64,000 nt of DNA, from assembly GCA_001464795.1 (NCBI GenBank), contig LNEB01000015.1, positions 310,001 through 374,000 on the forward strand. The letters run 5' to 3'. Positions 1-64,000 of this stretch are shown here, piece after piece. Position 1 is the stretch's first letter; each line of letters begins with the position of its first letter. The translations under genes were made by a program, and so were the position numbers. The notes under the pieces were generated by a model that worked only from the letters and a program-made list of their open reading frames with translations, ran no database searches and had not been told where the DNA came from. This stretch comes from Bdellovibrionales bacterium Ga0074139. Its GTDB lineage: Bacteria; Bdellovibrionota; Bdellovibrionia; Bdellovibrionales; Bdellovibrionaceae.

Positions 1-70
1 TTGGATTTTTAATAAACAGATAAAGACTGATTACAAAAATTAAAACTGCAATTATATCAAATAATAACAT
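1..70 (-). CDS. Possible 5' end of a membrane protein gene, cut by the window edge
   Basis: An ATG at 70 (minus strand) opens a frame that runs off the window edge for 23 codons without a stop. It reads almost wholly hydrophobic (MLLFDIIAVLIFVISLYLF and on), as expected for an N-terminal membrane helix. It would be the next gene of the operon, 44 bases after the pgeF stop. No convincing Shine-Dalgarno sequence precedes it, so the start or even the gene is uncertain. The family cannot be named from this fragment. Confidence 0.4.
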   Translation of the reverse strand, partial: MLLFDIIAVLIFVISLYLFIKNP

Positions 71-114
71 GGCTTAATTTTTAGACAGTTTATGCTGCAT
101 GTAAACTAAAATGA

Positions 115-789
115 CTAAAATTTTGCAACGAAGCTGATTTGTCGACCAGAAAGCTGCTGATCTCTGCGAAAAGAGTGAAAGCGAAAATCAGTTTTTGTAT
201 CAAAAAAGCATTTTTCAACTTGCTTAGAATTGAGGCCAATATTTATAAGCTGACTTTCAAGAATTTTAGAAAGATCAGCATAGGAACTGTCATTTTCTTT
301 TATTAACCACTCCTCAGACGGTAAAGTTGTTCCTTCTTTAAGAATTTCAATGGCATCTGATCTAATAGAAAATGAATTCTTCATAATGTGGGGCCCTACC
401 CATAATTTCCAACTTTTTAAAGAGTTGGGGTCGGAAAGGGATTGAATGGATTTCCCAACAATACCATTTGCAACCCCACGCCAGCCAGCGTGAATGGAAA
501 CGATGGTTGAGGTTAAAGCATTAAATCCTAGAACAGGAAGGCAATCGGCTGTTTTGGTAATTAAGGCTAAATTAGATTCCTTTGTCCACTGGGCATCCGC
601 TTCAGTAAAATTCAAACTCGGTTGTGATGATTCGACCAATCGATTACCATGAACTTGTTTGACTGATGACCAATTAAGAAGGGGATACTTTTTCTGCAAA
701 CTGAGCAGGTCAGAGCAGTGCTTACCAAAAAAATAGATAATATTATTTTCGATGTATTCAAATCCAAGTTCTGTTTCTTCAAAACTCAC
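115..789 (-). CDS. pgeF: PgeF/YfiH family (multicopper-oxidase-fold LACC1-like) protein
   Basis: Member of the YfiH/LACC1 family, once called polyphenol oxidases. Known members act as purine nucleoside phosphorylases/adenosine deaminases or as cytoplasmic peptidoglycan-precursor editing factors. The family's metal-site residues are visible: His47 in KQVHGNR, Cys83 in TADCLP and His100 in HAGWRG. At 224 residues it is slightly short for the family (about 240). The start is GTG at 789, overlapping the rluD stop by 11 bases, which implies translational coupling. The rluD-pgeF order is widespread in bacteria, which supports both calls. Which biochemical activity it has cannot be told from sequence. 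Confidence 0.9.
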   Translation of the reverse strand: MSFEETELGFEYIENNIIYFFGKHCSDLLSLQKKYPLLNWSSVKQVHGNRLVESSQPSLNFTEADAQWTKESNLALITKTADCLPVLGFNALTSTIVSIHAGWRGVANGIVGKSIQSLSDPNSLKSWKLWVGPHIMKNSFSIRSDAIEILKEGTTLPSEEWLIKENDSSYADLSKILESQLINIGLNSKQVEKCFFDTKTDFRFHSFRRDQQLSGRQISFVAKF

Positions 790-1738
790 TTAAGCCCCAT
801 TTTTTAATTAGGTTGAGATCTTTTTCGGGCCACTGAATTTTAAAATCAAGCCACTGCTTATTGATGGGATGATGAAACCCGAGCTGCTCAGCATGCAATA
901 AAAATCGATCAAGATTTCTAATGTCACTTTTTGTTGATTCTTGTGAAAGAATTTTTAGTTTTTTTTCTGCTCCGTAGGCCTTATCTGCTACTAGTGGGTG
1001 TCCTTTTTCGCTCATGTGGACTCGAATTTGGTGAGTGCGCCCCGTCTCAAGCTTCAATTCAATTAATGATAAGCCCTGCTTAGATGAAAGTGTTTTATAA
1101 TTTGTAGCGGACCACTTTCCATTGGGGACGCTTGCAAATCTTTTTCTGTCGGTGGGATGTCGTCCAATATGACTTTCACATCGGCCGTTGGGTGGTTGAG
1201 GAATGCCAAAGCAAACCGCTTTATAAACCCTGTGAATTTTTCTTTCTTGGAAATCTTTTACAAGGCTTTCATGAGCTAGATCATTTTTTGCAATTACTAA
1301 TAAGCCACTGGTTTCCTTATCCAGGCGATGTACAATTCCAGGCCTGGTTTCATTAAAGCGCATAGATAAATTTTTGGTATAAAACAAAAGTGCATTCACA
1401 AGGGTATCAGTTTCATGTCCAGCTGCTGGATGCACAACCAGTCCAGAGGGTTTGTTAACAACAATGATATCTTCATCTTCAAATTGAATATCAAGCGGAA
1501 TATCAGAAGGATTTAGTCCGACAGTTTTTTCTGAGGGAATATGAATAGAAATTTTATCCCCAAGCCTGGTTAGGTAAGAAGATTTACAATTTTTTTCATT
1601 CACCAAAACATGACTTTCAGTTATTAAAAAATCAGCCTTGGTTCTTGAACGAACTTCAGGAAAAGAAGAAACAATTCGGTCAAGTCGAACATTGATTTGA
1701 TCCTCTTGAATGGTGAGTTCAAGTTTTTTTTCAGACAC
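779..1738 (-). CDS. rluD: RluD-type 23S rRNA pseudouridine synthase
   Basis: Pseudouridine synthase of the RluA/RluD family, modifying uridines in large-subunit rRNA. An N-terminal S4-like RNA-binding domain (about residues 15-70) precedes the catalytic domain. The signature HRLDKETSGLL carries the catalytic Asp at about residue 140, and the later GRTHQIRVH motif is also intact. Length 319 matches E. coli RluD (326). It starts with GTG at 1738, sharing one base with the upstream stop codon (TAGTG), so it is coupled to the J-like/HTH gene. Exact target position (RluD versus RluC/RluA specificity) is inferred from the S4 domain and the partnership with pgeF. Confidence 0.93.
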   Translation of the reverse strand: MSEKKLELTIQEDQINVRLDRIVSSFPEVRSRTKADFLITESHVLVNEKNCKSSYLTRLGDKISIHIPSEKTVGLNPSDIPLDIQFEDEDIIVVNKPSGLVVHPAAGHETDTLVNALLFYTKNLSMRFNETRPGIVHRLDKETSGLLVIAKNDLAHESLVKDFQERKIHRVYKAVCFGIPQPPNGRCESHIGRHPTDRKRFASVPNGKWSATNYKTLSSKQGLSLIELKLETGRTHQIRVHMSEKGHPLVADKAYGAEKKLKILSQESTKSDIRNLDRFLLHAEQLGFHHPINKQWLDFKIQWPEKDLNLIKKWGLSEF

Positions 1739-2358
1739 TAGATTTTCTTTTTAAAAAGAGTCAGGTAGGAATCAGCAACAAGCTTATCATTTAAACCAAG
1801 TTCTTTTGCGATTTGACTTACATACCCTCTAACAAAAACACTGGCAGGAAGACTTTTTTCTTCCATCTTTTCGATGGATGAAATGTAGTAAGGATTGATT
1901 TTTGTTTTTTCGCTAATTCTTTCAATTGATAGGCCTTTGTACTCACGAACTTTTTTTATGAACGGGCCATCCCACTGAGTCTGAGCAAAAATTTCTTTTT
2001 CGAATTCAGCATCTTTTTGGTACTGCGGACGTTTCATCTCAGCTTTAGGTTCTGGGTAGTACTGCTTACTTGCACCCAATATTGAGCTATAGGAAAGATC
2101 ATCGATTGAGAACTGACTTGATAGAAGTCTTTGGTCGTAAATGGATCGCAAAGTCTTATTGCCTAAAACAGAATAAGCTTCTTCAATTAATCCTAATAGT
2201 TCGCGCGCTTCGCTATCACTGAAAACTGTATAAATGGCAGGATTTTCTCCGGAGTAAGTTCGCTTGGCTCTGTCATAGGCCGTCGTTACTTCGTGTTGGG
2301 CTGCGTTTGTGGGCAGTTCTAGTATTTCGTAGTAATTGTGCTTTGGTAGCTGAGGCAT
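1738..2358 (-). CDS. Degenerate J-domain fused to a RodZ-like helix-turn-helix
   Basis: 206 residues. Residues 7-80 look like a DnaJ J-domain (NYYEILELP start, AYSVLGNKTLRSIYDQRL end). However, the His-Pro-Asp loop that stimulates DnaK is absent; the corresponding stretch reads YSGENP (35-40). Residues about 130-205 resemble the XRE/RodZ-type HTH_25 domain (IKKVREYKGLSIERISEKT, followed by the PASVFVRGYV signature). No membrane segment is visible, unlike full RodZ. It lies four bases after the MinD-like ATPase gene, so the two probably act together. A role as adaptor or DNA/cytoskeleton-binding partner is inference. Confidence 0.8.
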   Translation of the reverse strand: MPQLPKHNYYEILELPTNAAQHEVTTAYDRAKRTYSGENPAIYTVFSDSEARELLGLIEEAYSVLGNKTLRSIYDQRLLSSQFSIDDLSYSSILGASKQYYPEPKAEMKRPQYQKDAEFEKEIFAQTQWDGPFIKKVREYKGLSIERISEKTKINPYYISSIEKMEEKSLPASVFVRGYVSQIAKELGLNDKLVADSYLTLFKKKI

Positions 2359-2362
2359 ATGA

Positions 2363-3301
2363 TTATACTACGGCGCGAAGCTCTTCCGGATCAATCATAT
2401 GTTTGCACAAAGATAAAAACTGTCCAGACAGGGGAGTAAAAGGTTGGGCGACCAAAACAGGTTCACGGTTTCGAAGCGACTGCCACACCGCATTGTCGAA
2501 GTCGATCGCAGCCGCAAACTCGAGTGAAACATCATAATATTTGCAGGCCACTGATTTCATTGAGTGACCGAGTTCCATTTGTTGAGGACTACGAACAGAA
2601 TTAACAATCAATTGCACAGGCTTTTTTGATAACTGCTCAAAGTGATCAAAGATAAAACCCTCATGTCCCAATAAATATTTTTTAAACGAAAAGGGTTCAG
2701 GCAAAATTCTTTGGCGATGATCCCTAAGAACGTACATTAATTTACCAAAAGCGTCGGGGGTGGAGTTCTCTTTTAAGGTCGAGCAAATAAGAGACTCAAC
2801 AAAGCGATAAGTTTTTTCAATACTTGTTGGCTCAGGAGTTGTGATCAGAAATTTTTCATCACAGCGCTTGAAAATATTCATATGATGCTCGTAAAAACCT
2901 GTTCCAAGATCAATAATCACATAATCAGCATCAATATTTTTAAGGTCTTTCCAGAATTGGTTAATGTGTGAGGTTTCAATACTGACAGGTCCCCAAGCAT
3001 CCCAAAATCCTTGTATGTACTGCAAATTGGGGTGAGGGGTGTTTAAAACGATGTCTTCCAGAGATTTTGTGGATTCAAAATAATGTCGTAAGTTCATGTG
3101 AGACGGGTCAATTCCTAAAGCAGTATGAGAATTGGCGCCTGTTAAATCAAAATCAACTAACACAACTTTGTGTCCTAGTTTTGAAACAGTAAGTGCTAAA
3201 GATGTGGATATAAAAGTTTTTCCGACTCCACCTTTGCCAGAGGAAACTCCCCAAATACAGGGTGCTAACTTTTCACTTGGTTTTACTTTTTCAAACTCCA
3301 C
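2363..3301 (-). CDS. MinD/ParA/FlhG-like P-loop ATPase
   Basis: 312-residue SIMIBI-class ATPase with a deviant Walker A (KGGVGKTF, residues 23-30) including the signature lysine, a switch-type VDFDLTGAN motif, and DYVIIDLGTG as Walker B. The closest family feel is FlhG/MinD, which position flagella, division sites or other polar structures. A C-terminal amphipathic membrane-targeting helix is not obvious. Start is GTG at 3301, seven bases after tsaB. It is followed immediately by the J-like/HTH gene, and that pairing is its best functional clue. Being located in a translation/envelope operon, not in a flagellar one, makes a specific flagellar role uncertain. Confidence 0.82.
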   Translation of the reverse strand: MEFEKVKPSEKLAPCIWGVSSGKGGVGKTFISTSLALTVSKLGHKVVLVDFDLTGANSHTALGIDPSHMNLRHYFESTKSLEDIVLNTPHPNLQYIQGFWDAWGPVSIETSHINQFWKDLKNIDADYVIIDLGTGFYEHHMNIFKRCDEKFLITTPEPTSIEKTYRFVESLICSTLKENSTPDAFGKLMYVLRDHRQRILPEPFSFKKYLLGHEGFIFDHFEQLSKKPVQLIVNSVRSPQQMELGHSMKSVACKYYDVSLEFAAAIDFDNAVWQSLRNREPVLVAQPFTPLSGQFLSLCKHMIDPEELRAVV

Positions 3302-3307
3302 AAAAAC

Positions 3308-4024
3308 TTACTCCTTGAAGTCGAGAGGGGACCACACAATTCCTTGTGATGTCTCTTCGGCTTCAGACGAGCGAATATAAAGTGGATTTAATGATTTCCA
3401 GTCTAAAGTTAAGTTATTTTTAATACTTTTTTCAGCAAGTAATCCAACGGACTTAGCAGTCGGAAAATCAAAGATGTTTGATGGACGCTGCATTTTCTTA
3501 AGAATTCGTTCAGGCAAAAAATTTTGATAGGCCAAAAAACCATCCCCGACTGTTAGTAGTGGTCCAGTTAATTGCGACTCGATCTCTTTCATTAAAATAA
3601 CTGAGGGAGCCTTAAGAGTTTCAATTTCTAGACCTTGGTGTTGATAAATCCCATAATAGGCCATGTTTTTATAGGCATTGATCAAACAAAGAGTTGGAAG
3701 TTGGTGAGTTGAATTCTGAAAAGCGAGGGATAAAAGAGAGTCTATGCCAATGACCGGTTTAGAAAAAGCATAGGCAAAGGATTTAACAGCATTCACAGAA
3801 ACACGAATGCCTGTGAAACTGCCAGGACCAATTCCTGAAGCAAAATAGTCAAAATCTTGAAATTTTAAATTAAGATCAGAAATCAGATCCACAGCAAATT
3901 GATGCAAATTTTCAGAATGTGATTTCTGAATATCACTTTCTTTATAAGCTAAACATTTTCCATCTTGAATGACTGCAACACTACCTAGCTTTGTGCTGGA
4001 TTCAAAAGCTAGGATCAGTGCCAT
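3308..4024 (-). CDS. tsaB: TsaB, tRNA t6A37 modification partner
   Basis: TsaB (YeaZ) is the scaffold subunit that works with TsaD and TsaE to attach threonylcarbamoyl to A37 of ANN-decoding tRNAs. The N-terminal ASKHA fold is visible (ILAFESSTKLGSVAV), and the GIGPGSFTGIR motif at residues 64-73 is diagnostic of TsaB. Length 238 is typical. The ATG overlaps the rseP stop by one base (TAATG). TsaD, TsaE and TsaC are not in this window. Confidence 0.93.
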   Translation of the reverse strand: MALILAFESSTKLGSVAVIQDGKCLAYKESDIQKSHSENLHQFAVDLISDLNLKFQDFDYFASGIGPGSFTGIRVSVNAVKSFAYAFSKPVIGIDSLLSLAFQNSTHQLPTLCLINAYKNMAYYGIYQHQGLEIETLKAPSVILMKEIESQLTGPLLTVGDGFLAYQNFLPERILKKMQRPSNIFDFPTAKSVGLLAEKSIKNNLTLDWKSLNPLYIRSSEAEETSQGIVWSPLDFKE

Positions 4025-5697
4025 TAATAAGTTCCAAAACCTAAGAGTCTAGAGAAATCATTATAAAGGGCAAACAACATAAGACTCATCAGAAGAACAA
4101 TTCCCACTTGTTGTGCCATTTCCATTTTCTTAAGGCTGAGCGGAGAGCCTTTAATAAGTTCAACGGTGTAAAAAACCAGGTGTCCACCGTCTAAAACCGG
4201 AACCGGTAATAAGTTAAGCACAAATAAGCTAATGGAAATAATTCCCATCATTTGTAGAAAGTAATTTGTTCCTGCTTTGAAAGATTCACTGGCCGCAGTT
4301 CCGATTGAAATCACTCCACCCACATTTTTTGGGGAAATTTCACCTTGAATAAGACGAACAAAACTTAATAGCGTCATCACAGTAAAGTCATAGGACTTGA
4401 TTGAACCCTTCACCAAGGCTTCAGAAATTCCGTCAGCTTTAACGATCACACTTTTTTCAGTGGTTAAAGATAGCATTGGTGAAATTCCAATGGTGAAACG
4501 CTTTTCTTCTTTTCCAGTCTGGGTCATGTGTGAAGTTTTTTTAGGCAAGATTTCAAACTTCTTCTCTTCGCCTAATCGACTAACAGTTAGCTTGATGGCA
4601 CCAGTTGTGTCATCATAGGATTTAATCAAATTAAGAACTTGATCCCAGTCTTTAAGTGTATTGCCATTTAAAGTCAGCAGTCGATCACCGACCTGAAGAC
4701 CCGCTTGTTGTGCAGGCGAATTAGGAAATACATGGGCTAAATAAAGCTCTGGAGATTCGATCCCAACTTCTGAGAGCTGATTTTTATCAGGCTTAATAAA
4801 ATTAACAGATAAAATTTCTGGTTTTTCTGATTCTTGAGAGAGTCTTTCCACATCTAAAGAAGCCTGTTCGCCAGGTCCAATTTCAGTAAAAGCAGACTCT
4901 AGATCACGCCAGAAGCGGATGTCTTTGCCGTTAATGGTTTTGACTTGATCACCCGTTTTTAGTCCAACAGATGAAAATAGTGATCCTTCTGTAACAGCTA
5001 CAACAGAGGACTTAGATAAATAGTCAAGACCTGTAATTGTTCCTGCTACTTTAGAATTAGCCAAAGGATTAGGGTTTTCCATTGAAGTCACAGGAGCCGT
5101 TATGGATTTTGATTCTCCATTGGGAAGTAGAATTTCCATTTCTGCGTTTTGGCCAATTTTCTTATCAAGTTGTGACTGAACATCATCCCAAGTTTTAACG
5201 GTTTGACCAGAGACTTTCAAAATCCGGTCACCTGGACGTAGACCTGACTGATAAGCTTCTGAAGAGTGGTTAAGATCACCAACGGCTGCAGGTCTTTTTT
5301 CTTCACCCATGTAAGCGACAAATCCAAATACAAAAATGGCGAAAAATAAATTCATCAGAGGACCGGCTAAAACAATCGCAATTCTTTGAAGAACAGTTTT
5401 ATGAGTAAAAGATACGGCCTTCAATTCCTCTGGAATTGTTGTGTCACCAGGTTGTTCACCAAACATTTTGACGTAGCCACCAAGGGGAATCAGTGAAAGG
5501 CAGTAATTGGTATCGCCGCGTTTGTATTGCAAAAGCTTTTTGCCAAAGCCCAAACTGAAGACTTCAACTTTAACTCCACATAACCTTGCGACTAAAAAAT
5601 GGCCAAGTTCGTGGACAAAGACCAGAACTCCAAGAAGAAGAATGAAAGGGATGACGGTGTACCAAACATTTTGAGTGAGCTTTAAAATGATTTCCAT
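4024..5697 (-). CDS. rseP: RseP-type site-2 zinc metalloprotease with three PDZ-like domains
   Basis: Inner-membrane intramembrane protease (M50). The catalytic HELGH motif is at residues 29-33 in the first membrane helix, and the LDGG motif supplying the third zinc ligand is near residue 501 before the last helix. Between the membrane segments lie what look like three PDZ domains (about 137-200, 230-300 and 315-387), each with a GLxxGDxxxxxxG-type core. E. coli RseP has two and is about 450 residues; this protein is 557. The family cleaves anti-sigma factors and remnant signal peptides. Position after cdsA is the classical one, although dxr, often found between them, is absent. Confidence 0.93.
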   Translation of the reverse strand: MEIILKLTQNVWYTVIPFILLLGVLVFVHELGHFLVARLCGVKVEVFSLGFGKKLLQYKRGDTNYCLSLIPLGGYVKMFGEQPGDTTIPEELKAVSFTHKTVLQRIAIVLAGPLMNLFFAIFVFGFVAYMGEEKRPAAVGDLNHSSEAYQSGLRPGDRILKVSGQTVKTWDDVQSQLDKKIGQNAEMEILLPNGESKSITAPVTSMENPNPLANSKVAGTITGLDYLSKSSVVAVTEGSLFSSVGLKTGDQVKTINGKDIRFWRDLESAFTEIGPGEQASLDVERLSQESEKPEILSVNFIKPDKNQLSEVGIESPELYLAHVFPNSPAQQAGLQVGDRLLTLNGNTLKDWDQVLNLIKSYDDTTGAIKLTVSRLGEEKKFEILPKKTSHMTQTGKEEKRFTIGISPMLSLTTEKSVIVKADGISEALVKGSIKSYDFTVMTLLSFVRLIQGEISPKNVGGVISIGTAASESFKAGTNYFLQMMGIISISLFVLNLLPVPVLDGGHLVFYTVELIKGSPLSLKKMEMAQQVGIVLLMSLMLFALYNDFSRLLGFGTY

Positions 5698-5715
5698 ACT
5701 GATATTGTCATAGGA

Positions 5716-6561
5716 CTAAATCAGATTTTCAAGGATTATGGCCCCTAATAAAAAAATGGGACTAGCAAACAAGACGCCATCAATTCTATCCAGTACTCCA
5801 CCGTGACCAGGCATCAAGCCACCAGAATCTTTGACATTTGCCACTCTTTTTAGAAGGGATTCAAAGTAGTCTCCAAATTGGGCAATGACTCCTGTTGAGA
5901 CACTTAAGAGCCCAAATTTAATGGGACCAATGTGAGGAAACCAAAAACTGCACAAAAGTCCTGCTGCGAATGAAAAAATCAGACCACCCCAAGCGCCAGC
6001 CAAAGTTTTCTTCGGAGAAATATTCGGCATAATTTTTTTCTCTCCGAAAAGCATTCCAACAAAATAGGCTCCGATATCACCGGCAAAAACCACACAGAGC
6101 AAACTGACAAACCAATAAAGTCCTAGTGGCATATCGATGAGATACTCGGCAAACGAAGGCAATAAGCCAATATAGAAAAAACCCATAGCGGCTTTCGCTT
6201 GATAAACGGCAAGATGGTTGAGGTTATCAAGTTTGCGATTCAGACTGATGCTACAAACACAAAAACTAACAAAAAAGAATGAATAGAAAAGACCAGCATA
6301 AATGGGTCTCCAAGAGCTTAATAAAAAAATCAAAAGATTAAATATGAAAAATAAAATTCGGCTTGTTCGAAGATCAGAATTTTTAAATAGCACATTGTTG
6401 AGCTCTAGACTGCCTATAATCACACAGGCCAACACAATCAGCTTCAATCCCATTAAGTTAAGGAAGTAGTAGCTAACACTAACAAAAATTAAAACAATAG
6501 CAGCAGTTAAGCTACGGGTTTTAAGTGAGTTGAGTTGAAGGGAGGTCAGAGATGCGGCCAT
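5716..6561 (-). CDS. cdsA: CdsA, phosphatidate cytidylyltransferase
   Basis: Makes CDP-diacylglycerol from phosphatidate and CTP, the branch point of phospholipid synthesis. The 281-residue protein has about eight hydrophobic segments. It carries the family signature near the C terminus (KDSGGLMPGHGGVLDRIDG) and the GDIGAYFVG motif in the middle. It starts with ATG at 6561, overlapping the end of uppS by 41 bases. No Shine-Dalgarno sequence is evident there, so translation is probably coupled to uppS. Confidence 0.95.
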   Translation of the reverse strand: MAASLTSLQLNSLKTRSLTAAIVLIFVSVSYYFLNLMGLKLIVLACVIIGSLELNNVLFKNSDLRTSRILFFIFNLLIFLLSSWRPIYAGLFYSFFFVSFCVCSISLNRKLDNLNHLAVYQAKAAMGFFYIGLLPSFAEYLIDMPLGLYWFVSLLCVVFAGDIGAYFVGMLFGEKKIMPNISPKKTLAGAWGGLIFSFAAGLLCSFWFPHIGPIKFGLLSVSTGVIAQFGDYFESLLKRVANVKDSGGLMPGHGGVLDRIDGVLFASPIFLLGAIILENLI

Positions 6562-7246
6562 AGCGTCTTTCTCGTGAAGAGTAATGTATCAAAGCTTCCT
6601 GTAAATCGGCTTCAGTGAAGTCGGGCCAGAGTTTTTCAGAAAAATAAAGCTCTGAGTAAGCTGATTGCCACAATAAGAAATTAGAGAGTCTTTTTTCACC
6701 ACTTGTTCTTAAAATGAGATCAGGATCGGGTAAATGATTTGATGGAAGGTAGCCTCGGACAAGATCTTCATTAATCATATCTGATTTCAGATCTCCTGAT
6801 TTAATCTTCTCTGCAATGGCTTGAATGGCGTGAGTTAATTCCTGACGGCCACCGTAACTAAGGGCGAAAGTAAGAGTCATTCCCGTGCAATGAGCAGTCC
6901 TATTTTTAGCATCGTTTACAATGCTGCGGATTTCTTCAGAAAGTTGAGAAGAGTCACCGATTGTATTGAAGCGAATATTTTCTTTAACAAGATTAGTGGT
7001 TTCCTTTTTTAAATATTTATTTAAAATTTTCATTAAAATGGAGACCTCTGCAGCAGGTCTTAACCAATTTTCAGAACTAAAAGCATAAAGAGTTAAATAA
7101 GGTATTTTGAGTTTAGCACATTCTTGAATGATTGATTTAGCCACCTGGGTGCCACGAATGTGACCAAAATGGCGTGACTTATTCTTGCGCTTTGCCCAGC
7201 GTCCGTTACCGTCCATTATGATAGCTAGATGGCTAGGCCTTTTCAT
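6521..7246 (-). CDS. uppS: UppS, undecaprenyl diphosphate synthase
   Basis: Cis-prenyltransferase making the C55 lipid carrier for peptidoglycan and other wall polymers. The catalytic IMDGNGRWA motif is at residues 10-18 (Asp12), and the C-terminal DLILRTSGEKRLSNFLLWQ region with RERRYG is intact. Length 241 is standard. It sits 13 bases after frr, in the conserved frr-uppS-cdsA order. Confidence 0.96.
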   Translation of the reverse strand: MKRPSHLAIIMDGNGRWAKRKNKSRHFGHIRGTQVAKSIIQECAKLKIPYLTLYAFSSENWLRPAAEVSILMKILNKYLKKETTNLVKENIRFNTIGDSSQLSEEIRSIVNDAKNRTAHCTGMTLTFALSYGGRQELTHAIQAIAEKIKSGDLKSDMINEDLVRGYLPSNHLPDPDLILRTSGEKRLSNFLLWQSAYSELYFSEKLWPDFTEADLQEALIHYSSRERRYGRISDLPSTQLT

Positions 7247-7259
7247 TCTTAAACAATTC

Positions 7260-7817
7260 CTACAGTGTCAAAATGCTTTGTTCTTTTTCTTTAGCTAACT
7301 GATCTACTTTTTTAATAAAATCGTCAGTGGCCTTTTGCACTTCTGTTTCACCGCGTTTTGTTTCATCTTCACTAATCAATTTGTCTTTTGCCGCTTTTTT
7401 CAAAGCTTCATTGGCATCACGGCGAATCAATCGAACAGCGACCCTGGCTTCTTCAGCAATTTTGCTGACTTGTTTTGCTAAATCTTTACGGCGCTCTTCA
7501 GTTAAATCGGGCACTTTAAGACGAATGACTTTACCATCATTAATTGGTGCCATCCCGATATCTGACTTCACAAGGGACTGCTCAATTTCTTTTAAGATCG
7601 AGGTTTCCCAAGGTGCGATTAAAAAAGTTTTTGCATCTGGTGTAGATACGGATGCCACTTGATTCAGTGGAGAAGGATTCCCATAGTAATTAACGCGGAT
7701 ATTATCCAACATTGAAACTTGAGCTCGACCTGTTCTGACCTTTTTGAAATCTTCTGTTAAAGATGCGATGGTTTTCGACATTTTGTCTTGGGCTTGTTTT
7801 TTTACGTCTTCAATCAC
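7260..7817 (-). CDS. frr: Ribosome recycling factor
   Basis: RRF splits post-termination ribosomes together with EF-G. The 185-residue protein matches the family length and the conserved N-terminal helix (KTGRAQ-like VRTGRAQVSMLDNI) and C-terminal helix (RRDANEALKK). It starts with GTG at 7817, preceded by AAGGAG at good spacing. It lies between pyrH and uppS as in most bacteria. Confidence 0.96.
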   Translation of the reverse strand: MIEDVKKQAQDKMSKTIASLTEDFKKVRTGRAQVSMLDNIRVNYYGNPSPLNQVASVSTPDAKTFLIAPWETSILKEIEQSLVKSDIGMAPINDGKVIRLKVPDLTEERRKDLAKQVSKIAEEARVAVRLIRRDANEALKKAAKDKLISEDETKRGETEVQKATDDFIKKVDQLAKEKEQSILTL

Positions 7818-7828
7818 GTTAAGCTCCT

Positions 7829-8542
<714 letters not shown>

Positions 8543-9469
8543 TTAGTGTCCCTTCATGGCAGCTGCTTGTTGAGCAGCAACTTCAGCGGCAAAATCGTCT
8601 TTTTTCTTTTCGATTCCTTCGCCAAGTTCAAATCGTACAAATCGTAAAACTTTGACTTCAGCGCCGACTTTTTTAGAAGCTTCTTTTAAATAATCTGTCA
8701 CTTTTAGATCTGGATTTTTAACAAAAGCTTGTTCAAGAAGACAATTTTCAGCCAAAAACTTACGAATCTGACCGTCAACGATTTTGTCGATCATTTCAAC
8801 TTTTTTACCCTGTTCTAAGTTTTTTGCTTTTAAAATTTCTTTTTCTTTAGCCACCACTGCAGCTGGAATTTGATCGCCAGAAATAGCCATTGGGTTCATT
8901 GCAGCAATGTGAAGACAGATGTCTTGTGCTGTTGTTTTGGCATCAGCAGAAGTTGATGGGCCAGAAACTTCAATCAACACACCAATTTTACCTTCACCGT
9001 GAATGTAAGTGTGAACAACAGAATTGGCTGTTCCTTGGTATTTTTTCGCACGACGGATAACAAGATTTTCACCGATAGTAGCGATGTTTTCTTTTACTAA
9101 TTCTTCCATTTTTTGAGATGGGTTTTTTGAGTAAGCTTGTTCCAAGATGTTTTCAGTTTCTGCAGAGGCAAGAACATGGTCAGCCACGTTTTGAACGAAA
9201 TTTTTAAAGCCATCATTGCGCGCTACGAAATCTGTTTCAGAGTTGATTTCAACAACAATACCCACATTGTTTTTAACTTGAGCAAAAACAGCACCTTCAG
9301 CTGCAATACGACCTGCTTTTTTAGCTGCAGATGAAAGACCTTTTTTACGAAGCCATTCAACAGCCGCTTCGAAGTCACCAGCAGTTTCTTCGAGAGCCTT
9401 TTTACAATCCATCATTCCAGCGCTTGTTTTTTCGCGCAGTTCTTTTACTTGTGATGCGGAAATCGACAT
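8543..9469 (-). CDS. tsf: Elongation factor Ts
   Basis: Nucleotide exchange factor for EF-Tu. The N-terminal UBA-like domain (VKELREKTSAGMMDCKKAL) and the TDFVARN motif that contacts EF-Tu are intact. 308 residues is close to the E. coli length (283), with a short C-terminal extension rich in Ala/Gln. It has an ideal AAGGAG ribosome binding site. It follows rpsB after a 65-base spacer that holds a terminator-like hairpin. Confidence 0.97.
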   Translation of the reverse strand: MSISASQVKELREKTSAGMMDCKKALEETAGDFEAAVEWLRKKGLSSAAKKAGRIAAEGAVFAQVKNNVGIVVEINSETDFVARNDGFKNFVQNVADHVLASAETENILEQAYSKNPSQKMEELVKENIATIGENLVIRRAKKYQGTANSVVHTYIHGEGKIGVLIEVSGPSTSADAKTTAQDICLHIAAMNPMAISGDQIPAAVVAKEKEILKAKNLEQGKKVEMIDKIVDGQIRKFLAENCLLEQAFVKNPDLKVTDYLKEASKKVGAEVKVLRFVRFELGEGIEKKKDDFAAEVAAQQAAAMKGH

Positions 9470-9512
9470 AAAATCTCCTTGGAGGAATTAATTATTTTAA
9501 AAAAAAAGAATT

Positions 9513-9547
9513 TTAAAAAAGGACGAACCCCTGATTATTCAGGGGTT
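9513..9547 (-). terminator. Hairpin built over the rpsB stop codon, followed by a T-run
   Basis: On the minus strand the sequence reads AACCCCTGA-ATAA-TCAGGGGTT, a perfect 9-bp stem with a 4-base loop (9526-9547). The rpsB stop codon TAA lies within its loop. It is followed within about 10 bases by TTTTTTAAAA. It has the form of an intrinsic terminator or attenuator between rpsB and tsf. Because the last rpsB codons are inside the stem, a terminating ribosome would melt it. Confidence 0.75.
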
Positions 9548-10476
9548 TCTTCGGTTGCTTCAGGCTGAGTTTCAAGTTCAGCTTGAATTTCGATGTCATC
9601 AGCCGTTCCAGCAGCCACTAGCTTACGAGCTTTAGTGACTTTAACGACTGCAGGACCTTCAGACTTTTTAGTGTCCTTTTCCTGACGAGCTCCACCTTTA
9701 GCTACGCGCTTCTTAGGTGCTTCAACTTCTTCAGATTTTGAATCCTTATCAAGGTCAGACTGCTTATCAGTCATAGTGCGAACCTTTTGTTCCCAAAGTT
9801 TTGCACCTTCAATGTAAGATTCTGCAACAAGAGTGGCAAAAAGCTTAATTGAGCGAATGGCATCGTCGTTTCCAGGAATTGGATATTCAACATTTTCAGG
9901 ATCAGAGTTAGTATCGGCAATAGCGACAACAGGAATTCCTAAGCGCTTAGCCTCTGCAACTGCAATGTGTTCTTTAGGAAGATCCACTACGAACATGGCC
10001 GAAGGCATTTGCTTAAGATCACGAATACCATTTAAAAATTCAGATAATTTTAAGTATTCTTTTTCAATTCTAGCGCGTTCTTTTTTTGTTAAAAAATTAA
10101 GCTCGCCAGATTCTTTCAACTTATCAATTTTTCGCATTTGATCGATTGAAGATTTAATCGTTTCGAAATTCGTCAACATGCCACCTAACCAGCGCTTAGT
10201 TACGTAGTACTGACCGCATCTTTGAGCCGCTTCCATAACGGGTTCGATGGCTTGTTTTTTTGTTCCAACAAAGATCAATCGTCCGCCATTGGCAGCTACG
10301 TCTTTGATGAAATCCGCCGCTTTTTGAGCGCGAACAAGGGTTTTTTGTAGATCAATGATGTGAATCCCACCACGTGATGTGTACACGTAAGGTTTCATTT
10401 TTGGATTCCATCGTTGAGTTTGGTGCCCGAAGTGCACGCCTGCATCGAGCATTTCTTTCATGGTAATGCTTGCCAT
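9535..10476 (-). CDS. rpsB: 30S ribosomal protein S2 with a long acidic/basic C-terminal tail
   Basis: Ribosomal protein S2; the core (residues 1 to about 235) carries all family blocks, for example [16 protein letters not shown] and [13 protein letters not shown]. The protein is 313 residues, about 70 more than E. coli S2 (241). The extra tail is low-complexity, rich in Lys, Glu, Ala and Thr, and has no recognisable domain. A clear CAGGAG ribosome binding site precedes the ATG. It is the first gene of the operon, which continues to tsf, pyrH and beyond. Confidence 0.97.
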
Positions 10477-10610
10477 AGTATCTCCTGTTTTCTGGTTGGG
10501 CCTCCTCCGGATCAGAGCCTAAAGGAAAGAGTTCCCTTCAGGATGCGACCCCCATCAACCAAGTTGGGGGACCAGAGCATAATCTGGAGTGTGTATTTGA
10601 CTCGTGGTGA
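10477..10610 (-). promoter_or_regulatory. Structured 5' leader of rpsB (candidate autoregulatory RNA)
   Basis: The region upstream of rpsB is unusually rich in short inverted repeats when read on the minus strand. There are CCAGA/TCTGG (10572-10587), CCCC-CAAC/GTTG-GGGG with a small bulge (10549-10570), an A/G-rich stem with one G-U pair (10521-10538) and CTCTG/CGGAG (10505-10517). S2 is known to repress its own mRNA through a leader in E. coli. Whether this leader does the same is inference, and the transcript start is not established. Confidence 0.5.
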
Positions 10611-10676
10611 TACCAAAGGGCTGTACAAAGTGCAAACCCTTTAATTCCTGAGTAAATCGCCTTGCCTAAGGCCCCC

Positions 10677-10682
10677 TATAAT
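10677..10682 (+). promoter_or_regulatory. Consensus -10 element (TATAAT) for the small secreted protein gene
   Basis: A perfect TATAAT lies 33 bases upstream of the ATG at 10716. No good -35 hexamer is found at normal spacing. A 14-base inverted repeat, GCCTT-GCCT-AAGGC (10659-10672), sits just before it and could be an operator. The assignment rests on the -10 match and position alone. Confidence 0.4.
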
Positions 10683-10715
10683 GCTACACGTCAAAAATCC
10701 ATTGGGGGTCTCTTT

Positions 10716-11093
10716 ATGAAAAATTTAATCCTTATGTTAACTCTTTTATCCTCTGTCGCGTTTGCTTATGATCAAAACGAGCAAAAGATTGAAATGAATC
10801 GGTCTCAGGTTATCAAAGCCACTGATCTTAAACAGGTGTCATTATCTTTAAGCGTGAAAACTCGAAATTCAGAACTACCTGTGGTGGTCAATCAATCTCG
10901 AAATCAGGCCTGTTCTCACAAGCAGACATTAATTATGTTTTCTGGTTATGATACAGCTCTAAAAATGCACATCAGAAAATATCAAATTCAGATCACTAAT
11001 CATTTAAATGCCAAAACTGTATGTCAGTTTGCAATCGTAACTGAAAAAAATATGACCTTAGAGCAAGCCGCACGTGTCACTTTATTGTTTTAA
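10716..11093 (+). CDS. Small secreted protein of unknown function
   Basis: 125 residues. The ATG at 10716 is preferred over the in-frame ATG at 10662 because it has a GGGGG ribosome binding site and opens a clean signal peptide (MKNLILMLTLLSSVAFA, then YDQ). The earlier start would put 18 non-hydrophobic residues in front of it. The mature part has two cysteines that could form a disulfide in the periplasm, and alternates polar and hydrophobic residues as in a small beta fold. I do not recognise a family. It converges on the FAD oxidoreductase gene, overlapping by four bases. Confidence 0.75.
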   Translation: MKNLILMLTLLSSVAFAYDQNEQKIEMNRSQVIKATDLKQVSLSLSVKTRNSELPVVVNQSRNQACSHKQTLIMFSGYDTALKMHIRKYQIQITNHLNAKTVCQFAIVTEKNMTLEQAARVTLLF

Positions 11094-12160
11094 ATTTCTT
11101 TAACGGTAAAATTAGGCTCTTCGAAGTAGTCCTCAGAAACACTAAAACCAAGAGAAGCAAGTACTAGCCAGGATTGCTTCAGAGCACCCAACAAGTTCCG
11201 ATCAGTTTGAAATCCAGAGGAACCCATCCAAAGATTTTCTAGATCAGGCCAAGTTTGATTGGCATTAAGTTTAACATCAAAGTGTCCACCAAAACCGGAC
11301 TGAACAACAATCTTTTCTGATATTCCATCGGGAAATGATTCTGGGTAAGCCCGCTTAATTTGCCTTTTTATACGTTTCAGGGCCTGAGCTGTTATTTCAG
11401 GATCCTCAGCTTCTTCATCGGCAACAAATGTTGTCCACAAACTTTGAGTGTTTTCAAAACTTCCTAAACAAGTCACGATTTCATCTTGAGAAGTGCCCAT
11501 TAATACATGCAATTGAGTCGAATCGGTAACAGGTACTTTGTGATCAATAACCAATGTGGCACGAGACCAAGTTTTCGTCTTAGAGATCTTGGTTCTTACT
11601 TTAGGTCCATTGAAATCATGGGGAATCAGTCTTTCAAGATCTTTAATATCGCCACAAAAAATAAAATTTTTGCCCTGAATTTTTTTTGTACCGTTCACAA
11701 GAACATTTTGAACTTGACCATTTTCTACTTGGAACCTTGTCACAATGGATTTAGTCGAAGTCGTACCTTTAAAACTATTTTTAAGTTGTTCAATCCATTC
11801 ACTGGGTTTTAATTTAAGCTGCACCGACTGTGGCAAGCAAAAATAGGCGGCTTCATCGTAAAAATCAGGCGCTTTGTCACCAAAACCCATAAACGGCTTT
11901 AGCTCTCCAGAATCAAAAGTCACAGGTGATGATTCAACAGTCTCACCTATGATTTTCAGATTTAATAAACTTTCTAAGTTTTGCAAACAGCGAATGGAAG
12001 ATTGAGTGCTTGGATAAAATGGTAAATGTGGCCTGCTAAGCCAGCCTCCGATATGATCACCGGATTCAAGTAAGATAACCTTTTCCGTTTCTTGTGATAA
12101 ACGGTTGGCGATAATAAGTCCTGTTAAGCCGCTTCCGACAATTACATAATCATAAATCAT
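11090..12160 (-). CDS. FAD-dependent amine-oxidase/protoporphyrinogen-oxidase-like oxidoreductase
   Basis: 356 residues with an N-terminal dinucleotide-binding motif (VIVGSGLTG, residues 6-14, then LLESGDHIGGWL). This is the pattern of flavoproteins such as phytoene desaturases, amine oxidases and HemY-type enzymes. A C-terminal NLWMGSSGFQTDRNLLGALKQSW segment resembles the second FAD-contact motif of that superfamily. It is shorter than true HemY (about 450) and lacks neighbours from haem or carotenoid synthesis, so the substrate is unknown. It is monocistronic as far as can be seen. Confidence 0.75.
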   Translation of the reverse strand: MIYDYVIVGSGLTGLIIANRLSQETEKVILLESGDHIGGWLSRPHLPFYPSTQSSIRCLQNLESLLNLKIIGETVESSPVTFDSGELKPFMGFGDKAPDFYDEAAYFCLPQSVQLKLKPSEWIEQLKNSFKGTTSTKSIVTRFQVENGQVQNVLVNGTKKIQGKNFIFCGDIKDLERLIPHDFNGPKVRTKISKTKTWSRATLVIDHKVPVTDSTQLHVLMGTSQDEIVTCLGSFENTQSLWTTFVADEEAEDPEITAQALKRIKRQIKRAYPESFPDGISEKIVVQSGFGGHFDVKLNANQTWPDLENLWMGSSGFQTDRNLLGALKQSWLVLASLGFSVSEDYFEEPNFTVKEI

Positions 12161-12209
12161 TGCGAAATCCTCACTTTAGCTAGGAATCTTGGCAAGTAGA
12201 TTTCTGTAT

Positions 12210-13043
12210 TTAGCTAACGCATTTAATCAATAGTCGCAAAATTAAGCGTACAAAGGGTTTCAAGAAATTTTTTTTGTCTAAAAATTCAGCGAACCGAGGA
12301 GAATAGCGATAATAGTTAATGATAAAAACTCGGCCCCAAAGCGATTTTTTTAAATAATTTTCTCGGTAGTTTCTTAAAATTTGTACTTCGCAAGCCAACG
12401 GAGATTCAAACGCAGAGGTCGCGATGAAGCAGCGAGGTCTTTCATTGGAGGCCATTTTTAAAAAGTTTTTTATTACGCCAGGATGCTTGGCTTGCTTAAC
12501 GAAAGACTCTGCTCGTTTGATGATATCTGGAAAAATAGGAGTAAATTTAACGAACAATGCTAACTGCCTGGCGGCAATTTGTTGCCGTTCTCCGTATTTA
12601 TCACTGGTATCGTAAATTCTTAAAAGATCCCAGTAAACGGAAGTGACAATTGTTAGCTCTTCCGTTCTGGCCGAGTCTTTGAAGTTTTCAGGTGATAAAC
12701 TTTGACCTTTTTCAACTGCAAATACAATTTCCAGAATTTTTAAGTACTTTTCGTAGGCAACAGCGGCCTCTGAGTACATTTTTTGACCCATCATCTGGCG
12801 ACCATTTTTTACCAATGAAACTCGGCTTTTCCAAAGTTGTAGCCGATGTTGTTCTTTGGCTTTTTCTTGCGCTAAAAGAACTCCTCCACTATTCGAGCTC
12901 GCTGTTTTTCTTAAATCAGTCAGGCAAGACATGCAAACCTGGGAAGATACGCTTTCGCCTAGCTCACCTAGTTTTTGAGACAAATTGGCATCGACCATAT
13001 GAAGATCTAGAACTTGTAAACCACAGCGGGGACAATTTACCAT
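12210..13043 (-). CDS. Zinc-ribbon protein with a C-terminal CFI-box domain
   Basis: 277 residues. Two CxxC pairs (Cys4/Cys7 and Cys37/Cys40) suggest an N-terminal zinc ribbon. The middle (about 65-200) is helical and TPR-like. The C-terminal 73 residues start with CFIATSAFESPLACEVQ and continue with YYRYSPRFAEFL and a hydrophobic end. This matches the module I know as the CFI-box C-terminal domain, usually seen as CFIATAAYGSPLAPEV. The module recurs at the C termini of otherwise unrelated proteins; its function is not established. No signal peptide is seen. The gene lies 14 bases after priA's stop codon on the other side (13058), in the same direction. Confidence 0.7.
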   Translation of the reverse strand: MVNCPRCGLQVLDLHMVDANLSQKLGELGESVSSQVCMSCLTDLRKTASSNSGGVLLAQEKAKEQHRLQLWKSRVSLVKNGRQMMGQKMYSEAAVAYEKYLKILEIVFAVEKGQSLSPENFKDSARTEELTIVTSVYWDLLRIYDTSDKYGERQQIAARQLALFVKFTPIFPDIIKRAESFVKQAKHPGVIKNFLKMASNERPRCFIATSAFESPLACEVQILRNYRENYLKKSLWGRVFIINYYRYSPRFAEFLDKKNFLKPFVRLILRLLIKCVS

Positions 13044-13057
13044 TTTTTTATTATAGC

Positions 13058-15079
13058 TTAAATCAAGTGAAGAGGGTCAATATCAACTATTATTCTGGAT
13101 CTTGTTGGAATCCACTTTTCATCACCCATGAGTTTTTTTATAAAGCTTTGAAGGGCAGGACTTCCTTGGCCTTTAATTAATAAGTGGTACCGATATTGAT
13201 TCTTTAATTTAGCAATGGGTGCTTCAGCAGGACCTAAAATTTCAAGACTTTCGTACTGTGAAAATTGTGATTTCAAATTAAGTGCCCTTTGACTGACAGT
13301 GGTTGCAAGATCTCGGGCTGTCATTCGGTCAGGTGATTGTATGCGTAGGCTAATAAGTCTTCCGTGAGGTGGATAAAGTAATGCTTTTCTGTAGGTCAGT
13401 TCGCTTTCGACAAAACCTTCAAAATCATGATGAATGGCAAATTTTAAGCTTTCGTGTTCAGGGTTAAAAGTTTGAATCACAACTTGCCCAGGATTTCCAG
13501 AATCATCCAGATGCCTGCCAGGCCTTCCACTCATTTGTACGATCAATTGGAAATTTCTTTCATTCGCTCGAAAGTCAGGCAAGTTAAAACCAATATCTGC
13601 TAATACCAATCCAACAAGTTTAAGTTTGGGAAAATCCAGTCCCTTTGCAATCATTTGTGTACCCACAAGAAGGTCAGCTTTTCCTGTTTCAACATCATGT
13701 ATGAAATTTTCTAAATCTTCTCGGTTTTGAATTTCATCTCGGTCGGCTCTGATGACAGTTTTGCCAGGAAATAGTTTTTTTAATTCTTGCTCTAGTTTTT
13801 CAGTGCCGAGGCCAACAGGTGACATTTCTCCAATTTTACAAGCCGAACAATTTTCTTTTAGGTTTTCATGATAATCACAATAGTGACACACCAAATGAGA
13901 CTTTGAATGTAAGGTCAGGTTAATATCGCAATTGGGGCATTCGATGGAATGACCACAAGAATTGCACATCACCACATTGGCCATTCCACGGCGGTTCAGA
14001 AATAAAGCCGCCTGAAAGCCATCATCTAATACTTTCGAGATTTTATCATACAGGGATTTAGACAACCAAGAAGGTAGAACCAATTGGTGATCTTGAGGTT
14101 TTGCTTTTTCTTCACGAAGGTCGATCACTTCGACTTCAGGTAGACCAGATGTATGCACGCGACTTTTAAGTTGATGAAGGTGATATTTACCAAGCTTAGC
14201 ATTGTGCCAACTCTCTAAACTGGGAGTTGCTGAACCTAGGATCACTTGGCATTGATGAAAGTGGCCCAACATGACAGCTGCATCACGGGCGTGATATTTA
14301 AGTTTATCATCTTGTTTGTAGGAAGGCTCGTGTTCTTCATCCACAATAATAAGACCTAAATTTTCTTGAGGGCAAAACAGGGCAGATCTGGCCCCAATCA
14401 TAATTTGCTTTCTGCCCTCTACGATATCCCACCAGTGGTTGGTTTTTTCCCTGGGAGTCATTTGTGAATGAAAGGCAGCGATCTTATCGCCAAATCTTTT
14501 TGCGAATCTTTGAATAAGTTGCGGAGTTAAAGCGATCTCAGGAACCAAAACAATGGCTGATTGATTTTGCTTCAATGTCTTTTCTAATAAATTGAGGTAA
14601 ATTTCTGTCTTACCTGATCCAGTCACTCCATGTACCAAATGGGTATGAAATCCTTTGTAAGATTTAATTTCTTCAAGACACTTTTTTTGCTCAGATGTTA
14701 ATTCAGGTGCATAATCTTGAGCTAACTGAGGGACAACTTCTGTTCTTTTGCTGACCCTGTTACTTGTTTTTTTTTCTAAAGCAGGTCTGGAAAGTTCGGC
14801 TACCAAACCAAGTGGGTACTGATAGTACTCTGACAACCAAGTGAGCCATTTAAAAAAAGGCTGCGACATCTCGGGGAGTGAAGGGTCAATGTCAGAAACG
14901 GATTTTAGATTTTCTTTTTCATAAATTTCAGCAGGCCCAAGAACAAGACCCAGTGTGCTTCTTTTGCCCAGTGGAACATGAACCCACTGACCCGGCTTAA
15001 GCGAAAGTTCAGATAAATAAGTTAAGGGCTCTTTGATAGGAGCGTGAACTGCAATCTTCCAATGTTGCTTAGGGATCAA
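13058..15079 (-). CDS. priA: PriA, primosomal replication-restart helicase
   Basis: Superfamily 2 3'-5' helicase that reloads the replisome at stalled forks. Walker A GVTGSGKTE is at residues 151-159, the Walker B box is DEEH, and the helicase motif QMSGRPGR is present late in the protein. The cysteine cluster typical of PriA's zinc domain (CNSCGHSIECPNCDINLTLH, then CHYCDYH and CSAC) lies in the middle. At 673 residues it is slightly shorter than E. coli PriA (732). The start is TTG at 15079, overlapping the upstream stop in a TTGA arrangement. Confidence 0.96.
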   Translation of the reverse strand: MIPKQHWKIAVHAPIKEPLTYLSELSLKPGQWVHVPLGKRSTLGLVLGPAEIYEKENLKSVSDIDPSLPEMSQPFFKWLTWLSEYYQYPLGLVAELSRPALEKKTSNRVSKRTEVVPQLAQDYAPELTSEQKKCLEEIKSYKGFHTHLVHGVTGSGKTEIYLNLLEKTLKQNQSAIVLVPEIALTPQLIQRFAKRFGDKIAAFHSQMTPREKTNHWWDIVEGRKQIMIGARSALFCPQENLGLIIVDEEHEPSYKQDDKLKYHARDAAVMLGHFHQCQVILGSATPSLESWHNAKLGKYHLHQLKSRVHTSGLPEVEVIDLREEKAKPQDHQLVLPSWLSKSLYDKISKVLDDGFQAALFLNRRGMANVVMCNSCGHSIECPNCDINLTLHSKSHLVCHYCDYHENLKENCSACKIGEMSPVGLGTEKLEQELKKLFPGKTVIRADRDEIQNREDLENFIHDVETGKADLLVGTQMIAKGLDFPKLKLVGLVLADIGFNLPDFRANERNFQLIVQMSGRPGRHLDDSGNPGQVVIQTFNPEHESLKFAIHHDFEGFVESELTYRKALLYPPHGRLISLRIQSPDRMTARDLATTVSQRALNLKSQFSQYESLEILGPAEAPIAKLKNQYRYHLLIKGQGSPALQSFIKKLMGDEKWIPTRSRIIVDIDPLHLI

Positions 15080-15858
15080 CGAAACCTCTTGTAAAACTCT
15101 TGCGAAGTTTGATCAATCAGGTGGTCTTTGAAAAAGTTTTGGCTATCTTCAAGGCCTTTAAGTTGGAAAGTGCCCGCAGGCCATTTTTTCAGAGCTACGC
15201 TTATGGTTTTAATTCGAGCTGATCGATCAGCCCAATTGAGATTAATTTCTTGAGGATGATAAAGACCTCTGGGGTAAGTTTGAAAGGCCTCTGTACGAGC
15301 TTCAACACCATTTTCAAATCTTACTTTTCGTATAACAAATCGATCTTGTTCAATCCATAAATAGGGCATCAACGAGTTTGAATCTTCGGCTGTTTTTTTA
15401 CCCAAACCATAAGTGATGACACCTTGTGCGCGATTGAGCCTTGCGAGATCTAAATTTCCGGAAGCAGTCGAAAGAACTTGAAGATTGGTAAAATAGGCTG
15501 ACAAATTTTCCACATTTCTAAAATGAAAAATTCTTTCTGCGTGCTCAATGGGTAATTTGGAAATTTCATTTTTTTTGTTCGAGATGATCGCTTTTTGGCC
15601 ATTCACATACAAAATATGCATCTTTCCTTTTTTAGTACTATCTAAGGGTTCGATGGTGACCTTGAACATTCTTTCGTTTTCAATTTTCCAAGTTTCTTTT
15701 AATGGTAAGGATTCAGGATTATTAAAGTGGACTTCTTTGATGATTTCGTAACCGCCAGAGCCTGAGTTTTCAGTTAACTTTTGAAAAATCACTTTAGTTG
15801 GCGGGATGTAGGCAAAAGAGAATTGAAAGAAAAATAAATAAAATAGGACCAACTTCAT
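15076..15858 (-). CDS. Exported protein of unknown function, possibly LolA-like
   Basis: 260 residues when started at the ATG at 15858, which overlaps the galU stop (ATGA). An ATG four codons earlier would only add residues before the signal peptide. The N terminus MKLVLFYLFFFQFSFA is a signal peptide. The rest is rich in alternating hydrophobic/charged residues and looks like a beta-rich periplasmic protein. It may resemble outer-membrane lipoprotein-sorting (LolA-like) folds, but I see no decisive motif. It sits between galU and priA in one overlapping transcript. Confidence 0.65.
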   Translation of the reverse strand: MKLVLFYLFFFQFSFAYIPPTKVIFQKLTENSGSGGYEIIKEVHFNNPESLPLKETWKIENERMFKVTIEPLDSTKKGKMHILYVNGQKAIISNKKNEISKLPIEHAERIFHFRNVENLSAYFTNLQVLSTASGNLDLARLNRAQGVITYGLGKKTAEDSNSLMPYLWIEQDRFVIRKVRFENGVEARTEAFQTYPRGLYHPQEINLNWADRSARIKTISVALKKWPAGTFQLKGLEDSQNFFKDHLIDQTSQEFYKRFR

Positions 15859-16745
15859 TTGCGACTCCAAGGTTGTGTGAGGTCTTTCAAATATTTTTTA
15901 AATTCAGTTTCAAGAGCAGGATTTTTAAGAGCGAGTTCGACGGTGGCTTTTAAATAACCCAATTTGTCACCGGCATCGTAGCGCTGAGAAGTAAACGTCA
16001 AAGCTTCAAGACCTTTTTTATTAAGTAAGCTTTTCATGGAATCAGTTAATTGAATTTCTCCATTGAGGCCTGGTTTGCCTGACTTAAGTTCTTCGAATAA
16101 TTGACTATCAAAAACGTAGCGGCCTGCAAGTGCCATTCGGCTTTTGACTTGTTCTGGTTTTGGCTTTTCAACAACGGAAAGGACTTTGTGCCTGTGATCG
16201 CTTATCTTTTCAACTTCTGCAATTCCGTATTTAGAAACATCTTCGTCAGATACTTGCATGATAGAGACGGAAGAAATTTGATTTTCTGAAAAGTTTTTCA
16301 CCAACTGAGCTGTCACACTGGGTGAGCCATCTTGTCCAATGGTGATTTCATCACCCAAAAGAACAGCGAAGGGTTCATTGCCGACAACGGGCTTACCACA
16401 GTAGACCGCATGACCCAGGCCCAAGGCTTGTTTTTGCCTTATGCTAATAATGTTAGCCACATTGCGGATCTTGAGTAATCGATCCAGCAAATGCAGTTGC
16501 CCGGTTTGTGCTAATTTGTCTTCGAGCTCGAAGGAGGTGTCGAAGAAATCTTCAATGGCATGTTTGCCTCGACCCGCGATGAGAACAATATCTTCGATGC
16601 CTGCGTTAACGGCTTCCTCGACGACATAAAGGATTGTGGGTGCATCAACGAGATTAAGCATTTCTTTTGGTACAGTTTTAGTGGCGGGTAAGAACCGAGT
16701 TCCTAGACCAGCGGCTGGTATAATGGCTTTCTTTACTTGAGACAT
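15855..16745 (-). CDS. galU: UTP--glucose-1-phosphate uridylyltransferase
   Basis: Makes UDP-glucose for lipopolysaccharide, capsule and glycan synthesis. The nucleotide-binding signature AAGLGTRFLPATKTVPKEML is at the N terminus, followed by VEEAVNAGIEDIVLI. The later VVEKPKPEQVKSRMALAGRYVF block is typical of GalU. Length 296 matches the family (about 300). It heads a three-gene overlapping unit with the exported protein and priA. Confidence 0.95.
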   Translation of the reverse strand: MSQVKKAIIPAAGLGTRFLPATKTVPKEMLNLVDAPTILYVVEEAVNAGIEDIVLIAGRGKHAIEDFFDTSFELEDKLAQTGQLHLLDRLLKIRNVANIISIRQKQALGLGHAVYCGKPVVGNEPFAVLLGDEITIGQDGSPSVTAQLVKNFSENQISSVSIMQVSDEDVSKYGIAEVEKISDHRHKVLSVVEKPKPEQVKSRMALAGRYVFDSQLFEELKSGKPGLNGEIQLTDSMKSLLNKKGLEALTFTSQRYDAGDKLGYLKATVELALKNPALETEFKKYLKDLTQPWSRK

Positions 16746-16841
16746 ACTTAAGTCTTCTCAAACGTTTCATTTTTAGACAAGTAAGAGATTGTTGGCAGCG
16801 AAGTGCTGACCTGTGTTAGCATAATTAGACGGGGGAAGTGG

Positions 16842-18218
16842 ATGACAAATCGTCACTTTGGTCTTCTTTTAGGTATAACAATTGTACTTTTCACTTTTCA
16901 AAACTGTGGTCGCACGGGTTTTGATACGTCAGAAGATGAAACTCTTCTAAGTGTAAACGGTGTTAATCCTAATTTAAAAAATTCCAATCCTGTTGCTTTT
17001 GATGTGGGTCTCGACACCATCAGCTATAATTCATGTGTTCCCAGTGTAAGAACAGCCCCGGGCTACTTTACAATTAAGGGAACTGCCAGTGGCGCACGTG
17101 GAGGCGCTCGTTTGTCACCAGATTTTCTAACCACATCGGCTACACAGTTGAGACCTATTCTAGGCAATGCCGAAGTACTGGATGTTCAATATAAAGAATT
17201 AATCGAAGACATGAACGAAGGTATCGAGTTGCAAGCTGCTTTCCGCTCGACAACAGATCTTCAGGCGACCTACGTAGGTTCTGCGGCTGAAGGAATCTGG
17301 GGCCAAATGGATTTTTTAAGCCATGATTCTTGGCTTACACCTTTGGTTGAATCAGCCAGAAGGCGTGGAAACCAGTTTGTGGGTTATAGCTCTCGAGCTC
17401 CATCAAACAAATCTAAGTTTAACTTTAGTTTCAATCAGGATTTTGGCAACGGCAGTGATTACTTCAGTGGTTTACTCGGCATTCAAGGTTTCAGAACCTG
17501 TTTATCCCAGGGTTGTCAGGGCTTTGGCCGTTTCAATATGGCCATTGGCTTTTCTGAACCCAGCAATACCAAATTGATCAGAGGACCCGCTTCCAGCACT
17601 GCAGCTCAGTTGTTGGCGTATGGTCGCGGATATCAGTTACAATTTGGTCACCCCATGGATCCCACTGCAACTAATCCCAATCAAGTCTTCACTGATCACG
17701 GTCCAAGAGCTGTGAAAGGTATCATCGAATATGACTTAAGAACGCAAAACCAAGTTTTAGAAAATGGTTCACCCACTCGTTGGTCATGCTCTGAGATTCC
17801 AATCATGAGCCCGAATACCAGAGGAGCACCGGCCGATCCTCAAACCTCGAGCCGAGATCAAGCCAGCATTGGCAGTCCCGCACTTTGTAATCCTATGTCC
17901 GGTGATTTTGCGAGAACCAATTTCTCTGCTTTAAATCTTGCCAAGATCCGCGAGATTTTACCTCCTGAAAGCTGGCAGATTGGATACCAAGTGACTTCAA
18001 GTGGTACTCGTTTATGTGCAATTCCTGTGGGTTTTGACTGCTACCCCAATGAGCCCTACCAAAATTCTGGAGGCTCAGTGTCGTATCCTTACTACGTTTC
18101 TTACCGCCCTAATCAGGCCTGTGTCACCGAAGACAATCTGGCGGTATCACTTATGGGAAACAATGCTTTCAACCGAGTTTGCGGGCATTATATTTCTGTT
18201 TGCACAAAGCAGCCATAA
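16842..18218 (+). CDS. Large putative lipoprotein with FQNC signal
   Basis: 458 residues. The start at 16842 is preferred because GGGGGAAG lies just upstream and the ATG opens a signal peptide (MTNRHFGLLLGITIVLFTFQ, then NCGRTGF). The cysteine follows Phe-Gln-Asn, which is not the classical lipobox; I take it as a Bdellovibrionota-style lipoprotein signal, which is inference. The mature part is Gly/Ser/Asn-rich with about ten scattered cysteines, consistent with extracytoplasmic disulfides. It carries the repeated word pattern SGARGGARLSPDF and a Cys-rich C terminus. I do not recognise a family. Confidence 0.75.
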   Translation: MTNRHFGLLLGITIVLFTFQNCGRTGFDTSEDETLLSVNGVNPNLKNSNPVAFDVGLDTISYNSCVPSVRTAPGYFTIKGTASGARGGARLSPDFLTTSATQLRPILGNAEVLDVQYKELIEDMNEGIELQAAFRSTTDLQATYVGSAAEGIWGQMDFLSHDSWLTPLVESARRRGNQFVGYSSRAPSNKSKFNFSFNQDFGNGSDYFSGLLGIQGFRTCLSQGCQGFGRFNMAIGFSEPSNTKLIRGPASSTAAQLLAYGRGYQLQFGHPMDPTATNPNQVFTDHGPRAVKGIIEYDLRTQNQVLENGSPTRWSCSEIPIMSPNTRGAPADPQTSSRDQASIGSPALCNPMSGDFARTNFSALNLAKIREILPPESWQIGYQVTSSGTRLCAIPVGFDCYPNEPYQNSGGSVSYPYYVSYRPNQACVTEDNLAVSLMGNNAFNRVCGHYISVCTKQP

Positions 18219-18248
18219 TAGCGAAATAATTTGAAACTCAGCTAAGTG

Positions 18249-18262
18249 TTGATCATGATCAA
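18249..18262. promoter_or_regulatory. Perfect FNR-type palindrome (TTGAT-CATG-ATCAA)
   Basis: The 14-base sequence TTGATCATGATCAA is an exact match to the FNR consensus TTGAT-N4-ATCAA and a complete palindrome. It ends three bases before the ATG of the outer-membrane barrel gene at 18266 and occupies the place where a ribosome binding site would be expected. Bound there, a CRP/FNR-family protein would more likely repress than activate. As RNA it could also fold into a small hairpin beside the start codon. Confidence 0.55.
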
Positions 18263-18265
18263 TAC

Positions 18266-19072
18266 ATGAGATTTTTAATTTTGCTTTTAACAGTTCCCAT
18301 GATCGGTTTAGCCTTTGAAACCAGAAGCTCCGTGTCCCTTGGCACCGGCGGAGCAGGGGTTGCAAGCCTTGAAGCCGGTGAAGCCTCTTTCACAAATCCT
18401 GCTTCCATTATGCACCTCAAGGGACGACAGTTTTTTTCCACAGTTCAATCTGATTTATTTGCATTAAGCTTGATAGAAAATGATAGATCTTCTGCGCTTC
18501 CTGGAGCTTTTAGTTATGCAAAAAGAAAGGAAACGGAAGCCTTTGGTTTTAGTTTAGCTGATTTTGCATTTCGAAATTTTGCTATTGGTGCGACCCTTAA
18601 CTACTTTCAGCTCACACCTAAAAATAAAGATTTTATTCAGCAAAAACGAGCTACGACATTTAATGGAACTTTGGGAGTTTCGTGGAATTTCAGTCGACAA
18701 TTTGGTGTGGGTGCTAGTTTCGATAATATTTCAGATATTCCTCAGGAATTTGCAACTCTATCGGGTGTATCGCCTCGAACCAGGCTGGGATTGAATTACA
18801 TCTACAAAGACTGGTTCAGACTTCGCTTTGATGCCGTCACGACAAAAAACAATCGTTTTTCTGAGCTCACACCTCAGGGTGGTTTTGAGTCCTATTTCGG
18901 TCAATGGGTCATCGGGCGCGTGGGTTGGTCCCAAATCCCTGGTTTTGATGACAGTTGGTCGGCCGGGTTAGGCCTTTCTTTACCAAAATTCAAAATCGAC
19001 TACGCCACCGCCTGGATTTCTGATGAAACCAGTGAAATCAGGCATTCCATTGACTTAGGCTTAGCGTTTTGA
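18266..19072 (+). CDS. Outer-membrane beta-barrel protein (FadL/PorV-like superfamily)
   Basis: 268 residues with a signal peptide (MRFLILLLTVPMIGLA). A mature N terminus of the type SVSLGTGGAGVASLEAGEAS-FTNPAS is characteristic of outer-membrane proteins of the FadL/OmpP1 and PorV/UPF0164 superfamily, where the NPA motif is a hallmark. The rest alternates in beta-strand fashion (for example FAIGATLNYFQL, FGVGASFDNIS), and the C-terminal residue is Phe. There is no Shine-Dalgarno sequence; an FNR-like palindrome takes its place. The substrate, if any, is unknown. Confidence 0.75.
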   Translation: MRFLILLLTVPMIGLAFETRSSVSLGTGGAGVASLEAGEASFTNPASIMHLKGRQFFSTVQSDLFALSLIENDRSSALPGAFSYAKRKETEAFGFSLADFAFRNFAIGATLNYFQLTPKNKDFIQQKRATTFNGTLGVSWNFSRQFGVGASFDNISDIPQEFATLSGVSPRTRLGLNYIYKDWFRLRFDAVTTKNNRFSELTPQGGFESYFGQWVIGRVGWSQIPGFDDSWSAGLGLSLPKFKIDYATAWISDETSEIRHSIDLGLAF

Positions 19073-19102
19073 TAACCACTCATCTCTTAACAAGGGGTAT
19101 CC

Positions 19103-19231
19103 ATGGCATCTAAAACTAGAAAAACTAAAATTATCCGTAAAAAGAAAGCCGCTCGCATGGGAACCAAGCGTAAAGCCGCTTTACGCAGCAAAGGCACAAC
19201 GCCTAAGAAAAAAGATCTTTTCGGCGATTAA
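19103..19231 (+). CDS. Very small, strongly basic protein (42 residues)
   Basis: An ATG at 19103, preceded by AAGGGG at good spacing, opens a 42-residue frame: MASKTRKTKIIRKKKAARMG, then TKRKAALRSKGTTPKKKDLF-GD. Eighteen residues are Lys or Arg, with only two acidic ones, both at the C terminus. The even basic composition and the clear ribosome binding site argue for a real gene. The composition is like that of small ribosome-associated or nucleoid proteins, but I do not recognise the family. It ends overlapping the TonB-like gene's stop by four bases on the opposite strand. Confidence 0.65.
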   Translation: MASKTRKTKIIRKKKAARMGTKRKAALRSKGTTPKKKDLFGD

Positions 19232-20193
19232 TTCTGACCCACTCGGCGACGTAACAGGGCAGGCATCTCTTGAGGTCCGCCCTTTAAATCCCACTGGAAG
19301 GGTAACTCGACCCAACCTTCTTGACCTGGAAAAAACTTCCACTGCTTCAAGGCCTTTAAAGTCTTAAAATCTAAATTTTTATACCCTGTTGATTGCATCA
19401 TTCTAAAATCTTTTAAATTTCCATCTTGAGTGACAAAAGCTTTAAAAATAACGGCACCGTTGTGGCCTTGCAGCCTTTCTTTAGGATCATAACTAGGTCT
19501 GGGGTTTCCTGGCTTTTGTCTTAATTGAGCTAGCGATCGTAACTCACCCGCTGTTTCTGTGGGCGCAGTGGACTCAGCTGATTGACCCTGAGCTGCGTTG
19601 GCGGCAGAAACCGCGGCTGCGTTAGCTACCGCTTTCTCGCGAGCTGCGGCTTCAGCTGCAGCAGCTTCTTCGGCTGCTGCTAGTTCCGCTGCTGCTTGGG
19701 CTTTCTCTAAGTCGGCTTGCATTTCATTTTGAGCTTTTTCCAATTGCTCGGCTTCAAAGGCCTGAGCAGCTGCAAGTTGTTCATTGAGTTGATTTTTAAG
19801 AACTTCAGATTCGTCAACTATGGGCGTTGCGTCCACAGCCGTGGTTGTTTCCTCTAATTGAGGCATTTCAATATCATCCACGTTATTAGCCACTATAACG
19901 GGTGTGGCTACTTTAACAGGAGCTGGCGCAGGCTTGGCAACTGCCACTGGTTTTGTTTCGACTGGTTGAGTTTTCGTTTCAGCCACAGGTGCTGGAGCGG
20001 CTTCTTGTAAAACTTCTGATTGTACGGGTGCTGAAACGAACGTCGAGGGAGTTCCTGCGGCAAGTTCAATTTCAATCACTTCATCCATAGGCGGAGGAGT
20101 CGGCTTCAGCATTAAAATTGTAACAGCTGAAACGGCGTGCAAAAGAATCGAGCCGAAAACAAAGCGGTTAGTAGGTTGTGATTCATTGTTCAT
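19228..20193 (-). CDS. TonB-family energy transducer
   Basis: 321 residues when started at the ATG at 20193, which has AAGGGG upstream; the more upstream start would add nine residues without one. One membrane helix near the N terminus (FVFGSILLHAVSAVTILML) is followed by Pro/Val/Ala-rich and Ala/Glu coiled-coil segments typical of TonB/TolA spacers. The C-terminal 90 residues resemble the TonB domain (NGAVIFKAFVTQDGNLKDFR, then TLKALKQWKFFPG). TonB couples the proton-motive force to outer-membrane receptors. ExbB/ExbD and a receptor are not adjacent, so a TolA-like or gliding-type role is not excluded. Confidence 0.75.
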   Translation of the reverse strand: MNNESQPTNRFVFGSILLHAVSAVTILMLKPTPPPMDEVIEIELAAGTPSTFVSAPVQSEVLQEAAPAPVAETKTQPVETKPVAVAKPAPAPVKVATPVIVANNVDDIEMPQLEETTTAVDATPIVDESEVLKNQLNEQLAAAQAFEAEQLEKAQNEMQADLEKAQAAAELAAAEEAAAAEAAAREKAVANAAAVSAANAAQGQSAESTAPTETAGELRSLAQLRQKPGNPRPSYDPKERLQGHNGAVIFKAFVTQDGNLKDFRMMQSTGYKNLDFKTLKALKQWKFFPGQEGWVELPFQWDLKGGPQEMPALLRRRVGQN

Positions 20194-20245
20194 AAAATTC
20201 CCCTTAACAAGAACAAGCACTTCAATATGGGTGCCGTTTCAACTC

Positions 20246-20286
20246 AAAACAAAAAGCCTTTCACAAGGTTAACTGTGAAAGGCTTT
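20246..20286 (-). terminator. Intrinsic terminator of the 718-residue secreted protein gene
   Basis: Perfect 12-bp inverted repeat AAAGCCTTTCAC / GTGAAAGGCTTT (20253-20264 and 20275-20286) with a 10-base loop. It lies 26 bases past the stop codon and on the minus strand is followed by TTTTTGTTTT. Confidence 0.85.
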
Positions 20287-20311
20287 CATGGTTGATAAGA
20301 CAATGGGCGCA

Positions 20312-22468
20312 CTATTGAACGGGCGCTGAAATCTTCATTTGATCCTTAAGTCGATGAGGAACGTAAACGGTGCTTCCCGTTTTGTCCGTGCTGTTGGTCA
20401 TTTGTAGATCTAAAGAGCGATCATTGATGACAGATCTTAAGAATGAAACCGCATCATAGATATTCGAAACCTTATTTTGCCCGATTTTCAAAGTTTTTGT
20501 TCCAGTTTCGGCACTTGTGATTTTAGCGTCTAAGTTAAAATACTGATCAGTGTCTTCAGTAGGTAGAAGACTTGCTAAAAATTCTCCGACTAAATACATC
20601 TCAAAAATAGGATCTCTTTGTGCAATTCTTAAAGCGTCTAACCTTTGTTGTTCAGAATTATTTTCATCGACAATGGCATAAATTTCGTGTGCTTTTTGCT
20701 CTGCGTATGTTCCAAGTCCACTGCCACCATTTTGTGTATCAACTTCTAAATGCATTCTGGCCCTGTTGGGATGATCATCTAAGAATTCGAATAATTTTTG
20801 TGCGATGACTGGTTTAGAAAGTCTGCGAATAGCTAGGAACGCAAGTTCTGAGAAGCTATAACGATAGCTTTGATAAATATTTGTCTGTTCAGTCGTGGGA
20901 AAAAAGTTGATGATGGCGGGATCGTTTTTGTAATTACCTGGCAAAGTTCTAATTAAACTTTTTCGGATCACATCACCCTCAAAAACTTTTTGAGTTGTAT
21001 CTTCAAATTGATTTCTTATGACAATGTCACTGATTTTTATGGGTTGACCTGATTCACTCGCCTCAATCAAAACATCGTAATCAAAAAGATAACTGTATTT
21101 ATTAAGACCAAATAAAGATCCAGTGCCGGCCTGAATGGAAGAGTTATCTAAAATATAATGGCTTTTCTTAAGGTCCGTATCAAAAGAAGTGATGAAACTT
21201 GTTAATGAACTGTTTTGCTGATTACCTTTAACAAGGTCACTTAATCGACCTGATAAATTAAAAGACATAGAATTCGCCTGCATGCGGCCTTTAAAATAAT
21301 TGTAGACTCGTACTTTGTTGAAGGGAATATTTCCAGAATTGTAATTTGGAGCGTCCTCAGCGTTGAGTTTTTCTGCGATTTCAGCTTTGCTTAATAATTC
21401 TTTAGCTGCTTCTGTGTCGGTTCCTAAGCCACCAAACAAAACGGCAAAGCCACCTTTTCTTATATTACCAATGATTTGCTCAAGGGCAGATTCGGCAATA
21501 TCCGTTCGATTGCGAACTTCGTTAAGATCCATGACACCTTCAGTTGAAAACTGATAGAGATAATCTAGCATCATACTATCAATGGGAAGTTTGTTTTTGT
21601 AGGCGATGGGTTTAGTGAAAGAAACTCCAAAGCCAAGGGTTAGAAGGTCATTTAATTTATTACTAATTAAATTAAGGGGTGAATCTGTTTTTACGCTAAT
21701 ACCAGCAATCACTTCACCATGATTTTTTAAACCAAAAAACCGAGTTCGAGCGACTTTTTCATTCACTTTAAATAAATCCATAATGAATAAAGCCGATCTT
21801 CTAACACCAAGGCTAACTCCAGCATTGCTGCTATTTGATAATGAATCACTTCCAGTTGCAGACAAAGATCCTGTGATTTCAAAACGAAATCCATCACCAT
21901 TTTTTAATTTTGTTTTTACTTCATTTACATTCAATGGAGTTTGTGTGGGCAGATAAGGCAATGCACGCATGGCATTTAGTTTTGCTCCAGGACCACTAAA
22001 AAAACGACTGAATGTTAGCTTTATTTCTCCACCTGCACCCAATGAAAATTTTTGTGCATTTGTTGCATTGGCTTGGATGACCCAAATATCTTTTCTGAGT
22101 TGCTCGTCATTACGAAACGCTGGCTCGACGACGTATTGGTAGTAAACTCCAGCATCTATAAATTTTGTATCGATGAGTCTATCAAATTCATTAAAGGTGT
22201 AACGAACTTTGAGTTTAGAAAATTCTTTTGCAAGTCTTGATTGTTTCTGCTCGGGTGTGGCTTCTTTTTCACCAGTGATTTCAGCTACCATTGAATTAAA
22301 TTTTTTGCTTACTTCTGCAACGTAGGGACTTATTTTTCCGTTTGGATCATTGACCTCAGTCATCACCTGATCGAGTGTCACCTGCGAGGCTTCACTTGTT
22401 TGAGTCTGAGCTTGCGCGAAAGGAATAAACATAAAAGTAGCAAGTAACGAACCAGTCAATATATTCAT
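20312..22468 (-). CDS. Large exported protein of unknown function
   Basis: 718 residues with a signal peptide (MNILTGSLLATFMFIPFAQA). No known domain is recognised. The middle (about 150-300) has alternating hydrophobic/polar stretches with Gly and Ser (for example FRFEITGSLSATGSDSLSN), suggesting beta structure. The N-terminal 60 residues and the C-terminal third look helical. It has an adequate GAGG ribosome binding site and its own terminator, so it is a single-gene unit. Cysteines are absent from most of the chain. An outer-membrane-associated or periplasmic location is likely, but the role is unknown. Confidence 0.75.
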   Translation of the reverse strand: MNILTGSLLATFMFIPFAQAQTQTSEASQVTLDQVMTEVNDPNGKISPYVAEVSKKFNSMVAEITGEKEATPEQKQSRLAKEFSKLKVRYTFNEFDRLIDTKFIDAGVYYQYVVEPAFRNDEQLRKDIWVIQANATNAQKFSLGAGGEIKLTFSRFFSGPGAKLNAMRALPYLPTQTPLNVNEVKTKLKNGDGFRFEITGSLSATGSDSLSNSSNAGVSLGVRRSALFIMDLFKVNEKVARTRFFGLKNHGEVIAGISVKTDSPLNLISNKLNDLLTLGFGVSFTKPIAYKNKLPIDSMMLDYLYQFSTEGVMDLNEVRNRTDIAESALEQIIGNIRKGGFAVLFGGLGTDTEAAKELLSKAEIAEKLNAEDAPNYNSGNIPFNKVRVYNYFKGRMQANSMSFNLSGRLSDLVKGNQQNSSLTSFITSFDTDLKKSHYILDNSSIQAGTGSLFGLNKYSYLFDYDVLIEASESGQPIKISDIVIRNQFEDTTQKVFEGDVIRKSLIRTLPGNYKNDPAIINFFPTTEQTNIYQSYRYSFSELAFLAIRRLSKPVIAQKLFEFLDDHPNRARMHLEVDTQNGGSGLGTYAEQKAHEIYAIVDENNSEQQRLDALRIAQRDPIFEMYLVGEFLASLLPTEDTDQYFNLDAKITSAETGTKTLKIGQNKVSNIYDAVSFLRSVINDRSLDLQMTNSTDKTGSTVYVPHRLKDQMKISAPVQ

Positions 22469-22595
22469 AAAAACCTCACATCCATGGCAAGAGTAAGCAA
22501 GCCCTGGGCCATATTGAAGTCATTACAAACTGTTAGAATAATGTAAATTTAGGTGAATTACGCATTTTGGGCACTTGTGATTGATAGTTCAACAA

Positions 22596-23717
22596 TTAAT
22601 TTTCTTCTGAATCAATCAATAATTCATTGGGAACAGACCCTGCCAAAACGGCTGCTGATAATTTTTGGTGATCTTCATGGCCAAGCAAATGTTTGATCTG
22701 TTGGAAGGGAAGAGGGTCTGGATTTTTAATCTTTGATTGCTTGTAAGCGATGATTCTTTTGGCGTTTGAATGAATGGATTCTTCTTTTAAATGACCTTGG
22801 ACACTGGCCTCAAGGGCCGCTTCCATGGCAACGGGTGGAGCTTCATGGTCATTACAATAAAGTAGAAAATCAATTCCGATTTGCAAGGCACGGATTGCAA
22901 TCTGTTGAGTCGAATGATGTTTTGTAAGTGCTTTCATTCCTAAATCATCAGTCGTTATGAAGCCTCGGTAGCGGCAATTTTCTTTAAGAATTTTTTTAAT
23001 AAAAATTTCAGATAAAGTGGCTGGGTATTGAGGATCAATAGATGGAAATAAAATATGGGCCATCATTACTAAATCAGCTCGTGATTTAAATGCTTTTTTA
23101 AAAGGCTGAAGTGACGAGTTCTCTAAATCTTGAAGTGTCATATTTTCAATTGGAAGATCTTCGTGACTATCAATTAAAGTATGGCCGTGTCCGGGAAAAT
23201 GTTTAATACAAGGTACGACATCAGCTTTTATAAATCCACGTACTAAAGCCGATGCATGCTTCGAAACTAAATTAACATCATGACTGATGGCACGGTCACC
23301 AATGACGGTGTTTTTCGGATTTGAATAAACATCAATGCAGGGTGCAAAGTTAAGGTTGATTCCCAGAGCTTTTAGTTCAACACCAATTCTGTGCATCACA
23401 TGGAAGGAAACAGTTGGATTATCGATGTCACCTAATTTTTTAAGTGGTGGCCAAACTGTTAGCGGTGCGCGAATGCGAGCCACTCGTCCGCCTTCTTGAT
23501 CAATGCTAATAAATAAAGGGGCTCGGTCTGGCATGTGATGTCTTAACGCAGCTATTTCGCTGCATAACGAATGGACTTGTTCAGGGGTTGAAATATTTCG
23601 GCCAAATAAAATGACACCACCGATATTATTATCAATGATAAATTTTTTTTCATCCGGCTGCAGAGTCAGCCCTTTTAATCCAATAAAAAAATGCTGACCC
23701 AGTGAGTGTCGGATCAA
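22596..23717 (-). CDS. nagZ: NagZ-type beta-N-acetylglucosaminidase (GH3)
   Basis: Family GH3 enzyme that removes N-acetylglucosamine from muropeptides during peptidoglycan recycling. The signature KHFPGHG is at residues 172-178, and the flexible catalytic loop Asp-Ser-His is at 183-185. TTDDLGM carries the expected nucleophile Asp around residue 255. No signal peptide is visible, consistent with the cytoplasmic recycling enzyme. At 373 residues it is about 30 longer than E. coli NagZ, the excess being C-terminal. It starts with TTG overlapping the upstream stop (TTGA). Later recycling genes amgK and murU lie at 29.3-31.3 kb. Confidence 0.92.
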   Translation of the reverse strand: MIRHSLGQHFFIGLKGLTLQPDEKKFIIDNNIGGVILFGRNISTPEQVHSLCSEIAALRHHMPDRAPLFISIDQEGGRVARIRAPLTVWPPLKKLGDIDNPTVSFHVMHRIGVELKALGINLNFAPCIDVYSNPKNTVIGDRAISHDVNLVSKHASALVRGFIKADVVPCIKHFPGHGHTLIDSHEDLPIENMTLQDLENSSLQPFKKAFKSRADLVMMAHILFPSIDPQYPATLSEIFIKKILKENCRYRGFITTDDLGMKALTKHHSTQQIAIRALQIGIDFLLYCNDHEAPPVAMEAALEASVQGHLKEESIHSNAKRIIAYKQSKIKNPDPLPFQQIKHLLGHEDHQKLSAAVLAGSVPNELLIDSEEN

Positions 23718-24610
23718 GGACCCTCCACCTTTTTATCATTTTTAGGGCTGATCATAATACCTTGTCCTGCAGGGAAACCTTCTTGTTTGCCTCCATTGAC
23801 AGGTGCTTTTGATTCCTGATTTTTAAAGTACTGGGACACAACATTTTTTTGTCCCATGGGGACAGATCCAAAAAGAGATTTTGCAACGGATTCTGGTAAA
23901 CCAATAGTGCCAATGGCATCAGCAGGTTTTGCAACCAATTCTGAATTCAGTCGAGCATCGGGAACCACCGTAGCTAAAGCTTCACCTTTGTCATTCATAT
24001 AACTTATGAACAAACTACTTTTAAAAGTATTCTCTACTTTAAATGCGGCAAATCCTTTGTACTTCTCTTCACTTAAAACCTTTGCAGTTCCTTGTTCGAC
24101 AACGGCGTCTTCTTCTGCGACCGCACTGTATTTAAATTGTGAGTTGGTTTGTATTCCAGTGGGCGAACGGAGAATGCGGTAACTTAAAAATGTGCTTAGA
24201 AAAACATCGGAATCAATATCTCTTTTAGAGGTTGTGGTTTTCCCACCGTTAATAGTTTGGTTAATTGTCATTTTGGTTTTGTCTTTAGTGGTCTTACCTT
24301 TTTTGAATTGAACATCAAAGATTTTAGAGTCTTTGCCAACAAGGCCTGTGTATTTGTAACTGACTGGGGTCATGAATTCATCAGCTTCAGCGACTGCAGC
24401 AAGACTTTCTAATATTTCAGTGCCACCGCTTGAAAGTTTGGTCAGTGTCGTGGAATAAAACTTCTTTGTTTTAGTATCAAACTCGTAGCGCACCAAAGAA
24501 AAACCAATTTGCTTTTCAGCAGAATTAATTTTGTAATAACCTTCAAATAAAATATCTTTTGCTAGTGTGACTTGTGAAAAAATAAGAGTTAATAATAGAA
24601 TGCGGACCAT
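23714..24610 (-). CDS. Exported protein of unknown function upstream of nagZ
   Basis: 298 residues. A signal peptide (MVRILLLTLIFSQVTLA) and an AGGAGG-type ribosome binding site define the start. The mature chain is Lys/Thr-rich and beta-like. It contains an ILFEGYYKINSAEKQIGFSL opening similar to several DUF-type periplasmic proteins in which a Tyr/Glu-rich strand repeats. No enzyme motif is seen. Overlap with nagZ by four bases puts it in the same transcript. A link to cell-wall turnover is only suggested by that. Confidence 0.7.
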   Translation of the reverse strand: MVRILLLTLIFSQVTLAKDILFEGYYKINSAEKQIGFSLVRYEFDTKTKKFYSTTLTKLSSGGTEILESLAAVAEADEFMTPVSYKYTGLVGKDSKIFDVQFKKGKTTKDKTKMTINQTINGGKTTTSKRDIDSDVFLSTFLSYRILRSPTGIQTNSQFKYSAVAEEDAVVEQGTAKVLSEEKYKGFAAFKVENTFKSSLFISYMNDKGEALATVVPDARLNSELVAKPADAIGTIGLPESVAKSLFGSVPMGQKNVVSQYFKNQESKAPVNGGKQEGFPAGQGIMISPKNDKKVEGP

Positions 24611-24759
24611 TGTCGAGTCCTCCTGCTGAGTTAATAAATTATTCTCTCTAGTCTTCCCAAAGACGTCAAATTTCTTTCTTGGATTCTTAGCGACCTAAGT
24701 CTATTGCCAATCAATCACTGCAAGATTTTTTCTTCATTTAGGTTCACAATTAAAGCTCT

Positions 24760-26997
24760 ATGAAGTTTCGATTGGTTAGAAATAACAAAGGCCAAGTGGC
24801 CATTTTTATTGCACTTTTATTTCAAGTCCTGTTTTTATTTTTTGCCATGATCATCAACGTGGGACTACTTGTTCATCACAAAATTAATCTTCAAAACTCT
24901 GTGGATATCGCAGCCTATTACGGGGCCTCCAAACAAGCTGAAGTGATGAACGCCATTGGCCACGTGAACTACCAAATCAGACAAAGCTGGAAGCTTCTGA
25001 CTTGGAGGCACCGAGTATTAGGCTCTGCTGGTGCGGAAGGTGTTGGTAATACTCCTATTGATAAAATCAGAGCCAATCCCAGCTCATTAGATGATATTGA
25101 GGCAGGAATTAATACACCGATTTCACCGACCTATCGATTACCAAGATTCTGCATTGCTTACGATCCTCACGAGTTAGACGATGGACGTCCTTCCAATGAA
25201 AACTCGTGTAGAAATTTACACCAAGCTACGCGAGTGAATCTTCCTAACCCCAATGTATTATCGATTCCAGGATTCTTTAATTTTGGAGCCGTGGTGGCCA
25301 GTGCCATTGCAAGCTCTATCACTAATATCAATAGGCGCTGTGATTATGTAGGTTCACTGAATTATGTTTACGGGGGAAAATTTATTTTAGCTCACATAAA
25401 GGATGTCGAGCAGCGAGCTCACTTAATTAACTATCTTGCGACCGGATTGAGTGTTGAGGATGACAATTTTTATGAGATTGAAGGCGGCTCTGCCAAAGAT
25501 GGAATTGAAAAAACCCTAAGAAAAAATTTAACTGATGCCAACCGTGAAACTGTGAGCTTTCGGGTTCTGAACGGTTTAGCTCAAGATTCTTGTCGAAAAA
25601 CCAATACTCCCATCGGAAGCCGTGAGCTCAGAAACGACACTCCACCATGGTTAGTACCCGTGGAAGTTTATCCTGTTTGGCGGTATTACGATTGCAGCGG
25701 TGAAGGTCTTAACATTGATCAAAATGCACGGCACTTATCAGCTGATCCACAAAATGAACCGGCTAGTTTAGCAAGAGCAGGTTCTGCTTTACAAAATGCA
25801 TATACCGAGATGAATCCTTTTTTAGGGCCAAGGCCCATTTTGATCGGCTTTGAAAAGGACCCTTGGTGCATGGCTTATGTGGGTGTCAAAGCAGAAACCA
25901 GTCCAAGAATTCCTTTTATGCCGTTATCCAATGTGATTCTGACCGCAGAGGCATATTCGAAACCTTTCGGAGGTAGAATTGGTCCTTGGTACACCAACAG
26001 ATGGGATCAAGGTCAGTCAGGTGAGAATCGAATCACAAGTACTTTTAACAATCCTGCTATCCCTGGTAAAACAGAACCTCGTGGTGGTGTTCGAGTTCTT
26101 GATGTTCAAGGTATTCCAGGTCTTGATGACCCAGCTTGGGCTGCGAATATTTCACGGTTTCCGGGGGATACATTAGGATGGGCCTCTGAACGAGTGCTGG
26201 CTTTTTTTCACAAAATGCTAAGAGTGAATTCGGTGGGTGATTCTACAAGTAGCTATGTCAGAGCTTATGATGGAAGTGCTTTACCATTTCCTGTGGGAAC
26301 TGATTTTCGCCCTAGTTTAAGATACTATGAAGATATCGGGAGTGTACAAAGTTTTAGCCGAGACGGAATTAGAGATCAGCTGACGTGGGATAAATCAACA
26401 AACACGGCACCTAAATTAAGACTCGCAGAAATTGCAGCCATCGCTCCTGATTTATTTGATATGGCTTATTATTCAATTGATCCAGATTTCTATAATAACT
26501 ACTTTGTGAAAATTCAAAGACACATCAATGTGAGAGACGGATTCAATCCAGAAAATGCACTATTAAGTGATTTAGGATCTCGATTTCGATCCACTCAAGA
26601 GGCTGAAAGATTTAATGTCTTCGATCAAATTAGAATTCAAAGAATGACAGGAATTCCTGAATCCCTTAATTCACAAGTTTCTATGCCCTATGTTGTAAAA
26701 AATCCTGCGCATCTTTTAAACTCTTGGTCCATCGACAGCATCACAGATTTTTCGACGAACACTCGAAATTTTGGTGAATGTACAACACCAGATTCTGTGC
26801 GTGCGGGATCGCCCTACGAACAAACTGCCTATGATCGACCATTAGCTCCTGCCACCACAGGAAATTGCATCTTAGGAGGCCGCGTAGGTTACTCTGTCAA
26901 ACTAGTAGCCAAAGATCATTTGCTCGACAGCAATTTAGAATTGGGCGGCACTGGTGTTTCGGGCCGTATTCGCAATCAGCCAGATGAAGATTGGTAG
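24760..26997 (+). CDS. TadG-like (Tad_N) pilus/secretion protein
   Basis: 745 residues. The N terminus has the Tad_N pattern: NNKGQVAIFIALLFQVLF, a membrane helix, then VGLLVHHKINLQNSVDIAAYYGA at about residues 30-55. This is the signature of TadE/TadG-like pseudopilin-related membrane proteins. The rest is a large extracytoplasmic region with at least eight cysteines and no von Willebrand domain that I can recognise. The promoter region is shared divergently with the exported protein at 24610. No Tad ATPase, secretin or prepilin peptidase is nearby, so it may work with machinery encoded elsewhere. It leads a three-gene group of exported proteins. Confidence 0.72.
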   Translation: MKFRLVRNNKGQVAIFIALLFQVLFLFFAMIINVGLLVHHKINLQNSVDIAAYYGASKQAEVMNAIGHVNYQIRQSWKLLTWRHRVLGSAGAEGVGNTPIDKIRANPSSLDDIEAGINTPISPTYRLPRFCIAYDPHELDDGRPSNENSCRNLHQATRVNLPNPNVLSIPGFFNFGAVVASAIASSITNINRRCDYVGSLNYVYGGKFILAHIKDVEQRAHLINYLATGLSVEDDNFYEIEGGSAKDGIEKTLRKNLTDANRETVSFRVLNGLAQDSCRKTNTPIGSRELRNDTPPWLVPVEVYPVWRYYDCSGEGLNIDQNARHLSADPQNEPASLARAGSALQNAYTEMNPFLGPRPILIGFEKDPWCMAYVGVKAETSPRIPFMPLSNVILTAEAYSKPFGGRIGPWYTNRWDQGQSGENRITSTFNNPAIPGKTEPRGGVRVLDVQGIPGLDDPAWAANISRFPGDTLGWASERVLAFFHKMLRVNSVGDSTSSYVRAYDGSALPFPVGTDFRPSLRYYEDIGSVQSFSRDGIRDQLTWDKSTNTAPKLRLAEIAAIAPDLFDMAYYSIDPDFYNNYFVKIQRHINVRDGFNPENALLSDLGSRFRSTQEAERFNVFDQIRIQRMTGIPESLNSQVSMPYVVKNPAHLLNSWSIDSITDFSTNTRNFGECTTPDSVRAGSPYEQTAYDRPLAPATTGNCILGGRVGYSVKLVAKDHLLDSNLELGGTGVSGRIRNQPDEDW

Positions 26998-27077
26998 TAT
27001 CTCATTTTGAGACTGTTCAAGTGAAAACTTTATCTTGGCTCATAATCCGTCGATAATAATAAGATCAAGGGGTGGAT

Positions 27078-28376
27078 ATGCTTATTCAGCGTATTTTCTG
27101 GGTTTTATTAACATTTTTTCCGAATACGGTTTTGGCTGACGTTGACGAAGCAGCAATCTTGGCTCAGCAAACAGCAATTACTGGTAAGCTAGAAACTCAA
27201 ATGAGTGGAATGCTTATGCCTGAACCATTACCTGAATTGTTAAGTGTTGCAGGAACTGTTGAAACAGCTGGTAAGTCTTTTACAGCAGCAGCATCAAGAG
27301 CTAGCACGATGTGTCTTGAGTCCACATCACCAGCATTAATTGGTCTGGTTTCACAGCACGGTGTTGTTCTACAAGGACTTGGAACAATGCTCAGGGGAAT
27401 GTCTGATCAATGCAGTGAAACAGGAAAAGTGATTGGACTTGCCAACGCAGCTATCGGAGCCTTTCAAGCTCAGTGTGGCACTGTGCAAGCTTTGTGTTTA
27501 ACTTCTTCGGCCACCTTAACAACAAGTGTAACTGCTTATTTGACTGCAGCAGAAGCAGCTTTTGCTCAGAAAACGGCACTTTCCCAAATGGGTGACGCTT
27601 CAGCCGCAGCCATGTTATCATCATATAAAGCTCAAGTTGTAAATGCCACGGCAATGAAGGCAACAGCAGCAGAGACAAAATTACTTTGTGGAAAATATAA
27701 GATTCAACTTATGCAAGCGGCAACGGCAGGTGCATTGGGTATCGCTGAAGTTATGAAATCAAGTAAATGTGCAGAAAAAACAGCATCGGCCGGCATCGAT
27801 TGTACCGATCCGAAAAATGCATTCTACAATCAAAAAAATTGTCGATGTTCGCGTAACGAATTAACAGCTGCGGAATGCCAGAATATCACAGTCGGTGATG
27901 GTAACGGAATCTCGGGCCCAAAAATAGAATTGGGTGGTGATAGCAGTGCCTCTGTTGTTGATAACGGCTCTGGTGGCGGAAATATTTACGGGGTATCACA
28001 ATCAACTAAGGGTGGAGGCATCGATGGTTCGGGTGGTGGAATGCCTGGTGCACCTGTTGGTGGTGGCGGCGGTGGAGCAGGTGCCAGCAGTGGTGGCGGT
28101 GGAGCTCAAGATGGTGCGCCTACATTTGGTCGACGACTCAATACTAATATTTTAGGTGGTGGTTCTGGCGGCGGTGGTGGCGGTGGTTTTGGCAGTGGTG
28201 CTGGCTACGGTGAAGATGCAAGCTTAAAAGCTTACGCTCCTGGTGGTGCTAAAGATGCATCAAGATCAGTAGCTGCTGAAGTTGCTAAACAAGTGACTAA
28301 TCCTGGTGGCCGTACAAATTGGGAAAAAGTGAAGAATCGCTACACTGAAAACATCAGAAATCTGCAGGGTAGATAA
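27078..28376 (+). CDS. Exported, Cys-containing protein with a long glycine-rich segment
   Basis: 432 residues. The ATG at 27078 is chosen over a GTG six bases earlier because AAGGGG then sits at proper spacing. A signal peptide (LIQRIFWVLLTFFPNTVLA) is followed by an Ala/Met/Gln-rich helical region with paired cysteines (about 75-225), a Cys cluster (CTDP...NCRCSRNELTAAEC), and a Gly/Ser-rich stretch (about 300-385) built from GGT/GGC codons. A short helical tail closes it. Low-complexity glycine linkers of this kind occur in surface or adhesive proteins. Family not recognised. It is followed one base later by the third gene of the group. Confidence 0.7.
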   Translation: MLIQRIFWVLLTFFPNTVLADVDEAAILAQQTAITGKLETQMSGMLMPEPLPELLSVAGTVETAGKSFTAAASRASTMCLESTSPALIGLVSQHGVVLQGLGTMLRGMSDQCSETGKVIGLANAAIGAFQAQCGTVQALCLTSSATLTTSVTAYLTAAEAAFAQKTALSQMGDASAAAMLSSYKAQVVNATAMKATAAETKLLCGKYKIQLMQAATAGALGIAEVMKSSKCAEKTASAGIDCTDPKNAFYNQKNCRCSRNELTAAECQNITVGDGNGISGPKIELGGDSSASVVDNGSGGGNIYGVSQSTKGGGIDGSGGGMPGAPVGGGGGGAGASSGGGGAQDGAPTFGRRLNTNILGGGSGGGGGGGFGSGAGYGEDASLKAYAPGGAKDASRSVAAEVAKQVTNPGGRTNWEKVKNRYTENIRNLQGR

Positions 28377-28377
28377 T

Positions 28378-29334
28378 ATGAAAAATGTAATTATAGCTAT
28401 TTTGTTAGTAAGTTTTATTTCAGTGGATGCCTTTGCGGGAAAAAAAGAAAGAGCTAGGCGCCATGGTACTATGATCGGTCAGCAAACTGGGGATGCGATT
28501 TCTAAAAATTCTCAAGCGAATACCGGTGTACAACAAACGGATTACGATTCAATCAAACAATCTTCTGTTGATAATGTTAATAATGGTCAAAAAGGTCAAA
28601 CCGTTGCTTACTTGATGGCGGGTGGACTGGCAGTTATGGCAGCACGGTACTATGGAATGTGCGGAGGTTGGAATTTGGCGGCTTGTGCAGCCGGTGCTGT
28701 TTTAGCTGCTATGGCTTTGAGTGCAAATAAATCTGGAAAAAGTTTTGATGCGCCTAATGCAGATTCCTGGAACAACGTTTGCCAATACAGTGCAGGTGGA
28801 TGTGGAAATATGCCGAATCCTTACAAAGCGGCAGTTGATTATAATGGTAAAGATAAAGCTCTAAAAGAAGCAGAGGATTTTAACAAATCAAAGGGTGTAA
28901 GTGTTGATGCGAGCTCTGGAATCGTAAAATTTCCAGATGGCAAAGAAGTGAACATGAATGATCCTTCTTCCATGAGTGCGGCATTAGGCCCTGATATGAC
29001 AGCTAAAATTATGGGATCCGTAAAAAGCTTAGAGCAAGAAGCTTTGCAAAAGGTTTCTAAAATGGAGCCTTCTTCATTAAATGCGGCTTACGGTATGGGT
29101 GGCTCTGGTGAATTCACGGCTGGTGCTGGATTTGATGATGAAACAGCTGCAGGCCTTGGCGTTGCTGGCTTAGCGATGAATAAGCGAAAACCAGCCCAGG
29201 TTTCTGGGTTAACTAAGAATTTCAACGGTGAACCTGTGGGTGTTGCTGGAGATAATTTGTTTTTGATCATGAATCGTCGCTACAAATTAAAGAGTGATCA
29301 AAAATCTTTTTTTGGTGCTGAGTTCAGTCAATAA
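28378..29334 (+). CDS. Exported protein of unknown function
   Basis: 318 residues with a signal peptide (MKNVIIAILLVSFISVDAFA), then a basic stretch (GKKERARRHG). A Gly/Ala-rich pair of hydrophobic segments occupies about residues 78-118 (VAYLMAGGLAVMAARYYGMC and AACAAGAVLAAMALSA). Four cysteines are in or near it (Cys97, Cys105, Cys137, Cys145). The remainder is polar. The start follows the previous stop by a single base, so it is translationally linked to the glycine-rich protein. Function unknown; likely an envelope partner of the two preceding proteins. Confidence 0.68.
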   Translation: MKNVIIAILLVSFISVDAFAGKKERARRHGTMIGQQTGDAISKNSQANTGVQQTDYDSIKQSSVDNVNNGQKGQTVAYLMAGGLAVMAARYYGMCGGWNLAACAAGAVLAAMALSANKSGKSFDAPNADSWNNVCQYSAGGCGNMPNPYKAAVDYNGKDKALKEAEDFNKSKGVSVDASSGIVKFPDGKEVNMNDPSSMSAALGPDMTAKIMGSVKSLEQEALQKVSKMEPSSLNAAYGMGGSGEFTAGAGFDDETAAGLGVAGLAMNKRKPAQVSGLTKNFNGEPVGVAGDNLFLIMNRRYKLKSDQKSFFGAEFSQ

Positions 29335-30298
29335 TTAAATCGTTGATGAAGTCTTCATCTTCGAAGCTTAGATTTTGATCGATAATAATATTTTCTAATA
29401 CGCAGTTTTTAAGCTGCGTGTTTTTTCCAACAATAACAAAACCCTTCGTTACGCAGTTTTCTATTTTTGACGACTTACTTTTTATAAGCACTGATTTTTC
29501 AGTTTTAACTATTTCAAAGTCTGGAAAGAAAGTGTTTAACGTTCGGTTCACTTCGGCAATGTCGTCAGTCATGGATTGAAGCTTTTGAATGGCTGATTGA
29601 GTCGCTATTAAATAATCAGCTAAGTTTCCTGTTTCATGCCAATCACAATCAATATTCAAGATTTCTACTTTTTGCTTATCCTTCATTGCATTTACTAATC
29701 CATCATAAAGAATATTGGATTCCACATGATCAGGAAGGTAGGAAAAAATCTTTTGATTAAGAACTTGGCAACCTAAAAAATGATAACAATTTTTTGCCCC
29801 CACAGGTGCTTCTTTTCCGAAACCAAGGACTTGATTTTTTTCATCAGTCCAGACGCCACCAAATTTTGTTCCAGCCAAAGGGTGCTCGGTCACTAGAAGT
29901 GTACTTAGTGGCTTATTTAATTTGTGTTGGTTAAGCATTTTTAAGAAAATTTTTTTTTCTGTGGAAATAATGATTTCATCAGAATTCAGTAAAAATAAAT
30001 ATTCTTGATCCTTAAAAAAATTTTCGGCTTTTTTTAATCCCCCACCACTACCAAGCAGTAAATCTGTTTCGTTTGAAAACTCAGTGGGTAAAAGAGTTTG
30101 CATTTTATATAGCTTTGTCACTTCACTAGGCAGATGAAAAGTATTAACAACGACTGAATTAACACCTGCATCCTTAAGAGCTAGTAATGAAAAATACCCC
30201 ATAGGTACACCTAAAAAAGGTAAAGCAGGCTTTGGTATTTTCTTGGTATGAGGATAAAAGCGTGTTCCTTGGCCGGCGGCCAAAATCATCGCCTTCAT
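29324..30298 (-). CDS. murU: MurU-like N-acetylmuramate-1-phosphate uridylyltransferase with a C-terminal extension
   Basis: Sugar-nucleotide transferase (N-terminal MKAMILAAGQGTRFYPHTKK signature, then IPKPALP). Directly downstream of amgK with a four-base overlap (ATGA), it matches the MurU step that turns MurNAc-1-phosphate plus UTP into UDP-MurNAc, bypassing de novo synthesis. Pseudomonas MurU is about 223 residues; this is 324. The extra C-terminal part (about 235-324) ends in a hexapeptide-like run (IENCVTKGFVIVGKNTQLKN), suggestive of a short left-handed beta-helix as in GlmU-type enzymes. The substrate is inferred from the amgK pairing. Confidence 0.8.
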   Translation of the reverse strand: MKAMILAAGQGTRFYPHTKKIPKPALPFLGVPMGYFSLLALKDAGVNSVVVNTFHLPSEVTKLYKMQTLLPTEFSNETDLLLGSGGGLKKAENFFKDQEYLFLLNSDEIIISTEKKIFLKMLNQHKLNKPLSTLLVTEHPLAGTKFGGVWTDEKNQVLGFGKEAPVGAKNCYHFLGCQVLNQKIFSYLPDHVESNILYDGLVNAMKDKQKVEILNIDCDWHETGNLADYLIATQSAIQKLQSMTDDIAEVNRTLNTFFPDFEIVKTEKSVLIKSKSSKIENCVTKGFVIVGKNTQLKNCVLENIIIDQNLSFEDEDFINDLIID

Positions 30299-31314
30299 AG
30301 TTTTTCATAATCCTTTTCAAGAGACCCTGAATCCAGTAGTAAATCAGAAAATAATTTGTACTGACTGAATTGGTTTAAACTTTTGAGCACTCGTTTTAAT
30401 GTGGGAGTTAAATACTTCAAATACCTTTTATCGTTTCTTTGATGATAGAAACTTGCAAAACTTCCGCAGGCCTTAAAGCATCTTTGAATGGATTGAATTT
30501 CATAGATATGCTGAAATTCACCAGCTGAATAGGTGTAGGGAAGTTGATTTTTAGTATTTTCTAAATAGTAGCTAATCAGTTGCTGAGCCATTTCATCAGA
30601 CATATCCACATAGGAGTCTTTAAATAAAGAAACCAGGTCATACTGAATAGGACCCATACGGGCGTCCTGAAAATCAATGACACACATTTTGTTCAATTTG
30701 ATCATCAAATTTCTTGAATGGTAATCCCTGTGGCATATCACCTTGGGCTGTTGATGAAGTGTTGTGCAAATATCTGTAAAGATACTTTGAATTTCTTTTT
30801 TTTGTGCTTCTGTCAGTTGAAATTTTAAAACCCCTAAAATGAGGTTATCAAGACCGTAGTTCATTTCCCATAAAAGCTTTTCGGTATTAAATTCGATATC
30901 AAAAGCTGTGCATTTGGAACGATCTAAAGTGGATTGGCAGTGAATCTTAATTATTTCATCTAATGCCATTTTGTAAAACAGCATCCGGCCTTCGGTGTTT
31001 TGGCTTTCCCAGTATTTTCTTTCTAAGGTTAAATCACCTAGATCTTCAAGTAGAACAAGTCCTTGTTCAGGAGATTGCGCAACTACTTCTGGAACATGGA
31101 CTCCATTTTTATGAAAGTGATTCAGTACACTTAAGAACGGGTAGTTTTTGGGATCAAAAGGTTCCCAGCACATCAGCACCCAAGATTCTTTGTCGTGCAC
31201 AGCACGGAAGTATCTTCGATTGGATGCATCACCTGCCAATGGCAACAAAGTAGGTGAATCCTGAGCGATGGCTCGACTTACAAATTCGTAAAGATGAGGT
31301 TCTATTCCAGACAT
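30295..31314 (-). CDS. amgK: AmgK-like anomeric sugar kinase (aminoglycoside phosphotransferase fold)
   Basis: 339-residue kinase-fold protein. The catalytic loop HRDYHSRN (residues 195-202) and the metal-binding VIDFQDARMGP (213 onwards) match AmgK, which phosphorylates MurNAc and GlcNAc at the anomeric position. AmgK proteins typically read HRDYHSRNLM and DFQDA with QYDLVSL following, all seen here. It is the middle gene of an apparent unit that starts with the regulator-like protein at 32083 and ends with murU. True aminoglycoside resistance is unlikely given the murU partner. Confidence 0.85.
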   Translation of the reverse strand: MSGIEPHLYEFVSRAIAQDSPTLLPLAGDASNRRYFRAVHDKESWVLMCWEPFDPKNYPFLSVLNHFHKNGVHVPEVVAQSPEQGLVLLEDLGDLTLERKYWESQNTEGRMLFYKMALDEIIKIHCQSTLDRSKCTAFDIEFNTEKLLWEMNYGLDNLILGVLKFQLTEAQKKEIQSIFTDICTTLHQQPKVICHRDYHSRNLMIKLNKMCVIDFQDARMGPIQYDLVSLFKDSYVDMSDEMAQQLISYYLENTKNQLPYTYSAGEFQHIYEIQSIQRCFKACGSFASFYHQRNDKRYLKYLTPTLKRVLKSLNQFSQYKLFSDLLLDSGSLEKDYEKL

Positions 31315-31345
31315 AGATTAAGTCTGGCAGAACCTCGTTCTGGAT

Positions 31346-32083
31346 TCAAGAGCCGAAATACATCATTTCTAGAACATCTTTAAGCATGTTTTTTTCAATG
31401 GGCAATCGATCCACTGAAAATTCATGATCTTTCAAAAATTCATGCATTTCTGAACTGATCAGTTGCGCCTCAAGTAATTGGTAAGAAGGTCTAGAGGAAG
31501 TGAAAATCAGCAAAGCACCCGATTGATCTTGCTTGAGATAATCCAGGATGACTTTTTCTAAATCCAAACTCAGACCAAGTTCAAGATTAACAGATAAAGT
31601 AGAGCCACTTAGCGCCAAAATATCAGCCCCTGATTTTAATTGTGTTGAAATGTCTTGAATAGGCAAAAGACTAAAGTTGTTAGAAATCTCGTGGATTTCC
31701 ATACTAATTTTTTGCACTCGAATGGCTTGATGACCAAAAACAAAAATCAACTTTTTATGATCATGATGTTCAGCTTCTGCTGTCATCGTTTTTTCGATTT
31801 CTAAATTGTGGATGGTGCGCTCGAGATGTTGAGAATAAAGCTCAGGCTCAAGAATCATACGAATCAGTTTTGATACGTGCTTCTGCTGATCCAATGAAAG
31901 ATCTAAAGCTTGATGAACCATTCCGAATCCCAAAAATATGTCTTTAACATAAATTGGAACGTAGAGGTCATCCCCCCGGATGACCATCTCCGTACTTGCC
32001 TCGGCCTCGACGGCTGCAAGCTTTCGAATTGAGAACCCCTTACCATAGCGGTCTTTAATCATGTCGTTTAGCTTTTCAAGCAT
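31346..32083 (-). CDS. Unknown protein, possibly a degenerate sigma-54-activator-type AAA+ protein
   Basis: 245 residues from the ATG at 32083, which has GAGGGGGG upstream; the TTG seven codons earlier lacks a site. Residues about 1-95 look like a GAF-like sensor segment. Residues about 105-245 echo the order of a sigma-54 AAA+ domain. LIFVFGHQAI sits where Walker A would be, GADILALSG and GALLIFTSSRPS resemble the Walker B/sensor I strands, and FSVDRLPIEKNMLKDVLEMM resembles the RLNV-PLRER-DIP stretch. No nucleotide-binding lysine, GAFTGA loop or HTH remains. This relationship is inference; a remote-homology search is needed. Confidence 0.6.
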   Translation of the reverse strand: MLEKLNDMIKDRYGKGFSIRKLAAVEAEASTEMVIRGDDLYVPIYVKDIFLGFGMVHQALDLSLDQQKHVSKLIRMILEPELYSQHLERTIHNLEIEKTMTAEAEHHDHKKLIFVFGHQAIRVQKISMEIHEISNNFSLLPIQDISTQLKSGADILALSGSTLSVNLELGLSLDLEKVILDYLKQDQSGALLIFTSSRPSYQLLEAQLISSEMHEFLKDHEFSVDRLPIEKNMLKDVLEMMYFGS

Positions 32084-32189
32084 AAACCATCCCCCCTCGC
32101 TCAAAACTCAAATCACTTTCGTGTGTTGCAATGAGCGTTTGGAAATATCATATCCAATTCCTGTGCCGTTGTTGGGCTCTGGATTTTTA

Positions 32190-32232
32190 GAAAAAAAGAA
32201 GGCTCAGTTTGATTTAAATCATAACTGAGCCT
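32190..32232 (-). terminator. Intrinsic terminator of the PocR-sigma-54 regulator gene
   Basis: Inverted repeat AAGGCTCAGTT / AACTGAGCCTT (32199-32232), perfect apart from the loop. The loop itself contains the 12-base palindrome TGATTTAAATCA. On the minus strand it is followed by CTTTTTTTC. It ends the regulator transcript 83 bases after the stop, so the gene at 32083 needs its own promoter. Confidence 0.88.
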
Positions 32233-32314
32233 TGAATTTGAAATTAATTTAGCACTGTCGAAAACTCTAACTCTGTTGTTAGTTGTGTCGACTGAGAGTT
32301 TTTTTCAAACTCTC

Positions 32315-33880
32315 TTATCTTGCAAGCTTACGTTTATCGAGACCGTATTTTTCAACTTTCATGATCAAACCAGCACGGCTAATACCAAGTTCTTTTGCTA
32401 GTTTTGATTTATTCCAACCGGTTCTTCGTAAACCTTCACGGATCATATCGCGCTCGAGGTCTTCTAAAGCATCTTTAAGCTTACCTTGCAGCCTTGCACC
32501 TTGAACTTTCGTTTTTTCAGCTGACTCCATGATTTTTCCAGATAAATGCTCAGCCATAAGCTTCGTTTCTTCACCAGCCAATACAAATAATCTTTCAATT
32601 TCATTTTGCAGCTCTCGCACATTTCCAGGCCATGCATAATCATAAAGCTTTTCTAAAGCACGCTTTGTTAAAACTTTTTTTGCAGCATTGGGGTGTGTAT
32701 CATGAAGTTTGGCTAAGAAAAAATCCACTAGATAAGGAATATCTTCTTTTCTTTCACGAAGAGGAGGCACGCGAATGTTGATAACATTCAATCGGTAGTA
32801 CAAGTCTTCTCGGAATGTGCCTTGCTCGACCATTTCTTTTAAATTTCTGTTTGTAGCGGCAACAATTCTAACATCCACTTTTCTTGTTTCGGTAGCACCC
32901 ACTGGCGTGAAAGTTCCTTCTTGCAGCACGCGAAGTAGCTTCACCTGCATAGTGGGTGAAGTATCACCGATCTCATCCAGGAAAAAAGTTCCTTTATCAG
33001 CCATTTCAAATAAACCTTTTTTGTCTTTCAAAGCACCCGTAAAGGATCCTTTGACGTGACCGAAAAGTTCTGATTCTAAAAGATTGTCATTGAATGCAGA
33101 ACAATTCTGAATAACAAATGGCTTATCTGTTCTATGTGAATTGTAGTGAATGGATTTTGCAATCAATTCTTTACCTGTTCCGTTCTCACCTTGCACAAGT
33201 ACCGTTGAATCAGCACCTTTGATTTTATCAAGCAAAGCATACAAAGATTGCATAGGCTTTGATTTACCAATCATGTTGTCGTATTTAAATCGATTGCCAA
33301 GTTCTTTATTCAGCTCTTGAATTCTTGTTTCACGAGAAGAAATTTCTAAGTGTAAAGTCACGATTTCTTGAGACACGAGCTCACAAAGCTCACAGAAATG
33401 AGATCTTTCATAATCGCTTAGGCACTTTACTTTTCCCATGCCTTTTTCGATCATGTCATTGGATAAACCAAAGGCTGCCCAACGCTCTCGGATTTCGCTG
33501 AATCTTACGGAATCATTGGGATCTTTTAAAAATCCCATGGCAACAACAGTTCCTACTAAATCGTTTTCGATCATGATAGGGAAGATTCCAACGTCAAAAC
33601 CAGTGAGGTCCCATTTTTTTAGTGCGTATTTGTTTTGTGAATTTCTAAGATCATCGATGGTTTTTGTTACAAGCTCACCGATGCTATTTTGAGTGGATTC
33701 CTTAGAGCAAAAATATCCAACTGCAGGATTGCAGAAAGTATTTTTTCCACCATCGAAGCCTTTCAATTGGCCTCGCTCGTCAGTGAAAACAACATCAATG
33801 TTCCACCAAGAGTTTAAAATTTGTTTTAATTTTTTGATCACATGAATGTGTTCAAATTCGTCCCAATTAATCATCGACAT
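32315..33880 (-). CDS. Sigma-54-dependent transcriptional activator with PocR-type sensor domain
   Basis: 521 residues. N-terminal sensor (about 1-170) resembles the PocR domain, with spaced cysteines (Cys50, Cys58, Cys153, Cys163, Cys166) that might bind a metal. A coiled linker leads to the AAA+ domain: Walker A GENGTGKE (231-238), the sigma-54 contact loop reading GSFTGA (278-283) in place of GAFTGA, and Walker B LDEIGD (301-306). A Fis-type HTH (KLAKELGISRAGLIMKVEKY) closes the protein. AAGGAG precedes the ATG. It must act on a sigma-54 promoter; I found no clear GG-N10-GC element next to it. It terminates before the next gene. Confidence 0.9.
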   Translation of the reverse strand: MSMINWDEFEHIHVIKKLKQILNSWWNIDVVFTDERGQLKGFDGGKNTFCNPAVGYFCSKESTQNSIGELVTKTIDDLRNSQNKYALKKWDLTGFDVGIFPIMIENDLVGTVVAMGFLKDPNDSVRFSEIRERWAAFGLSNDMIEKGMGKVKCLSDYERSHFCELCELVSQEIVTLHLEISSRETRIQELNKELGNRFKYDNMIGKSKPMQSLYALLDKIKGADSTVLVQGENGTGKELIAKSIHYNSHRTDKPFVIQNCSAFNDNLLESELFGHVKGSFTGALKDKKGLFEMADKGTFFLDEIGDTSPTMQVKLLRVLQEGTFTPVGATETRKVDVRIVAATNRNLKEMVEQGTFREDLYYRLNVINIRVPPLRERKEDIPYLVDFFLAKLHDTHPNAAKKVLTKRALEKLYDYAWPGNVRELQNEIERLFVLAGEETKLMAEHLSGKIMESAEKTKVQGARLQGKLKDALEDLERDMIREGLRRTGWNKSKLAKELGISRAGLIMKVEKYGLDKRKLAR

Positions 33881-34024
33881 ACTGACTCCTTGTCATAGCT
33901 AAACTGATCATTTTCAGTACATCTATCGTCAAATTATTAGTCAGACTTTATGTGGGAATTGAATTTTATTGGTTATTACCAAAATGAGACAAAAAACAAA
34001 TGAATGTGTTTAAAAATGAAACAA

Positions 34025-35746
34025 CTAAGGCTGACTTTGCAGCTGGTGAAACTTATAATATTCACCCTTCGAGCGTATCAGGAATTCATGGGTTCCGACT
34101 TCAACGATCTCTCCGTTACGAAGAACAACAATGCGGTCACAATTTTGAATGGTGGACAATCGGTGAGCGATGACTATGACTGTGCGACCTTCCATTAATG
34201 AATTAAGCCCCTTTTGAACCTGCTCTTCACTTTTACTATCCAAGGCACTTGTCGCTTCGTCGAGAATCAAAATGGGAGCATCCTTAAAAAAGGCCCGGGC
34301 AATTCCTACACGCTGCTTTTCACCACCGGATAAAGATCCTCCGCGCTCTCCGACAGGACTTTGGTACTGAAGCGTAAGCTTAGAAATAAAATCATGGGCA
34401 TAGGCTTTTTTTGCCATGGATTCCACTAGATCTTTTGGCTTAGAAAAATCACCGGACCAAATATTATTCTCCACAGTGTCGCGAAGTAAAAATACATCCT
34501 GTGATACAAGACCAATATTTTTTCTAAGATCCGCCACAGAGAAATTTTTTAGCGGAATGGAATCAATTAGGATTTCACCAGATGCGGGATCGTAAAAGCG
34601 TTCTAACAAATTAGCGATGGTGGATTTACCACTGCCACTTTCACCAACGAGAGCGATTTTTTCCCCACGGCGTATGACCATGGAAAAATTTTTCAATACT
34701 GTTTGATCACCATAAGAAAAGAAAACATTTTTAAATTCGATCTGCTGCCAATTTTGTGGAAATGGAAGCGGCTTTTCTGGTTGTAACAAGTCTGATGGTT
34801 GGTCAATGATCTCATGAATTCTACGTGTTGAAACAACTGTTTCTTGAATGCGAACATAACTTTCCTGAAACTTTTTAATGGGCTGATTAACAGCTAACAT
34901 AGAAGCAATGTAGGCCAAAACCTCACCCACTGTGGCCTGGCCTTTTGCAACCTCAGACCCAAAATAAAAGAAGATCGATAAGATAATACAGGTGGCAATA
35001 AATTCAGTTACGGGCCCCATGATTTCAAGTCTGGAATGAACTTTTTTTCTGATTTCGAAGTAAAAATCTGTTTCTTTTAACAGTTTATTATTTAAGGTTT
35101 TTTCCAAATTGAAAGATTGAATGGTTCTTACCCCATCTAAACTTTCTTTAATAGTAGATGTGATTTTTTCTAAATTTTCCTGACCGTGTAAAACGTATTT
35201 TCTTAAACTTTTCGAAATTTGTCGCAAAAACAAAATAATAAAGGGTAAAATAAGAAACAAACTCATTGTGAGCTTTGCATTGAGATTAAATAAGTTAATC
35301 ACTAAAAAGATGGCTAACAAGGGTTCGCGAAAAATATCAGCGACCATGCGTAGACCGTCTTGAATCACTTTAATGTCATTCATGATACGGCTCATCAGGC
35401 CACCAGAGCCTGAAGCGTATTCGGCATGAAACTTGAGATCCATATTCAAAAACTTGCTTTGCAGTTTTTGTCTAAATTGATTCACCACCTGTTCGGCCGT
35501 GATATTCATCAAGTAAATATGAAAATATCTACAAACCGCCACAGTGAAGGCTAGCATCAGAACCGTGATGGTCACATTTTGAATAACAGCCACATTTCCA
35601 GAACGAAATGAAGCTTCGATGTCCTTAATCATGTACATCAGCTTGGCGTAGCAAGCCGCATAAATCAGGCCCGTTGCACCGATGACTGCGACACGTTTCC
35701 AATGGGGTTTAACTTCAATAAGGACTTTTCTAATTTCAGGTATCAT
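34025..35746 (-). CDS. MsbA-like ABC exporter (fused permease/ATPase)
   Basis: 573-residue half-transporter: six hydrophobic segments in the first 300 residues, then an ATPase domain with Walker A GESGSGKST, signature LSGGEKQR and Walker B ILILDEATSALDS. Length and layout match lipid A flippase MsbA and related lipid/drug exporters. The ATG overlaps the uvrA stop by four bases, so it is the last gene of the mrcA-uvrA unit. Substrate cannot be decided; a lipid A or phospholipid role is plausible given the envelope context. Confidence 0.85.
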   Translation of the reverse strand: MIPEIRKVLIEVKPHWKRVAVIGATGLIYAACYAKLMYMIKDIEASFRSGNVAVIQNVTITVLMLAFTVAVCRYFHIYLMNITAEQVVNQFRQKLQSKFLNMDLKFHAEYASGSGGLMSRIMNDIKVIQDGLRMVADIFREPLLAIFLVINLFNLNAKLTMSLFLILPFIILFLRQISKSLRKYVLHGQENLEKITSTIKESLDGVRTIQSFNLEKTLNNKLLKETDFYFEIRKKVHSRLEIMGPVTEFIATCIILSIFFYFGSEVAKGQATVGEVLAYIASMLAVNQPIKKFQESYVRIQETVVSTRRIHEIIDQPSDLLQPEKPLPFPQNWQQIEFKNVFFSYGDQTVLKNFSMVIRRGEKIALVGESGSGKSTIANLLERFYDPASGEILIDSIPLKNFSVADLRKNIGLVSQDVFLLRDTVENNIWSGDFSKPKDLVESMAKKAYAHDFISKLTLQYQSPVGERGGSLSGGEKQRVGIARAFFKDAPILILDEATSALDSKSEEQVQKGLNSLMEGRTVIVIAHRLSTIQNCDRIVVLRNGEIVEVGTHEFLIRSKGEYYKFHQLQSQP

Positions 35747-38589
35747 GAACCGTCAGTGTATCGCTTTAAGAATAGACCCGTCAGGCTTTTTTTGCTTTTT
35801 ATGACATCTATCGGTGAACCCTCAGCCACAATTCGGCCACCTTTTTCGCCACCTTCGGGGCCGATATCAATTATGTAGTCGGCTTGCCTGATAACGTCTA
35901 AGTTGTGCTCAACTAAAATGACACTGCTTCCGTTATCAACAAGTTTATTGAGAACTTTTAATAACAAATCGATTTCTCGGAAGTGAAGACCCGTCGTAGG
36001 TTCATCTAAAATGTACAATGTAGCTCGTTGGTGTGTTTCAATCAGTTCTTTTGCAATTTTAAGTCTTTGAGACTCTCCACCGCTTAAAGAATTAGCAGGC
36101 TGGCCCAGTTGAACGTAGTCTAATCCGACTTCTTTTAAGATGCTTAGAGGTTTGCGAATACTGGGTGTCGCCACAAAAAAATCCAAAGCTTCTTTAACGG
36201 TCATGGATAAAATTTGATAAATATTTTTGCTTTGATACTGAACTTCAAGAATTTCTGGACGAAATTTTTTCCCGTCACAAACATCACAAGGAATAATGAC
36301 ATTATCCATAAACATCATATCAATTTCTTCAAATCCGGTACCTTTACAAACCGGGCACCTGCCGCCATCCACATTCAAACTGAAAGTGCCTGGCGTGTAA
36401 CCTCGAGATTTAGATTCGGGTAAGCCTGCCATTATATTTCGAATGGCATCATAGGCTTTAAGGTAAGTGACAGGATTAGATCTTGCTGACTTACCAATGG
36501 AACCCTGATCAATAAGCACAACATTTTTGATATTTTCAAAACCTTCAATTTTCGTAAAAGGTTGGGCTGGCAAAAATTCAATATCCAGTTTTCTGGCTAA
36601 AGCAGGATAAAGAGTTTTTGTGACCAGTGTGGATTTACCTGATCCACTAACACCAGTGACGACGACCATTCTGTTTAATGGAAAATCCACGTTGATATTT
36701 TTTAAATTATTGCCGCTGGCACCGCTTAAGCTAAGTTTATATTTAAAACTACTCATTTCAACGGGCCTAGCTTCTTGAATTTTTCTTAATTTCTTTTGTA
36801 GTTGAACGTAAGGAGCTGTGATTGACTTTGGGTCCTTAAAAAAATCAGCTGTTTTTCCTGCAAAAATAACTTCACCACCCAAACTGCCTGACCCAGGTCC
36901 CATCTCAATAATGTGTTCACTGTTTTGAATCACATCATGATCGTGTTCGACCACAACCAAAGTATTTCCTAATTCTTTAAGCTCTTTTAAAATACTAATC
37001 AGTCGTTCATTATCCCTAGGATGTAAACCGACTGTGGGTTCGTCCAGCACATACAAAGTCTGTGAAAGCCCAGAACCCAATTGGTTCGCAAGCATCAGTC
37101 GTTGGTACTCTCCGCCAGATAATGTTCGTGTTTCCCTTTGCAAAGTTAAATAGTGAACTCCCACTCGCATCAAAAAGTTAAGTCTGGATCCAATTTGTTT
37201 TAAAACTTCTGGAACGACCTCTGCTTGAGATGGCTTGAGCTTTAGTTTTGAAAACCATTCCGTTAATGCTTCAATGGTCATGCTGGATAACTGGTTCAGA
37301 TTTTTTTCCTGAATCAAGATGTGGTTAATTTCGGGTCTTAATCTTGAGCCTTTGCAATCAGGGCACAAGGTGGCGCTTCGGTACCGAGAAATAAAAACTC
37401 TGACGTGCATTTTGTATTTAATTTGATCAAGATATTCAAAAAGTCCTTTAACGCCCCAAAATTCGTCAGTGCCGTCCCATAAAAGTTGTCTTTGGCTTTT
37501 AGGTAAATCAGCCCAAGGTGTGGCCAAATTGATTTTTTGTTTTTTGCAAAATGCAAAAAGCTGTTTCTTATCTTGTTCCGATGAAGGCATTGTAAAGGGA
37601 TGTAAAGCCCCTTGCTGAAGACTTAGTTTAGGGTTAGGAACAACTTTTGATTCATCCAAACTTAAAATATTTCCAAAACCTTTACAGGTCGGACAAGCTC
37701 CCAGGGGAGAATTAAAACTAAAGAGTCTAGAAGTAATGACGGGTGGATTCCAACCGCACTCAGGGCAGGCGGGCTCTTCGCTGAAGGGATAAAGTTCAGA
37801 TGTTGTCAGATGAAGAAAACATTTTCTAGTGGTAATATTGGAATTATATTTCACACTTGCTTCATAGGCCTGCTGAAGGGAATCAGCCAGTCTTCCACGG
37901 TCCTCATCGGTGAAAGCCATTCGGTCTACGATTAAATAAAAAGTTTCAGTAGGCAGACCTTTTTTAATAATAGAAGGTTCACTGATCTCGACAATCTCAC
38001 CATTTAATTTTGTAGTATCAATGGCTGCTTTTTTTTTCTTTTTCTCGGGGACATAAATTCTTAAATAACCATCTTGCAGAAGTAGTGAATGCAGTTTTTT
38101 TCCCTCACTGATTCGGCTTTCTGCCGAAATTTCCACAAGTAATGATCCACGTAAATTCTTAAAGTTTTTTAAAATTCTTTCTGTGGCTCCGCTTACACTT
38201 TGTTTTTCAGCTGGAACTCCATGAGTGGGGCAGTGGGGTACGCCAATTTTTTCAAACATAAGTCTGAAATAATCCACAAGTTCTGTTGTGGTTCCCACTG
38301 TGGACCTACTGCTTTTAACTGTATTTTTTTGCTCGATAGAAATGCTAGGAGGAATATTATTAATGCCTTCGATGTCAGGCTTTGGGGCCTTGTTTAGAAA
38401 TTGCCTTGCATAATTGGACATACTTTCGATAAAGCGCCTTTGGCCTTCAGCAAAAAGGGTTTCGAATGCAAGGGAGCTTTTTCCTGAACCTGAGGGGCCA
38501 CAAATAACCGTGAAGGATCCCAACGGAATTTTCACTTCAATATTTTTTAGATTATTTTGCTTCACCCCCCAAAGGTGAATGTCTTTCAT
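35743..38589 (-). CDS. uvrA: UvrA, excinuclease ABC subunit A
   Basis: Damage-recognition ATPase of nucleotide excision repair. Two ABC modules are visible: Walker A sequences GPSGSGKSS near the start and GVSGSGKST in the second half, with LSGGE signatures in each. Two zinc modules (CPECGW...CPTCKG and CPVCKG...CDVCDG) are intact. At 948 residues it is full length, with the UvrB-binding insertion that UvrA2-type paralogues lack. It shares one base with the mrcA stop (TAATG). Confidence 0.96.
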   Translation of the reverse strand: MKDIHLWGVKQNNLKNIEVKIPLGSFTVICGPSGSGKSSLAFETLFAEGQRRFIESMSNYARQFLNKAPKPDIEGINNIPPSISIEQKNTVKSSRSTVGTTTELVDYFRLMFEKIGVPHCPTHGVPAEKQSVSGATERILKNFKNLRGSLLVEISAESRISEGKKLHSLLLQDGYLRIYVPEKKKKKAAIDTTKLNGEIVEISEPSIIKKGLPTETFYLIVDRMAFTDEDRGRLADSLQQAYEASVKYNSNITTRKCFLHLTTSELYPFSEEPACPECGWNPPVITSRLFSFNSPLGACPTCKGFGNILSLDESKVVPNPKLSLQQGALHPFTMPSSEQDKKQLFAFCKKQKINLATPWADLPKSQRQLLWDGTDEFWGVKGLFEYLDQIKYKMHVRVFISRYRSATLCPDCKGSRLRPEINHILIQEKNLNQLSSMTIEALTEWFSKLKLKPSQAEVVPEVLKQIGSRLNFLMRVGVHYLTLQRETRTLSGGEYQRLMLANQLGSGLSQTLYVLDEPTVGLHPRDNERLISILKELKELGNTLVVVEHDHDVIQNSEHIIEMGPGSGSLGGEVIFAGKTADFFKDPKSITAPYVQLQKKLRKIQEARPVEMSSFKYKLSLSGASGNNLKNINVDFPLNRMVVVTGVSGSGKSTLVTKTLYPALARKLDIEFLPAQPFTKIEGFENIKNVVLIDQGSIGKSARSNPVTYLKAYDAIRNIMAGLPESKSRGYTPGTFSLNVDGGRCPVCKGTGFEEIDMMFMDNVIIPCDVCDGKKFRPEILEVQYQSKNIYQILSMTVKEALDFFVATPSIRKPLSILKEVGLDYVQLGQPANSLSGGESQRLKIAKELIETHQRATLYILDEPTTGLHFREIDLLLKVLNKLVDNGSSVILVEHNLDVIRQADYIIDIGPEGGEKGGRIVAEGSPIDVIKSKKSLTGLFLKRYTDGS

Positions 38590-41243
38590 TAGAAGTCCTG
38601 TTTTAAAAAGTCGCTGTTTTCTTGTTCTTTATTAGAACTCGATGTGGGCTCAGTTCCTTCTAAGTAAGCTTGTTTCACAACCACTTTAGATTCAGCACTT
38701 GCGAGCTTTCCCGTGTCCCCATCGACATTCGCAAAAACAATACCTTCGGGGACTGGGAAAGTCATCTGAGGAAGATCTTCGTGGGCCACTTTCATGTATT
38801 CTAACCATATCGGCAATGCCGACCTTCCGCCGACTTCACCGCGTCCAATACTTTTTTCGCGGTCGTAACCCACCCAAACGCCTGTGGAAACTTGTGCTGT
38901 ATAGCCAATGAACCACGCGTCAAAATATCCATTGGTACTTCCTGTTTTTCCAGCCACTTCTCGGCCTAAGGCACGAGCACGAACTCCAGTGCCTTTGGGA
39001 TCTTCGATCACACCTTTTAAAACACTAGAAATAACGTAAGCTGTTTGAGGGCTGATCAACTGATCGGGATCTTGAAAAAATAAATGGGGACTTGGATTTT
39101 TTTTATCTAATTGCGTAGCGGGTTTATCTGTTTCTGTGCTGATACTGTTGATGTAACTGATTCGCCTTTCTTCTTGCTCTTGATCCAAATTCGAAATTTC
39201 TTTCTCAAAGCGAATGTCAAGAGACACATTTTCTAGCAGTACTTTTCCACTGCTGTCTTTCACACTTTTAATTACGATGGGTTTTATTCTTTTTCCTAAG
39301 CGACCCAGCTGTGAAAAAACCTTTGTCATTTCATACAAAGTCACAGAGCTTGAGCCAAGACTAAGTGAAAGATCCATATTTAATGGACTAAAAATTCCCA
39401 GTCTTTTTGCGTACTCGGCCACCCACTGAACACCTAGATCTTCAGTGATTTTAACAGTGGGAACATTGAGTGATTGCACCAAGGCATTTCTAAAAATGAT
39501 TTCACCACTAAAACTTCTTCCATGATTGGATGGTTTCCAAACTTTTATATCTTCTTGTCCTTCCTCATCTTGTTGTTTTTCTTCATACACAAGAGGCACA
39601 TCTAGAACTTCACTGGAAGGGTTGTAGCCACGATCAAGAGCGGCTGTGTAAACAATGGTTTTAAATGCAGAGCCTGTTTGTCTTGCCGCTTGTAAGGCTC
39701 GATTGAATTCATTTCTTTTAAAGTCATATCCACCTACAAGTGCTAACAGTTCTTGGCTTTGCTGATCAAAAGACACCAGGGCGGCTTCTACTAATGGTTC
39801 TTGATCGAGTGCCACTTGAACGAAATTTTTGGTATCAAAGTTAGGCTTATTGGTTTTATTCTTAGGATCATTCCATCTTTCAACAGAAACTTTTTCAGCC
39901 AAAAGACTGACTTGAATCAGATCACCCACTTTTAATGCTTCGGAAGCTTTTTTAATTTCTGATTGATCAGCGCGAACAGTTGTATCAGGTTTTCTAGCCC
40001 ACTTGAGTGTTTCAAAATCGATGAGGCCTTCTAAATTTCCAGGCAAAATAACATGTACAAATCCTACGGCATCATTCACTTCTCGAACAATTGCGGGATA
40101 GTGTTCACCCAACTTCATGTAAGTGGGAATTTTACTTTGCTCTTTGCCTGCCAAGGGAGCCGAGGCTTCAAGTACTTCTGCAAATTCACCAGATGGTAAA
40201 ATCGTTCTTTCGGGATTTGTTTCAAATATAAGCTTCTTTTTTTCTTTGGCTAAAATATCGGCGATTTCATCATCAGAGGAAATATTTCTTTCCGGTCCTC
40301 GGTAGCCCTGCCTTTTATCAAGATCTTTTAAACCTTTTTTTAAAGACTCTTGAGCGGCCTCTTGCATTTTAAGATCCATGGCTAATTGAATGGATATGCC
40401 CTCATCAAGTACTGCCTTTTCCCCCAACTTATCCACAAGAATTTGTCGGACTGTTTCCCGGTAAAACGGAGCTAGCTCATCATAATTGTGTCTGACATAA
40501 ACAACAACGGGGGCTTCAGCAGCACGCTCGGCCTCTTCTTCGGTGATATACCCTTCATCTTCCATTCGTCGTAAAACGTAACGTTGACGATCCTTTGCAC
40601 GTTTTGGATGTGACACCGGTGAGTAGCGACTGGGTGCTTGCGGTAGACCTGCTAATATAGCAGCTTCTTCGACTGTTAACTTCTCGACACTTTTTCGAAA
40701 ATAGGTTTGAGAGGCATTTTGAATTCCGTAAGCTCCATGACCAAAATAAATTTGATTTAAGTACAAATAAAGAATCTCTTCTTTTTTAAGATTCTTTTCC
40801 ATATCCAATGAAAGTAAAGCCTCACGGAATTTTCGCATCAATGTTTTCTCTGGAGTTAGCATCAGCGTTTTTGCCACTTGCTGAGTAATCGTGGATCCAC
40901 CTTGCACAGATTGACCAGCACGAATATTAGCTAAAGCCGCACGCACGATAGCTCCAAAATTGATTCCGCCGTGCTCAAAAAACTGAGAATCTTCTGACGC
41001 TAAAAAGGCTTGAATGACATGCTTGGGTAATTTTTCATAGGGCACTAAAGTTCGGCGCTCACGAAAAAATTCGCCGACTTTGACACCGTCCCGATCAAAA
41101 ATGGGAGAAACAAGTAAAGGTTTATAATCGGCCACGGTGATAATTTCAGGTAGGCCCTGTTTGACCGCTTTATAAAAAATAAAAGCACCGATTATTGATA
41201 GAATAAAGAGGGAAGAGAGGACTAATAATATTTTCTTCATCAT
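38589..41243 (-). CDS. mrcA: Class A penicillin-binding protein (PBP1A-type)
   Basis: Bifunctional peptidoglycan synthase anchored by one N-terminal membrane helix (ILLVLSSLFILSIIGAFIFY). The glycosyltransferase domain has EDSQFFEHGG with the catalytic Glu, and QGGSTITQQVAKT. The transpeptidase domain has the serine motif SAFK, SLN and KTG (AGKTGSTNGYFDAWF). 884 residues fits PBP1A with the OB-type insertion. There is no Shine-Dalgarno sequence before the tandem ATG ATG; a palindrome and a TGCTATCAT element sit just upstream. It leads the unit mrcA-uvrA-ABC exporter. Confidence 0.94.
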   Translation of the reverse strand: MMKKILLVLSSLFILSIIGAFIFYKAVKQGLPEIITVADYKPLLVSPIFDRDGVKVGEFFRERRTLVPYEKLPKHVIQAFLASEDSQFFEHGGINFGAIVRAALANIRAGQSVQGGSTITQQVAKTLMLTPEKTLMRKFREALLSLDMEKNLKKEEILYLYLNQIYFGHGAYGIQNASQTYFRKSVEKLTVEEAAILAGLPQAPSRYSPVSHPKRAKDRQRYVLRRMEDEGYITEEEAERAAEAPVVVYVRHNYDELAPFYRETVRQILVDKLGEKAVLDEGISIQLAMDLKMQEAAQESLKKGLKDLDKRQGYRGPERNISSDDEIADILAKEKKKLIFETNPERTILPSGEFAEVLEASAPLAGKEQSKIPTYMKLGEHYPAIVREVNDAVGFVHVILPGNLEGLIDFETLKWARKPDTTVRADQSEIKKASEALKVGDLIQVSLLAEKVSVERWNDPKNKTNKPNFDTKNFVQVALDQEPLVEAALVSFDQQSQELLALVGGYDFKRNEFNRALQAARQTGSAFKTIVYTAALDRGYNPSSEVLDVPLVYEEKQQDEEGQEDIKVWKPSNHGRSFSGEIIFRNALVQSLNVPTVKITEDLGVQWVAEYAKRLGIFSPLNMDLSLSLGSSSVTLYEMTKVFSQLGRLGKRIKPIVIKSVKDSSGKVLLENVSLDIRFEKEISNLDQEQEERRISYINSISTETDKPATQLDKKNPSPHLFFQDPDQLISPQTAYVISSVLKGVIEDPKGTGVRARALGREVAGKTGSTNGYFDAWFIGYTAQVSTGVWVGYDREKSIGRGEVGGRSALPIWLEYMKVAHEDLPQMTFPVPEGIVFANVDGDTGKLASAESKVVVKQAYLEGTEPTSSSNKEQENSDFLKQDF

Positions 41244-41251
41244 AGAGGAAA

Positions 41252-41287
41252 ATGATAGCAGAGCTCGTGGGTTGGGTCACGAGCTCT
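41252..41287 (-). promoter_or_regulatory. Possible mrcA promoter overlapped by a 28-base palindrome
   Basis: Read on the minus strand, AGAGCTCGTG-N8-CACGAGCTCT (41260-41287) is a perfect 10-bp inverted repeat. Next to it, TGCTATCAT resembles an extended -10 element (hexamer 41252-41257), whose start point would fall about two bases before the mrcA ATG, giving an almost leaderless mRNA. No T-run follows the repeat, so a terminator is less likely than an operator or RNA element. Weak evidence overall. Confidence 0.35.
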
Positions 41288-41316
41288 TGATGACTAGACT
41301 TTAGTGGGGGCGGTGG

Positions 41317-42780
41317 CTATTGTTGTCCGCCTTTTTCAGCTTCGTCTATTTTTTCAATCTTATTAAGAGTTTCACTTCTATCATACTTATAGCGTGAAGC
41401 TTGTGGGCAACCGTCTTCATGCAAGCCTTTTATTGATAGTAAATATTGCCTCATGCTATCAACTCCAGCAGCAACTTCTTGAGATTTAATTTCCCCATCC
41501 GAAAGTTCTGCGGCTTGAATTTGTTGAAGAAGCCTTTGCTTTCTGGTTTCTAAAGTTTGCCGCTCTTTTTCAAAAGCAATTTGAGCTTCTTTAATTTTAA
41601 TTTCTAAGTTCATATCTTTTTGGAAATAGGCCTGTTGTGCTTTAGTCATGCTATTCGCATTTCTTTGCAATGCCTCGTTATAATTTTTACTCAATACTTT
41701 ATACTCTGACTCTAAAGTTTGAATATCAACTTGTCGGTCTTTTAAATTATTTGCCATTTGCACTTCTAAATCAGCTGAACTTTGATAAATAGAATTTCTT
41801 ATTTCATCTTGTTCTTTCAAACACTCTAACATAAAACTTTTTAAATCTTTCACTTTGCCGCCACCAGTATTTGAACCTGATGATAAATTTTTGCTTACTC
41901 TATTATTTGTATATCCTGCTTCGTTTAAATACTTCTTAAATCTTATATTACAGGTTCTTTGCATGGCTTGACCGCTTTGAACGCCAGCTTTATTTAAACT
42001 AGCATATCTATTCTGTCGAATTTTTGCGTACTCTTGCCTTTGTGCTATTAATTTTGCGTTAGCCTCACGAATAGCTGCTTGTAACTTAATTTGTGCATCT
42101 CTTAAATTATTTTGTTCTTGAACTTGTTTTTTATCCTGCTCAGTTTGTGTACTTTCCCACTCCTCACGTAATGTCACGCGACTTTCATTTAGCTTTGCTA
42201 GTTCTTCAGTCTTTTCTCTTTCTTTTTTGATAATTTCATCTTCAATTTTTTCAAGTGCTCTTTCAAGTTTTTCAATGGCTGTTGCTTTATCTTTGATTAA
42301 ATCAGCCTGATCAGATTTAGCACCTTTAACAGAGCAAACTTCTTGATTCTGTTCTCGAATTCCTGACAAACTCCTTAATACAGCACCTGTTAAATCAGCT
42401 GTTCCTTCGGGTGTGTCCTCTGTTTGAGCTTGCATACAAACAAGAGCACGCTGTTGTGCAGCAGGTGGAAATTTTGTTACGATGTCTTTAATGGCCTGTT
42501 CGTGTTTATTGCAAGTTTCGTTTCCTGCAGTACTAACTAGATTGAATTCCGAAAGTTCTTTTTGTGCTTTTTGTAGGGCTTCAATAACATCTTTAGGGCA
42601 ACCTTGTTGGCCACAGTTTTTAGTAGCAGCTTCTGCATTTTTAACCGCAAGTTCTAATTCAGATTTTTTTGCTGCATTTCCAGAAGCAGCTGATTTTGCA
42701 GTCGGTGCTTCAGACATCCCCACACTGCCTAAGAAAATCATGACAAGTGTCAAAAAAATAGTCTTTGTAATCGTATTCAT
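41317..42780 (-). CDS. Exported long coiled-coil protein of unknown function
   Basis: 487 residues from the ATG at 42780, which has GGGGG upstream and begins a signal peptide (MNTITKTIFLTLVMIFLGSVGMSE). The first in-frame start 13 codons earlier has no ribosome binding site. From about residue 150 to 460 the chain is rich in Gln, Glu, Lys and Ala in heptad-like order (for example LERALEKIEDEIIKKEREK and LQAAIREANAKL), i.e. a long coiled coil. Scattered cysteines (six or more) could make disulfides. It stands before mrcA, so a cell-wall scaffolding role is possible but unproven. Confidence 0.72.
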   Translation of the reverse strand: MNTITKTIFLTLVMIFLGSVGMSEAPTAKSAASGNAAKKSELELAVKNAEAATKNCGQQGCPKDVIEALQKAQKELSEFNLVSTAGNETCNKHEQAIKDIVTKFPPAAQQRALVCMQAQTEDTPEGTADLTGAVLRSLSGIREQNQEVCSVKGAKSDQADLIKDKATAIEKLERALEKIEDEIIKKEREKTEELAKLNESRVTLREEWESTQTEQDKKQVQEQNNLRDAQIKLQAAIREANAKLIAQRQEYAKIRQNRYASLNKAGVQSGQAMQRTCNIRFKKYLNEAGYTNNRVSKNLSSGSNTGGGKVKDLKSFMLECLKEQDEIRNSIYQSSADLEVQMANNLKDRQVDIQTLESEYKVLSKNYNEALQRNANSMTKAQQAYFQKDMNLEIKIKEAQIAFEKERQTLETRKQRLLQQIQAAELSDGEIKSQEVAAGVDSMRQYLLSIKGLHEDGCPQASRYKYDRSETLNKIEKIDEAEKGGQQ

Positions 42781-42802
42781 TGCAGGTCCCCCGATGCATT
42801 CT

Positions 42803-42808
42803 ATTATA
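42803..42808 (-). promoter_or_regulatory. Extended -10 promoter element of the coiled-coil protein gene
   Basis: On the minus strand TGCTATAAT matches the extended -10 consensus TGnTATAAT (hexamer 42803-42808). It would start transcription about 16 bases before the ATG at 42780, just ahead of the GGGGG ribosome binding site. A weak TTCCGA lies at 18-base spacing as a possible -35. Confidence 0.5.
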
Positions 42809-42884
42809 GCAATCAACATTCCATTATCGGAATAATTTGCTATGATTTGTGTCTCAATTTGAGAATTCAGGTCTAGAAGTTGGG

Positions 42885-43019
42885 CTACAGCTTTACGTTC
42901 TTATAGATTTTTTTAGGCCGTGGCATTTTTGGATAGGGAAACATTTGCCAGAACTGTTTTAGAAACTCGAAGTATTCATCCATCGACTTTATTTTTTGAG
43001 TGGGCTTATCTTGTTCCAT
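42885..43019 (-). CDS. Possible small ORF (44 residues) downstream of the nucleotidyltransferase
   Basis: An ATG at 43019 opens a 44-residue frame that overlaps the end of the nucleotidyltransferase gene by 31 bases; an internal ATG at 42983 lies five bases past that gene's stop. The product is aromatic and basic (MDEYFEFLKQFWQMFPYPKM, then PRPKKIYKNVKL). The regular mix of aromatic, Pro and Lys residues looks protein-like, but no clear Shine-Dalgarno sequence supports either start. It could be the third gene of the putative toxin-antitoxin-like unit or chance. Confidence 0.35.
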   Translation of the reverse strand: MEQDKPTQKIKSMDEYFEFLKQFWQMFPYPKMPRPKKIYKNVKL

Positions 43020-43498
43020 GCTTGAAACATGTCAGCATATTTTTTAATTAAGTTCCAGTCCAGTTGGGGCTGACTTGTTATTAAATCCTGTATATCAGCT
43101 AAATCTTTGTTTTCACGCGTGCTATCGTTATTAATGGCCTGAATTTTCAAACCAATGATATCTTCAGCTTTTAAAACATAAACGTTCAAGTCTTTACTGT
43201 GTTCTGCAACATCTAGCATGGCTAGGCTCATGGGCCTTTTTGCAAGCAACAGATCCACAAATCCGATTCCTGAAAGTTGAAGGACTTCTTCACTTTGATG
43301 GATGACCTTGAAACCTTCCTTTTCAAACAAGGTTTTAATTTTTTCTGGATCTTTTCCATCAACAAGCAGGTCAATATCTTGCGTGGTTCTGTAAATGCCG
43401 TAGTGAGCGAGTGCAAATCCACCTATAAGCGCATGTTTGATATTAGCTGCTTTCAAAATTCCATGGGCCGTTATCAGAGTTTTTCTTAGATCAATCAC
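42989..43498 (-). CDS. AbiEii/MenA-type nucleotidyltransferase (candidate toxin)
   Basis: 169 residues with the Pol-beta-like nucleotidyltransferase core: Gly-Gly at 26-27 (HALIGGFALAHYG), the metal-binding DID at 41-43, and a third acidic residue in GFVDLLLAK (Asp82). The downstream KAEDIIGLKIQA block is also typical of AbiEii-like and related minimal nucleotidyltransferases. Starts with GTG overlapping the previous stop (GTGA). AbiEii/MenA proteins modify tRNA as toxins. Its partner upstream is a fold relative fused to a DNA-binding domain, the usual sign of a toxin-antitoxin pair. Toxicity is inference. Confidence 0.75.
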   Translation of the reverse strand: MIDLRKTLITAHGILKAANIKHALIGGFALAHYGIYRTTQDIDLLVDGKDPEKIKTLFEKEGFKVIHQSEEVLQLSGIGFVDLLLAKRPMSLAMLDVAEHSKDLNVYVLKAEDIIGLKIQAINNDSTRENKDLADIQDLITSQPQLDWNLIKKYADMFQAWNKISPLKK

Positions 43499-44136
43499 TT
43501 CAGCCAGTCCTTCATCAGAACCTTGATTTGAGTCTGATAGGGCACGCCAATAAATTCTGATTTTTGCTTGAAAGCGTCAAGTAGTGGTTCTTGTATTTTC
43601 ATACTGATCAATTTGGATTTTCCCATTTCCCGCTTAGCATCGAGCTTATGATAAAACCGGAGGTTCTCAAATCTTTGAAGAATAAGTTCGGTGCTAAGAC
43701 CTTTAACGTTTGGAACTTCTGCATGAAGACTGAGACCTAATTTTTGAGTGTCTTCAATGTTTAAAAAGTTAAGAGTCTTCGTTTTGTAAGTCACCCTTTG
43801 TGTTACAAAGCTCTGCAAATCGTAATCAATGCGAATGGTGACTTTTTCAGTTTTCAATTTGGGATTTTGAAACACCCAAGTCTTGAGGCCTTTTTTATTT
43901 TTGTAAGCATCTAAAAAAGTAAAGAGTTCTTCAGGGCCTACGGGTAGTGTGTTTTCGTAGCCAAGTTTCAATAAGGATCTTTCAACCTTCTTAAAGCTTT
44001 CTAGGTTTTGGGTGATCAGTATTTCAATATTGGAATCATCCACCATATAACCGTTAAGGTTGGCAGCTAATGATCCTGAAAAGGCATGTTCTAGTTTAAA
44101 GGCTTCAAAGGCTTCAAATAAATTTAATAGCGTCAT
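43495..44136 (-). CDS. Pseudo-nucleotidyltransferase fused to a ribbon-helix-helix (candidate antitoxin)
   Basis: 213 residues. Residues about 1-160 parallel the neighbouring nucleotidyltransferase: AFSGSLAANLNGY (compare HALIGGFALAHYG), then NIEIL at 36-40 where the active enzyme has DIDLL, so the catalytic aspartates are gone. The EDTQKLGLSLHAE block parallels EDIIGLKIQA. Residues 172-213 (KLISMKIQEPLLDAFKQKSE, then FIGVPYQTQIKVLMKDWL) match the CopG/BrnA-type ribbon-helix-helix with its YQT motif. A 24-base inverted repeat abuts its start codon. Likely an autorepressing antitoxin of the downstream enzyme; that role is inferred. Confidence 0.7.
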   Translation of the reverse strand: MTLLNLFEAFEAFKLEHAFSGSLAANLNGYMVDDSNIEILITQNLESFKKVERSLLKLGYENTLPVGPEELFTFLDAYKNKKGLKTWVFQNPKLKTEKVTIRIDYDLQSFVTQRVTYKTKTLNFLNIEDTQKLGLSLHAEVPNVKGLSTELILQRFENLRFYHKLDAKREMGKSKLISMKIQEPLLDAFKQKSEFIGVPYQTQIKVLMKDWLK

Positions 44137-44160
44137 ATACCGTCAAGAATAGACCGGTAT
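44137..44160 (-). promoter_or_regulatory. Candidate operator abutting the ribbon-helix-helix gene
   Basis: ATACCG-N12-CGGTAT is a perfect 6-bp inverted repeat at 44137-44142 and 44155-44160, ending directly at the ATG of the gene at 44136. The right half also contains the palindrome ACCGGT. A ribbon-helix-helix protein commonly represses its own operon by binding such sites, but no binding is shown here. No Shine-Dalgarno sequence is seen before the ATG. Confidence 0.5.
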
Positions 44161-44197
44161 AGACGCATTGAAAAAGCGATACTTTAAATGCTTATGA

Positions 44198-44536
44198 CTA
44201 AGGACCAGTTACAGGTTTGGGTTTTGGTCTTAACTTATTAAAAGCTTTCACAATAAAAAATACGGCAAAGGCGATGATCGTGAAAGTGATCAGGGTATTA
44301 ATGAAGTTACCGATGTTAATGGCGACCAAGACTTTGCCGTCTTCGGCTGTTTTCAATGGAATAGCAAGATTCTTGAAATCAACGCCACCGATCAGCACTC
44401 CGATGGGGGGCATAATAACGTCGGCGACCAAAGAGTTTACTATTTTCCCGAACTCGGCACCAATAATAAGTCCAACGGCCATGTCTAAAACGTTTCCTTT
44501 GACTGCGAATTCTTTAAATTCCTGCAAGATTCCCAT
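44198..44536 (-). CDS. mscL: Large-conductance mechanosensitive channel
   Basis: 112 residues with two hydrophobic helices. The N-terminal [22 protein letters not shown] and the [10 protein letters not shown] motif are diagnostic of MscL. It is shorter than E. coli MscL (136), lacking part of the C-terminal helix. It protects against hypo-osmotic shock. It sits between the candidate toxin-antitoxin unit and the plus-strand genes. Confidence 0.95.
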
Positions 44537-44647
44537 AATTTATCCTTCCATTAAAAATAGAGCTTAGATAAATTTGTTTTATGACTTAAAGCAAGCTAAT
44601 CTTCTGCTGCTTTGTGTTTGTGGTTTTTCATCAGGAGAATTTTTAAA

Positions 44648-44893
44648 TTGGTTCAAGGTCTTAATACGGATTTTTATTTAAATGGTAAGCACTATCACCT
44701 TCAGACAGAAGATTGGGGGAGTGATAAACCCTACTTGGTCACTAGGCTTTATTGTCAGGGTGCGGTTTTAAAAACATTAAAAAGATCTTATAATGATATT
44801 TTCGGAACCGTTCACATTTCCTCTGATGTCGTTCAGGTGGCACTTAAACATCAACACGAGGGTTTTGCGAAAGAATTCATAGCAAAAAAATAA
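44648..44893 (+). CDS. Small conserved-looking cytosolic protein
   Basis: 81 residues from a TTG at 44648 that has AGGAG ten bases upstream; an earlier TTG at 44612 has no site. The sequence GLNTDFYLNGKHYHLQTEDWG followed by KPYLVTRLYCQG and LKRSYNDI recalls a small family I know from delta-proteobacteria and acidobacteria (YHVQTEDSG and ITHLF patterns). No function is known to me. It precedes ftsE with a 57-base gap. Confidence 0.6.
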   Translation: MVQGLNTDFYLNGKHYHLQTEDWGSDKPYLVTRLYCQGAVLKTLKRSYNDIFGTVHISSDVVQVALKHQHEGFAKEFIAKK

Positions 44894-44950
44894 GAAATCG
44901 CGACGAAAGTCTTCTACTTTCAATTCGCCATAGAACCTACAATTGTATTC

Positions 44951-45616
44951 ATGATTGAACTATCTCATGCCTATAAAACATTTCCAGGTCCCGTTCATGC
45001 TTTAAGAAATGTGGATCTATCCATTCAAAAAGGAGAGTTTGTTTTTTTAACGGGTCCCAGTGGTGCCGGTAAAACAACACTTTTTAAAATCTTATGCGGG
45101 TTTGATCAGGTGACCTCTGGCAAAGCTCATGTGGCTGGATTTGAATTGGAAAAGATTAGCTCATCAGATCGCCCCTTTTTTAGAAGAAGAATCGGTGTTG
45201 TATTTCAAGACTTCAAATTAATTTCAGATCAATCGGCCATTGAAAATGTGATGCTTCCCCTTATTATTCAAGGAGAGAAAAAAAAATCAGCCCTTGAAAA
45301 AGCAGAAAGTTTGCTAGTCAAAGTAGGACTTATTGATAAACGAAACCAATTGCCTGATGTCCTATCAGGAGGGGAACAGCAGCGAATTGCCATCGCCAGA
45401 GCTCTGATTCATCAACCTCCTATTATAATGGCCGATGAACCCACGGGAAATTTAGACTCTGAAAAAGCGGAAGAAATTATGAATCTTTTAGAGGAATGCA
45501 CAGACAAAGGAATGACAGTTTTTGTGATCACTCATGATTTAGAACTAGTTCGAAGACGAAAAAAAAGAATTATAGCCATTAAAAATGGAGAAATCGTAAA
45601 AGATGGACGCGCCTAA
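44951..45616 (+). CDS. ftsE: FtsE, cell-division ABC ATPase
   Basis: 221-residue ATPase with Walker A GPSGAGKTT, signature LSGGEQQR and Walker B PIIMADEPTGNLD. It partners with FtsX at the divisome to activate peptidoglycan amidases through EnvC. The gene runs 14 bases into ftsX, so the two are coupled. No Shine-Dalgarno sequence is evident before the ATG. Confidence 0.95.
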   Translation: MIELSHAYKTFPGPVHALRNVDLSIQKGEFVFLTGPSGAGKTTLFKILCGFDQVTSGKAHVAGFELEKISSSDRPFFRRRIGVVFQDFKLISDQSAIENVMLPLIIQGEKKKSALEKAESLLVKVGLIDKRNQLPDVLSGGEQQRIAIARALIHQPPIIMADEPTGNLDSEKAEEIMNLLEECTDKGMTVFVITHDLELVRRRKKRIIAIKNGEIVKDGRA

Positions 45617-46466
45617 AAAGTTGTTTTTATTTCTCATGACGACAACTGTTCTTTCAGTTTGTTTCGTATTCGTGCTTTCTTTATTTGTCATTTCAAAATC
45701 AATCCATCAGGTGACAAAAGAAGCAGAAAAAAATGTCAAACTCGAAATGTTTTTTAAAAGTGATCTGAATCAGGAAGAATCCAGCTGGGTGAATTCTTTG
45801 AAAAATAAATTTGAGATTCAAGATATTTACTTAGTATCTAAAGCTCAGGCTCAAAATATATTTGTTGATTTGATGAAATCCGAATGGGGTACCCTTGCCG
45901 AGGATAAAAACCTGCTTCAGAACCTTCCTTCGTCGGTCATTATCCAATTTCAAGATGATCTTAAAAATCTAAAAATTCAGCAATTGTCAGAGGCGATTGT
46001 CAGGGAGGCCCAGCAGTTTGAAAGTTTTGATGATCATATTTTTCAAAAGGATTGGGCTCAGTGGTTTGTTACCTATAAAGAGTTTTCAATCAAAGTCGTT
46101 TTATTTGCAGGTGGATTTATGGCTTTGTTAATTTTTCTGGTGATTTCAAATTTAAATAGATCACTCATTTTTCAGCATCTGAAAGAAATAGAAGTTTTGC
46201 ACCTTTTGGGTGCTACTCAATGGCAAATTACAAAACCTTTCCTACTTAAATCTTTAGCTCTGGGGGCACTTTCTTCAGTTGTGGCCTTCGGGTTGATGAC
46301 GGGTCTTGTCCGTGCCTTAGTTAATCATGCACAGGTCAACGGCTCTGTGATTTCCGTAGGACGAATTGCGGTGATGAATTTTCAGGAGTTTTCGATTTTT
46401 CTTATGTTCACTCTTTTTGTTAGTTTAGTCTCGGCCCATGTGTGTGTCAGGGACCAAATTCGATGA
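45603..46466 (+). CDS. ftsX: FtsX, cell-division ABC permease
   Basis: 287 residues with four hydrophobic segments: one N-terminal, then three in the last 130 residues, around a large extracytoplasmic loop (about residues 35-165). This is the FtsX topology. The loop contacts EnvC in E. coli. The ABC permease motif EVLHLLGATQWQITKPFLLK is visible after the second helix. It overlaps envC by four bases. Confidence 0.94.
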   Translation: MDAPKKLFLFLMTTTVLSVCFVFVLSLFVISKSIHQVTKEAEKNVKLEMFFKSDLNQEESSWVNSLKNKFEIQDIYLVSKAQAQNIFVDLMKSEWGTLAEDKNLLQNLPSSVIIQFQDDLKNLKIQQLSEAIVREAQQFESFDDHIFQKDWAQWFVTYKEFSIKVVLFAGGFMALLIFLVISNLNRSLIFQHLKEIEVLHLLGATQWQITKPFLLKSLALGALSSVVAFGLMTGLVRALVNHAQVNGSVISVGRIAVMNFQEFSIFLMFTLFVSLVSAHVCVRDQIR

Positions 46467-47440
46467 AATTGGGACTGGTTATAATTTTATTCGTAAGCCT
46501 TGCGTATTCTCAGCAAGAAGAAGTTCGCATAAAAATGGCAGAGCTATTTAAAATTAAAGAATCAATTAAAAGTCGTGTATTTGAAAGGTCCAGAAAAGAT
46601 CAAGAGATTCAAAGAATCGGCATCGAGATTTCTAAACAATCTGAAAAAATCCAGCAGCTTAAAGTTTCAACAGAGCAATTGACTTTGAATATGCAAAACC
46701 GAGCGATGACACTTTATAAAATAAAGAAAGCTTCTCCTGTCATTGGACTTTTTTCTATTGAAAAATCTCAAGACTTTCTTCGAAAAGCCTACTTTGCCCA
46801 GTATTTTCACAAACAAGATCAGGAATTATCGAAGCAATTAAACGGCTTAAGAACGCAGCTTAAGCAGCAGGATCTTCAATTTAAAAAAAGAATATCCTAT
46901 CTCTCTGGTTTGAAAAAAAAATCAGAGCAAGACTTTTTAACATTGAAGCAGCAGGAAAATCAGTACCGACAAATGATACAAAAAATTAAAGCTGAAAGCT
47001 TCGATCCCGTTGCTGATGCCTCTCAGTTTTCTAGCTTACGTGGAGAATTGCCGCTTCCAGTTCAAAGTTCCTTCAAAGCTGACTTTGGCCTCAAACGCCA
47101 AAGAAATTCCGACCTTAGTTTTCTAAACACAGGTGTCTATTTTGAAACCAAAGGTGGGGAAGCAGTCCTGAGTGCTTTTCAAGGTCAAGTGTCCTTTGTG
47201 GGAGTTCTACCGCACTGGGGTACTGTTTTAATCCTAGACCACGGGGATTCCTACTTCACAGTTTATGGAAACCTGACTGACCTGAGCGTTGGACTAGGTG
47301 ATCGCGTGATTCAGCAGCAAAAGTTAGCTCAGGTTACTAACAAGAAGTACGATAGTAAAAATGGATTCTACTTTGAGATTCGGCACTTCACTGAGCCACA
47401 AAATCCCAAAGAATGGTTTCGCCAAGGAGTTATTCAATGA
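46463..47440 (+). CDS. envC: EnvC-like LytM-domain amidase activator
   Basis: 325 residues. A signal peptide (MKLGLVIILFVSLAYS) precedes long coiled coils (about 20-185) and a C-terminal LytM/M23-like domain (about 225-320). The M23 zinc ligands are not in place: the HxxxD and HxH positions read NTGVYFE and VYGNL. Non-catalytic LytM domains are the hallmark of EnvC, which binds FtsX and switches on amidases at the septum. The start at 46463 overlaps the ftsX stop (ATGA); the frame's earlier start has no support. Confidence 0.88.
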   Translation: MKLGLVIILFVSLAYSQQEEVRIKMAELFKIKESIKSRVFERSRKDQEIQRIGIEISKQSEKIQQLKVSTEQLTLNMQNRAMTLYKIKKASPVIGLFSIEKSQDFLRKAYFAQYFHKQDQELSKQLNGLRTQLKQQDLQFKKRISYLSGLKKKSEQDFLTLKQQENQYRQMIQKIKAESFDPVADASQFSSLRGELPLPVQSSFKADFGLKRQRNSDLSFLNTGVYFETKGGEAVLSAFQGQVSFVGVLPHWGTVLILDHGDSYFTVYGNLTDLSVGLGDRVIQQQKLAQVTNKKYDSKNGFYFEIRHFTEPQNPKEWFRQGVIQ

Positions 47441-48771
47441 AAAAGCTTTTTAAGGTCTCGTTACTGATTGTTGTTTTGCTATCTTGTTTAGTATTTTTTC
47501 AAACTCCTTCATGGGCCCAAGAGCGGTACGCAAGTTTGCAAAACTTCACAAAGGTTTTAAATTTGATCCAGCAGTACTATGTAGAAGAAGTAAATACTGA
47601 AAAATTAATTTATGGTGCTATTAAGGGAATGCTAAAGGAACTTGATCCCCATACCACTTTTATGCCACCCGATATGTTTAAAGAATTTGAGAATGAAACC
47701 AGTGGCGAATTTGGTGGACTCGGAATTGAAATCTCTGTGCAAAATGGGATCCTAACGATCATTTCACCCATTGAAGACACACCTGCTTTCAAAGCAGGTA
47801 TTAAAGCCGGAGACATGGTTGTTGCGATTGATGATAAATCAACGAAGGGTTTAAGTTTAGCTGAAGCTTCACAGTATTTACGAGGTAAAAAGGGCACTCG
47901 AGTTGTTTTAAAAGTTGTTCGCCAAGGATCAGAGGATCCCATCAGTATCCCAATTGTCAGGGGAAATGTAAAAATTCGCTCTGTTAAATACACAAACTTA
48001 GAAGATGGTTTCGCATATGTTAAAGTAACAAGTTTTATTGAAAATACAGTTTCTGATATGGAAAAAATTATTAATGATCACATTTCTAAAAATAAAAAAG
48101 TAGAAGGTTTGCTCATTGATCTAAGAAAAAATCCAGGTGGCTTGTTGGATCAGGCCATCAAAATGAGTGATATGTTTTTGAAAGAGGGAGTCATTGTAAG
48201 CACTGTAGGCCGTAATCAAAAAGAAAAAGATCTTACAGTGGCTACAAAAAAAGGAAAATTCACAGGCTTTCCAATCATTATTTTAGTGGACCAATACTCG
48301 GCGAGTGCCAGTGAAATTGTTTCGGGCGCTTTACAAGATAACAAACGGGCATTAATTGTGGGTGAAAGGACCTTCGGAAAAGGCTCGGTGCAATCGATCG
48401 TAAAACTTCAAGATGGCAGTGGCTTGAAACTAACTGTGGCAAGATATTTTACTCCAAGTGGTGTCAGTATTCAGGCTGAAGGTATTACTCCTGACATTGA
48501 AATTGAAGAAGTCGACACAGAAGCATTTGCAAAATCAGTTATAAAAAACAAAGGCACCAGAGAAAAAGACATTCAGAATCACTTGAAAGGCGAGAAGGAA
48601 TTAAATGCAGAAAGTATGAAAACAGATGATGCACTTGCTTGGTGGAAAGATTATGGCTCTCAGGAAAAAAATCTTTCAGCAAAGCAAAAATTATTTCAGT
48701 CTGATTACCAAGCTTATCAAGCCTTTAACTACTTAAAAGCCTGGAAGACACTTCGCTCCATATCGTACTGA
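47437..48771 (+). CDS. ctpA: CtpA-family S41 carboxy-terminal processing protease
   Basis: 444 residues from the ATG at 47437 (AAGGAG upstream, ATGA overlap with envC). A signal peptide is followed by a PDZ domain (about 80-165) and the S41 protease core with catalytic Ser in QYSASASEIVSG and Lys in ERTFGKGSVQS. CtpA-type enzymes trim periplasmic and cell-wall hydrolase-related proteins. Its place at the end of the ftsEX-envC unit suggests it controls wall remodelling, for example by degrading hydrolases or activators. Confidence 0.94.
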   Translation: MKKLFKVSLLIVVLLSCLVFFQTPSWAQERYASLQNFTKVLNLIQQYYVEEVNTEKLIYGAIKGMLKELDPHTTFMPPDMFKEFENETSGEFGGLGIEISVQNGILTIISPIEDTPAFKAGIKAGDMVVAIDDKSTKGLSLAEASQYLRGKKGTRVVLKVVRQGSEDPISIPIVRGNVKIRSVKYTNLEDGFAYVKVTSFIENTVSDMEKIINDHISKNKKVEGLLIDLRKNPGGLLDQAIKMSDMFLKEGVIVSTVGRNQKEKDLTVATKKGKFTGFPIIILVDQYSASASEIVSGALQDNKRALIVGERTFGKGSVQSIVKLQDGSGLKLTVARYFTPSGVSIQAEGITPDIEIEEVDTEAFAKSVIKNKGTREKDIQNHLKGEKELNAESMKTDDALAWWKDYGSQEKNLSAKQKLFQSDYQAYQAFNYLKAWKTLRSISY

Positions 48772-48811
48772 GTCATTTGGCTTTCCCAGATTAGTGGTTT
48801 AGCCTTTTGTC

Positions 48812-49357
48812 ATGAGATTATTATTAACAGTGCTTTTACTTTATTCTCATTGGACACAAGCCTCTTTCTCAAGAGGCGCAAAGCATGAGTATGTAAATCT
48901 AAGCGGTCAGTTGATTATCCAATGTCCGCAAAAAACTGTTCAAACCTCTTGTAGTAATATTCACATGCAACCATGGCCCTATGATGTTTTTTTCGGCCCC
49001 CAGATTCCGTCAGCCACACAAATCGAACTTTTAGCTTCTGTTGACGACAGTTCAGAAATCCGTAGATCCGTTGTGGGATATGAAGGCCCCTTGGGTCGCT
49101 CTAAAGAAATCAATCTTGGAGTTTCCTCTTTGTTTCAAAGGCCGCTTCTTCGAGTGGGAACAAATAATATTTTAATTAAAATCAAAGATCGTAGAGATCA
49201 GGTTTTGTCTGAATCTAACCTTCAAACAATTGTCAGTCGGGGTCTTTCGCGAGTTTGTAAACTAAGACAAGTCACAAGTAATAATGAATCAGATTGTGAT
49301 TCACCGTACAGCTCATGCCAGCAGTATTTCATTGATCAGAAATACTGCCAGCCTTAA
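48812..49357 (+). CDS. Exported cysteine-containing protein of unknown function
   Basis: 181 residues with a signal peptide (MRLLLTVLLLYSHWTQA). The mature chain has about nine cysteines, several clustered at the C terminus (CDSPYSSCQQYFIDQKYCQ), which suggests disulfide bonding in the periplasm or outside. No known domain is recognised. It follows ctpA by 40 bases and may be read through from that unit. It converges with trigger factor, whose stop lies six bases away. Confidence 0.65.
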   Translation: MRLLLTVLLLYSHWTQASFSRGAKHEYVNLSGQLIIQCPQKTVQTSCSNIHMQPWPYDVFFGPQIPSATQIELLASVDDSSEIRRSVVGYEGPLGRSKEINLGVSSLFQRPLLRVGTNNILIKIKDRRDQVLSESNLQTIVSRGLSRVCKLRQVTSNNESDCDSPYSSCQQYFIDQKYCQP

Positions 49358-49363
49358 TCGATT

Positions 49364-50674
49364 TTAAGATTCTTTTTTTAATTTGGCTGATTCAACTTCA
49401 ACAACTTTTACTGTTTTCATCAAATGAGTAATCACTTTTTCCTCTGTTAAAGAGTAAGTGAGGCGGCTCATTTGTTCAGGTTTATTGTAAAAGTCTTGAA
49501 TCTTTTGAAGCTCAATTCCTGTCTGTGCAGCGTATTCATTGAATTTTTGGTCAACGTCTTCCTGAGTGCAAACCAATTCATGTTTTCTAGCGATGGCATC
49601 GATCAAAAAGCTAGATTGAATCATTTCTGTGGCCGAATTAGCAAAGTCAGAATCCCACTTAACAACATATTCAGCATAATCGGCGTCAGACATGCCTTGA
49701 TTCTTCATTCTTGTTTTGAAATCTTCGATTAATGCCTTTTTCTGTTCTTCCATCAGGCGTGGTGGCACTTCAATGGGATTTTCTTTTACTAGATTTTTGA
49801 TCAGGCGATTTTTAAAATCATCTTCAATTTTTTTGAGATCTGATTCAGACAAGTCTTTTTCAATGGTTTTCTTCAAACTTGCTAGATCCTGATCACCGCC
49901 GATGGATTTAATAAATTCATCAGTCAATTCTGGAAGTTCTTTTTTCTTCAAAGACTTCAAAGTGACTAAAAATTCCACGGGCTGACCTTCAAGTTCAGCT
50001 GCGTGGTAAGGTGTCGGGAACTGAAGTTTGATTGTTTTTTGTGCTCCGACTTTCATTCCAACGATACCATCTTCAAAACCATCAATAAATTGTTTAGATC
50101 CCAATTCCAAATTATGGTCTGTACCTTGTCCGCCGTCTAATTTCTTACCATTGACGGAACCATCGAAATCAATAACGGCCACATCACCCATTTGTGCTGG
50201 GCGATCTTCCAAAACAGGAACTGTGGAAGATTTTGAAGAGCGCAGGTTATTTAAAACCTCATCGACTCTTTTGGGATCGAAACTGTATTTTTCTTTTTCA
50301 ACAGTTAGACCTTCATAGTTCTTAAGTGTGATTTCAGGTCGAACGTCAAATTGAGCAGAGAACTTGAAGTCAGCTCCGTCGATGGGGTCTTGAAATTCAA
50401 ATTCAGGGTTTCCGATGGGGTCCAATTTGTGAGCACCCAATGCTTGGGCATAGTGAGTTTGGATAAGGTCTTGAACCACATCCATGCGAACGCGTTCGGT
50501 GTAAAGTGATTTGACCGTGGCCAAAGGCACCTTGCCTTTACGAAAACCCTTTAACTGCACATTTTTTTGAATGTCGTTAAAGTATTTTTGAAACGTTGTT
50601 TGTACAACGGCAGCGGGAATCTCGATATTCAAACGACGCTGGAGGCTAGAAAGGTTTTCAACGCTCGATTTCAT
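49364..50674 (-). CDS. tig: Trigger factor
   Basis: Ribosome-bound chaperone and peptidyl-prolyl isomerase. The ATG at 50674 has AGGAG upstream; the longer reading to 50755 begins with residues unlike the family. The ribosome-binding signature GFRKGKVPL is in the N-terminal domain. The PPIase domain (about 155-245) starts with DRPAQMGDVAVIDFDGSVNG. Length 436 equals the family. It is not next to clpP here, being separated by eight genes, although tig-clpP-clpX is a common order. Confidence 0.95.
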   Translation of the reverse strand: MKSSVENLSSLQRRLNIEIPAAVVQTTFQKYFNDIQKNVQLKGFRKGKVPLATVKSLYTERVRMDVVQDLIQTHYAQALGAHKLDPIGNPEFEFQDPIDGADFKFSAQFDVRPEITLKNYEGLTVEKEKYSFDPKRVDEVLNNLRSSKSSTVPVLEDRPAQMGDVAVIDFDGSVNGKKLDGGQGTDHNLELGSKQFIDGFEDGIVGMKVGAQKTIKLQFPTPYHAAELEGQPVEFLVTLKSLKKKELPELTDEFIKSIGGDQDLASLKKTIEKDLSESDLKKIEDDFKNRLIKNLVKENPIEVPPRLMEEQKKALIEDFKTRMKNQGMSDADYAEYVVKWDSDFANSATEMIQSSFLIDAIARKHELVCTQEDVDQKFNEYAAQTGIELQKIQDFYNKPEQMSRLTYSLTEEKVITHLMKTVKVVEVESAKLKKES

Positions 50675-50760
50675 GGTAGCTCCTGACATAAACTCTAAAG
50701 GAATTGAATGTTTAAAATGCTGTGGGATACTAGGTTTACACCTACAAAAAGGCAAGAAAT

Positions 50761-51630
50761 TTGACTACTGAAAAAACGGGCTCCTTGAAAGAAATACACT
50801 TTGTGACCGGTAAAGGTGGAGTCGGAAAATCCACAGCGGCTTTATTGTTAGCTCTCAAATTTGCTAATTCTGGAAAAAAAACTTTATTAGCTGAAATAGG
50901 GGATCGTAGTTTTTTTAGCCATTTCCTTACAAAGCCCATTCATTACCAGCCCCTAGAGGTTTCCTCGAACCTTGAAATCGCTCACTGGTCCGCTGAAGAG
51001 TGTTTAAAAAGTTATGCCTTATCACTGCTGAAGGTAGAGGCCCTGTACCGACTGTTTTTTGAAAACCCAGTGACAAGAAGTTTGATTCAAGTGGCACCGT
51101 CCTTGGCAGAACTTGCTGTAACCGGTCAAATTACAAGCTCTCCTCGCAATCATGGCCCCCACGGACAACATGAAATTTTGGTCATCGACGCCTATGCTTC
51201 AGGGCATTTTTTGAACCTCATCTGTGCACCCGAGGCCATGGGTGAAACCATCCAGTTGGGTCCCATGGGGCAGCAATCAAGAGAAATTCACAAAGTCTTT
51301 CAAAGCTCTGGAATATGCCGTCTTCATATCGTTAGCACACCTGAGGAATTACCGATATCTGAAGCCCTCGAGCTTTACGCTGATATCAAGAAAACTTTTG
51401 ATTGGCCAACGGAATTTATTCTTAATCGGTATCTGAATACGAATTTGGATTTTAATAAAATAAAAGAATCCAGCCTGATGCAAAAAGCCATTCGAGATAA
51501 GTTAATGGCTCAATCACAATCATTGAAAACACTGAACCAATCAGGTTTATCCACTCGCACAATTCCTCTTATTTCCTCTTTAAAAAGCATGAGTGATTTA
51601 AAGCAACTTCAGTTTGGTGAATTAAAATGA
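50761..51630 (+). CDS. ArsA/Get3-like ATPase, first of a pair
   Basis: 289-residue SIMIBI ATPase. Walker A KGGVGKST is at residues 18-25, with the signature lysine of the deviant P-loop. The middle carries VIDAYASGHFLNLICAP, equivalent to the family's DAPATGH switch. The C-terminal half has the TPEELPISEALEL pattern of bacterial ArsA homologues that occur in adjacent pairs. It starts with a TTG at 50761. A second paralogue follows with a four-base overlap. Arsenite export is unlikely, as no arsB/arsC/arsR is nearby. Confidence 0.82.
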   Translation: MTTEKTGSLKEIHFVTGKGGVGKSTAALLLALKFANSGKKTLLAEIGDRSFFSHFLTKPIHYQPLEVSSNLEIAHWSAEECLKSYALSLLKVEALYRLFFENPVTRSLIQVAPSLAELAVTGQITSSPRNHGPHGQHEILVIDAYASGHFLNLICAPEAMGETIQLGPMGQQSREIHKVFQSSGICRLHIVSTPEELPISEALELYADIKKTFDWPTEFILNRYLNTNLDFNKIKESSLMQKAIRDKLMAQSQSLKTLNQSGLSTRTIPLISSLKSMSDLKQLQFGELK

Positions 51631-52685
51631 AAAAGCCAACTCGCGTTTTCATACAAATGGGTCCCGGAGGAGTTGGGAAAACAACAGTGTCGGCTGCCTA
51701 TGGATTGCATTGGGCCATGCAAGGAAAAAAAGTTTTAGTCATGACGATTGATCCTGCAAGAAGACTGGCTCAAGCCTTAGGAATAGCGAACAACAATGGT
51801 ACTGTCAAAGTTCCCATAGGAAACATCAAAGGAGAACTTTACGCCACACTTCTGGATCACAGTGCTATTTTTGATTCCTTTATTTTGAAAATGTCGAACT
51901 CGCAAAATCAGCTAGCCGAAAAGCTTTTTAAAAATAAGCTTTATCAATCTTTAAAAAACAAGCTTCAAGGGTCTCAAGATTTTACGGCCTTAGTTGAACT
52001 TTATAATCAAGCCTCTTCGGGTGATTACGACATTGTCATTTTAGATACACCCCCTGCTCAACATGCTTGGCAGTTCTTAGAGTCCCCCGAAAAATTATCC
52101 AATCTATTCCGCGAAAAAGTGATGCGGTGGTTTCAATGGATGGGTGATCCAAAAGGATCAGTGGGACTTTGGAACAAAATTATGATCACCGGTACGCAAA
52201 AAGTAATGCAAGCTTTGCAAATATTAACTGGCCAAGAATTTATGAATCAGATTTCTGATTTTTTCAAAGCCATTCAATCTTTTCAGGTCCAACTGCGTGA
52301 TAAAATTGAAAATGCACAAAAACTTTTAAAAAGTGCACAAACAGAATTCACCTTGGTGACGACTCAAGATGAGCTAAAAATTCGTGAAACCATTGAATAC
52401 GCCAAAGAAATCGACAGTAAGGGTTATCACTTAAAAAGAATTATTCTGAACAGGGCGTGGCCAGAAAATAACTTAGATGATATTTCGTATTTATCAACGG
52501 TAGATCAAGCGGAAATTAAAAAAGTATTTACATTGCTTTCAGAGTCTCAAAAAATAAATAAGGCTCTGATGAATAATTGGCCCAAGGATGTTCAAATTTT
52601 AAAAATCTATGATACTTTAAAAAGTTCTCATGATCTTCAACGATTACAAGAGATGGCTCAAGATATTCAGGAGTCTGTAAAATGA
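51627..52685 (+). CDS. ArsA/Get3-like ATPase, second of a pair
   Basis: 352 residues, same superfamily. The P-loop reads GPGGVGKTT (residues 12-20): the intradimer signature lysine is replaced by proline. TIDPARRLAQALG follows (about 40-53), then IVILDTPPAQHAW as the switch II region. Pairing of a lysine-bearing and a lysine-lacking subunit suggests a heteromer in which only one protomer supplies that lysine; this is inference. It overlaps the next gene, a lipoprotein, by four bases. Confidence 0.82.
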   Translation: MKKPTRVFIQMGPGGVGKTTVSAAYGLHWAMQGKKVLVMTIDPARRLAQALGIANNNGTVKVPIGNIKGELYATLLDHSAIFDSFILKMSNSQNQLAEKLFKNKLYQSLKNKLQGSQDFTALVELYNQASSGDYDIVILDTPPAQHAWQFLESPEKLSNLFREKVMRWFQWMGDPKGSVGLWNKIMITGTQKVMQALQILTGQEFMNQISDFFKAIQSFQVQLRDKIENAQKLLKSAQTEFTLVTTQDELKIRETIEYAKEIDSKGYHLKRIILNRAWPENNLDDISYLSTVDQAEIKKVFTLLSESQKINKALMNNWPKDVQILKIYDTLKSSHDLQRLQEMAQDIQESVK

Positions 52686-53608
52686 AAATGATAATTTGGT
52701 TGTTTCCTCTATTGGTTTCTTGTCAGCACTTCAGTCAACAAATGAATGGTCAAAGTTATTTTGAAAATACTTGGCAAGCGGCCCAAGAACAACAAAGACA
52801 ACAAAATACCGAAGCATCAGAAGGTTTATTTAAAGAGATCTATTTGCTTGGGATTGACTCTTCGCCTCAGTACTCTACGTTGTCTTTATTTGAACTTGCA
52901 CAGATCAACGAAAGCAAAGGAAACTGGGAACTGGCTCTTTCACAATTAAAAGAATGCGAAACAAAAAAATCTTTTTTACCTTCAGTGAAGGCTGACCTTG
53001 AGCTTCCATCGCGAATAGCCGGAGCTTATGCAGCACTTGGTGAAGTGGAACTTTCTAATATTTATTCAAAAAAAGCGGAACAAGCTTTGCAAGTTTACTC
53101 ATCGCAGTTAAGACCAGACCTTCGAGCTGATTGGTGGGCAGAAACTTATTTTCGTATGGGCTCCATTCCCATTCAGGGAATGACAGAGCAAAATTGGTTG
53201 GCATACGCAAAAAGATTTGAAAGCTCACTGACGCATCTTATCCGTTCGATGGAATATTCAGATCCTAATTGGTCTTTAAAAAGTTTACTGCAAGCTGAAG
53301 ATTTTTTTAAAAAATCTTTAGAGTTTTCCAGTCTTGATCAAGAATTAAGTGAAGACAATTGGTGGATAAAACAACAATCCATTCGTGAAAAACTAGATAC
53401 TATGATTTTTTTAATTCAAAAAGTTAAAATCTGGAAGTTTAATCAAAATCAGCCATCACAATGGATTTCTCAATTCTATAAAAAAATTGATATTATCGAA
53501 TCTGAAGTTTTAAAAAGACGATCAAAATTTCAAGATACAGCTCCATTAACTCCAGAAAATTTAAGAAGAAAAAAAATTAAGCGTGAAGATCTAGAGGTTC
53601 TTTTATGA
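52682..53608 (+). CDS. Helical-repeat lipoprotein in the ArsA-pair operon
   Basis: 308 residues. A lipoprotein signal peptide with a standard lipobox (WLFPLLVSC, Cys15) is followed by a helix-rich body with tandem TPR-like helices (for example LSLFELAQINESKGNWELAL and GAYAALGEVELSNIYSKKAE). It was probably lipidated after Sec export. The four-base overlaps on both sides place it in a single transcript with the two ATPases and gshA. Function unknown. Confidence 0.72.
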   Translation: MKMIIWLFPLLVSCQHFSQQMNGQSYFENTWQAAQEQQRQQNTEASEGLFKEIYLLGIDSSPQYSTLSLFELAQINESKGNWELALSQLKECETKKSFLPSVKADLELPSRIAGAYAALGEVELSNIYSKKAEQALQVYSSQLRPDLRADWWAETYFRMGSIPIQGMTEQNWLAYAKRFESSLTHLIRSMEYSDPNWSLKSLLQAEDFFKKSLEFSSLDQELSEDNWWIKQQSIREKLDTMIFLIQKVKIWKFNQNQPSQWISQFYKKIDIIESEVLKRRSKFQDTAPLTPENLRRKKIKREDLEVLL

Positions 53609-54846
53609 TTCAAGATAGTTTACATCACTTAACAATTAAAAACAGTCAGCGCTTATGTGACTGGTTCGATCAGGAAATGGCAAAAAATGCATTTCCAATT
53701 TACTCAAGCTATGACATTCGTGACTCTGGCTATAAAGTGACCAATGTGGACGCGAATATTTTTCCTGCTGGATTTAATAATATTTGTCCTGCGGACCTTG
53801 AAAATATTCATGATCTCTTTTCTGAATATTTGACATCTCATTACAAAAATTTGCCTAAAAAAATTCTATTACTAACAGAGCAACACACGCAAAATCCCTA
53901 CTACTGGGATAATGTTTGGACTTTGATTCAAGCCTTGCAAGCAGCAGGTTGTGAGGTGAAGCCTGCAATTCCCTCAGCACTGGAAGCTAACCTTGTCATT
54001 CAGTCGGCTCGCGGCCATCAAGTCGAAGTCTTTAGTGCTCACGAAGACAGTACCATTTGGCAGCAGTACCAACCTGATCTTGTGATTTGCAACAATGACT
54101 TCTCAGAGTCATTTGATACTTGGGCTTCTCACTTTAAATCACCGATGAATCCCCCCAGGGAACTGGGTTGGTATCAAAGAAAAAAATCCAGATACTTTAA
54201 ACACTACAATGAAATTGTGAACGAATTTTCTGAAATCGCAGGTATTGATCCTTTCTTTATGCGTGTTGAAACGGAACTATTTCCAAAATTTGATATTAAT
54301 GATGAAAAAAGCCGTGAAGAATTATCAGACCGAGTCAGTGATTTTGTGAAAGTTTTAGCAGTTAAGTATCAACAAAATAACATTGATCAAAAACCCTTCG
54401 TTTTTGTTAAAAATAATGCAGGAACTTACGGATTGGCAGTTATTAAAGTTGGGGATCCCTCTGATATTAAGCAGTGGAGTTATAAATCCCGAAAAAAAAT
54501 GAAGGCCGCTAAAGGTGGGCGTGAAGTTGAAGAAGTGATCATCCAAGAAGGAATTCCATCCCGGGTGTTATCAGAAAGTGTTACCGCAGAGCCTGTTATC
54601 TACATGGTAGGTCACAATTTAGCAGGGGGATTCTTAAGAACTCATGCAGAGAAAGACTCCACGGAAAGTTTGAATAGTCCTGGTGCCATTTATAAAAAAC
54701 TTTGTATGTCAGATCTTTTGATAAAACCCCAGGACTGCCCGATGGAAAACGTTTACGGATGGTCGGCAAAGTTGGGACTTCTAGCTATTAGTCGTGAAAC
54801 TCAAGAAATGAATGTGCACTATAAGTCCTATTTATTAGGAAGCTAG
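53605..54846 (+). CDS. gshA: Glutamate--cysteine ligase (gshA, non-E. coli type)
   Basis: 413 residues. The motif RDSGYKVTNVDANIFPAGFNN (about 39-59) and KPFVFVKNNAGTYGLAV match the glutamate-cysteine ligase family known from Acidithiobacillus and delta/beta-proteobacteria (TIGR02049-type), which is unrelated at sequence level to E. coli GshA. It would make gamma-glutamylcysteine, the first step of glutathione synthesis. No gshB is in the window. Overlap ATGA with the lipoprotein gene makes it the fourth gene of the ArsA-pair unit. Confidence 0.85.
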   Translation: MIQDSLHHLTIKNSQRLCDWFDQEMAKNAFPIYSSYDIRDSGYKVTNVDANIFPAGFNNICPADLENIHDLFSEYLTSHYKNLPKKILLLTEQHTQNPYYWDNVWTLIQALQAAGCEVKPAIPSALEANLVIQSARGHQVEVFSAHEDSTIWQQYQPDLVICNNDFSESFDTWASHFKSPMNPPRELGWYQRKKSRYFKHYNEIVNEFSEIAGIDPFFMRVETELFPKFDINDEKSREELSDRVSDFVKVLAVKYQQNNIDQKPFVFVKNNAGTYGLAVIKVGDPSDIKQWSYKSRKKMKAAKGGREVEEVIIQEGIPSRVLSESVTAEPVIYMVGHNLAGGFLRTHAEKDSTESLNSPGAIYKKLCMSDLLIKPQDCPMENVYGWSAKLGLLAISRETQEMNVHYKSYLLGS

Positions 54847-54883
54847 ACTTGGGAAACTGCTAACAGTTCGCTATTCTAAGTAA

Positions 54884-55579
54884 ATGAAATCAATATTTGG
54901 TGCATGTTTGTCTTTGGCTGGCGGCTTAGCTGGCTTTTTATTATTTAGTTCTCAATTTCAAAGCCAAGAGCAAAAGCGAAGCCTGGCTTCGGTGAAGTCA
55001 CAATACGATCTGACTTGCCTTGAGGGTGAAAGTTTTGAAAAAGCCTATAAAGCCAGGCTTATCAGTGGGTTTAAAAGTTTCCGTAAAGATGGGAATTTAG
55101 GACTGGAAATTGGGCATTTCATTTTCTCTCCTAAGGGAACTGCTTCTACCACTGAATGTAAAGCAAAGCTTGAGCGAAATATCAGCTCAGCTTTTTCGGC
55201 CCGCAATCCAACCCAGAAAATGCTGTGTACAGATTATCCAAAAATAAAGATCAGCTTTGTTGCTAATGATGGAGCTATTAGTGGAGAAAAAAAACGCTTT
55301 GAAATATTAGCTGATTGTCAGGTTTCAAGTGATCTTTCGAAAACGGAAGCCATTTGGATACCGTGGGAAAAGTTATCCCAGGAAACACCGTTTGAGGGCG
55401 AGGCTCAATTTAATCAGCCGTCCAAAGTATCAGTTAAAACTGTTCACGTTAGTGATCAATGGCCCCAAAAATGGAGCCTTGATTCTATTCAGCTTGAAGG
55501 TTCTGCTGGGCAATTAACAATTACCCAAGATGAAATCCGAACAATTGCTGGTCGACCCATCATTTTCGATTTTCCGTAA
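54884..55579 (+). CDS. Membrane-anchored or exported protein of unknown function
   Basis: 231 residues. A hydrophobic N-terminal segment (GACLSLAGGLAGFLLF) acts as signal peptide or anchor, followed by a polar region with four or five cysteines. No domain recognised. It lies 37 bases after gshA, and the double terminator starts three bases after its stop codon. Confidence 0.65.
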   Translation: MKSIFGACLSLAGGLAGFLLFSSQFQSQEQKRSLASVKSQYDLTCLEGESFEKAYKARLISGFKSFRKDGNLGLEIGHFIFSPKGTASTTECKAKLERNISSAFSARNPTQKMLCTDYPKIKISFVANDGAISGEKKRFEILADCQVSSDLSKTEAIWIPWEKLSQETPFEGEAQFNQPSKVSVKTVHVSDQWPQKWSLDSIQLEGSAGQLTITQDEIRTIAGRPIIFDFP

Positions 55580-55581
55580 AC

Positions 55582-55659
55582 AGGAAAATAAAGCCAAAAA
55601 TCAATTTTTGGCTCAGTCCATTAATAAGTCCAAAAATTGATTTTTGGACTTATTTTCCT
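55582..55659. terminator. Terminator duplicated in inverted orientation between convergent genes
   Basis: Two hairpins, AGCCAAAAATCAATTTTTGGCT (stem positions 55592-55613) and AAGTCCAAAAATTGATTTTTGGACTT (55626-55651), are inverted copies of each other. Flanking AGGAAAATAA (55582-55591) and TTATTTTCCT (55650-55659) complete the symmetry. Thus each strand meets a hairpin followed by TTATTTTCCT. It serves both the gene ending at 55579 and the one ending at 55663. Confidence 0.8.
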
Positions 55660-55662
55660 TTG

Positions 55663-57357
55663 CTACTCCAGGCTCCATTTTTCAACTTCGCTTGTTTCAT
55701 AAACTTGATGTCCAGAAAGTCTGTAATTCTTTAAGTTTTTTGGAATCACAGCAATTTCAGTTCGGTAGTACAATGGTATAACTGGCGCGTCTTCGGTGTA
55801 AGATTTAAGAATCTTGTGAGCAATGCCCACTCTTTTTTCAGCATCAAATTCTTTCTCTAAGCTATCAATCAGGGCATCAACAGATTTGTTGACCCAACCT
55901 GGTTGATTTTGTCCAGACCAAGAATTTTTCTCTGTGGGAATCATTTCAGAGTGAAGCGTTGATCTTGGACTTGCTTCCGGTAAAGAAACCCATGCATACA
56001 TGGCCATTCCTTCGAATTTTCTTTTCTTTGTTGTCTCAGAGAAGAAAACACGAGCAGGTTCGTTTTTAATGTTCACTTCCACACCGACGGCACGCCATTG
56101 ATTTTGTAGTACAGCTTGTACTGTTTCGCGTGTTTTGTTGCCTGCAGTGGTCATGAAATTAAATGTCAGACGCTTTCCATCTTTCGTGCGAACACCGTCA
56201 GCACCCATTTTCCAACCGGCCTCTTCAAGAAGCTTTGTCGCTGTTCTTTTTGAGTAATTGTAAACTTTGATTTTACTAGCATCAGTCGTGAACCACGGGT
56301 CGATAGGAGAAAAATTATGAAAAGCAGGCTTTTGCTTGCCTTCAAAAAGGGCCTTTGTCAGTTCTTCACGGTTAATGGAATAAATCAGAGCCTGTCGAAC
56401 TTTTACATCTTTTAAGATAGGGTTACTGAGGTCAAAATCGATGTGTTCGTAGATTGTACCTTCTTTAAATTTCACCTGAAAAGGTAATGATTCTGATGTG
56501 GCTTTTTGATCAAACAAAAGCGCTTGATCAAAAGATAATCCCAAAGGCGAGATCATGTCGATGGTGCCAGAGCGTAAATTAGCTTCCAATGTTCCTGTAT
56601 TAGGAATCAGTTTAAAAAGAATCTTTTTGATAGCCGGTTGAGTGCCGTAGAAATGAGGATTCGGTTCAAACGAAACGTGGCTACCTAATTTTAATTCCTT
56701 AAGAACATAAGGTCCATTGTACAGACCAGGATTCGTTGGGTTTTTTGTGTAGTTGGAATTTTTATCGTAGCCTTCTCTTTGTTTTCCAAACTTATCGATG
56801 ACGGCTTGTTCAATATGATGGGGAACAGGTGTAGGCATGTTTCTAAAAAAGTCCCATTTCGCTACTTTGTAAGTTACGACACACTTTTTTGGTGTGGCTT
56901 TGTCCCATTTGATGCTTTCGATATCCTGATAAGATTCACGGCTTCCAATGGAAACGTTCGGGTTAAGACCCACTTTCCAAGAAAACTCGAGGTCCGCGCA
57001 AACGACAGGTTTGCCGTCTCCCCAATTGGCTTTTTCAATGATTTCCCAAGTCGCAATCATTCCCTTTTTGCCATCAGGACGATCCACTAATTTCGCTAGG
57101 CCATTTTTTAAAGAAGGAATCGCTGTTGCAATTTGAGGCTCCCATCTTAAATCAGGAGTTAATGTCACGAGTGATCGATTGACCATAGCTAACATATAAG
57201 TCGTAGCCGACATGGTCGCGATCAATGGATTAAGATTTTCGAACTCCTGAGAGGAACCGATTTTCAGTTCTGCATTTGTCGGCTTTGCAAAAGCAAAGTT
57301 AGCGACCAATAAACTGGTCACCATTCCTACCAATAAATTTTTCATCTGACTTTTCAT
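55663..57357 (-). CDS. Family 5 oligopeptide/dipeptide-binding protein
   Basis: 564 residues from the ATG at 57357, which has AAAGGAG upstream. A signal peptide (MKNLLVGMVTSLLVANFAFA) is followed by the SBP_bac_5 pattern: FENLNPLIATMSA, TWEIIEKANWGDGKPVVCADLEF and RQALIYSINREELTKALF. These proteins deliver peptides to ABC permeases. No permease or ATPase genes are adjacent, so it is an orphan binding protein here. It may feed the peptides processed by the adjacent aminopeptidase. Confidence 0.9.
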   Translation of the reverse strand: MKSQMKNLLVGMVTSLLVANFAFAKPTNAELKIGSSQEFENLNPLIATMSATTYMLAMVNRSLVTLTPDLRWEPQIATAIPSLKNGLAKLVDRPDGKKGMIATWEIIEKANWGDGKPVVCADLEFSWKVGLNPNVSIGSRESYQDIESIKWDKATPKKCVVTYKVAKWDFFRNMPTPVPHHIEQAVIDKFGKQREGYDKNSNYTKNPTNPGLYNGPYVLKELKLGSHVSFEPNPHFYGTQPAIKKILFKLIPNTGTLEANLRSGTIDMISPLGLSFDQALLFDQKATSESLPFQVKFKEGTIYEHIDFDLSNPILKDVKVRQALIYSINREELTKALFEGKQKPAFHNFSPIDPWFTTDASKIKVYNYSKRTATKLLEEAGWKMGADGVRTKDGKRLTFNFMTTAGNKTRETVQAVLQNQWRAVGVEVNIKNEPARVFFSETTKKRKFEGMAMYAWVSLPEASPRSTLHSEMIPTEKNSWSGQNQPGWVNKSVDALIDSLEKEFDAEKRVGIAHKILKSYTEDAPVIPLYYRTEIAVIPKNLKNYRLSGHQVYETSEVEKWSLE

Positions 57358-57402
57358 TAAAACTCCTTTTCGAGAGTGTGTGTTCACTAAACTGTTCAAG
57401 CT

Positions 57403-58902
57403 TTATGCTAAATTTTTTGCAAGTTCAACAAAAGTGCGGACCATAACTCCACTGGCGCCTTTTTTTGAACAATAATTAAGTCTATTTCCAACAGCCCAAG
57501 CTGTGCCTGCGATATCAAAGTGCACCCAAGGAATACCCTCTCCAACAAACTGCTCGAGGAAAGCAGCAGCTGTAGCGGAACCTGCACCTTTTCCAGAGGA
57601 AATGTTGGATAAGTCTGCGAAAGTACCCTTCATATCTGAAACATGCTGATCAGTGAGTGGCATTCTCCAGGTGAGTTCACCTGAAGTGTCTGCCGCGTGA
57701 TCGATCTTTTTAGTTAAATCAGAAGAGCGGGTGAAAAAGCCTGTGTGAATATTTCCTAAAGCCATAACCATGGCACCGGTTAAAGTCGCTGCGTCAATTA
57801 TCGCTTTGGGTTTCAGCTCGGTGGCGTAACTTAAAGCATCAGCTAAAATCAAGCGACCTTCAGCATCTGTATTGTTCACTTCAAAGGTTTTGCCGTTTCT
57901 AGCTGTGTGAACGTCACCAGGTTTTGTGGCGGAACCATTGACTAGATTTTCAGTCGCAGGAACCAGTCCAATCACATTCATTTTTAATTTTAATTTTGCT
58001 ATGGCAAGAACGGATCCGATGACGTTGGCTCCGCCGCACATATCATATTTCATATCTTCCATCGATGCACTTGGCTTGATGCTGATACCACCGCAATCAA
58101 AAGTAAGTCCCTTACCAACAAAAACCAAAGGTTTTTCACTGGCTTTGCCACCTTTATATTCCATGATAATGAAGCGTGGTTCTTGGTCGGATCCGTTGGA
58201 TACACCTAGCAATCCACCCATTTTTTCTTTTTTAATACGCGCTTTATCCCAAACTTGAACTTTAACTGAAGTTCCCTTGAAAGCGGCTTGGGTTTTTTCA
58301 GCCAGTATTTTGGGAGTCATTAAATTTCCAGGCATGTCGCCTAAATTCCTAGAAAAATTCACGCACTGAGAAAGAACAGTGGCTTCATGGAAAGCCTCTT
58401 TGACTTTTTTATCAGCTGCATGCTGTGAACTGATGTGAATAGTTAACTTGGGGGTTTCTGACTTTTTACTTTTCAATTCTTCAAAATTATAGGAAGCCAG
58501 TTGTAAGCCTTCGACTACAGCTTTCATGTACTGGGCCGACTGAGAGGCAGAACCTGTGATACCATCAAAATGCAAAACGACTTCTTTTTCTTTGATTGCT
58601 TTCAAGGCGTCGTAAGCAGCGGCAGCCGCTTGTCGTGCCTTTTCATGAGTGAGCTCATTGGAAGCCCCCAAACCCACAACAACTACGTTTTTGTAGTGTG
58701 AATAGTTCGAGTGACGAAACAAAATCACTTCATTGGCTTTGCCAGTGATGGATTTATCTTCGATCGCAGCGGAATAATGTTTTGCTAAATCTTTAAGCGT
58801 AATTTCGGCGGACTTCTCTTTTTGAGATGATGCTTTTGAGAAAACAACTAAAGTGGGACAATTTAAATCATGAACAGTTTTTGATATTAAATTAATTATC
58901 AT
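57403..58902 (-). CDS. pepA: Leucyl aminopeptidase (M17)
   Basis: 499 residues. The N-terminal macro-like domain is followed by the M17 catalytic domain with GKGLTFDCGGISIKPSASM, the metal/catalytic motif NTDAEGRLILADAL near residue 340, and ATLTGAMVMALG. A hexameric dizinc exopeptidase of the cytoplasm. It lies 45 bases upstream of the peptide-binding protein gene on the same strand and may be co-transcribed with it. Confidence 0.95.
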   Translation of the reverse strand: MIINLISKTVHDLNCPTLVVFSKASSQKEKSAEITLKDLAKHYSAAIEDKSITGKANEVILFRHSNYSHYKNVVVVGLGASNELTHEKARQAAAAAYDALKAIKEKEVVLHFDGITGSASQSAQYMKAVVEGLQLASYNFEELKSKKSETPKLTIHISSQHAADKKVKEAFHEATVLSQCVNFSRNLGDMPGNLMTPKILAEKTQAAFKGTSVKVQVWDKARIKKEKMGGLLGVSNGSDQEPRFIIMEYKGGKASEKPLVFVGKGLTFDCGGISIKPSASMEDMKYDMCGGANVIGSVLAIAKLKLKMNVIGLVPATENLVNGSATKPGDVHTARNGKTFEVNNTDAEGRLILADALSYATELKPKAIIDAATLTGAMVMALGNIHTGFFTRSSDLTKKIDHAADTSGELTWRMPLTDQHVSDMKGTFADLSNISSGKGAGSATAAAFLEQFVGEGIPWVHFDIAGTAWAVGNRLNYCSKKGASGVMVRTFVELAKNLA

Positions 58903-59048
58903 AAATTCCTCTTTTATAAAATTAGCTAAGTTATTAATATAACGTGGGATTTACAACTAACACAGATCTTGGTCCAGGCAAGGTCTTTTTTTAAAGAATG
59001 AATGATTGAGGACCGATAAAACAATTACTTAAACACCAGGAGTCATCA

Positions 59049-59654
59049 GTGTCATCTCTAATTCCATACGTAATTGAACAGACATCCAGAGGAGAGAGAT
59101 CTTACGATATCTATTCTCGTTTATTGAAAGATCGCATCATCATTCTCGGTACGCCGGTAACAGATGATGTGGCCAATAACATTATCGCTCAAATTTTGTT
59201 TCTTGAGAGCGACAATCCAGAAAAAGACATTCATTTCTACATTAACTCTCCGGGCGGTAGCGTTTCCGCTGGGCTTGCCATTTACGATATGATGCAGTTT
59301 GTGAAATGTGATGTGGCGACTTTTTGTATGGGGACAGCTGCCAGCATGGGTTCTTTACTTCTTCAGGCGGGAACAAAAGGCAAACGATACAGTATGCCAA
59401 ACACACGCATTATGATTCATCAGCCACATCTCTCTGGAGGTGGTATTGGTGGACAAGTGACAGATATTCAAATTCAAGCCAAAGAGCTTGTTAAAACAAA
59501 AGAAAAACTAACGAAAATTTACGAAAGGCATGCAGGCTTGCATTACGATAAGCTCTACTCGATGATGGAGAGAGATTATTTTATGGATCCTGAAGAGGCA
59601 AAAACTTTGGGTTTAATTGATCATGTGGTGGAATCTCGAAAGCTGACTAAATAA
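59049..59654 (+). CDS. clpP: ClpP protease subunit
   Basis: 201-residue serine protease. Catalytic Ser99 (GTAASMGS), His124 (RIMIHQP) and Asp177 (ERDYF) are all present. The start is GTG at 59049, with AGGAG six bases upstream. It is the first gene of the clpP-clpX-regulator-lon cluster. Trigger factor is not adjacent. Confidence 0.97.
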
Positions 59655-59670
59655 TAAAGGATCAAAGTAG

Positions 59671-60975
59671 ATGAGCACAGCAAACAGCAACTTGCGATGT
59701 AGTTTTTGTGGAAAAAGTCAAAAAGAAGTCAAAAAATTAATAGCCGGACCAGGGGTTTACATTTGTGATGAATGTATCGATTTGTGTACGGATATTATTG
59801 TTGAAGAAAAAGATAAAGAGACCTCAACGAAAGGCTCTTTAAAAGTTCCTCGTCCTGCGGAAATTAAAGCCCATCTTGACGAGTACGTGATTGGCCAAAC
59901 AGATGCTAAAAAAGCTTTAGCTGTTGCTGTTCACAATCATTATAAAAGAATCAATGCAGCTGCTGCCAATAAAAAAGGTCAAGATATTGAATTGCAAAAA
60001 TCCAATATTTTACTGATTGGCCCAACAGGTTCAGGCAAAACATTATTGGCTCAAACCATTGCAAAAATTTTAAATGTTCCGTTTGCCATGTGTGATGCCA
60101 CGACATTAACAGAAGCCGGTTACGTGGGTGAAGACGTTGAAAATGTCGTTCTCAACTTACTTCAAGCCGCCGATTGGGACATTGAAAAATGTCAACGTGG
60201 TGTGATCTACATCGATGAGATCGATAAAATATCTCGTAAGTCAGAAAATCCTTCCATCACTCGAGATGTCAGTGGTGAGGGTGTGCAGCAAGCTCTTCTT
60301 AAAATCCTAGAGGGAACTGTGGCTAATCTTCCCCCAAAAGGTGGCAGAAAGCATCCTCAACAAGAATTTATTCAGGTTGATACAACAAATATTTTATTCA
60401 TCGTGGGTGGAGCCTTCGTGGGTCTTGATAAAGTTATCGAGAACCGAACTAGCCAAAAATCTTTAGGTATTGGAGCGACGATCCAAACCACTAAAGAAAA
60501 AACGGAAACAATGAATCCTTATATGAATGTTGAGCCAGATGACCTTGTGCGCTTTGGATTAATCCCAGAGTTCATCGGTCGTCTTCCAACACTAGCTGTA
60601 TTGAATCAGCTTGATGAAGCCGCTTTGATTGATATCTTGGTGCGCCCTAAAAATGCGATTACTAAACAGTATCAAAAATTATTCAGCTATGAAGGTGTGG
60701 ACCTTAAGTTCACGGATAAAGCTCTTAAAGCGATCGCTGAAACTGCTATTCGTCGAAAAACAGGAGCTCGTGGTCTACGTGGTGTGATCGAAACTTCCAT
60801 GCTTGATATTATGTTTGATATTCCTTCTCGACAAAACGTAAAAGAAGTTGTGATTGATGAGAATGTAATATTAACGAAAGCTCAGCCTGTGGTCGTTTTA
60901 AAAGCTGAAGGTGATGTGGCTGAAACAAAAAGTAAAACAGGTCGACCGCCGGGTGATCCTGCAGAAAGTGCATAA
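59671..60975 (+). CDS. clpX: ClpX, ATP-dependent unfoldase
   Basis: 434 residues. The N-terminal zinc domain has Cys10, Cys13, Cys32 and Cys35. Walker A GPTGSGKT, Walker [10 protein letters not shown] and the IGF-equivalent loop region lead to ClpP docking. Length is near E. coli ClpX (424). It follows clpP by 16 bases and precedes a response regulator by five. Confidence 0.97.
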
Positions 60976-60980
60976 TATTA

Positions 60981-61382
60981 ATGGCGACATCCGACACTGA
61001 GTTTAAAGATCGTGTTTATAATATTTTGCTTGTCGATGATGATGCAAGTGTTCGCGAAATAATTGAAATGCGACTGACCTCAATGGGATTTAATGTCCTA
61101 ACTGCAGTTAACGGTATGCATGCCATGCAACGATTAAAAGGATCTACTGAAGCCCCCATTGATTTAGTGATTACAGATTTATCAATGCCAGGTCAGGGCG
61201 GGCTTGATTTGATAACAAACATACGATCCACCCCAGAGTTTAAGCACCTACCGGTTATAACGCTGACGGGTAACATAGATGTTGAGTTATTAAAATCGGC
61301 TAAGCTTAAGGGTGCCACAGATGTTCTTCTAAAGCCTGTGTCGTTTCAGGCTCTTCTCGATCGTATTCAAGCCCACATTTAG
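60981..61382 (+). CDS. Single-domain CheY-like response regulator between clpX and lon
   Basis: 133 residues, a receiver domain and nothing else: acidic triad DDD at 19-21, phospho-acceptor Asp66 in VITDLSMPG, a switch Thr in TLTGN and the conserved Lys in LLKPV. It has no output domain, so it must act by protein contact. It lies five bases after clpX, in what looks like one transcript. A sensor kinase is not in the window. A role as regulator of proteolysis is suggested by position only. Confidence 0.85.
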   Translation: MATSDTEFKDRVYNILLVDDDASVREIIEMRLTSMGFNVLTAVNGMHAMQRLKGSTEAPIDLVITDLSMPGQGGLDLITNIRSTPEFKHLPVITLTGNIDVELLKSAKLKGATDVLLKPVSFQALLDRIQAHI

Positions 61383-61477
61383 GTTCATAAATAATTCTTA
61401 TGTATGTCTCCCAATGTCTTTTTGGGGTCCAGTTTCAAAATGGTACTTTTTCCTTCCCGCTTTCGAGTTTTCATCCC

Positions 61478-61483
61478 TATAAT
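61478..61483 (+). promoter_or_regulatory. Perfect TATAAT upstream of lon
   Basis: TATAAT 50 bases before the lon ATG at 61533. No good -35 lies at 16-18 bases; the region upstream is pyrimidine-rich (TTTCCTTCCCGC). A lon-specific promoter, perhaps using an alternative factor, is possible in addition to read-through from clpX. Confidence 0.4.
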
Positions 61484-61532
61484 GATTGAACAGGTCAAGA
61501 TGATCTGCCTCAACACTGAGAGGGAGGGCTTT

Positions 61533-63995
61533 ATGAACGACACAAAAAATCAAACACTACCCCTATTACCATTAAGAGATCTCATTATCTTTCCACATAT
61601 GATGATGCCTCTTTTTGTAGGGCGTGAAAAATCGATCAATGCCCTAGAAGAAGCGATGAGCAAGCAAATTGACATCGTTTTGGCTGCACAAAAGGATGCA
61701 AAGACGAACAACCCAGAGCCCAAAGACATTTATGTAGTTGGAACTGTGGGGACGATCATTCAACTACTAAGGCTTCCTGATGGAACAGTAAAAGTTCTTG
61801 TTGAAGGTAAGCGCCGAGTTCGCATTAAAAACTTTATTAACAATGAATCATTTTTCTCGGTTCAAATTGATGAGATCGAAGAAGATGTGGATAATATTGT
61901 TGAATCCCAAGCACTCATTAGATCTGTTAAAAATACATTTGAAACCTATGTAAAATTAAACAAAAGAATTCCCCCTGAAATTCTTATGCGAGTTTCTTCC
62001 ATCGATAATCCAGGCGAGTTAGCAGACATTATCGTGGCTCAGCTGAACTTGAAGTTGGAAGAGAAGCAAAAAGTTTTAGAAATTCTTGATCCTGCAAAAC
62101 GCTTGGAACATTTGCTTAATACAATGACGGGTGAAATAGAAATTCTTGAAGTTGAGAAAAAAATTCGCACTCGCGTGAAAAAGCAAATGGAGCGCTCTCA
62201 AAAAGAGTACTACCTCAATGAACAAATGCAGGCCATTCAAAAAGAATTAGGCGAAAAAGATGATTATCAAGCTGAGCTTCAAGATTTAGAGGCGAAAGCG
62301 AAAGCTAAGAAGCTGACGAAAGAAGGCTTTGAGAAAATCATGAAGGAAATTAAAAAGCTCAAGATGATGTCACCAATGTCGGCTGAAGCGACAGTGGTCA
62401 GAAACTACATCGACTGGGTTTTATCACTCCCGTGGGCTGATTACTCAGAAGAAAGCCATGACATCAAGCGAGCTCAGAAAGTTCTTGATGACGATCACTG
62501 GGGCTTAGAAAAGGTAAAAGACCGAATCTTAGAGTACTTGGCAGTTCTTAAAATATCGAAATCCATGAAGGGACCCATTCTTTGTTTAGTTGGCCCTCCT
62601 GGAGTTGGTAAAACTTCACTTGCAAGATCCATTGCTACTTCTTTGAATCGTCAATTTGCCAGAATTTCCTTGGGCGGAGTTCGAGACGAAGCAGAAATTC
62701 GCGGACACAGAAAAACTTACGTAGGTGCAATGCCAGGCAAAATTTTACAAGCTCTTAGAAAAGTCGATAAGGGAAATCCTGTGGTTTTGCTTGATGAGAT
62801 TGATAAGATGGCCAATGACTTCCGTGGTGACCCTTCAGCTGCCATGCTTGAGGTTTTAGATCCCGAACAGAATCACAACTTTCAAGATCACTACTTGGAA
62901 CTTGATTACGACCTTTCAAAGGTGATGTTCATTGCGACGGCCAACTCGCTTCATACAGTTCCTCGTCCTTTGTTGGACCGTATGGAAATCATTTCTTTGG
63001 AAGGCTACATCGAGCAGGAAAAATTTCACATCGCAAAAAATTATTTAGTGCCTAAGCAAATTGAAGCTCACGGACTTAATGATTATAAAGTAACGATGCC
63101 TGAAGCCACAGTTCGTAATATCATTCGTTATTACACGAAAGAAGCGGGCGTTAGAAATCTGGAAAGACAAGTGGCTAACGTTTGTAGAAAAATGGCCAAA
63201 GAAATCGTTATGGCAGAAGCCATGGCGGACATGAAGGGCAAAAAAGGCAAAAAAGCAAAAGACACGAAAGAAGCCAGTAATCATACGATCACTCCTAAAA
63301 AGTTAGTCGAACTTCTTGGGCCAGAAAAATACAAATACGGCAAGATCGAAGAGAAAAATGAAATCGGTCTAACGAACGGTATGGCTTGGACTGAAGTGGG
63401 CGGTGATCTTTTAGCTGTTGAAGTAACTGTTGTTCCTGGAAAAGGGAAATTTACAGTGACGGGTCAGTTAGGTGATGTCATGAAGGAATCCTGCACAGCT
63501 GCTTTAAGTTATGTGCGCTCTCGTGGTCCACTTTTCGGTCTTGATAAAGAATACTTTGCTGAAACAGATGTTCACATTCATTTACCTGAAGGGGCTGTTC
63601 CTAAAGACGGACCCTCTGCAGGCATTGCACTGACAACTTCAATTGTGTCTTCTATTTTAAGAATTCCAGTGAAGCGAACAGTCGCTATGACGGGTGAAAT
63701 TTCACTACGTGGTAAAGTGATGGCCATCGGTGGACTCAAAGAAAAGATTTTAGCTGCCCACCGTGGTGGCATTAAGATGATCATTTGTCCGAAAGAAAAT
63801 GAAAAAGATCTGAAAGATATTCCAAAAGAAGTCATGAAGGATCTTAAAATCATCTTGGTGGATCATGTGGATCAAGTTCTTATTAATGCTTTGGATATTA
63901 AGTCCCCTAAGGATTTATTCAAAAACGACAAAGCTCGAGACGCTGGCATCAAGGCTCAGTACACGGGCCAAGCCAATCATACAGCCACTCACTAA
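61533..63995 (+). CDS. lon: Lon protease
   Basis: 820-residue ATP-dependent protease. The ATG at 61533 is chosen because GGAGGG precedes it and the N-terminal [19 protein letters not shown] begins the Lon domain; the frame's longer reading from 61404 adds no homologous residues. Walker [10 protein letters not shown], the catalytic Ser in [11 protein letters not shown] and Lys in [13 protein letters not shown] are intact. A Lys-rich insertion ([14 protein letters not shown]) sits before the protease domain. It ends five bases before the window edge. Confidence 0.97.
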
Positions 63996-64000
63996 TTTTC

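Follow-up and report, generated by a model that had tools for sequence, protein, structure and literature searches.

A BagA/BagB-type ATPase pair in a conserved operon with a putative TPR lipoprotein and glutamate-cysteine ligase in Bdellovibrionota

Results

Gene layout and products of the operon

The window analysed here is a stretch of 64,000 nucleotides from contig LNEB01000015.1 of Bdellovibrionales bacterium Ga0074139, and it contains a four-gene operon (Table 1). As the first-pass annotation had described, the genes overlap by four bases: the four open reading frames (ORFs) all lie on the plus strand, and their calls share 4 bp at the bagA/bagB, bagB/lipoprotein gene and lipoprotein gene/gshA junctions. 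The true start of tig is probably near position 50674.

Table 1. Features of the operon and its divergent neighbour (positions within the window).
Feature	Position	Strand	Length	Basis	Description
tig (trigger factor)	49364..50755	-		Pfam	Divergent neighbour, outside the operon; synteny control
bagA	50761..51630	+	289 aa	ORF	ArsA/Get3-like ATPase; GKGGVGKS, intradimer lysine present; DP switch-I motif absent
bagB	51627..52685	+	352 aa	ORF	ArsA/Get3-like ATPase without intradimer lysine, GPGGVGKT; DPARR switch I, DTPP switch II
TPR-like putative lipoprotein gene	52682..53608	+	308 aa	ORF	Lipobox LVSC, Cys14
gshA	53605..54846	+	413 aa	ORF	Predicted glutamate-cysteine ligase, PF08886/TIGR02049 type

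In Pfam profile searches, both ATPases matched PF02374 (ArsA_ATPase, cut-off 24.3), BagA with 55.6 bits and BagB with 115.4 bits. The gshA product scored 408.6 bits against PF08886 (cut-off 25) and 302.1 bits against TIGR02049 (cut-off 293.9), passing both, and is predicted to be a glutamate-cysteine ligase that yields gamma-glutamylcysteine. The third gene encodes a protein with a lipobox-type N-terminus (MKMIIWLFPLLVSC), in which Cys14 is present in at least 90% of 35 aligned homologue rows. No Pfam family passed in a search with this protein; its predicted structure (pLDDT 89.9) is an entirely helical, TPR-like superhelix, for which Foldseek returned no PDB match at E ≤ 0.001, the best rows being TPR domains. 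The missing fold match is no evidence for a new fold.

Orthology with the mycobacterial pair

The closest PDB sequence for both ATPases is 6bs3, with BagA matching 6bs3_A (Rv3679) at E 1e-19 and BagB matching 6bs3_B at E 2.4e-39. An IQ-TREE phylogeny of 104 rows, with those of the window left out, separated A and B across phyla on one branch (support 100/100), and a FastTree phylogeny of 353 rows including the BagA and BagB of the window gave the A/B split with support 1.0 and placed the window's BagA on the A side. The first-pass annotation had likened the two ATPases to the paired mycobacterial ArsA homologues; with the 6bs3 matches and both trees, this is right as orthology, and judged from sequence the pair are the orthologues of Mycobacterium tuberculosis BagA/BagB (Rv3679/Rv3680). 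The NCBIfam scores (BagA 85.3 bits against NF053622, cut-off 400; BagB 192.2 against NF053621, cut-off 521) both fall far short of the equivalog cut-offs, and the pair is therefore not classed as functionally equivalent to its mycobacterial counterparts. The tandem order is well kept: 132 of the phylum's 133 loci have bagA immediately upstream of bagB. Since 6bs3 is a co-crystal of the M. tuberculosis orthologues BagA and BagB, the two proteins probably form a heterodimer here as well.

Asymmetry of the intradimer lysine

One ATPase had been noted to carry the intradimer lysine and the other a proline in its place. This is borne out in the window (GKGGVGKS versus GPGGVGKT), and the asymmetry holds in all 124 called pairs of the phylum, the lysine being present in 124/124 BagA and 0/124 BagB proteins. 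The proline itself stands for the window's BagB but is only one of several non-lysine variants among its homologues, which have Thr, Ser, Pro, Gly, Asn or Cys at this position. Among 80 named loci of other phyla, an A-then-B pair was picked in 57, B lay at a contig end in 5 and no A was paired in 18; the lysine was found in BagA of all 57 pairs, and BagB was non-lysine in 80/80. In about 12 of the 18 A-less loci, an ORF with GKGG is recorded next to a bagB ORF that was called too long, or within it; the 57 pairs are therefore a lower bound.

BagB residues D42, P43 and R46 are conserved in 100% of 123 rows, and BagA has no conserved DP. BagB would thus provide a complete nucleotide site, made up of the P-loop, the DP switch I and the DTPP switch II, with the BagA lysine crossing the dimer to the ATP of BagB. 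For the site of BagA itself, slow turnover or a structural part is expected, since it has no DP motif and no lysine supplied by BagB, and we infer a single active site in BagAB. Whitaker et al. 2020 reportedly found that M. tuberculosis requires the ATP-binding motifs of BagA and BagB alike, which fits poorly with a dispensable BagA site. In one family (f16), eight BagA proteins have the P-loop Lys changed to Arg, which may still bind phosphate, and retain the intradimer Lys. The strict lysine asymmetry, together with this loss of the P-loop lysine, offers a clean test case for a one-site heterodimer among SIMIBI-class ATPases.

Linkage to thiol genes across the phylum

We have sampled 144 genomes of the phylum, of which 7 had no readable locus (neither a listed BagB position nor GshA) and 137 loci were read. 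Counts within the phylum were taken from stop-to-stop ORFs and those in other phyla from motif-aware picking, because the initial gene calls missed bagA or bagB in some MAG loci and, in high-GC records, many such genes. By the best listed BagB matches, gshA follows closely after bagB in the same orientation in 88 of the 109 GshA-bearing genomes among the 144 sampled, and a sulfur or thiol gene of any kind lies downstream of bagB in 102/133 loci and 18/22 families. The bagB-gshA linkage is not by chance. The first-pass reading depended on the genes staying together in relatives, and they do so in 17 families, whereas f9, f15, f16 and f19 had no linked thiol gene. Adjacency to the trigger-factor gene, taken as a control, was seen in 39/39 loci of families f1–f7, inside the order, and in 0/94 elsewhere; this loss outside the order indicates that the operon outlasts general synteny. 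The link also appears to be with the pathway and not with a single gene, since eight loci of f14 carry cystathionine beta-synthase (CBS) and gamma-lyase-type (CGL) genes, and f10 keeps cysZ beside bagAB, both without an adjacent gshA.

The association is not universal. Unlinked bagAB was found in f9 (13 loci), f15 (2), f16 (9), f19 (1) and six further loci, while three f14 genomes (G060, G088 and G139) retain gshA-CBS-CGL in the absence of bagAB. Among the matches listed, BagAB and GshA are both missing from three genomes (G001, G010 and G017), and a fourth (G119) has no GshA and a weak ATPase match only. None of the 80 named loci of other phyla has gshA or cysZ beside bagAB; the same loci gave one CGL-type match and one weak CBS match, and PF08886 was found in 0/20 genomes of other phyla with bagAB.

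Glutathione proper was rejected as the product, because a GshB-type PF02955 match is absent from the window's genome. Some PF02955 match occurs in 121/144 genomes of the phylum, most of them weak and, judged from their scores, probably RimK-like ATP-grasp proteins; gshB is adjacent only in the two f17 genomes. The GshA product may end at gamma-glutamylcysteine, or it may pass to another end thiol.

Discussion

What BagAB may do

Taken together, these results lead us to favour, tentatively, a heterodimeric BagAB ATPase with one fully equipped site that is coupled to thiol homeostasis, in an operon with an envelope TPR lipoprotein and GshA. The operon would produce the BagA-BagB heterodimer, the lipoprotein and the enzyme making gamma-glutamylcysteine, and BagAB would serve cysteine and low-molecular-weight thiol homeostasis and the defence against thiol-reactive stress. 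This role is suggested by guilt by association: across the phylum BagAB is kept near genes for sulfate entry (cysZ), for cysteine formation (cystathionine beta-synthase and the gamma-lyase-type enzyme) and for gamma-glutamylcysteine formation (gshA), as these products are predicted to act. It also agrees with the mycobacterial pair, which, in the sections of PMC10597346 drawn on here, is reported to protect against methylglyoxal-linked and nitric oxide toxicity. These phenotypes, too, have to do with thiol-reactive stress. From the Get3 fold, the pair is expected to use ATP to capture and then release a client that is hydrophobic or belongs to the envelope, and the TPR lipoprotein is perhaps involved in handling this client.

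A possible, somewhat less probable reading takes BagAB for a general chaperone of the Get3 kind, acting in targeting or in the envelope; the TPR lipoprotein would be its envelope partner, and the thiol genes would share with it only a promoter and an ancient operon history. The BagB model (pLDDT 86) has 6bs3_B as its best VIA match (Z 29.2), followed by Get3/TRC40 entries at Z of about 20–28 (3zq6_B 28.0, yeast Get3 about 25–26), and so has a Get3-type fold; bagAB is also widespread without thiol genes. A TPR protein gene follows bagB in 61/133 loci of the phylum, and four myxobacterial or deltaproteobacterial loci (L201, L202, L207 and L221) carry a TPR gene no more than about 540 bp from bagB, in the same orientation, and have no gshA match, which makes the TPR protein apparently the older companion. 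Against a general chaperone, the linkage is pathway-wide, with gshA, cysZ, CBS, CGL and gshB in varied combinations, and the methylglyoxal and nitric oxide phenotype described above points elsewhere. The zinc-binding CxxC dimer motif typical of eukaryotic Get3 is also missing: any CxxC was found in 3/123 BagB and 4/116 BagA rows, with the window's proteins not among the rows listed. A chaperone with a redox switch like the CxxC of Get3 was rejected, as this motif is not conserved in either protein. Tail-anchor targeting by BagAB is possible but unsupported.

We consider it improbable that BagAB energises a CysZ-type sulfate/anion permease, as ArsA does ArsB, with thiol synthesis downstream of sulfate uptake. 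The cysZ gene lies downstream of bagB in 22/133 loci, directly so in f10 and two f2 loci, and the window's genome encodes one CysZ elsewhere; however, CysZ is absent from the operons of f1, f13 and f14, and f9, which has BagAB in 13/13 loci, contributes none of the 107 genomes that match CysZ. Four f1 genomes (G005, G086, G096 and G125) have BagAB and GshA and no CysZ match, which rules out CysZ as an obligatory partner.

Export of arsenite or antimonite (or of a thiol-arsenic conjugate) driven by BagAB is very improbable: both ATPases match Pfam ArsA_ATPase, thiols bind arsenite and one protein of the SBF family, whose superfamily includes Acr3, is encoded elsewhere in the genome, but the nearest PDB sequence is BagAB and not ArsA, ArsB (PF02040) has 0 matches in the window's genome (control genomes positive 6/14) and no ars gene product was seen among the proteins scanned in and near the operon. 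Arsenite export is thus unsupported as an explanation of the operon, in line with the first-pass annotation. As for a defence system, PADLOC gave weak P-loop matches only, and this candidate was set aside.

Beyond the favoured reading of a thiol-coupled heterodimer, a conserved module for thiol and electrophile homeostasis could have BagAB as its ATPase, a one-site heterodimer derived from Get3 and extending from Bdellovibrio-like predators to mycobacteria; this broader proposal is doubtful. Such a module would keep low-molecular-weight thiols working under thiol-reactive stress, with cysteine and gamma-glutamylcysteine here and other thiols elsewhere, and, if true, it would give the bacterial Get3-like pair its first assigned function.

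Comparison with known systems

The BagAB ATPase family is already known, and it is the genomic context that is new: we found no description of this operon in the open-access literature. GshA passes both cut-offs for the TIGR02049/PF08886 glutamate-cysteine ligases, whereas the canonical GshB partner (PF02955) was not found in the genome. The arsenite-pump ATPase ArsA shares the superfamily and the fold (BagB model versus 1f48, Z 19.9; versus 9nbw, Z 22.4); in contrast to the pump, BagAB is a single-domain pair whose operon is free of ars genes, in a genome that gave no ArsB match. ArsA-type ATPases have also been adopted by other non-arsenic operons: in the parts of Castillo and Saier 2010 (PMC2963123) used here, ArsA homologues occur with CstA/CstX or gas-vesicle genes, and Table 1 of that study places a 357-aa ArsA homologue of Bdellovibrio bacteriovorus HD100 in cluster 12. 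For its clusters 8–13, with representatives of four of the six analysed, the genome context was uninformative on function, and in these parts we found no thiol operon described with ArsA homologues, unlike the operon in the window.

Get3/TRC40 has the fold, P-loop and switch motifs of BagB in common with our pair; it is one homodimer, whereas BagAB is made from two unlike genes in which CxxC is not conserved. With mycobacterial BagA/BagB (PDB 6bs3/6bs4/6bs5), the shared features are the tandem A-then-B order, a lysine that A has and B lacks, and the BagB fold. The two pairs differ in the residue at the intradimer-lysine position of BagB, which is Pro in the window and Ala in M. tuberculosis, and in their operon partners, which in the window are the TPR lipoprotein and gshA. 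In the sections of PMC10597346 used above, mycobacterial BagA/BagB are described by stress phenotypes only; a phylum-wide operon with cysteine and gamma-glutamylcysteine genes supplies a concrete hypothesis for both proteins, and it agrees with the independent methylglyoxal and nitric oxide phenotype.

Conservation of the bagAB-thiol gene linkage

The gene calls place bagA, bagB, the TPR-like lipoprotein gene and gshA in one apparent operon, with 4 bp shared at every junction of the four plus-strand genes, just as the first-pass annotation had proposed. Its linkage was checked in 144 genomes of Bdellovibrionota, where 137 loci were read around bagB or, if bagB was missing, around gshA. BagB occurs in 133 of the 137 loci, and bagA lies directly upstream in 132 of these, the exception (genome G097) being at a contig end. 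PF08886-type GshA was found in 109 of the 144 genomes, and in 88 of these 109 its gene follows bagB in the same orientation at a distance of 69-4007 bp; the two are linked in relatives too.

In the 6.5 kb that follow bagB, the 133 loci carry, in the orientation of bagB, gshA (88), a TPR protein (61), a gamma-lyase/synthase-type gene (CGL, 40), a cystathionine-beta-synthase-type gene (CBS, 37), cysZ (22) or gshB (2). The five sulfur/thiol genes in this list are represented by one or more members in 102/133 loci and 18/22 families; none of them was found in this interval in families f9 (13 loci), f15 (2), f16 (9) and f19 (1), or in two loci of f13, three of f14 and one of f22. As a control adjacency, trigger factor sits beside bagA in 39/39 loci of the window's order and 0/94 elsewhere, meaning that the thiol link is far longer lived than ordinary synteny. 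Since eight f14 loci combine bagAB with cystathionine genes in the absence of a local gshA, and cysZ stays with bagAB in f10 while gshA is sited elsewhere, the association tracks the pathway. Conversely, three loci from one f14 genus (L141, L149 and L165; genomes G060, G088 and G139) keep gshA-CBS-CGL where bagAB is absent. Other neighbours include a UPF0047/YjbQ gene in one f17 genome, and alpha/beta-hydrolase genes in one f9 and one f11 locus, whose other partners differ.

Coordinates of the operon genes and of neighbouring features in related loci
Feature	Position	Strand	Remarks
bagA, ArsA/Get3-type ATPase	50761-51630	+	Pfam 55.6 bits (cut-off 24.3)
bagB, ArsA/Get3-type ATPase	51627-52685	+	Pfam 115.4 bits (cut-off 24.3)
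TPR-like lipoprotein gene	52682-53608	+	lipobox; AlphaFold model
gshA, glutamate-cysteine ligase	53605-54846	+	PF08886/TIGR02049
231-aa protein gene	54884-55579	+	hydrophobic segment at N-terminus
PhaR-type regulator gene (f14 example)	L059:5483-5878		PF07879; upstream of bagA
UPF0047/YjbQ gene	L061:6870-7274	-	between bagB and cysZ
Alpha/beta-hydrolase (lipase/thioesterase-like) gene	L097:8399-9235	-	precedes bagA
Alpha/beta-hydrolase (lipase/thioesterase-like) gene	L055:3-485	+	precedes bagA

Identity of the operon products

The best solved relatives of the bagA and bagB products are the two chains of the M. tuberculosis BagA-BagB structure 6bs3, Rv3679 (E 1e-19) and Rv3680 (E 2.4e-39), respectively. 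The BagB model likewise matches 6bs3_B best (Z 29.2), followed by Get3/TRC40 (Z up to 28.0), whereas bacterial ArsA ranks behind (Z about 20-22). A maximum-likelihood tree was built from 104 rows of BagA and BagB from other genomes: no more than two from each family of the phylum, those of M. tuberculosis, and named records from Actinomycetota, Myxococcota, Thermodesulfobacteriota and Pseudomonadota. In it, one branch with 100/100 support parts all A rows from B, and a faster 353-row tree that includes the window's proteins gives the identical perfect split (support 1.0). The A/B duplication thus predates these phyla, and the window's pair is BagA plus BagB. Neither protein reaches the NCBIfam equivalog cut-off for its mycobacterial counterpart, and we therefore claim no functional equivalence.

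The lipoprotein has no above-cut-off Pfam or NCBIfam family; occupants of its slot in other families give TPR/BamD/YbgF-like profile matches. AlphaFold models it from 35 sequences as an all-helical superhelix (pLDDT 89.9) with TPR domains as the nearest solved folds, none at Foldseek E ≤ 0.001. The 231-aa protein downstream of gshA, also devoid of above-cut-off Pfam or NCBIfam matches, has homologues that turn up repeatedly close to the operon in related loci, with 28 hits among the loci retrieved.

Residue asymmetry of BagA and BagB

The intradimer lysine had been claimed for one ATPase only, and this holds throughout the 124 adjacent bagA-bagB pairs called in the phylum: BagA 124/124, BagB 0/124. 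The BagA proteins comprise 115 with GKGG[VTS]GK[ST], eight from f16 and one with a miscalled start; for BagB, 122 were read directly and two, both GTGGVGKT, have miscalled starts. All eight called f16 BagA proteins (L169, L171-L176, L178) keep this lysine and have the P-loop Lys replaced by Arg (GKGG[VT]GRTT). BagB D42, P43 and R46 are present in 123/123 aligned rows, Mtb among them, and its switch II DTPP is kept almost always; in BagA no residue is conserved at the DP position, the switch II Asp is invariant and Asn218 nearly so. The roles of these residues are presumably those of Get3. On a simple reading, the chief catalytic contribution of BagA would be the lysine reaching the ATP of BagB. 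Counting against this reading, however, the ATP-binding motifs of both proteins are reportedly needed in M. tuberculosis.

Relatives outside the phylum

Among the best 80 BagB relatives in a scan of named genome records, profile models found neither gshA nor cysZ nearby; the thiol-pathway hits were limited to a gamma-lyase-type gene in Anaeromyxobacter (L202) and a single weak match to CBS. PF08886 matched 0/20 of these mainly non-actinobacterial genomes and no control genome, the same model having matched 109 genomes of the phylum. Since a TPR protein nevertheless follows bagB in L201, L202, L207 and L221, it would seem that the lipoprotein has accompanied bagAB for longer, and that the thiol genes are later, phylum-specific additions. 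A PhaR-type PHB accumulation regulator gene lies upstream of bagA in 33/33 f14 bagB loci and also in the Myxococcus-group and Desulfobacteraceae records L268, L207, L221, L202, L231 and L246. Record L197, titled Bifidobacterium breve MAG, encodes a BagB relative of full length (43% to the query); the rest of the list comes from other lineages, and the label of this record may be wrong.

Possible function

Methylglyoxal and nitric oxide react with thiols. In M. tuberculosis, bagAB has been implicated in protection from nitric oxide and from glycerol-derived toxicity, glycerol being connected with methylglyoxal, according to PMC10597346; these phenotypes lend independent support to a thiol-homeostasis reading. 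Rv3679/Rv3680 mutants also show altered antibiotic survival, and the passages of PMC12216072 on this point add no mechanism. We infer that BagAB works as a heterodimer with one ATPase site and that it is coupled to thiol homeostasis. Since the window's genome has GshA and no canonical GshB match (PF02955), the thiol in use may be gamma-glutamylcysteine itself or a compound made from it.

Taken together, the earlier observation is confirmed and its reading was largely right. No published description of a bagAB-gshA operon turned up in searches of open-access full texts. In Castillo and Saier 2010 (PMC2963123), cluster 12 includes an ArsA homologue of 357 aa from B. bacteriovorus HD100, and their context analysis of clusters 8-13 yielded no functional clue. 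The proteins are of known kinds; what is new is the thiol context that they have across the phylum.
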